Of a DNA stretch of 64,000 nt, positions 1 through 64,000 are shown piece by piece (the first letter of the stretch is position 1; the number at the start of each line of letters is the position of its first letter). The stretch spans positions 1,364,001 through 1,428,000 of the forward strand of contig NC_052033.1 of assembly GCF_015832195.1 (NCBI RefSeq), read 5' to 3'. The DNA comes from Motacilla alba alba. Its lineage: Eukaryota > Chordata > Aves > Passeriformes > Motacillidae. The translations under genes were made by a program, and so were the position numbers. The notes below the pieces were generated by a model. It worked only from the letters and a program-made list of their open reading frames with translations, was not told the DNA's origin and searched no databases.

Positions 1-3000
1 GCAGCCTTGACTGGAGTGCCAGGGAATGCAGTTGTAGAGAGCAGGCACTACTGGTTTGCATGTCTCCAGGGGAAGCCCTTGTTGCTCTGATCACCTTTTC
101 CTTGTTTGGTTTTGGTTTTTGGTTTTTTTGTGGGTTGCTTTTTTTTTTTCTTTCTTTTTTTTTTTTTTTTTTTATAGTGTGACCTTTAGAAAGAAACTGG
201 CACCTGAACTGCCTCTAATCCCTTGTGGCTGCTTCAAACACAGCATATAAGTGACCCCTGAAAGGGACAGGAGTTCTTCATCCCACCTGGGAGCAGGATT
301 AATCCAAGAGCCATGATCCATACTGTGTGTGTCCTGTGCAGCCAGCTCCTGTGCTCTCTGTTCTTTTGGTTTTCTCTGCACTAGGAAAACATTCCTACCC
401 ATCTGTAGGAAACAAAATTCCTGTGTGCTCTCTGACAATGTCTCCAGCACAGCCTTTGGACTGAGAGCAGTCATTTCCTTCTGGAAGTGGAGCTCACAGT
501 TTGCACTGTGCCACTTTCTCTCCTGCTTTGCAGATTTGTCTCCTGCTATTGGGTATAGGTCAATAATCCATCTATCTCAGACTGTAACACATTAAATGTA
601 GCATTTCCATTTAGTTTTTTGCCTTACCAAGATCTGGTGAGCAAATACCCTTCACTGACTGCTGAGATGCTGTCTTTGCAAGATAATATTTGTTTGTGCT
701 TTGGCCTGCTGTGCATGGCCTGGGAGCAGAGCAGTGGCTCTCCTTTACCACAGTGCATGTGCTGACTGCACAAAAAGCTACAAACACCTATTGCTTGTGC
801 TGATGAAGGTTTTAATTTTTAGGGCAGCTTGTAGAAGGAGAATGCACAGACTAAGCACCAGCAGCAGTGTCCTTTAGCAGCAGGAAGCTTTCAGGGGCAG
901 TGGCCCCTGCTTTCTTGAACCCCCATCTGACTCAGGGGATCTGCTTCACAGCCTTAGTTCTTTGTCAAGACTGAGAATCTGTTTGGGGAAGATATTTACT
1001 TACTGTGAGCCAGTATCTGGGTGTGCCTGGAGTGATTAATTGTGCCAACAGCCACTTCCTGAGGTCCACACTTGGAGATCCTCTAGGCTGTGAGCCTGCA
1101 AATCACTGGGCAAATTAGGGGCTGAGGCCAGTGTCACTGCGTGTGACTCATGTCAAAGTAAAACTTTGGTCTTGACAGGAATAACAGGATGCACAGAGCA
1201 GTTGGATGTATCCTGTGAGGACACACCTTGTTGTGAGCTGTTCATCTGCAGTTACTGCTGTAGACGTGGTGGAAAGCTGCCCTTGGAACTTGGAAAGCAC
1301 AAAATGCTTTATACAGGAGTGTGTGGCCACACATGCAAATGCCAGGATTCTAATCCCAGCTGCCCTTTCCTCTAGGGAAAGATTTGGTGAGAAGATGCTA
1401 TGGAATCAGCCATTCTGTCTGTGTGGGGAGCAAGTTTGAGGACTGCTGGAGGGCATGGATAATTTGTACTTCCTTATTGTAAATAAGCCCAACGGGGTTA
1501 CACTCACCCTTAAACTCACCCTTTTCTTCCCAATGATGTGGCACCTCAGTCTTGCTGTAAAGTGATGAAATAACTGAGTAATGCTGCAAGTTTGTGCTCA
1601 GTTTGTGAGGTGCACGTCCTGCCTTGCTGCTGGCAGTGCTCAGCTGCCTCCAGCTCTGGTGGGATTGAAGGAGGCAAAGATTCCTTAGTTCCAGCTCCTT
1701 GTAAACCATTAAAAGATGCTTTCCCCCATAATGTTGATAAAGGATTATTTTAACAAGGCTCAAACAAAAGAGGAAATGAGCACCAAACTTGAAAAGTCAT
1801 GCATCAAAATATATTATCTCATTGGGAGCTCTTGTTCTGTTTCCAAAATTATTTATTTTTCAAGGGGGCTTTGAATGGATTACTGAAGATATTCTTATGA
1901 CTTTGACTTTTTTTGCTGGTAAAACAGAGGCCCTGCCCAGAGTTCCTGAGTTTATATGAGCACACAGTTCCCCTTCTCATAAATGTTTCTCTGTGGCTCA
2001 TCTGCAAAGACAAGGGAGCCTGTGGGATGCGTAACGTGGAGCTAGGCTTGATTTTTTTCTTTTTTCAGGTGCTTTCTTTGCCTTATGAAATCTGGATTTA
2101 ATGGTCTTTTTTTTTTTTAATGCTTCTGCTGTGAACCTCTTAAGCCACTAATCAGCTTTTACCTTTCCCAGCAAGCCTTATGTGCTGTGTATTATCCACA
2201 TTTCTGTGTCTGCCGCTGTCTTTCTGGGGTTTCCTGAAGCTCTAATTAACCCAGAGGCCTCTCCAAGCCACCAGCAGCTGTAACCTGTAACAAAAGTGTG
2301 CCTTGTTGTCAGGGAGCTCCCTTTGCCTGCCTTTCTTTGGGGACTCTGGCAAGCTTTCCTCCTTCCATAAAGGCTCCCACTTGGTAAATGCCAAAGGACA
2401 CTTTTTGTTCGTTTCTGGCAACTGCTGAAGAATTTAACCCTCAGCAACATCTTGATCAAATAGAACGAGTGGTCGCCTGCCAGCTTTTCCTCTCCAAAGG
2501 ATCTTGTCCTTAGTGCTTCGCATTTTTACAAAGGACATGGAAACTGTAGCAGCAGTGATCGTGTGTGGTGGTGTTTATCTGTAGCCTCAGCTCTCCAGGG
2601 TTCCAGCAGCCCTGTCTGGCCTTTGGGCCCTCCTGGCCTTTATCCAGAGGAGCTGAACTCTGGGTGCTGGAGTTGTAGCTCGGGGAGCTTTACTGAGGAA
2701 TGTGTAACTGAGGAGCTGCACATGTGAAAAGCTTGGTTGATGTGACTTGTGTGCTGCTCTCAGGTCTCTTATCCACTACAGAGCAACTCTGGGATGTGTT
2801 CCCTGGACAAATTATGCTTGAAAACAATCCCAGCTGCTTAAATGGGACACAAATCTCTGTTCCAAGGCTTGGCCAGAGAGCTGCCTGGGTTTCCCATAAT
2901 AGTGGGAAAGTAGCAAGCAATGGGGGGAAATGTGGCAGTTTCTTTTGCTGATAACTCTGTAAACTAATCTTTATAGGTCAATCAGGTGCTTTAGTAGTAT

Positions 3001-3596
3001 ATCCCAGTACAAACAGCTGTGGAAATTTGGCAATCTGGACTGGGCTGTTCCCAGTCCTGCAGGACGAGTTGTTCTTTCTAGCAATAGTCTGTCTCTGTAA
3101 GCAAAGATCAAAGTACCTGTTAAGGAAGTGTTAACTTAAGGATGAAATGTAATTTCTTGTGGTTAACTCTTGACAGCCTTGGGGAGCATTGTTCTCTCCT
3201 TGAGCCATTTTGGTTCATCCAGGTATGTCCTGAACTAAATATTCACCAAGTGATTATCTTCCCCAAAATGGCAAAGAGCCAAACTGCATAAAATTGATCC
3301 TGTGCTCCACCACATGCATGGTCCCATTCTCTCTCCAGGAGTGTAGGTATCAATAAAACAAGCATCACATCCCTCTTCTAATGACCCAACCTTCAGGTTC
3401 TTTAGTTACTTCTTGCTCAGCACCTTGAAAACACCACAAGTACCAGTTGTCAGCATTGTCATCACCTTTGCCCTGGGTTCATAATGAAGGAGTAGTGCTG
3501 ACATAAAAGACATAAATCTAATTAGTTTTATGGCTGAAATTCCCATCAGTAGTTCCAGAACTCATCCCAGTTTGCTGTCTCCAGCTTCTTTTTCAG
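1..3596 (+). other. SAP30BP: SAP30BP intron, no coding exon seen
   Basis: The window opens inside the gene. No stretch here resembles the acidic N-terminal exons of SAP30BP, so this is read as an intron upstream of the first exon present (3597). It holds T-rich homopolymer tracts at about 130-173 and 2109-2120 and otherwise unremarkable unique sequence. Confidence 0.6.
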
Positions 3597-6500
3597 AGAG
3601 AGTGCGGAACATGTCTCCAGATGAGATCAAAATCCCTCCTGAGCCTCCTGGCAGATGTTCTAACCAATTGCAGGTTGGTATAAGTCCACTTCATTTTTTT
3701 TAATTTTTTTTCTTTTAAGATTTGCAGTTCAGGGCATATTTGGGAACCCTGCTCAGTAATTTTGCACAAGGCAAAGCTCCAGCATTAAAGCTGGGTTTTA
3801 CCACACTGCATTTATGAATGTACTCTGTTAATGCTTTAGGCTTTACAGCAGTTCTAGTTTAGGAATCTCAAAGTAGCTTTAAGCTGCTTTCCAGCCTCCG
3901 TGGGTTAATTATGCTTTAAAACAGCTCTTGATGCCAGCAGTGACACAGAAGCAATGTTTACTGTCAGGGCTGCTTTTCTCTTACCTCAGCAAATTCAGCT
4001 CCCTAGCAAAGAACAAATTGTTTTTCTATACGGGCCCGAAATCCCCTAAACTGGAATAGTTGAGGCAGCAGTGCCTGGATTCCTTTTCCACCTACATGTC
4101 TCTGGATGGTAAACATTTAGAGGGAAGGCTGGTAGCTTAGAGGCAACAAAAGAACACAAACACATGTTTTCTCTGGTGCACACCCAAATAACAGCAGTGA
4201 CCAAGTTTGCAATAACCTTCTGTGTTCTCCTCATGGAGTGCAAATGAAAGAGCAGGGACTGCTGTCTCCTAACACACACTTGAGTTTTAACTCTGGTTTT
4301 CTGCCCAGCAGAAATACAAGAACCACTCCTGGCCTGCTCTATAAAGTAGCCCCTGACATGCAGTGGTGATTCAGAGTGACTCACCATCCAGATGATGCTT
4401 TCTTCTCCACACACTGTACCTGGGCACACCCAAACCTCCTCTAGTGCTGTAGGAGGATTTTACTGTTCTGACATCAATGAACTGGAGTGTGTTAGACCTG
4501 AGGAATGCACAGAGCTTGACAGGGTAGACAGAATAAAGCAGAATTTCTCCCCTTTGACAGAAGTTTAGTGTGTTACATCAAAGGAGAGCTTGTCCTCTGT
4601 TGGCAGGTCAAACCACATCTTAGAGCACTTAGAGCAAGGAGATGGGATTGTTCCTTAGAAATGCAAAATGTTCTGGGCTTTTCACTTGGTGGTTTGCTCT
4701 TTTGTCAAATTTTTCCTCTGATAAACTGTATTTTGAAGTCTGCCAAAGGGAGGATTTCTTATTGTAAATTTGACTGAGTAGTTGCCCATCTGTGGACTTG
4801 GGGAACGTCATTGCTACTCCATGGGGAGGGGATAAAAGGGAACACCTGTTCAATCATTTCTACTCCCCAGATTCACCTTTTTGCAGTTTGTTCCTTCAAA
4901 CCTCACAATGTATTGCTGGACGTGGAGATGGTGTCATTTCCTCTTGCTGATTTTGTGACAACCTGATGAAAATTTATCTTATAAAAGTTTTCTTAAGGTC
5001 GTTGAGTTTCATATCAGCTCTTAACAATCCTCCTTTATTCAGGCTGCAGCAAGCCCTCAGACAATAGTCAGCTCTGTGTTTGACTGTCCAGGGAGGGAGA
5101 CATGAAGTGACTTATCCAGAAACAACAAAGGAAAATTGACTCAGCTTCTCCCATCCTGAAAGACTGAAGGCCCAGCTCTGGTCTTGTTTTATGTGCTTCT
5201 TGTACATGAGAAATTTCTGTCATAAAGATGATGGAAATTACTGAGGATATTTTAGCAGTACTACTTAACTCTGCCTGAAAGCTCCTGCCTCTGCTGTCCC
5301 TTCACCATCACCAGAGTAGGAATACTTTTATGTGCTTTCATCTACCTTACTGAAGAAGGAAAAAAATTATGTTTGATTTGAAATCTTGAGCCTTTTTGGA
5401 GAGTAGACTGCTTGACATCTACAGCCTGGGTCAGTTAAGTGGCCTTTGGCACGGGCTTGTGCCTTGTGGGTGATGTGCAGAGAGAAGCTGATTCCATCTG
5501 ACTGGTACCAAAGCAGGGATTTATGAGCACATTGTTCCTAAGAGCATTTGGCTGCTGTGGGCACCCCCAGCAATACCTGATGATCACTCTGGGTTTAGTT
5601 CTCCTGCAGAACTTGGCTCTGGCCCTGCCTGGCTAACAGATGAGCAGGAACTTTGCCCTGTGGGCAGTGTAGCCCAGCTGCTGTGTCTCAGGTGCTCACC
5701 TGAGGCTGCAGGTGGATGTTGGTGGTTGCTGTGAGTTGTGGGGGAATCTCTGGATTACAGAATTGGCTTTTCTGTGTCGTGGCTGTGAAGGGAAACAACA
5801 GCCTGGGAAGGAGGAGTCTGTGCCTTGTATGCAGATCTTTAATCACTAAAGCCCTCAGTAAGTGCAAAGATAATTCCTTTACCAATCTGATAGTTCATGA
5901 AGGTACTTCAGACATTCAAGGAGTAAGTGTCTCTTGAGCAGCCTGGTCCTGTTGTAAAGGTGAAATCCTAGCTCTGTTCAAGGAGGTCACTGGTTCAGTT
6001 GGCTTCTTTCCACATGTACAGGAGTCAGCTGGTGTGCTGCTCCTTTTCATCCTGGCTCACCCTATAATCTTTCTCCTGTAGGATAAAATTCAAAAGCTGT
6101 ATGAGAGGAAAGTGAAAGAGGGCATGGATATGAACTACATCATCCAGAGGAAAAAGGAATTTCGCAATCCCAGGTGAGCCACCATCTTTTCATGTGACCA
6201 CAGCACCACAGAGTGAATTTGAAGAATTTTCTTCTTTGTTGGAATTGTCAGAGAAGGATCCTGAACAGGAAGGATTACTGCTTACAAATTGTCTTTCTCA
6301 ATTTTGTGACTGAAACAGTAAAACTCTTCTTTGTGTTTGGTGAAGCAGCAGCTAGAGTTGGTGTGTTGGTTAGATTTTAAATGAAGGCTCAGGATGAAGT
6401 ACTTCAGAAGATGTGACTGTTCTGGGAGCTGGGAGATGTTTTGGGGAATAGGAAATACTGTGGATAATGGTATGCCACATCCATCATAGCAGGTGTAGCT

Positions 6501-9500
6501 TCCCAGGTTCTCATTTCACTTTGTAGTGTGAAGAGGTGACAACCTCTCTCTGTTGGCACATCTGAAACACTTCTGTTCCCTTCTACCTCCCTGGTTCTGT
6601 TCTGACCTCTTGCTTTTCCTTTGCAGCATCTATGAAAAGCTGATCCAGTTTTGTTCCATTGATGAACTTGGTACAAATTATCCGAAGGTGAGGGGCAGTG
6701 CTTTGACTGGAAAAGGAGTGGGTAAAGGTAACACAGAGATGTAAAGTCTCACCTCAGGCTTTCTTGAGCCTGCTTGCTTAGAGGTCTTGTAATGCAACCT
6801 CAGTCTGAGCCTCTGCAGTGAAGTGAACATTTTTGTGTAGCACTAAGCCTCAGTGTCTCAACCTTTGCTACAATGATTCTGCACAAAAACTGCTGAAGTG
6901 TGGAGCTCTGAATGGAACTCCTTGAGGGGGGAAAGGAGCTGAGTAACAGAAAAATGCATGACTTACCCCTGCATCTTTTTTGCTTCAAAGCTGTTTCTTC
7001 ATTCACAACAGAACACGGTCCCATAATAGAAGGTCTGATGGGATACAGGAAGAAATCAGTCATGATGCTCATTGTCACCTCTGATTATCATCAGAGAACA
7101 GAAATACATGAAGCATTTTTGCACTGGGTTTTGTGTTTCTGTGGGAATAGCCATAATCTGGTTTATTTCTTTTTTTCAGGACATGTTTGATCCTCATGGC
7201 TGGTCAGAGGATTCATATTATGAGGCACTAGGTAATTCCAGGAAGTCTCTTTTTTATCCTAGCTTAGGTCTTTGTGGTTTGTACTTAATTAACTGCACTG
7301 GAGTTTTCACTTAATGTATAAATGAGAAATCATCACATGCTGCTCTTTAATGACTCCATTCTGGTTGGATGTGCCTGAATGTTATTGATGCTTCATCAGT
7401 TTGGAAAGGCTTTTTAAATTGGTTCTGCAATGTTTTCGTCTCTCAAATTACTAAATTAGTGCTGCAATGCTTTGATTAAAAAGCAGCAGTTGCTTTCATG
7501 GCAGTTTAATTTTTCTATATAGAATTTGAATATTTTTTTTTTTTATCATGGGAAGTGTGGGAATAAGAACTGTTGAGTTCTACTGTTCTTAGTGCTTCAC
7601 ATCTTTGCTCTTTCTCAGCTAAAGCCCAGAAGATCGAGATGGACAAACTGGAGAAGGCCAAGAAGGAACGCACAAAGGTACCTGCTCAAAACCTAAAGAG
7701 ATGCAGGTGCAGGGCTTTTGTTTCTTTCCCTGCTGGATTTCATTCTATTGCTTTGCTATTTCTGTGCTAAAACTGCTTGTTATATCCCAGATCTCTCCTT
7801 TCTTCTTGCATGTCTTTTCCCAAACTTCACAGATCAAGTTATTTGCTCTTCCTTATAGGTCCATTTATAGGTTGTTTATTCCACTGGATTTCCTGCTGTT
7901 TGTCAGTATTTTTAAACCAGAACTCTAAAAATGGCATTCAGTAAGTCAGATACAGGCAAGATAATGAATAAAGAGCAGCTTTTCCCTTAATTTATGACAT
8001 TTTGCCTGGTGCCTAGCCTAGTTAAAGCTTAATTTCCTCACCATGTCTCAGTGTGACACAATACCTGTTGTCTGTTCTCTGTGATATTAACTTGTTGCAT
8101 CCAATTTCCAGAAAAACCGGGTCTATTTTAACTTTGTGCATTTTGTGACAAGCCCAGTTATTCTTAGATATGCCCCAAAAAGAACAGAGAGGCTTTGGAA
8201 GAGATATCATTCCTGTCCTATGTTTCCTTTAAGCCAGTGGCTGGCATTAGAACCTGTCTAATGTTAGAGATTTGCCACCTAAGCTGCAGAAGGCTCCTTC
8301 CATCTCCAGTACATGGAGGGTTTTTCGTGCAGTGCATGCTGTGTCTTGCTGCTTGTTTTGGTTTTTTGCACAGTAACCCAGGTATCTGATCATGCCCTTG
8401 CCCAGATCTGCAGTTCTGAGGCTGCAGTGCTGTTGGAGCTCCTGTTGCCAGGGTTCCTGCTGTGGTGCAGCGCAATAAATTCTACAAGCAGGGACTTGCC
8501 TTGCATGTTCCTTAAAGGAAAATGAATATGAGCTTCTAACTATATAAATACAGAGTTAAATGACCAGGATCTGTCCTGTCTGAGCTGTATCAAATCTTGT
8601 GCTTGTACCAATAGACAAACACATTTATATTGTATCAGGCTTAGGAGCTGGGTTGCAGCTTAATTAATCCTTAATTCTCATGGCCTGAGGTCTGTGTCTT
8701 CCTTCCCACATGATGGGCAGCTCAGAGGCCAGTCCAGTGTCTTACATCACACTAAAACCGTTTTAAAAAAACTTAGAGAGGTGCTATGGGTTAAAAAAAG
8801 GTCTGTGTATCTTAACAATCCATTTTTTTATTTTCTACTCTTTCTCCCATGTGTTTCTCCCTTCCCAGATTGAATTTGTGACTGGCACTAAAAAGGGTAC
8901 AACGACAAGTGCTGCTTCCACAACCACCACAACATCCAGCACCACTGTGGGAGGTAAAGAACAGCTGTGAATGTACCCCTTAAGCTGCAGTAATGCTGGG
9001 ATTAGTGCTTCCTGAAACCTGAAGGCTCCCTTCTGATCCTGTAGATAATGCAAGGGAGTGTTTCTGCTGAGGAGTGTTGGACTAGCTTTCCTCTAGTCCC
9101 TGTAGTCCATGGCTGTCCTTCTGGAATGGAAGACTGGGGCCAGGTGGGATAGTGAAGAGACTTATTAGTGGGTCAAGAAGCCTGCTGCTGTCTGTGGTTG
9201 TAGAGTATTCCTGGGACTGCTAGATTTTGAGATTTGGAAACACTGGCAGTCATTCTCCTGCCTTGGAAACTGAGGGGAAGGGACAAAAACCAATGGAGGC
9301 CTGTAGCTGAGCAAGTGGGATACATGTGCTCTGTTGAAATAGAATCTGCTTTGGGGCAGGGAGTGATCCTGTCTCCCCTTTTGCTGGAGTTCAGGTCTAG
9401 AGTCCTGGTACCCCAAGAGAAAAGTTGCCTTTCCTCCTCAGTACTTACTGCCAGTCTATCCTGAAATTAGTGTAAGGGGAAGCTGTCTAGTCAAGCAGTG

Positions 9501-9778
9501 GGATATTAAGGATTGACAAGACAGAGTGTCAAGAAGGGATTGGTGACCTCCAGTGTAATGCTAATCCTTGTGTGCTTGGTTTAATCAAATTCACAGATGC
9601 CCAGAAGAGGAAGAGCAAGTGGGATTCTGCCATCCCCGTAACAACGATAGCTCAGCCCACCATCCTCACCACCACTGCAACCCTGCCAGGTGTTGTCACA
9701 GTGACAACCAGTGCCAGTGGCTCCAAAACCACGGTGATCTCAGCTGTGGGCACCATTGTAAAAAAGGCCAAGCAGTGA
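3597..9778 (+). CDS. SAP30BP: SAP30-binding protein (HCNGP family), 3' seven exons
   Basis: Exons are 3597-3673, 6082-6173, 6627-6687, 7180-7231, 7619-7677, 8869-8953 and 9597-9778 (TGA at 9776-9778). Each is bounded by AG/GT and the frame is continuous, giving about 202 residues; the human protein is about 308, so the N-terminal acidic third lies outside the window. The exons encode the HCNGP core: RVRNMSPDEIKIPPEPPGRC, then DMNYIIQRKKEFRNP, FDPHGWSEDSYYEAL and a lysine-rich helix. A Thr/Ser-rich stretch and the family's C-terminus VGTIVKKAKQ follow. The family is nuclear; SAP30BP is known as a SAP30/Sin3-HDAC-associated co-repressor and has been linked to splicing of short introns. Those roles come from family knowledge, not from this sequence. 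The opening codon is split with an upstream exon that is not in the window. Confidence 0.95.
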
Positions 9779-10730
9779 CTGCTGTGCTGGGCCTGGAATC
9801 TTGGACTTGTTTGTCACTGAAGCCATTGTCCTTGGAAGGGAGGGGTGGATTTCTCCTTTGGTAAAAGATGACAAGATTCTTTGAAGCAGCCCACAGTTCC
9901 CCTTTGGAAGGCTGGGGGCAGGAGCAGGATGCCAGCTGTGTGCCCACAGGAATGGACCTCTGCCCACCATGCCTCTGCCTTTGCTTGCTGGGGGAAGACC
10001 CAGGCTGCCTATGTTGTGCTGGAGGAAGGTGGCATCTGGAGTCAGCTTGTAAAAGTTTGCTTATTAATTACTGCATTGAGGTCTTACCTACCTGCAAGTT
10101 TGTTTTAAGGGGGAAAAGGAAAATAAATTAAAAGGGCAAGCAGTGAAAGACTGTCAGTGTTACCCCTGTGTGTTCCAGGTGGTGCTCCAGGGCTGGCTGC
10201 AGCCTGTGTAGGTGCCTCCCTCCAGAATCAGCTCAGCTGTGAGGGAGTTGAAGCAGAGACAACCACTCAGTGTCCACGTCCAGATGTGTAGCAGAGACTT
10301 GAAGCAAACTACATCAGTGAGTGTAGGCTCACTCTTTGTTCTAGCACTGACCCCTGTACCCCGTGCTCTCTGTGTAGATTTTAGTGACCACACGTGAAAC
10401 TGTAGAACTCTTGAGGAAACTGTGCTGGAACATCCTGTTTCCATCTCACAGGGATGGAGATTTCTATGCAGAACCCTCAAGCTGTTGAGGTTTGATTTCT
10501 GAGCTCACTTGCAAAGACCTGTGCAGAAACACTTCCATTGCCACGGAATGAGGTTGGACAGAAGCAGAGGAGAGTGTCTGATCCTGTCGTGATGTTGTCC
10601 ATCTTTGTTTTAGCTCGTGATGTTCTGTGAATGCACACATGGCAGTTACTGCTTGCTCCACTGTTGTGAAAAAGTATTTTCAGTTGAAAATTTTGTTGAA
10701 TAAAAATTGAAGTCTTTTTAAAAAGCCCCT
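9779..10730 (+). other. SAP30BP: SAP30BP 3' UTR with two poly(A) signals
   Basis: AATAAA occurs at 10122-10127 and at 10699-10704. The second is followed by a GT-rich stretch (about 10730-10750), the usual arrangement for cleavage. The two signals predict short (about 0.36 kb) and long (about 0.95 kb) 3' UTRs. Confidence 0.7.
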
Positions 10731-13700
10731 GGTGTCATTGATGTGTCTGCATTTCTTTAGAGTTAAATTTCTACCCAGAGCCTCTTTGTCCTAGTGTATA
10801 AAGCAGTGATAGGAGAGATGGTTGCCAGATCAGCAAAAGTGTAAGTTTCTGAGAATTCAGTGGTCTGGGGTTGCTTTTTCTTTTTTTTTTTTTTTCTTTC
10901 TGTTTTTTTCTGTATCTTGTGTCAGTCCTGATCAAACTTTGCATTTATGGAGACTTAAGATAAAAATAACAGGTTGATATCCTGGCTTTAGATAATTTTA
11001 AAACAGTTAAACACTTTGTCCTGGTAGTCATTTAAGCTTAAAAAAAAAAAAAAAAAGGGCATCTGTGTATCCAGGACCCCTGGAGCAGCAGTTTCCAGAC
11101 TCCTGCAGCAACAGCTTCTGCAAGAGACCTGCAGGACTGGGCTGTACTCTGGCAGTTCCCTCCTGAGCTCCCAGGAGTCAGTGTTTGCTGTCTGCAGTGG
11201 AGAAAGCAGCTTGAAACAGGTGTGATTTAGGTTTGGGGTTTTTCCCCCAGAAAAGGTGGAGTGAGGATGCCAACCCCTGTATAACAAACTTGCAGCCAGT
11301 AACTTGCTGCCCTTGTTTGTCTTGCAGGCTGTATCAGAGGTAATAAATAGATGGACACTCAGGTTGGAAACTGCAGATCTGAGGGAAATGCCCTTTTCCC
11401 AGCTCTGAAAATGGTATTGGACAGGTTGAGGGCTTGCACTGGGCTGTGGTCAGTCAGTGCCCCAGAGGAGCTGGAGGGAACATCAGGCACACAAGGGTGA
11501 TGTCCTGGGGAAAAGGATCCTTCCTGGCCTGGGAACCATGGCCTGAAGCCCCCAGACAGGAGTTAGGACTGGTTTGCTTTGGAGCTCTGGCTGTGAACCC
11601 TGCTGAGGGCTGGAAGGACCTGCTGAGAGTGTCAGTGCCTAAACAGCCCTCAAGGACTGCCGCTGTGCCCAGTGTGCCCTGAGCAAACTCAGAGCTGACA
11701 CACAGATAAAGTTCCTTATGCTGCTGCAACAGTGACTGCTCAGGCTGCACTTGTGACTCTGAAAGCTGTAGATACTCTTTCTTACCTCTCCTTCCAAAGG
11801 GATGCTAACCATAGCCAGGAGAGTAAAACCAGTCCCATTTTCATCATTCCTTAGTCCAAGAATTACAGTCTCTGCTCCTTGAACACCACAGGGCTTTCTC
11901 TCTGCCTATCTCCTTCCTAAGCAGGGGAGTCTCGTAGCTCCAGGAGCTTTGTCTCAGCTGAAACTCCACGTTCAAGTCTGTGTCTCTGCCCCAGCAGAGG
12001 CAGGAGAGCTGCAGTAATGAATTCATCCTTGGCAGAGTTGGTTCTGCTCTCCCTCTCCCTTCTGAAGTCTTTTCTTCCACCTCCATGCCCTGAGGTGTTG
12101 ATTTTCTCTCCTATTTGCTTGTTGTGCTTTAGAGATCTGCCCCGCTTTGATGCTGCTGTGGGAAGGGATTTTGTGTGTTCAGGACTCACTTTTATTTTCT
12201 GTCTCACTGGGCGCTGCCAGGCCGAAGGAGCAGGTGGGGAGGGCAGCCCTTGCCAGCCCCACCTCAAACGGTGGAATGGGAGCACCTGAAGCGATGTTTT
12301 AGTTGGATTGCTGCTGCACTGTCTGGTTTAGAGATGAACAAAAAATAAAAGAGTCTTCCTTGCCAAGCTTTGGGCCATGCCAAGGCTTTGCTGATGACAG
12401 CTCCATCAGTGAGGGAGGTGATGGCTGCAGCCAACACCTGCACAAGCTCTTTTCCAGCTCTTCTCCATTGCAGGGGAGAAGTTAGCTCCTGTGAAGCCCC
12501 TCAGACAGGCGGGCTTTGTAATGTGCCCAGAGAGTCATCAAAGGGTATGAGCTGCTCATTCCTGGGGAATGCTGTGAGCCTGGGAAAGCCCAGAGTTGGT
12601 ACCTGCAGGGAATCACAGGATGGGTGAGGCTGGAAGGGCTGCAGTGGCCCAATCTCTCTGCTCAAGCAGTTTTTCCTGGAGCACTTGGCACAGGGTTGTG
12701 TCCAGACAGTTCTGGAATATCTCCAGAGAGGGAGTGAGAAACACAGATCTTCTCAGCAGGGCTCCCCAAAATGTTCAGGTAAATAAATTGCTGTGGAGGC
12801 TCAAGACCCCCTGAAAGGGCAACAAAGTTCCCCCAAAGTCTCCTCTTCCCTTTGGGGGGAACATTTACTTCAGCACATTCCTGCGTGGCTTTTACAGAGC
12901 AGTTTTCCACCTCTGAGCCTTCCCTGCACTGCTGTTCCTCTGGCTGTTTATATTCCACTTCCTTCCTTTTGTTCTAAGCGAGAACCATGGACACCAATGA
13001 CTTCCACTAGCTGCTCTTTGTTTATTTGGAGCTGGGGCCATGCTCGTGCTCCGTGTTGCCGGTAAACAGCAGAGCTCTGGGATTTCACAGGGAAAGGTTT
13101 TGCCTTTTTGCATAGAAGACATGGGTGTGTGCTCAGCCTCTGGCAGTTGGGTGGGGTGCTGATGGATCCCTGGAAGGCCCTGCTGTCCCCAAATGGGTGA
13201 CAGGACTGTCCTAGGCTGAGGTTGCATCCTGCGTCCTTCACTGGTATTTTCCTCTGGTGTTGCTTCTGTATCCCACTTTCCTCTTGCTGCCAATCTGTCC
13301 CAGAGGCAAATGTTCATCAGGGATGTTCATCAGAGAGATTTTCCTTTAGGAACATGTTCATGACAACGAAGAACAGGGGACATATGTAGTTAATGCTGCC
13401 TTGGAGGAAAGGCTGAGGGAGAAAATATGGCAGGATTTCATCTGGCACTTTTAATTGAACAGGGAATTACATTAAACATCATTTAGTGCAATAAATCATG
13501 TGCATGTTAATGCACATTAATAATACATTATTACACATTCCTTTTATTTAAGCCACATAGCAGGATATTGTCACTACAGTGCACAGTGCAGTGATGGGAT
13601 TAAGTGTTTAGTTTTCTTTTAGTAACGTGTGTTGTTACAGAATTTAAAAAGGAGATAAATGTGCTCCAGCAGCAGGATTTTGGCTGTAACTGCACAATAG

Positions 13701-16000
13701 AGACCTAGAAAAAGCCCCAAAGCTGTCTCCAGGCATGCTGTGGTGGCAGGACACAAAGAAGAAAGGCTCTGTTGCAAGCTGGCGTGGCATTAAAAAAAAA
13801 AAAAAAGAAAATAATTAACCCTGAAATCACTTGTAATTATCAGTAATTGGCACTCGGACTGGTAGTCAGCAGAGAGAGCAATAATTTCATGTGAGCTATA
13901 AAACTACATGTTTTCCCTCCTAGGGCAAAAATTTCTAGGCCACATTGCCACCGCAGAAAATCACTGATTTGTAAATGCAAGATTCACCACAGATGTGGCT
14001 GTGAGCTGTGGTGGAGCCATCTGCACTGAAATCTGCTCACCCTGCCTCTGAAATCCCTGTCCTCTGTTCTTAAAAACAGCAAATCTGTGTGACAAAAGCC
14101 TGATGCAGCAGTCAGGGAGAGCAAGGTATGGAACCAAGGCAAGAACTTGAGTTCACCCGGTGTTCTTCCCTGGTGGAAGTAATTTGGAGAAGCTGCCTGA
14201 AAGACAACTCATTAAACAACCTTTTTATTTTTTTAAAGACAAGATTAAGTCAAAACCTTTTATATTCTCATGAGTATTTATAGAAAATTTCTAATTCCTC
14301 TCTGATTTTTTGCCCTAAAGATTTGGTGGTGACATTGCCTTTATATTGGAAAAGTGCCTTTATCAGCCCTGCAAATGTAAAAGCAGCCCAGTTACAGCTG
14401 TGGGAAAACTCATGTTCCATGGGCTTGGGATCTCTTAGGTGCTGGGGGGGACGTGTTTTAAAGAAAGGTGCAAAATTGGTGTCTTGAGCTCTTCTGGCAG
14501 CACCCAGAGGGAGTAACTGGGCTTCTTCTCACAGGTGGGAAGGCTGAAGGGAGCTGGTCCCTCCTTGCTGCTCCAGGCTGCAGGGATGAAGGGGAGGCAG
14601 AGGATGTCAGGAAACCCTGGGGCTGTCAGGGTCTGCAGGTGACACCAGAGATCCTTTGCAGGAGGCAACATAAACATTCTCCATCTCAGGTGGAGAAAGG
14701 AGGACACCCAGAAAGTCAGGACGCTGAGTATAGTGGTGCAAGGTGGGTGCTCATGAGCTTTTCTGGTTGACTTCAGGATTCCTGTCAGGGATCAATCACT
14801 AAAATAACTGGGTTTTTTACTACAATGCTTCTTGCAGCCTAAATTGGCTTTTCAACTGCAGTGGCAGCATTGCTTACCTCGAAGAGGAAAATTGCAGCAG
14901 TGGGAGGTGGGGTGGGGCTGGTGGGAGCTGCTGGTGGACAGGGCCAGGTAAGGTGACCAGACAGGTCTGTGAGCACCAGCACAACCCCCCCTCCCATCTT
15001 GAGAACTGAAACCCAGTTTTAATTCATCTGCAATATCCAACATCTGCTGCAGCTGTGGCTCCTGAGGCAGAGCAGGACCCTCTGCCTTCAGCCCCTCCAT
15101 GGGAATGATCTGCTCTTCAACAGCAGCTCAAGCATCAGCACTCACAGCCTGGTCCTGCTCTGCCTTTATTTTGTCTTGTGTCCCAGCTCTCATGTTGCAG
15201 TCACTGTCTTCATGCATTTAAAAAAGTCAGCAGTAAACTTCCTTCATTTTCAGAACCTTTTCTTAACTCTAGGAAATCACATCTCCAAAAGGACTGGAGT
15301 TGCCAAGTTATGTGTTGGCAAACTCAGAAGCGACAGATTTAAACAGCCCGGGCCATCTTCCCCTGCACCCTGCCTGTTTCCCATTTGCTGTGTATTTAAT
15401 GGCACAAGCACATCCTCCTTTTTCCTGGGGCTAAGGCAGTTTGCATATATTAACTTGAGCTTCCTAATTGCTTGTAGTGAAGGGAATCCTGCTCCTCACC
15501 TTTCGATCAGTTCTGGAGAGCAGCAGCCTCTGTAATGCCACATTGAGAGCGAGGAGGGCAAAACTGCCCTGCTCATAGTCAGGCAGGAAATGTGCCATTT
15601 TTCCATCTGGCTGTTGCTATTGTTTGTGTTGAAGCCCAGGGGATGCAGTTTTCCTTGTGAGGATCTATCAGGGAGCCAAAATCCAGCCTGTGCCATTGCA
15701 TCTGCTCCAGAATGCGTGTGCTCCGCTCTGTGGAAAGTGTGAGCGGTTCTGAGCCATCACCAATCCCAGACTCTAAAGCAAAAGGGTGTTGTGGACAGAA
15801 AAACAGCCTCACCTGAACTCCAAACCCTCCTCTGCTGTTCTTTGGACTGGGGAAGGGATTTTGGATCCAGCTCAGCAGAAGGAGTGGAATCAGCTGTGGG
15901 ATTGCTGCTCGTGGCAGCCTTGGACCATGGTGGGATGCAGGTATGGGTGGTAATCGTTCATGGTGCTACGAGGGGTTGCACTGACTCTTGAGGCAGATTC
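10731..16000. other. Intergenic, no gene seen
   Basis: No open frame here has splice-bounded, family-like coding sequence. It contains A/T homopolymers at about 10880-10896, 11041-11056 and 13793-13806, an AT-rich stretch at about 13440-13560, and one CR1 fragment listed separately. Confidence 0.6.
12609..12745 (-). mobile_element. CR1 LINE 3' fragment
   Basis: Read on the minus strand this resembles the 3' part of avian CR1. On the plus strand the hallmarks are 'aatcacaggatg', 'ggctggaagggctg', 'tctgctcaagcag' and 'atctccagagaggga' in CR1 order. It is diverged and truncated, which is normal for bird CR1 copies. Confidence 0.7.
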
Positions 16001-16019
16001 ACCGCAGGTGAGGAGTGCT

Positions 16020-17330
16020 CTGCTGTGCCCACACCCCGGATAAAGCAGGACGCACGGAAAGCACCGAGGCTGGGCTCAGCATCTGCCGGTTGTCGGGGCA
16101 GGAATTTCCCTGACATTTCAGCAAGGAGTTACCTGAGCTCTGAGGGTGACGCCTCCCAGCCGTGCCAGGGGGACACTGGGAGGAGAAACCCCTGTCACGG
16201 GAGGTCGGGGAGCTCCCTCAGCTGTGCCCTGAGCAGGCAGATGAAGCCGAGCAGCCCCTCCGGGCTCCCTGCCCTCGGCAGCACCTTCCCAGCGCCCGCT
16301 CAGCCCTTTTCCTGTGGGATGGTGCTTGCGCGGAGGGAGGGTCCAGAGGGCTGTGCCTGCCCGGCCAGGTGTGCAGGGAGCAGTGAATGCCAGCCCTGCG
16401 TCACGGGCACCCCCTCCTCCCTCCCAGCTGGGATAAAACTTCTCCTCACCTGGGATCCAATCTCATTTATCGCAGCTCCCACCTTTCCTCCCTGGCAACC
16501 CCCCGGGAGGGCGAGGCGGCAGTGCGGGCAGTGAGAACAAAGTGGATTTTTGACTGAGGGGCCGGGGAGCCGCAGGGCGTTATGTGGGACCGCGGGCTGG
16601 CCGCGCTCTCCGCCGGACCGGGACTTGACGTTTGACCGGCAAGAGAAAAGGGACAGAAAATAGAGAGCCGGGAGAAAGAGGGGGGAAAAGGGAAAGAAAA
16701 GCCCAAAGCTGGAAATCAAGTCGCAGCAGCGAAGCAGCACGTTTCCCCTCTGCCTTCGGAAGAATTCCTTGGCTTGGTGTGCGGGTGCCTGTTATTCGGG
16801 CTGCGGCAGAGGAGTTGGACTCTGAGTCAGACCCAGCGCTAATGAGGTTTGTGGAATCAATTCATCTGTGCTCCGCAGCGTCCAGCGCGCTTGAACTCTG
16901 CTGCGCTGATGAATCGGGCAGTGAATTAATGCGCGGGCAGGTGGGCAGGACACGGAGCGCGGGGCTCAGCCCCTGCCCGCCTGTTCCCTCTGTTTTCCCC
17001 TGGTTTTTGGCTGCCGGGCGCCGTCCGGTGCCTCTGGGCTGGCTGGGAAAAGCAACGATCGTGACCGGGCAGGGCTTTGGGGGCTGCACGGGTCCGGGTT
17101 TGTGTCCGCAGGTATTTGGGTGGGGGTCCGGGAGCGGGGCGGGGGTGCGGTGGGGCGGCCGAGCAGAGCCCTTTGGGGACAGCTGTTGGCGTTTCAGGGG
17201 TTGCCCTGTCCCTCAGCCCGGTTCCAGGGGGAGAGGCTGTCGTGCCTCGGAGCTGGCACCCCGGGAAAGCTTTCGGGGGTGAAAGTGTGCAAGGTCAGCC
17301 GGGCTGGGGGTGCCTCCCACCCGCGGAGCC
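16020..17330 (+). promoter_or_regulatory. GC-rich block, possible ITGB4 promoter and non-coding exon 1
   Basis: The first ITGB4 coding exon begins at a splice acceptor (21149), so an upstream non-coding exon must exist. This block is the only markedly GC- and CpG-richer stretch between SAP30BP and ITGB4. It contains at least one donor-like junction, 'ccgcag|gtattt' near 17111. The assignment is positional inference only; long open frames here on both strands reflect base composition. Confidence 0.3.
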
Positions 17331-20300
17331 CACCGGGGTTGTTTTCCAGACCTGGTGGCTGCCCCTGCAAGGGGGGAGCAAGGGAAGGGGGGATCCCGGA
17401 GGAAAAGGCCAGGAGAGGGTGGGGGGTTCAGGGTGGGCTTTGCTGAACTGCAGGTGTTGGGGTATTTGCAAATTGGTGGATCTGACATGGACAGGGAATG
17501 GGATATGAGAGTTGGCATGAGGGGACTGACAGGCATAGATGAGCTGAGGGAAAGGGGGATGAGGAGCACCCACAGAGGGGAAGGAGGGGAAAAGTGTCTT
17601 GTGGGGCCAAAGGAGCAGAGAAAGTGGCGGGAAGAGCTCATGGAGGGAACGGGAGGGTTCTGGGGCTGTGCTGGCATTTGGGCAGACCCCAGGCAGGAGA
17701 CTGCCATTCCTGCCTCTGCTCCTTGGGGTTCCCCCCTGCCCGAGCCCAGGGGGCAGCAGGAAGAGATGGAACCAGAGCCACCAGCCTTTCACAGCACGGG
17801 GGGTGTTGGCCACAAAGCAGCTCCCAGCAGCTCCATGTGGGTGCCCAGGCTGGGTCCTGCTGTGTTTTATCCCTGGCTGGAGCATGCTGGGGGCCACGTC
17901 TGGGCTCTGGAACTCAACCTGGGAGCTGAAAACAACAAATGGAGACGCTCACATGGAGTCTCCCAGCTGCAGGAGCATGCCTGGGGAAGGAGGGGGAATG
18001 GATGAGGAAGGCAAACAAAACAAGACGAGTAGGATTTTGTGTGTAAGAGATTTTTTGATTTGTGGGTCAAGTTTTTTGTAGTTTTGGGGAGTCTGGCTCG
18101 ATAATTTCCAAGTTTTGGAGCACAGTCCCAGCAGCTCTGTGCCACCACATGTGCAGGGGAGGGAACATGAGCTGTGTTCCTGATCCCCTGGGCTGTGGCT
18201 GCACTGCATCCTCGGCACACATGGATGGTCCTTGATGCCACGGACTAGGGTCAGTCCCCTGCACAGCCCCACACAGCTCCCCATGGCTGCAACCATGAAA
18301 AGAGCAATTCCCACCCAAGAGAGGAAAGGCTGTGCTTGGGAACTCCTTGTTGAGAATCTGCCTCACTTTCCCACTCCCGTGTCCCAACCTGCTGGGTGTC
18401 CCCCACGTGGCAGCTGGGACCAGGCTCCTGCTGTTGCTTTGTGGCGCATCACAACCTGCTCCTTGCTCCCCCATCTGCCATTCCAACCCTGTCCTCTGTC
18501 CCATTGCACCAGTGGATTGTTTGGAGCATTGCCTGGATTTTTGGGGATGAGGTACCTAGCCCCAGCTTCTCCAGACTCAGGGGTTCTTGGCATATTCCTA
18601 GAGTAGGTTGGTTGCTGTGCTGTGGGGCAGGGCAAAGGCTGGGGGAGCAAGAGAAGACCAGGAGGAAATGCTGGAGCAGGTCTGAGAAATGGTAGGAAGT
18701 TTATGTGCAGCCAGGAGCTGCTCTTTCTCCTTGTTTTTGCACAACTGAACAGATTTATTTTTTGTTGTTGTTGTCATGAAAACCCAACCAAATCCTGCAG
18801 ATTTCCTGAAGTAGAAGTGGCATTTTCCCTTACAGAGGATACTTCTGAAAGCAAGGGGTGGCTGCTCCCATACTTTTGCAGGAGTATTGCAGGCTGCATT
18901 CCTCAGTGGCCATGCTCTGTGCCACCAGTGCCCAGAGGGCTGGCATCTGCCCAGCAAAATCCTTGAAGGTTGGTGGCTCACAGGGCAACAGAACGTTTAT
19001 ATTGAGCAGGATTTTATGGCCTTTTATCTCAGCACTTGAAAAGATGTGATGGTAATTTATGTGCCTGAGGCCCAGGGTGTGTCCATCCGTTCCTTGGTGA
19101 CTTTTTCCTAACTAGTGATTAAGGGAAGAGGCATTTGGTCCTTGTGAGCTGAGCAGTCTGGTTCCATACTCAAGCCCTTCCTTGTGGCCCGTGCCATGGT
19201 GGGAGAGGTGGGAGATGGGATTTGCTGGGTGCTCAGCTGATGTTTTCAACTGTGTTTTCCTTCCACGGGCTCTGAGGACTTCTTCCCTACCCTTTCATCC
19301 CACTTCTGACTGGCCTCTCCCCACATCTCCATAGCACCATCCTGGGATGGGGCAGAGCAAGGAAAAAAGGGATTTTCCTGGCTTCAAAATCTCCCTGTGT
19401 CAGTAGCAAGGGACACAATATTTGCCAGCAAGTACTGCCGTGAGGACTGTCCCTGAAGGAGGTCACAGGCGTGTCCTGGGTGAGCAATGCTGGCCTCAGA
19501 GCCAGTGCTGCAACTGGACTTGAGGGGACAGGGACCACCCGGAGCCAAACCTCCAAAGGGCCCAACTGGGAACATGGCCTGACGGTCAGTGTGGCAGGGA
19601 GGGAAGCAGAGGAGTTCCCTTGCTCAGCTGGGACCTTTTACCCATAAGAAAAGCAGCTCGTTGGCAAAACAGCACATTGCTACAGGTCCTGAGGAACAAC
19701 AAAGCTTCCCGGGGTTTCCCTGCAGAGATGCTGCCCTGAGGCTCCTGTGTTTCACTTTTAGCCCCTGGGCATTAATGACTGTGGTAAATCCCTCTGGGCA
19801 CAGCTGACAGGATGAAGAGGTACCCGTGTCCTGCCAGTTGCTGCCTGTGTACCCAGTGACTCTCACATGGAGCCAAGTGCAGCCACCAAGAGTGATGTCC
19901 TGTGGTGTCCATGCTGGCTTGGTTGAGCCCTGTGTCACAACAACTGCTGCATTCAATGTATTCCCCTGGCTGCAGAGGCCGAGTGTGATCTGGTGCTGCT
20001 GAGACCAGGCTGGGTTTTTCCAGTGGTTTCCCTGCAGCCCAGGCCAGGCCGTGAGTGGCTGAGTCTCCATGTGACTGCTCTGTGTGCTGGATGTCCCTCA
20101 GGTGACTTGGGCATCGTTACTGCACGCAACAACTTTTCCTGTTTCCTTTCCCTGTTTTAAGTGGTTTTCACATTCTTTTCATTTTAGACTCAGGGCTGAC
20201 ACAGCAAGAAGCTATAAGACAATTAATTTATATTTTGTATTTCACAATTGCATCTACCAGGAAGGAGATGCTTTAATGATATCTTTACACTGTTGTTTTT

Positions 20301-21148
20301 TCCTTGACTGCTCTCACTTGCCCTGCTGGGTGTGAGGATGAGCCTCTGGCACAGCAGCTGCAGAACTTGAGTTCCAGCTTTGTGCCCTCTGTTTACCACA
20401 TCCAAATGCTGACTTCTGGATGGCACCGAGTTTTCTCAGTTATGTGTGGTGCAGGGAGAATGGTTCACTCTGTTTAGGATTTGACCTCTGCATCCATCAA
20501 GGGGTCCTGCTGCCCTGGCCAGGACAAAGGGGATCTGCCAGGCTCTCAAAACCACAGATTCATTCAACAACTCCAAAGCTCCAAGCCTGGCATTTCCCAA
20601 GACCTCAGACCTCACCCTCTCTTTATTGTTGGCTTGACCATCCTGGAAACTCTTAGTGTGATAGGAAATAGCTGAAGGGAGGGGTTAGTGTTGCTTTTGG
20701 GGAGAGATGTGGACAGTCACTTTGTTTTCTTTTTTTTTTTTTTTTTTTTTTTTTTTTCCCTAACCTGCCAGGAAAAGCAATGTCTTGGCCTGGTCAGTGG
20801 ACACACGTTCACACGTGTGGATGGTGCTGGGCTCTGTCTGGGGGTCCCCTGTGCTCCAGATGCCTGCACCACCCCCTGATTTCGAGCTGGGCACCCCAAC
20901 TCCAGGCACAGGCGTGGCATTGCTGGGAAGTTTGAGCCTTTTGAAGATGCTTGAGCAGAGGACAAACCATCCTTGGCTTTGCTTTTGTGCCGTTCCCTCC
21001 AGAGCTCAGCAATTTTTTCCAGCCCGGGATGTGAGGGCTGTCCCACCCCAGCGGGGCTGAGAAGGGGCTCTGTGGGAGCTGCCCTGGTCATATCCAGGTC
21101 TCTTTCCACCTTTTGGCTTTCTGCAATGCAGCAATCCCTTTATTTCAG
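17331..21148. other. Non-coding, presumed ITGB4 intron 1
   Basis: No convincing exon was seen. A 27-base T run lies at 20731-20757. The region ends in the acceptor 'ccctttatttcag' at 21148. Confidence 0.5.
20731..20757. repeat. Poly(T) tract, 27 T
   Basis: Uninterrupted T run in the presumed first intron of ITGB4; likely length-polymorphic and prone to sequencing error. No retroposed body was recognised next to it. Confidence 0.95.
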
Positions 21149-21158
21149 GAGGAAGAGG

Positions 21159-43532
<22,374 letters not shown>

Positions 43533-44170
43533 GCCGGGGCAGGCCGAGCACCAGCAGGACTTTTGGGATCGGGTGCCAGGATTTTATGGAACAACCCAAG
43601 GGTGCTTCATCCAGGTGGTGCCTGGGCAGCTCCTCCTGCAGGCACAGACCTCTGTGGCACTCCAGGCTCCCGATTTCTCCTTTGGAGCCCAGCACACTCA
43701 GAGCTCTGGCACAGCTGGGTGTGTAAGCTCATCCTTCAGGGCAGAAAACGGGGTGTCTCCATGGCTTCAGCCTCCCCAAGTAAATGGAATGGAATGATTT
43801 TATTGTCAGGTCCACAGTTCTGAGAGGATCTCAGATGTCAAAACCATGATCTATAGAGGGTCACCATTTCCATTTTCACTCCAGGCTCTCTGGCAACTCA
43901 CCTCTTCACTGGAGTTGTTTTGTTCAGTATGGGGGTTTCTATGAGAGCTGCAAGGTCGGGTTTTGGGGTAACCTGTGCTTTCTTATTGCACCCATTTGTG
44001 TCTGTCCTTTGCTGCTGGCATTTGGTACCCTGATAGCAAAGACTAACCTTTCATTTGTGTTGCATTACTTGATGGCCTCAGATGCTTTTTTTTTGCATAC
44101 ATTGTACAGTTTTAATAGTATATATATAAATATATATAAATGTATTTTATTATTTTATAAAAAAATGGAG
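43533..44170 (+). other. ITGB4: ITGB4 3' UTR, probable extent
   Basis: Follows the TGA at 43530-43532. A TA-rich stretch at 44115-44165 with several ATAAA-like hexamers and a GT-rich downstream segment is the best candidate for the poly(A) site, though no canonical AATAAA is there. A canonical AATAAA at 45562-45567 could serve a much longer UTR. Confidence 0.45.
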
Positions 44171-45880
44171 GTGGATGAGATCTATGCTGAATGTGGAGGC
44201 TACACTGGGACTGTGGCTGCTGGGAAACATGAATAACTGGAAGAAATGAGCTAAGGGCTTGATCCAAAGGCCACTTGAACCCTGTGATGAGACTGGTGGG
44301 CTCTGCCTTGGACCTTGTATCCTTCAGCACCAGAGGCTCCAGAAGAAGGCTGCAAGGGCCCAGACCCACTCACTGCAGAACATCTCCCAGCTGGAGCACT
44401 TGGACACAGAAGGGCTGGGAGCTTCCAGGAGGTGAGGGATGGGAACTGTGCTGGGATTCCTCACACAGCTGATGTGGGAGAGTGAGATTTCAGGGCAGAG
44501 GATGTTGGGTACCTTTTAAAAGACTTTTTGCCCAGCAGCAACATCCATAAAGGGACCTGTGCTCCATCAGTAAACACAAAAGAAGAGCAGGCAGGCACTC
44601 CCACCATCCAGAACAAGTCTGAGACTCATTCAGCCCCAGCTTCAGCTCCCCTCACACAGGGCTGGGCTGAGCTGAGCTGAGACCCTGCTGGGTTTGATGT
44701 CCCAGGGCTGGGCAGGATCCCTGGAAGCTCCCTGCCCTCTGCCAGGGAAAACAAGCAGACTCCCTGCAAGGTTCCCTGGTGTGTTCCAGCTGCATGGGAG
44801 CAGGTGAGGAGCCTGCCTGGAGCAGCAGCTGCCACTGCTCTGGGTTAGAGCTTCCAACCAAAGCAGCAGCTGCCTGGGCCCCTGGCAGCATCACCAGCCT
44901 GCTTTGATCTCACAATGAACCTTGGCTTTTTTGTGGTTTTCTTTATGTCTTTTTTTATTTCCTTTTTTCTTTTGGACTCTGAAAAAGAGCTCACCACCAA
45001 CAGTTCCTTCTCCTCTTCAGGCTTTTTATTTCACTGGGGGAAGGTCTGTACATCTTTCAGCCAAAGATGGATGTGGGTGAATCAAGTCCACAGGAATCTC
45101 CATGACTGCAGATGGAGCTGGGTCAGTTTTGAACTTGGCTTAAGGGATCCTTCACCAACCCTGAGGTTTTACTGTGCCTTCAAGAAGCACTTATTTCTCC
45201 TGAGCAAGTGCCAGAGGCTGCCTCCCTCCCTGCTCCCTTCTTGCCTGGAGTTGGAATTTTCTCTCCTCCTCCTCAAGGACTCTGTAACCCTTGTCCTGGG
45301 CTTTGTGCTCCAGGGTCAGACACTGAGAACTGCCTAAGCAGGGAGTTTCCCAAGCATTTGAACCAAAGATGATCCTGTTCTCCAAGAGTGCAGAGCATGG
45401 CCCGTCAGCTGCTCTCTAGGGAATCAGGCCTTCCCCCTGCACATGCACTAACCCAGGCCTGTCTTTTTTAATTTCATCTGCTTGTTAGAATTGGTGCTGT
45501 TTCAGCCTTTCCAAGATGGATCCACAGCAGGTCTTTGATCAGATGGCTTCCTCTTGCACTCAATAAATATTTTCTCTATATTCTGCCTCTTTATTGTTTT
45601 TTTGTTTGTTTGTTTGTTTAAGTTAAATTTTAAAATCCCTCCCCCCCACCCCTGCTATCCTCCATCTGCAGGGCAGGGGCCAGAGGCAGATTCCCAAGCA
45701 GGAACTTCTGCCACGTGTCAGGGCCTGCTGCTCCTGCACTGCCCTCCCCTCCTGTGCCTGCAGCTCTGCTGCACTCCACAGCTCTGGTAATGGCTCCTTA
45801 CAGCCGTGCAAACTGGAGTTAAACCAGGATCCTCTGAGGAACAGTCCCAAGGGATTTTGTCTCACACAGAACAACTGTGC
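44171..45880. other. ITGB4-GALK1 interval, no gene seen
   Basis: Lies between the convergent genes ITGB4 (+) and GALK1 (-). No coding exon was recognised. It contains AATAAA at 45562 (+), TTTATT at 45589 (minus-strand signal) and a GTTT microsatellite at about 45601-45619. Confidence 0.6.
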
Positions 45881-45892
45881 AAATGTTTTGCT

Positions 45893-45898
45893 TTTATT
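45893..45898 (-). promoter_or_regulatory. GALK1: GALK1 poly(A) signal
   Basis: TTTATT on the plus strand reads AATAAA on the coding strand, about 100 nt after the stop codon, predicting a short 3' UTR. Confidence 0.7.
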
Positions 45899-45995
45899 AG
45901 GCAAATGCTGCAGATGGACAAACTGATCCCCTTGGGAAAGCCTTGGGGAGGGAGGCAATGCCAGCCCAAGGTTCCCAGGGGCAGTGGTCACTCCT

Positions 45996-48900
45996 CTACA
46001 GGGGCAGAGCTTTTGCCCCTCCTGAGGGCTTGGTGAGGTAGAAAGTGGCTGTGCCACTGTATTTCTCCTGAAAAACAAGAGGAGCAGTTGAGGCTGGGGT
46101 TCTGGGGCTGGGGGATGCCAGAGCTGGGGGAAAGGCCCTGCTGGTCAGTTCCACACTCACTCTACCTCCACTCTTCACTTTAACTCCTGCTCATGTTTCC
46201 TCTCTCCCACCTCTGGCAGAGGCCAAAGGTCTCTCCTCATTTCTGACCCTCCTCTGCCCCTTCTTTCCCCCTCCCCCAGCCAGTTATAGGGTGCACCATG
46301 ATCTCACAGAGCAGCAAAATTATGCTCTCCCTTGTTCACAGGCCCCATGTCCCAACACCCTGATTCTGCTGGAATTTCCAGCTACCTGTGCACACCAAGG
46401 AGCTGAGTTAGGGAACACTGGTGATGGCACTGAGCTCTTTCCCAGGCTATAACTGCCACTGTTCAGCTCAGGAGTACCCAAGCTCAGCTCACATCACTTT
46501 TCTGTGGATGCATTTGGCCTTCCTGAAGCTCCCCCAGCACCTTTTCATTCCCTTGGTCCTGGGGCAGGGCTCTGTGACTGGCACAGTACGGAACTGCCTG
46601 CGAGAGCTCAGTGACATCAACAGACTCAGCGCCATGGATGGGCTCCACCAACCCCAAATGGCTCAGGAGCAACAGTTCAGCAGTGTCCCTGTGCTGTGCC
46701 CCGAGTGTTCCCTTGGCATCTTTCAGTCAGGCTCCCGGGGCTCTTCTGCCACGTACCTGGATGTGCTTCTGGGCTCTGTCTGCAGCCCCAGCCTCCAGCA
46801 GTGTCACCGTGCAGCCTCCAAAGCCTCCCCCGGTCATCCTGCTGCCATAAACCTCATCGACTTCCAGGGCTGCTGCCACCAGCTCATCCAGCTCCGGGCA
46901 GCTCACTTCATAGTCATCCCTGGAGAGAGGAGAGCCGTGCTCTGCCCTGTCCTGCACCCTGGGCACAACCACTGCACCCCTGACAGCTCCAGCTTGTGTC
47001 CTGGCGCAGCCACCGCCACGGCAGCGATGCTGAGAGCTGCAGAGCCTGGCCCAGCTCTGCTGAGAGGGGATCCTCGGTCACGCTCACCTCAGGGAGTTGT
47101 GGCTCTCCACCATCAGCCTCCCGAACGTGCTGTAGTCCCTGTGCTGCAGTGCCTCTGCTGCCTGTGCTGTCCGCGCTATCTCGCCGATGACGTGCCTGGC
47201 CCGCCGGAACACCTCATCCCCCAGGCAGCCCCTGGCGTCTGCAGAGACATTTGTGTCCCTGCAGCAAAGCCTCGCAGCCTGCAGGATGCTGCAGGGCTGC
47301 ATCCTGCAACCATCCTGTGCCAAAGCTCCTCCGCCTGCGGCATGCTCTGTCACAGGGTGTGTGCCCACCCGCCCGCCCCAGGTCAGCCCAGGGGGCACCA
47401 AGCTCTTGACGCCTCAAGGAGTGACCAGAGACGAGGGGGGCTGTCCCCACCTTCCAGCTCGGCCAGGGTGGCATCCCTGAGGCTGGCCTTGCCGAGAGTC
47501 GCCGCTGCCTCCTCGCACTGCCGCCGGCGCGTGGGGTACTCGCTGCCCGTCAGCGTGTGCCGCACGTTGGAGTTGGTGATGAGCACGGCCAGGCTGGCGT
47601 CGCTCAGCGGGACAAGCACGGTCTCCAGGGACCTGCAGGGACAGCTCAGCCATGTGCCCGCCCCTCTGCCCGCCCCGGCTCTCAGACGCCTGAGTTCAGG
47701 CAGATCCTGAACTACAGAGGCAAAGTCCAGGTGGCTTGGGATTTCATTCGAGCACTTCACTCCCTCCCAAATATTAGTTCCATAATAGACCCTAAGGACC
47801 GCGGGAAAGACAACCCAGGCGAGTAGCAGAAAGGTTGCAAGAGGAGGAATCAAGACCAGCAGGAATTCAAGTGCAGGCTGCCCCGCCCCCATGACGAGGT
47901 TTTGGGCTGGGTTCAAGGGTTAACCTCTCCCTGCACTCCTGCCCTTAGCTCGTGGCCACAGGGCCAGCTCAGCCCCAGCTGCTCAAGGAGGTGGGCACAG
48001 CACAGTGAGCTCAGCCACGACCCTGACCTGCAGTCGATGAGCAGCGCGTGGCCCTCCTGGCCCATCACGGATATGAACTGGTCCATGATCCCACAGGGCA
48101 TCCCAGCAAACGTGTGCTCCGCTTTCTGGCACACCAGTGCCTTGGCTACCAAATCCCCATTATCTGTGCCACAGCAGAGACATACAGGTTAGCAGCTCCT
48201 GCAGCTTTGTCCCTTGCCTGGGAGCAGGGGAAGCAAACATGGAGTTAAAGGGTTGTTTTCCCATGGAATGGGGTTTTGCAGCTGCAGGTGCTTGCTCCTG
48301 CACCACTGCACGGCCTCTATGCCAGCCTGGACCCCAGATCCAGCTGGATGTGATAACTGACACTGGTGTTTCAGGTATCTCGATTTTTGGGGCCATTAGG
48401 GTGGGGAGAGGATACTCCCAAGGGAACTTCCTATCATCCCCCTGGCCAGCCCCAGGAGTAGTCCATGGATTTTAGAGGTCTGGGCAGGTCAGGCTGGGTG
48501 AGCCAGAGGAGCCACACAGGCAGGGCAGTGCCAGCTGGGGAGTTGTTACCCACTCACAGCAGCGTTTTCCCAGGGGCTGTGGGATCTTGCTAAGGGCACC
48601 CCCCTCATCCCAGCTCCCACCTGGAAACAGATGCCAGGGCCCAGGATGGGCTGCTGCCTTACCAGGGCAGAGCTGCTGCAGGAAGGTGTAGGTAGCCACC
48701 TCCAGAGCAGCTGAGCTGGAGAGGCCCCCGCCCAGGGGGATGTCACTGGCCACGACAGCGCTGAAGCCTGGCACGGGACCACCTGCAGGAAGAGGAGAAG
48801 AGAAGGGAGGAGGGCGGGCATGAGCCCTTGCAGAGCTGTGTGTGCCCCACAGCTCACAGGGAATGGCACAAGGAGCCCCTGTGCAACATTTCAGAACACA

Positions 48901-50246
48901 GGGTGACCCACAGCAGAGTGTGACTCTGCAGCCCCCCAAGCACAGGGACTTTGGAGCCGAGATTGAGTTTGCTGGAGCCTGGTTCTGGCAGAGCTGCAGG
49001 ATTACACAGACACTAGAAGAGCCCCTGGAGCACTCCCAAAGCTGGATCTGAACACCAGTTCCCTGCAAGGGGGGGCTCTGACCCGCCCCTCAGCCCAGGC
49101 CTTACCCGGGTAGTGCTGGATGACGCCCTTGATGTAGTTGGCCCAGTGAGGCTGCCCCGGGCTCAGGGAGCTGCTGGGACGGGGAGCCAGGAACTGCACC
49201 CTGTGGGGCTCATCTGCCTCTGCCGAGGTGGTGACGATGGAGATGGTGTCATCCTGCGTGGGGGATCCCACCAGCACTGTCCCCAGCTGCAGGGCCTGGA
49301 GGTGGGGAAGGTGGGCTCAGACCCTGCAGCACCCCTTGGAGCATCTCCACGGATGGCAGGTGACAGCTGTGGCTGCTTCAGCCCACCCACAGCTGGAGCA
49401 TCCAAGGGCTCTCTTTAACCCCCCAGAGCCCCCACTGCACACTCCAGCTTGGCACAGAATTAAACTTCCTGCCTATTTACCGACCCACAGGGTCAGTCTT
49501 TCCACCAAAAGTTGTGCCTGACCCCCCAGCTCGGTGCCGGCTGCTGCCTGTTGGGCTCCGGGGGAGTGGTGACCACGTCAAGAATGGGAGAGGCTTCGGG
49601 AAGTTTCCTTGCCTGCCAGGGAATTCAGCTGACCTGCTCCCACGCTCCTCGCCCTCACAGTAATTAGCTGTAGGTTTGATTTAGGACTGAGTGGGGACTT
49701 CCCTCTGAGCCAAAGCGGCTCGGAAGGAGCAGGAAGCTCCTGCTGTTCTGAACCATCTCTGCCACCAAAACATCGCTCTCTGGGAACGGGAAGCTGTTTG
49801 ACGGGGCTGCAGAAAAAAACCTCTCGGAGGTGTATGGGTGTTTGTTCACACCCCGTGAAGCAGCGAGCAGTTGGTCTGCAGGGGGGGCTGCAGCAGGTCC
49901 GGCCCCGAACCCCGCGCTCCCCGGCAGGGGATCTCAGGGTCCTGGGTGGGTTTTCCTGGAGGGGACATCCCGGAACGGGGGTGGGAAGGCGGTGGCCAAG
50001 GACCCCCGGCGGCTGCCAGGAGGACCCGGAAGGGTGACACGGCGAGAGCCCGGGGCCGAGGCGGCAGAGCACGGCCCTTACCATGGGCAGCACGAAGCCA
50101 TCGTTGTAGTCGGTGTGCTCTCCGATGAGGTTGACCCGGCCGGGGGCCCAAGCTGCCAGCACGGCCGCACCCCCGAAAGCCTCTTCGTGCGCCCGGCGAG
50201 CGGCCGCCAGCAGCGGGGACGATACGGGCTCCGGCGGCTTCGCCAT
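45996..50246 (-). CDS. GALK1: Galactokinase 1, complete, 8 exons
   Basis: Cytosolic GHMP kinase that phosphorylates D-galactose with ATP in the Leloir pathway. In transcript order the exons are 50246-50082, 49295-49106, 48782-48663, 48163-48028, 47632-47451, 47238-47088, 46919-46757 and 46067-45996. They sum to 1179 nt, so 392 residues, equal to the human enzyme. All three family motifs are intact: the galactokinase signature [13 protein letters not shown], the ATP-binding loop [13 protein letters not shown] and the C-terminal glycine-rich [12 protein letters not shown]. The product ends KALPL. The start is the only ATG ahead of the signature and matches family length. The start codon lies 33 nt from a GC-rich minisatellite, and the gene is divergent from the RUN-PDZ-PTB gene. 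Confidence 0.96.
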
Positions 50247-50278
50247 GGCCGAGCTGCACCGCCCCGGATGGGTCCCGA

Positions 50279-50707
50279 ACCGCCCCCGAGAGCCCCGCAC
50301 CGCCCCCGAGGGCCCCGCACCGCCCCCGAGCGCCTCGCACCGCCCCCGAGCGCCTCGCACCGCCCCCGAGCGCACCGCACCGCCCCCGAGAGCCCCGCAC
50401 CGCCCCCGAGAGCACCGCACCGCACCGCCCCCGAGCGCCTCGCACCGCACCGCCCCAAGCACCCTGCACCGCCCCCGAGCGCCCCGCACCGCCCTCGAGA
50501 GCTCCGCACCGCCCCCGAGAGCACCGCCCCTCACCGCCCCCGAGAGCCCCGAACCGCCCTCGAGAGCCCCGCACCGCCCTCGAGAGCACCGCACCGCACC
50601 GCCCCCGAGAGCCCCGCACCGCCCCCGAGCGCCCCGCACCGCCCCCGAGAGCACCGCCCTGAGGGCACCGCCCCCGACAGCCCCGCACCGCCCCCGAGAG
50701 TACCGCA
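50279..50707. repeat. GC-rich 20-bp minisatellite upstream of GALK1
   Basis: About 20 imperfect copies of accgcccccgagagccccgc, with variant positions (gagcgcc, gagggcc, gagagca, ctcgaga). Extra ACCGC pentamers occur at three places, in total about 429 bp. It lies in the GALK1 5' UTR or proximal promoter, starting 33 nt before the start codon. On the GALK1 strand each unit carries a GGGGGCGG core resembling a GC box. A 20-bp unit is not a multiple of three and has few stops, so it creates long spurious open frames on both strands. Confidence 0.95.
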
Positions 50708-50815
50708 CCACCGCTTCTCACGGTCCCGGGAATCGCGGTTCGTGCGCATCCCGGACACGGCGAGCGCTCGCCCTCACACACCCCGTGTGTACCTGGCGGC
50801 GGGGCCAGCACCGAA

Positions 50816-51035
50816 GATTTATAACACATATATCCATATCCCAAAGCCTGTCCTAATACACGTAGAGATAAATACGTGTTTGTTTTGCACGTGTCTCATA
50901 TATGCAGGTTCTGTCTATGCAATGTATGGAATTTATATATCCGTACAGATCAATAGGTATGTGTGTCACTGTGTTACACCCACGTACATCAGCGTCTGAG
51001 CTTTCGTTTAAGTACACGTACACCTGTTTGTGCTT
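50816..51035. other. AT-rich island with repeated ACGT cores in divergent promoter
   Basis: About 220 bp of low-GC sequence between the minisatellite and the GC-rich 5' end of the RUN-PDZ-PTB gene. It contains repeated ACGT-centred words (acacgtag, atacgtgt, gcacgtgt, ccacgtac, acacgtacac). No known repeat or gene was recognised. Confidence 0.6.
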
Positions 51036-51091
51036 GTGAGGTTCCCCCCGCCCGTGGGGCCGGGCTGCTCCGCTCCGCTCCTGGGGCGGGG

Positions 51092-51136
51092 CCCGTTCCC
51101 GGTTCCCCGTTCCCGGTTCCCGGTTCCTGGTTCCCA
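51092..51136. repeat. Short GGTTCCC tandem repeat
   Basis: About six imperfect copies of a 7-mer cggttcc directly upstream of the RUN-PDZ-PTB gene start codon. Confidence 0.75.
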
Positions 51137-51183
51137 TCCAGCCGCCGTCGCGGGATCACCTGGCCCTGGGAGACGACGAGCCC

Positions 51184-54100
51184 ATGGCCAGGAAGGAGCC
51201 GCTGCTCAGCGCCCTTAAAGGTGAGCGTGGGCCCCCCGGCACCTGTGCGAGCTTCCCCCGGCAGCGCTTGGCCGCGCACCGGTACCGGTCTGACCGGACC
51301 GACGGCGGGGCCGCGCTGGGGCTCCCCGGGCCAGCCCCGCCGCCCGACCGTGGCTTTGAGGAAGTTTCCCGAGTTCCTGCCCAGCGCAGCGGCGGCAGCC
51401 GGGGAGGGCCGGGCCGGGCCGGGCCGGGGTGTCGGAACCCCCGCGGGGCCGTGCAGAGCTGTCCCCCCGGTACCCCTCCCCTTTCCCCGGCTGGGCACCC
51501 ACGGGTGCCGCCGCTCTCTCCTCCCCGCAGGAGGGGTGCTGCGGCTGCGGGAGGGCGGGGGCCCCTGCACGGACACCTCGCCGCACCTCGTGTCCCTCTG
51601 CCAGCTGCTGGAGAGCATCCTCCGCAAGGGGCTCCGACGTGAGTGACCCTTCGTGCCCGGGCGGGCGGTGGCAGCGTCCCCGGGCCCGCGGCGAGGGGTC
51701 TCGCACTCTCTTTCTCCCGCAGAACCGGCCTGGGGCTTCCGCAGGCGGGATTACTGGCACTGGCTGGAGCAGCTCCCCGCGGGGACCAGCGGCCGGTGAG
51801 CGCCCCCGAGCTAGACTGGGGTGAAAATCTGAGCTGTGGCGGTGTCTGTCGCGACATGCTCATCCCAAAGAGCCCAGGTGCAGGGAGGACGCTCCGGTGT
51901 GCTGCCAAAACTGCTTCCCCTCCCCATGAACAGGCCGGACCTTCTGTCCGTCAGCCTCCGGAGAGCCGCGGGCTGTGAGCGGACGCGGACGGCGCAGGGC
52001 CGCGGGCGGCACTTTCTGCGCTTGGCCCTGCAGGGGAAGGTGCTGGCGGTGGCCGTGAGGCAGCTGGCACAGACCCCCCGACTCCTGGAGGTGCGCACCT
52101 GGGGGGAGCTGCTACCCACGGGCGGTGGGCTGCGAAACGGAGGCGTAACCTGTTTTGTTTCACTGGCTTTCAGTTTTATGATCCAGGGAGCTCCATCCTC
52201 GGCAGTGAAGATCTCCGGGGTAAGATGGTGGCTCACCCGAGGCAGGATGCAGCCTGTGTTATGGCACTGCACTGCTGCTGCAGGGGAGGGGGAAGAGTCC
52301 ACTGTGATTTTTTTAATCCAAATTTAGTGCTGGAATCTAAATGCATTGCTGCAGTGATGGAAAAACAAACAAACAAACATATAAATATTTAAACATGATT
52401 TGAATCCATCTAAGGTTGGCTTTAGTGGCATGGGATAGGGAAATTTCTTCTGAAGTATCTTCCATGTTATTCATTTGCACCAAGGATTCTGGCTTAAGCA
52501 GACCCAGTCTGGCTTTGAGGGGAGGCCGTGTTGGATCGGCGTGGGCTGAGGGGTGGCACGGGGGCTTAAATGGCCTGTACATTGCCTTAACAGGCTGCAG
52601 CACTCCATCCATCCACAGCCAGGCTCCTTGGGGGGCCAGGCCAGGGTGGAAGCCTTTAATCTTTTGATTATGATAAATAACCCCATGTTAAAGCTGTACA
52701 TCAATGGTTTAGAAATCACCCGTGCTGCTGGTGCATGAGCAGATTGCAGACCTGGCAGTGTGATTGCAAGGCTTGTGTAGGAGAGCCTGGGCAGCTTTGC
52801 TGTGCTTCTAAGGGGAGAAATAGTCAGTAGCATTTGCTGCAATCTTTGTCTGAATTTTGGGAAAAAAGGTACCAAGCTGCACCTGTGCCAGCAGTGCGAG
52901 CCTGGGATGAGCCTCCAGCAGCACTTGGGTGCATGGTGCTGGGATGCTCTCAAGGCCTCACTCCCAGGACTCATCAGTTACACTGCAAATGGCTTTATTC
53001 TGTGCTCTGCCGTGCCCCTGTGAGGCTGTGGCTGCCAGGAGCCCTGCAGTGACACTGCCTCTCTCTCCATCCCCATCCCTCTGCAGAGCCTTTCCTCTCG
53101 CTGCTGCTGGTGCTGACAGAGATAGATTTCTCCCTGGACCTGCAGGTGCAGTGGTGAATCAGTGGGGTGGTGACCGGCACAGGGCTGCCAACGTGGGGCC
53201 CTGGCCCCTTCCCTGACAGGACCAATGGCGCTGACACTCCTTTGTTTGCAGAATTGCAGCTTCTTGGACGAGAGCTGGCTGCTGCCGGTAAGAGCCCTTC
53301 GCTCCCGGGAGCCGTCCTTCTGCCACCTGGCCCTCCCTGGAAAGTCAAATGAGGAAGATAAGGAACGGTTTGGTGGGGAGGGATTGCCATGCACCCCGGA
53401 GTGAATTGGCTCAGGCTCACCAGGATGAGCAGAGCTGCCTCTGCTATCGAGGTTGGATCCTGCTGGGTACCTGCAGCATCACCAGGACCAGATCTCAGCA
53501 TTCCCAGGAGTAAAACCAAGCAAGAGAAGCACCCAGGCCTGAATCTCTGATATAAGTGAAGTTTTCCCATGCTCCCTTCCCTGATTTCTTGCCAAAAAAA
53601 TCCCCATTTCCCTGGGCTGACACAGATTTCGCATCACTTGGTTTCGCTCTTGGTTTGCTCAGTGAAACATCAGTGTGTTATTGAGAACAGCAGGGATGCC
53701 TTCATGTCTTTTAACAACGAAGAGCATCCCTCCACCACCTTTTAAACCCAAAAGAATCCCCAAAAAGCTCGAGGCAGCTTTGGGACTGGCCAAGGCATGC
53801 ACTGAGCCGTGGTGCTGCTGCAGAGCCTGGGATGCCGCTGGCTTTGGGGCATTTCTGACAGCCAGTGCCCCCGGCAGGGCTGGCTGTGCTAATGCGATGT
53901 GACAGTGAGTGCTGCTGCAAACAGCAGCGCCTTTGGGGAGGGGCAGCTGCGTCCCCCGGCTGCGTGGGGACATGTGGGGTGAGGCAGGAGGGCTCTTCAA
54001 TGAGTTAAGGGTTTGCTGTTGCTTTGCCATCCCATCCATAGAGCAGCTTTGTCGCTTCAGGGTCTGGGCGCAGCCAAATCCTGAGAGAGGACAGAGACAA

Positions 54101-57100
54101 GCAGCCACTGATGGTCCCAGCTCAGCCTGGGGCACTGGGACTTGCCTCTCCCTGGGCTCCCGAAGCCCTGGGTTGGCATCGGTGCCAGAAATTATCCAGG
54201 GCATGGGGTCCCTTGGATGACCCACAGCCATTGCCACTGTCACCATCCACTCTCTTTCAGGTGTGCAGTACTTATGAGACAGTCCCGTGCCAAACACTGG
54301 GGATGGTGCTCAGGTAGGAACTCTTGATCCTCCTCTCTCCTCTCTAGAGGGATCTGGTCATCACAGCCCTGAAAATGCCCCAAAAAGGGAAATAAATATC
54401 CTGCTGAGAGCATTGGGTGCTTTTCTTCCAATCAGCTCAGCCTTCCCAGTATCTGCCGTCCATGAGGTGGCTTTTCCCTGCATGAAATGTCATGGATGGT
54501 ACAAAAGGGGAGCCAGGCAGGGTCCCCGGGGCTGAGCTGAAGCTTGGCTGCACCCCCAGGTACGTGGATGGCCGAGTCTTTGTCACCAAGGTGCTCCCCG
54601 AGAGCCAGGCAGAGGTGGACGAGGTGGTGCTGGCCGGTGACATCCTCGATGAGATCAACGGCTGCTCGCTGAGAGACGCCTCCCCCGGGCAGGTGGGTGG
54701 GGACAGAGGGCTGGGCTGTCCCCCTCTTCTGCCCCCTGCCACCCCTCTGCTCCTTGCTCCCTCTAGGCTGGGGCTGTGCTGCAGAGGCTGAAGGGACAAC
54801 CGCTCACCTTCCACCTGCTCCGGTGGCGGTGGCACGACGGGACGGTCTTTGAGCCGCTGCTGCCCTACCTGAAGGCCCTGAAGGAGAAGGAGCCCCACTT
54901 CCAGCTGCAGCGCAGCCCCCGGCACAGGGGCGAGGGGGAGCCCCGGCAGCTGCAGGGGGGCAGGTGGGTCTGTGCCATGGGCAGTGCCCAGGCTGGGCTG
55001 AGCGCCCTGGCACTGGGGTAGCCCTGTGCCCGCACCATCCCAGATCTCTGCTCGAGGCCGTGGGGCCAAGGCTGCCCCCATGGCCTGGAGGTGAGGAGGG
55101 GGAGGGGGCTGGGAGCATCTTCCCCTGCAAAGAGCAGCAGGAGGAATGTGTGGGGTCCTTCCTCTGATGCCCCCGAGCCCTTTGCTCCCCAGGCTGCTCT
55201 ACAACCTGCGGTTCCTGGGCCAGACCAGCGTTGGGACGGTGAGGCTGTGGGGCAGAGACCTGCCGGGGGTGAATCACCTGCTCTGGAGTTCTTTTCATGT
55301 GTCCAAGGGTGATTCCCTCCTTCCCATTCCATTTCAGTATGGTGGCAAAGAGGTGCTGGAGGGGGCCATCCCTGCCGTGCTGGAGAAGAACTTGGCAGCA
55401 CGGGTGAGCAACAGGGCTGGGGACATCCTGGGAAGGGCTCTGTGAGAGAATGCAGGCCATGGATATTTTTTCCAGCTCCAGGTTCACTTGGCTTGGCTGA
55501 ATATTTGCCACCCCATCACCCCTGTGGGGTTTTTTCAGGTCAGAAGCATCTCGGCAGCCAGGATAGGAAAGGACATTAAGGAAAAAATTCAACCGCGTGC
55601 AGGAAAGCACTTGGAAAACTCTGGAAAGGCTAAGCCTGATTCCAGAGGTGCTTTAGGTCACTGTTGTTTGAGCCTCTGGGGGTTGTTTGTGAAGAGATTG
55701 AAGTGTGGAAGCACTGGGTGGTGGGGAAAAAGGGGCAGCAGAGAGAAAACTTGAAAAAGCTGAGGCTGACTGTGCTTCATCACCTCTGCATTTGGATAAT
55801 CCCTGGTGAGTGTCTGATTAGAAACACAGCTCAGGGCTGTGCTGATCGGGGCTTCTTCCCCCTCATCTCCCCTGCAGGAGGTTTTATTGGATGTGAAGGA
55901 GGCAGAAGTCCTTGTGCAGGAGAAGGCTTCTTCCAAGGTGACTGAGTGACATCCGAGGTCTGGGAATCTGGTGGCATGGGGAGCCCAGCTGGAGGGGTCC
56001 TGGGGACAGAATAAACCAGGAACCACAGCCCCGAACGCCGGCCCCTTCCTGTCCCCTGCACAGCTCCTGGGCCGCCATCCCTACCCCTCCATCTCCTGCG
56101 TGGGACGCTGCACGTGGAGCCCCAGGATCTTCGCCTTCTGTGTGGTGTGAGCGCTGCCTGTGGGCCCTGGCAGGGGCACGGAGGGATGTGGCTCTGGGAA
56201 AACCTCTGAGCGAGGTCCGGAGCAGCCGCAGGGGCCCTGCTGCGGTGGGAGGCAGGGCTGGGCTCGGAGCTCGGCTGGATAATGGACGTGTTTCCATTTT
56301 TAGCTCTTCCCCCGAGAGCCCTGATGGGAGCACGTTTGACTGCCTGGTGTTTGCATCCAGTTCTGAGCAAGAATGCGAGGAAATCGTCAAGAGAATCGGT
56401 AAGGGGAGGGTTTATGGCTTCAGCTAGCATCAGTCACACCGTGGAATACCAGGAATTCTGTTCCGGTCCACCACATGCAGGATCTGACTTAATTCCTTTT
56501 GCTGAGGTTACTAAGATGATGAGATATTTCGGTATTTTTCTGGTGTGGGTTTGTTTTTAAGGACCACTAGACAATGATTTTATTTTAAGAAACAGCTTCT
56601 AGGCATACCCAGCTGCTTCATTGTTTCCAGTAAGGACTTGGAGGAAATACCGTTTTCAAGGGATGTTATTTTAAACATACTTCTCTTGCAGGAGCTGAGG
56701 CTGCTACTGCAGCTCAGCACCAAACCAAGCATTCACAAAAAAACCCCTATGACTTGGAATTTTTCATTTGCAATTGGCCTAAATGCAAGCTGTGTGGCTC
56801 TTCCTGGATTACATGGGCCACTGAGGATCCTCAGATTTCGGTGGGGACATTCCTGGCAAGCAGTGTCCCTGGAGAGACCTGCCCAGGTGATTGACCTGAG
56901 ATGACTGAGCCTCAGCTGAAGTTTGAACCGGTGCTTAACTTCGTGGCTCAGTTGTGAACCTAATTACTTTGTATCAAAGGAATCTTTTCCCCTACAGCTT
57001 TAGCGAGGAGAATAAGAAAATACTTGTATCAAACCTATCATTTCAGAACAGGATTTTGGCAGGACTCCGCTGAGAGCCGGGGGCTGGGTGTGCTCGGAGC

Positions 57101-57208
57101 AGCGTAGGACAGGGAGGGGAGGAGAAGGAGGAGGCTGTGTGTGAAGGTGGGTGAGCAGTGCCTGTTCCTCCAGCTACAGGGTTTAAGCACACCGAGTGGT
57201 TTGTCTGA
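51184..57208 (+). CDS. RUN-PDZ-PTB multidomain protein, 16 exons, no recognised name
   Basis: Exons: 51184-51220, 51531-51638, 51723-51795, 51934-52090, 52174-52219, 53087-53145, 53252-53287, 54261-54313, 54560-54692, 54767-54963, 55193-55238, 55338-55403, 55878-55937, 56064-56146, 56304-56398, 57174-57208. They sum to 1284 nt, in frame, for 427 residues. Residues about 15-172 look like a RUN domain: SLCQLLESILRKGL, DYWHWLEQL, the family core GRGRHFLRLALQGK, then LLLVLTEIDFSLDLQ. Residues about 175-258 look like PDZ: TLGMVLRYVDGRVFVTKVLP, then AGDILDEINGCSLRD. Residues about 300-425 look like PTB/PID: LLYNLRFLGQTSVGT, then HPYPSISCVGRC and FDCLVFASSSEQECEEI. The C-terminus is TEWFV. RUN domains often bind small GTPases and PTB domains bind NPxY peptides or lipids, so a membrane or trafficking adaptor is inferred. 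The first and last exons are the least certain: the frame is open without ATG back to a stop at 51037. Confidence 0.8.
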
Positions 57209-57408
57209 GGGAGAAGAGCGTGATGAGGCAGCAGTGTCCCAGCAGCAGCTGAGGGACGCAGGCCCTGCCGCCCAGAGCGAGGTGGGATGGAGTTCATGCT
57301 CTTCCTCAGCTTCGTGGTGGGAGAGCACCAACAGCCAGCTCCAGTTTACTCACGGCTGGTGGGAACTGCTGCTACTCTTCCCCCAGGACAGCAGAACACT
57401 TCCACTGG

Positions 57409-57414
57409 AATAAA
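57409..57414 (+). promoter_or_regulatory. Poly(A) signal of the RUN-PDZ-PTB gene
   Basis: Canonical AATAAA 200 nt downstream of the proposed stop codon at 57206-57208. It supports the chosen terminal exon. Confidence 0.65.
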
Positions 57415-57429
57415 TCAAGCCGGGCTGGC

Positions 57430-58175
57430 TCAACCGCTTCCCTGTGCTGCTTCCTGTGACAGCTCCAGCCTTACTCGTAGAGCCTGTTCTGGCAGGGCTG
57501 AGCAGCCTTGCCCTCCACGCAGTGTTGATTACCACAGTTCAGCTGCAGCCTGAGCACTTTCCTCCACCACAGCCCAGCAGGGCCTGGCAGCTGAGGAAGC
57601 CAGACCTGCCTCAGCCCAGCCTGAAGCAAAGGGTCGAGTTCAATCACATCCCATCCAAAAATCGGGGTGGGAAACGAGAATCCCATGGAGCCCCAGCCAT
57701 GTGCTCAGCAGCCATCTGCTGCCAGCCCTACAATCAGCTGCTCCCCTGGCACACCATCCCCGTGCAGAGCCAGGACTGGCACAGCCCAATCCCACGGGAA
57801 CACTTCCCCCCTGCTCTCAACAGCCAGGTGGTTTTGCTTCAGCCAGACCAATACAAGTCCAAAATAAACTTTCCCTGCATCCACTGGGAAGGAAGAAAGA
57901 ACTTAGAGCTAAGCTTGTGCCCTGACTAGAGAAAAGTCCCCCAAAAAGCCACTGCAGCCTCGGCCAGTCCTCCTGGACCCGACACAGCTGGAGGGCCCCG
58001 CTGGCCACAGCAGGGACTCAAGCTGCACAAAGTCTCCAAAATAGTCCAGCAGTTCTCCATTCTGGTGCCAGCAAAGGTTAAGTTGCCACAGCAGCAGCCC
58101 AGGATTACAGGAATCTGTAGGAGGCAGAAGCTTCTTCAAGCCCATTCAAACCAAATGACAAAGACTCCTCACATG
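57430..58175. other. Intergenic between convergent genes, nothing seen
   Basis: No splice-bounded coding segment or repeat was recognised between the poly(A) site of the upstream gene and the 3' end of H3-3B. Confidence 0.6.
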
Positions 58176-58746
58176 TGAATGTAAAACATTTAATTTAAAA
58201 ATGTTGACACTACAATATATAAAATAGCTATTATAAATGCACATAGTGTATTCTATAGCTGCCAGGTTTACGTTTTTAGGAAACTGTAAGTTACACTGTG
58301 GTTAAGACTTGTAGTTTCACCCTCTGAAGGAAGTCCACATTTGATCACAGTGATGCATGGTCAGACTAACAGCCCCAATTGTTAAACACTTGGATCAAGT
58401 CATAACCAGTTTTATTGCAAAAGGACCCTGTACACATTTATATCAATTCTAGTACCTTACAAGTTTATCTACCCAACAAGTCATTAACATACAGAAACAT
58501 GCATGAGAAGCAAGAAAGAACACCCATCCCTTCTGCATATTAGCAACTTGTCACTCCCGAGCCCGAGGCTCAACATCACTGAGGTTTATGTGAACAGTCA
58601 CTTTTAGCATTCATCCTGAGTGAAAGATGGAATGACTTAAGTACAAATGCAACATATTATAAACAATTTCTTACAAAAAAAGTCACAAATTAAAACCAAA
58701 GTATTTTACAGAATTAACTACAAAACACCATAAAAACAGCCTTCAC
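58176..58746 (-). other. H3-3B: H3-3B 3' UTR
   Basis: On the coding strand an AATAAA lies at 58416-58411 and an ATTAAA at 58194-58189, predicting two 3' ends. The whole stretch is AT-rich, unlike the flanking DNA, as is usual for the long conserved H3.3B 3' UTR. Confidence 0.7.
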
Positions 58747-59323
<577 letters not shown>

Positions 59324-59751
59324 TCACTTACCTACGGAGACAAACACACGCGTGACACCGGGGCCCGGCTCTCCCCGTGACCCCCAGGCCCGACGACACG
59401 GCGGCCAATTCCCTCACGCTCCAAATGCCGCCCTCCCCCGCCGCGGGCAGGCGGCCAGTGGCCTCCCCCGGGACGGGGAGGAGGAGTAACGGTTACCCCG
59501 CCGCCCCCGCCTCGCGGCCCGGCCGCTCCCCTCCCCGGGGAAGGCGGAGTGAGTCACGCCGCCTCCTCCTTCCTCCCGGGCCGCTCCGGGGTGGGGGGGA
59601 GGTGCAGCGGTGGGGGGATGGGAACCGGCCGTGACTCAGGGCACGTAGGCAAGGCCCGGCGTGTCCGCCGTGCTCTCGGAGAACCCGAGGCCGCGAAAGG
59701 CCGCGCAGCACCACCGCCCGCTTCGAGACGCGTCCGCTGTCCGGTACTTAC

Positions 59752-59870
59752 CAGTAGGAAGAGAAAAACGCGCCGGTGCCGGTAGCGCTGCGCGCCGAAA
59801 CCTCTACGCTGCGATGCTGCCCGATCCGCTCCTCAGCCGCCGCGACGCTCACTGCGCCCTCCCCGCCGCG
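59752..59870 (-). other. H3-3B: H3-3B non-coding exon 1 (approximate 5' end)
   Basis: A strong donor (CTG|GTAAGTACC on the minus strand) ends at 59752. The second exon starts at an acceptor at 59331, 14 nt before the ATG. The 5' end is estimated from the TATA box at 59881-59887. Confidence 0.65.
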
Positions 59871-59880
59871 GGGACACGCC

Positions 59881-60130
59881 TTTTATAGTGGGGGTGCGCG
59901 CGCGGCGCGGTGACGTCACAATGCCTGTAAGCAACGCGCCGCGCTATTGGCCGGGACCTCCGCCGGCGCCGTCGCGTCATCACACACAAAGGCCGTACTC
60001 CGGTTCCCCGGCGCTGATTGGGCGCGCGGCCGGGCGCTGATTGGTTGTTAAAGTAGGCGTCCGATTGGGTGTTGAGGGAGGAGAAGGATCCAATCGGCGG
60101 CGGGCGGGCGCTCTGCGCGCTGATTGGACG
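59881..60130 (-). promoter_or_regulatory. H3-3B: H3-3B promoter: TATA, CRE and six CCAAT boxes
   Basis: The minus-strand TATAAAA is at 59887-59881. A perfect palindromic CRE TGACGTCA is at 59911-59918. Plus-strand ATTGG (minus CCAAT) occurs at 59946, 60017, 60040, 60064 and 60123, and CCAAT on the plus strand at 60090. CRE and CCAAT elements are the classic H3.3B promoter features, bound by ATF/CREB and NF-Y. Confidence 0.85.
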
Positions 60131-60450
60131 AAACGGGGCAGGGTTTGGATCCTACCCTTTGTTGCGAAGCTCCACAATGGGAAGTCAATAGGAGCGGGGC
60201 GAGCGGCGGCGGCGCCGCGGGATCCCCCGGGCACCCCCGGCCGGCCCCGGCCGCCCCCGCCGCACAGCGCCGGCCCCGGCCGCGGAGCAGAGGCGCCCGG
60301 AGGGGGCTGCGAGCGGCGAGGGCCGGGCCGCGGGGTCCCCCCGCCTCCGCCCCCTCTCCCCCGGGAGCCGCCGGTGTGCGGCCGCTCCGCACCCGCGCTC
60401 GGGGGTGGCCGCGGGGGCGAGCGGAGGCCCCGCAAGGGGAAGGGGTCTGG
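60130..60450. other. CpG-rich block upstream of H3-3B
   Basis: Dense CpG continuing from the H3-3B promoter, without an identifiable gene. Long open frames on both strands reflect GC content. Confidence 0.6.
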
Positions 60451-62590
60451 CAGCGCCTCCGGCGCTTCTTGCCCGGGTTTATCGTTCCAGATGCCAAGGA
60501 AGGGTTGTCACGGGACTTGGGTTGGCCCTGGGCAGAAGGGCTGGGACGGGACTGCCCCGTGTCAGAGCCTGACCTTTGGCCCTGGGAAGGGAGCAGGCAG
60601 GAGCTGGGGCTCAGCCCCTCTACGCTGCCATTCCCCAAATCACGCGGATCTGTGGGTCACCTTCACCCCCAAAGTGAATCACAAAGTTTAAATCGTGAAA
60701 AAGTGAATCGCAAGTAGAAATCCAGAATCCATGCTCCCTGTCGGTGCCATCTTAGCATTTATCTTCCTAAGATAAATAACAATTCAATAATAAAACTTGT
60801 CTTTTGGGGGAAACTGCTGCCTTAAGTTATACCTTGACTTATATCGCTATTTTACTGCGTTTGCACTGACTGTGGAGGCAGGTCCCTGCCCCCACGGGAA
60901 GGCTCCCAGGATCAAGAAGAACAGGTCCCGAATGCCCCGGAGTTGTAGCACGTAGCACATGCAGGGAACACAAACAGACGCTCCTGAAGGCGTCCCTGAG
61001 CTTCCCAAAGTGGAGCACTGGGATCCCCCGCTCTCTGTGTGAGGCTCTGCATCCTCGGCCTCTGGGCTCAGAGGATGGCAGAACCAGGATGGAGCTTGGG
61101 AATGTGTTGGGAGCGTGTCCTGCTCCTCCGTCCGGTCTGCCACTCAAGCAAACGTGGCACCGTGGTGTGACAGGGCTGTCACGTGTGCCCAGGCTGTCGC
61201 TGCCCGAGGGACGTCGTCTCCCCTGCCTCTGGTCCTCATTTTCAGGTTCATTTTCTTTCTTCTAAAGGAAAATGTTAATTATTTATCAGAGGCAAAAAGC
61301 TGTGTATCCACGCCGTGGCTTGGGAGGTGCGGGTGAACACTCACTGTGTTGTTTTGGAAGGTGGAAAGGGAAGAATGCCTCTTTGGTCTGAGTTGGTCAC
61401 GCTTAGGAAAATAAAATTTCTGGTGGAAACAGCTTTTAAGACATTTAATTTGTTACTTTTGAAAGCTCACTGCGCTGTCACTAATGCCGGGAGGCTGGGT
61501 GAAACTTTGTTACCAGCAGTTCAGAGTCACCTTAATTATTACCTTCTCCAGTTTTCATTGCAATGGCTACTTGGACTTCTCCTTTTGGAGATAGTTAAGA
61601 ATTTTTTCGCTCTACAAAACCCTGGAGAAAAGCCAGGTGTCCCCTGGGGTGGAACAGGGCGAGGGCCAGGTGTGCACACAGAAGCTGAGGAGGGCAAACC
61701 AGCACATTTTAGCCAAGGCAGGGATAAATGCACCCTGGGCACATCGGCCGGAGTTCCTCAGTGTTCCCCCATGGGCGTGTGCCGAGGTGTGAAACAACTG
61801 CAACAGTGTCAGCACCAGGGTGTAAACACCAGCCGTGAGGGACCGGAGCCCGTGGCATCCAAATCCCTTTGGACAAAGCGCAGGTCGGCAGTGCTTTCAG
61901 CGTGATTCCCCAGTAATTGAGTGGCTTTTCCAGCAGGTTCCTGGCTGACAGTGGCTCTGGTTGGGTGTACAGGTGTGTGTGGAGATACTCACTGGAACAC
62001 CTGCTCATGCCTTGGCCAGGAACTGCATCATTCCAGCGCTCCAGCTTTCCACGGAGGGAGGTTAGATGAATTAGAAGGGATTGGTATCTTGTGACTTATT
62101 CCTGCAAATGCCTGGGAATAAGCTACTAAATCACCTCAGGACAAGCCTGCCTGCAGTAGATACTAAATCAGTATAAATAGGAATTTAAAAAGTGATTTGC
62201 CTCCCCAAACCAGCTGCAGAGAGCAGGCCTAAAGTTTATTATTAACGCTGCTCACCCCGTGTGGGCTGGCAGAAGTAAAAAAGGTGTTTGCCCAATAAAT
62301 GCTGTGTGCCCTTTCCCACAGCGCTGGAGATCCCAGCGCCAGGAGCAGTTCTGAGCAGAGCCCAAGAGATCAAAGTCCTATTAAAAGAAACTCCTATCAT
62401 TTCCTCCCCTGGGAGAGAAGTTAATTGGCAGAGGAAGCGCTCCACATGGGAATTCGGCCGATTCCTTGGACACGGCTGCTTTGGGGGGGGGTTTCTGCCA
62501 GGGGAGGACGGGGAGCCCGTGCTCCGATGTCCCAGCAGCCAGGTGCCACTGGTGTCACCTGCTCCGAGGTAGGTTCTTCATCCGCTCGCT
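60451..62590. other. H3-3B-UNK interval, nothing recognised
   Basis: Lower-GC unique sequence with no coding exon or clear repeat identified. Confidence 0.6.
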
Positions 62591-62593
62591 GGG

Positions 62594-62658
62594 CCTTCCT
62601 CTCCCTCTCCCTCCCTCTCCCCCTCCTCCTCCTCCTCCTCCTCCTCCTCCTCCTCCCC
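62594..62658. repeat. 65-nt homopyrimidine tract with CCT repeat
   Basis: Uninterrupted C/T run: CTCC-like units followed by about 12 copies of CCT (62621-62657). It lies about 0.8 kb upstream of the UNK start. Confidence 0.95.
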
Positions 62659-63157
62659 GGGCCGCAGCGCTCTCCCGGGCACTTCCTGCGCGGCCTTGTC
62701 CCGTGGGTGGGGAGGCCGTGGAGCGATGAGCGATGCCAGCACTAAAATAACCCTCTGGCCGCGCTCCCGCGTCCACGCGCGGCCCCTGAGGCAGAGGAAG
62801 AGGGGGAGGAAGGAAGTGAGGCCGCCTGACACAAATAACTCCCGGCCCCTCACCAGCTGCCCCGGAGCGGCCTCCCCCGCTCCCGTCCCGGCCGGCCTGG
62901 AGGGGCTGGGCCGAGCGGGCTGTGCCGCCCCCGGGGCCGGTGTGCCCCCGGCCTCGGCGTCCCGTCAGGGCTCGGTGTTCCCCCAGGGGCTCGCTGCTCT
63001 CCTGTGGCTCGCTCCTCGCCCTCAGGGGCTCGGTGTCCCCCAGGCTCTCCGTGTACCCCCGGGGGCCGGTGCCGTCCCTGCGCTCGGGGCTCCCCCGGCC
63101 CCGATCCCGCCCCGCCACCGGGGGGCGCCCCGGCGCGCCGCCCCCACGGCGCTGAGG

Positions 63158-63310
63158 ACTACACCTCCCGTCGCGCCCCGCGCGGCAGGAAGCGCGGAGG
63201 CCGCGTCGCCGCGGGGCGCCTCTGGGAGTTGTAGTCCCGCCGGCCGGAAGCCACCGCCCGCCGCGTCCCGGGCCGGCGGGCGGCGCGCGCGCGACGGGAC
63301 TACAAGTCCC
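63158..63310. promoter_or_regulatory. UNK: Three ACTACAnnTCCC elements in the UNK promoter
   Basis: The 12-mer ACTACAnnTCCC occurs at 63158-63169 (+), 63224-63235 (-, as gggagttgtagt) and 63299-63310 (+). This word is a known housekeeping and bidirectional promoter element associated with ZNF143/THAP11. It sits 130-280 nt upstream of the UNK ATG. Confidence 0.75.
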
Positions 63311-63410
63311 ACCCCGCCCCGCGCGCCACCGGGGCGGCAATGGCGGCGGCGGCGCCTGCGCGCGGCGCCCTCCGTGCGGACCGCGCAGAGTGAATAATAA
63401 AGGTCTCCTC

Positions 63411-63427
63411 GGCGGCGGCGGCGGCGG
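63411..63427 (+). repeat. UNK: CGG trinucleotide repeat in UNK 5' UTR
   Basis: Pure GGC/CGG run of about 5-6 units, 13 nt before the start codon. Confidence 0.9.
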
Positions 63428-63439
63428 AAGGCGGGAGGC

Positions 63440-63541
63440 ATGTCCAAGGGCCCGGTGGCGGGCGGCCCTGCCGCGGCCGGGCCGGCGAGCGCCGCCAGCG
63501 CGCTGCAGGCGCAGCCCGAGAAGCCGCAGCACTACACGTAC
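63440..63541 (+). CDS. UNK: Unkempt zinc finger protein, first coding exon only
   Basis: UNK is a CCCH zinc-finger RNA-binding protein that controls translation and neuronal morphology. The exon encodes MSKGPVAGGPAAAGP, an Ala/Gly-rich spacer, then AQPEKPQHYTY, matching the conserved N-terminus of vertebrate UNK just before the first zinc finger. Zinc-finger exons lie beyond the window. Two overlapping donors are possible, after 63537 (gtacgt) or after 63541 (gtagag); the end given is the latter. The gene is in the position expected from synteny next to H3-3B. Confidence 0.88.
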
Positions 63542-64000
63542 GTAGAGCCGGGAGCTTCCCCGCCGCCGCCCGCCCGCCCGCGCGCCAACACGCGCCTGAC
63601 GTCAGCGTGCGGCGCGCGCGGGGGCGCGCGGGGGGACGCGCGGGCACCGGCTGGAACCGGCCTCGGCCGGCGCGGGCCGGGGGCGGCGGGGGGAGCGGGA
63701 GGGGCGGGGGATGAGCGACCCCCCCCCGCCAAACCCCCGTGATGCACCGGGGCCGCCGCGCCTCCCCCGGGGCTGAGGCGACCCCCGGACCCCCGGGTGA
63801 CACCCCCGGCCCCTCACCCACCGGTCCCTCCCTCTCGGGTGACGCCCCCGCCTGGAGTGGGGGTCGATCCCCCTGGATGTGAGGGCAGCCCCGGGCGACG
63901 GCCTCGATCCGTTCCGCGGCGGGTGAGGGGACCCGCGGGTGACACCCCTGGTCCCTCCCCGTGGTGTTGGTGGGGCGCCGGGCCCTCTGGTGACAGCCCG
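63542..64000 (+). other. UNK: UNK intron 1, GC-rich start
   Basis: Very GC-rich sequence with no coding match. It includes a TGACGTCA-like cCTGACGTCAg at 63596-63605. Confidence 0.6.

Follow-up and report, generated by a model that had tools for sequence, protein, structure and literature searches.

Between GALK1 and H3-3B, the window (the whole stretch of 64,000 nucleotides of Motacilla alba alba DNA that was analysed) carries what its sequence indicates is almost certainly a real and intact protein gene, belonging to a family that is equally real. The predicted product joins a RUN, a PDZ and a PTB domain in one chain. The reading that we favour, and consider somewhat better than even, is that of an old, intact gene of three modules, whose product would be an endosomal adaptor connecting receptor tails to GTPase-marked membrane through partners that we infer.

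Structure of the gene

The earlier note on this DNA had claimed sixteen splice-bounded exons joining in frame to 427 codons, and they do (Table 1). All 15 introns between positions 51184 and 57208 of the plus strand have a GT donor and an AG acceptor, the phases agree across all of them, and the 16 joined exons give 1284 nucleotides, that is 427 codons and a TGA. A seven-base repeat, GTTCCCG, occurs in about six copies at 51095-51135 and ends 48 bases 5' of the start codon. Rfam and tRNA scans of the whole window were empty.

Table 1. Positions in the window of the gene and its neighbours
Feature	Position	Strand	Content	Basis
GALK1	46730..50246 (low end approximate)	-	start codon at 50246	Pfam galactokinase signature 7.9e-18
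Exon 1	51184..51220	+	start codon, residues 1-13	MARKEPLL.. start common to relatives
Exon 2	51531..51638	+	RUN	exon joining, exon-wise alignment
Exon 3	51723..51795	+	RUN	exon joining, exon-wise alignment
Exon 4	51934..52090	+	RUN, with QGRGR..LR basic block inside	alignment, residue counts
Exon 5	52174..52219	+	RUN	exon joining, exon-wise alignment
Exon 6	53087..53145	+	end of RUN	exon joining, exon-wise alignment
Exon 7	53252..53287	+	linker NCSFLDESWLLP, highly conserved	alignment, conservation profile
Exon 8	54261..54313	+	start of PDZ, XLGM carboxylate-loop motif	alignment
Exon 9	54560..54692	+	PDZ	Pfam, alignment
Exon 10	54767..54963	+	end of PDZ, helix, variable linker	predicted structure, alignment
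Exon 11	55193..55238	+	PTB strand 1	predicted structure, alignment
Exon 12	55338..55403	+	PTB helix 1	predicted structure, alignment
Exon 13	55878..55937	+	PTB	predicted structure, alignment
Exon 14	56064..56146	+	PTB	predicted structure, alignment
Exon 15	56304..56398	+	PTB, most of last helix	predicted structure, alignment
Exon 16	57174..57208	+	end of helix, C-terminal tail GFKHTEWFV, stop	conservation, alignment
Possible polyadenylation signal AATAAA	57409..57414	+	201 bases 3' of stop	motif match only
Histone H3.3 gene (H3-3B by position), coding part	58750..59314	-		Pfam

Domains of the product

The order RUN, PDZ, PTB, proposed in the earlier note for checking against Pfam profiles, holds in profile matches of the window protein and of its relatives, and in the predicted folds. 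The RUN profile scores 53.4 bits against a cut-off of 22. PDZ (22.4 bits against 23.2) and PTB/PID (18.0 against 20.9) lie just below their cut-offs in the window copy; among the 45 relatives, at E <= 0.01, RUN is matched in all 45, PDZ in 44 and PID in 27, which makes PTB a weak assignment where sequence is taken by itself. Structure models agree with RUN, PDZ and PTB folds. The RUN assignment is thus carried by a score above the curated cut-off, and those of PDZ and PTB by profile and predicted fold together. An NCBIfam scan of two proteins gave a single match, in one of them and far below its cut-off. When the bird's own 1.07 Gb assembly was searched with the RUN-family profile, there were 20 matches and none on the contig of the window, because the RUN domain of this gene is split across small exons.

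Relatives and age of the family

The 427-residue protein was compared with 5.8 billion proteins, the 7996 candidates sharing most words with it being scored. At E <= 0.001, 369 proteins match. The top one (E = 2.1e-258) covers 98% of the query at 92% identity, and 118 of the best 120 carry a source name. The sources among the matches listed are birds, squamates, a turtle, an alligator, caecilians, salamanders, frogs, lungfish, a coelacanth, a sturgeon, sharks and rays. A second search, with a doubled query, covered lengths of about 478 to 1520 residues and again scored the 7996 candidates with most words in common; its 21 matches are all named and all vertebrate. In a third, restricted to lengths of about 123 to 392 residues, there were 101 matches, all of them shown, of which 89 are named. 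These two altered-length searches (21 and 101 matches) added teleost relatives. Cyclostomes and invertebrates are absent among the named matches listed, the best 120 of the 369 being filled by full-length vertebrate proteins. The great age suggested in the earlier note stands, with relatives from sharks to birds.

Identity of the window protein to the other members of an 18-sequence alignment is 54-84%. All 16 exons align to six chosen relatives (owl, emu, skink, newt, shark and coelacanth). Against the owl protein, identity per exon is 69-100%, with one gap and one insertion of a single residue each, both in exon 3; even of the 10 whole codons of exon 16, 8 to 10 are matched in the six. Larger insertions or deletions were seen in exon 1 of the newt and in exons 5-6 of the coelacanth model.

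Might the exons have been chained by chance, or be what is left of a gene that in this bird is decaying or no longer coding? The evidence from this bird is all genomic DNA, and two of its three domains score just under the Pfam cut-offs. However, the frame is open through 16 exons, the splice sites are intact, the invariant residues are kept, and identity is 84% over 100% of the length to owl and 92% over 98% to jay, which makes a remnant scarcely credible. Both a chance exon chain and a pseudogene were rejected in view of the intact frame and splice sites, the 369 matches and the exon-wise alignment.

Public databases already contain the gene: in many genomes it is a locus that has been predicted but not characterised. 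Most entries are called "uncharacterized protein LOC...", "hypothetical protein" or si:ch211-250n8.1. Named orthologue entries are LOC417372 in chicken, si:ch211-250n8.1 in fish and shark, and LOC100486003 in Xenopus tropicalis; similarity across all exons places the window gene in this si:ch211-250n8.1/LOC417372 group. Two family members bear other database names, RUFY4 (Varanus, P0079) and tensin-like C1 phosphatase (Pelobates, P0135), which look like wrong transfers. Two entries labelled "lgn", P0051 (423 residues, contig of 1545 bases) and P0101 (429 residues, contig of 1486 bases), hold an unbroken coding chain; we infer that they are transcripts, since in genomic DNA introns would break up the chain. 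P0051, which is chicken-like, and the chicken protein P0114 begin with MGAALPLYPTMPPIGAV.. where other birds have MARKEPLLSALKGGV..; this is perhaps an alternative first exon. A literature search that took in neither preprints nor most subscription journals found no published description of the gene, and the main text of a paper on domain shuffling (PMC11788884) has "PDZ" once and none of "RUN", "PID" and "PTB".

Genomic neighbourhood

The place of the gene between GALK1 and H3-3B, as the earlier note had it, is confirmed by both neighbours, which lie on the minus strand. GALK1 and the window gene are arranged head to head, and 937 bases separate their start codons; this gap contains a GC-rich minisatellite with a 20-base unit in about 21 copies (50256-50709). 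Farther out there is an integrin beta gene with a Calx-beta domain (Pfam integrin beta 1.1e-10, Calx-beta 9.1e-8), which we take to be ITGB4. Two further neighbours were identified by eye on pieces where Pfam had no match: a SAP30BP-like exon at about 9491-9775, and, from about 63.4 kb (63440 onward), the beginning of UNK, where the peptide QPEKPQHYTY is common to the croaker protein P0131. A human chromosome 17 list from 2011 covering one amplified region, as excerpted from PMC3041991, runs SAP30BP, ITGB4, GALK1, H3F3B, UNK. Apart from the gene after GALK1, the order in the bird window is that of this excerpt.

The models of croaker (P0131) and sturgeon (P0208) fuse window-gene sequence to sequence of Unkempt (UNK). 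The fusions are probably gene-model read-through into the neighbour, and because of them the same neighbourhood is suggested in fish, from these two fused models only.

Mammals

The protein sources (ncbi, uniref and nr) presumably include mammalian proteins. No mammal was found among the 118 named proteins in the best 120 of the 369 matches, in which frogs and sharks appear at 53-57% identity, nor among the 21 matches of about 478 to 1520 residues, nor among the 89 named matches of about 123 to 392 residues. The excerpted 2011 human list of one amplified region has nothing between GALK1 and H3F3B (PMC3041991), in agreement with the statement of the earlier note that this human interval lacks a protein gene. 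Judging from the protein searches and the human gene list, the gene has likely been lost in mammals.

An orthologue might, of course, exist in mammals and have been missed, being GC-rich, unassembled, moved or fast-evolving. The GC content of 0.73 across 51001-52000 would suit this, as would the scope of the searches: the best 120 of 369 matches were listed, scoring was confined to the 7996 candidates with most words in common, and the third search was limited in length. Against it stand the absence of mammals from 118, 21 and 89 named matches listed, with frogs and sharks present at 53-57%, and the empty interval in the excerpted human list (PMC3041991). We consider a missed orthologue very unlikely, and loss in mammals is the reading kept below.

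Conserved sites

The most conserved stretch of the protein lies outside the domain cores, in residues 161-182 (N[CS]SFLDESWLLPV..), which link RUN to PDZ. Its mean majority frequency is 0.889, and 14 of its 22 columns reach at least 0.95; the corresponding means elsewhere are 0.717 for RUN, 0.807 for PDZ and 0.680 for PTB. This linker, NCSFLDESWLLPV (window 53252-53287 and the start of exon 8), thus combines top conservation with no assigned domain. It may be a putative binding site of its own.

Small GTPases are common partners of RUN domains, and a basic patch is kept in the RUN domain of the family. In PLEKHM1, H60, R117, R119 and R123 are important in Arl8b binding, according to excerpts of PMC5379943. 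We placed these residues on the RUN profile alignment by hand, matching residue spacing, and they fall on residues 45, 96, 98 and 102 of the window family in owl numbering. Among the 45 relatives, residue 45 is K in 42 and R in 3, residue 96 is R in 39, K in 4 and H in 2, and residues 98 and 102 are R in all; hence the four positions are basic in 45 of 45. In RUFY1, R206 and R208, within the motif RxRAWL, are needed for Arl8b binding (PMC9597352, in excerpt). RUFY3 likewise has an RxR block on the profile alignment, yet its Arl8b site is stated, in the same excerpts, to be outside RUN (PMC9597352), so the block is no proof of Arl8 binding. The patch is suggestive only of small-GTPase binding; an Arl8-type GTPase would be the first candidate for the partner of RUN, though an unlikely one.

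At the other end of the protein, the hydrophobic tail TEWFV is kept in alignments from sharks and rays to birds. The ending GF[KR]HTxxxV is found in 115 of 217 collected proteins, being exactly GFKHTEWFV in 101. Among the rest are short models and fragments, and also six of the 45 aligned relatives, whose ends are altogether different. Because of them no tail column reaches 95%; these six deviant ends are presumably gene-model errors. By comparison with PSD-95, one position of the PDZ helix would select the ligand and is presumably hydrophobic in class II domains; the commonest forms of the family carry N, S or P there, which counts against such a domain. By its residues TEWFV looks like a PDZ ligand: its final V and the W two positions earlier fit the hydrophobic-X-hydrophobic pattern of class II ligands given in excerpts of PMC2891790. 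The same excerpts describe NHERF-1, X11alpha and tamalin as closing their own PDZ domains with their own tails (PMC2891790). In our model pLDDT is below 50 at tail residues 422-427, which neither supports nor opposes docking. By analogy with these proteins, the tail might dock into its own PDZ, a possibility that we regard as rather doubtful.

Possible function

What might such a protein do? RUN would dock on an active small GTPase at the membrane of an endosome or lysosome, with Arl8-type as the first candidate. In predicted models the PTB domain is nearest in fold to those of LDLRAP1, Fe65, Numb and AIDA1; since these nearest types are those of endocytic adaptors, NPxY/F-type tails of membrane receptors are the expected ligands, and PTB would hold them. 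The ligand of PDZ would be a peptide at a C-terminus. It might be the class II-like tail (W-F-V) of the protein itself, in which case a closed state or chains of molecules would result. The protein would then tie receptor cargo to a GTPase-marked vesicle, as an endosomal adaptor possibly self-inhibited through its tail. That it is an adaptor between a GTPase and a receptor tail we give an even chance. The full combination, a membrane-traffic adaptor of jawed vertebrates with a domain design not known from mammals, in which RUN reads an Arl8-type GTPase on lysosomes, PTB holds NPxY tails, TEWFV closes PDZ as a switch and mammals have lost the branch, is quite improbable as a whole.

Another potential role is that of a cortical or junctional scaffold, whose PDZ and PTB would bind adhesion receptors and whose RUN would bind Rap, Rab or a motor and not Arl8. 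The RUN fold is also near those of RUFY3 (Rap2-interacting protein X), NESCA, RUSC2 (Rab35 complex) and Rab6IP1 (Rab6 complex), and the PDZ is near those of PATJ and ZO-1 in sequence, all of which would agree with a scaffold. It is harder to reconcile with the four positions that PLEKHM1 needs for Arl8b, all kept basic, and with a PTB nearest to endocytic-type adaptors; we think a scaffold possible but on the unlikely side, and prefer the endosomal adaptor.

If correct, fish, frogs, reptiles and birds have a conserved adaptor of signalling or traffic that is absent from mammals, overlooked since the field works mostly in mammals, and mammal-based maps of endolysosomal sorting would be without this adaptor branch. 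The gene would be a testable case of the loss of a trafficking connector, and its role is directly accessible in zebrafish or chicken.

Comparison with known systems

Closest to the window gene are the entries LOC417372, si:ch211-250n8.1 and LOC100486003, which share with it a full-length match, the three domains and, in most aligned members, the tail; they are predicted and unnamed, with no function in the literature searched. Other RUN proteins, such as PLEKHM1, PLEKHM2/SKIP, RUFY1 and FYCO1, pair RUN with PH, FYVE, a coiled coil or a zinc finger; to our knowledge, none of these effectors has a PDZ or PTB domain. RUFY proteins combine RUN with a C-terminal FYVE zinc finger, and PLEKHM proteins combine it with a PH domain. 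Pfam scans of the window protein and 45 relatives gave neither a FYVE nor a PH match, and membership in RUFY and in PLEKHM was rejected. Likewise, we know of no RUN or PDZ in the PTB adaptors LDLRAP1 (ARH), GULP1, Numb and Fe65.

The X11/Mint (APBA) proteins are alike in having PTB and PDZ in one chain and, as excerpted from PMC2891790, a tail able to occupy PDZ. They differ in arrangement: in X11alpha the PTB is central and two PDZ domains come after it, whereas the window protein has RUN, one PDZ and a C-terminal PTB, and membership was rejected on this order and number. The combination of three domains is unlike that of every named family compared, and the protein is an adaptor made from common docking modules.
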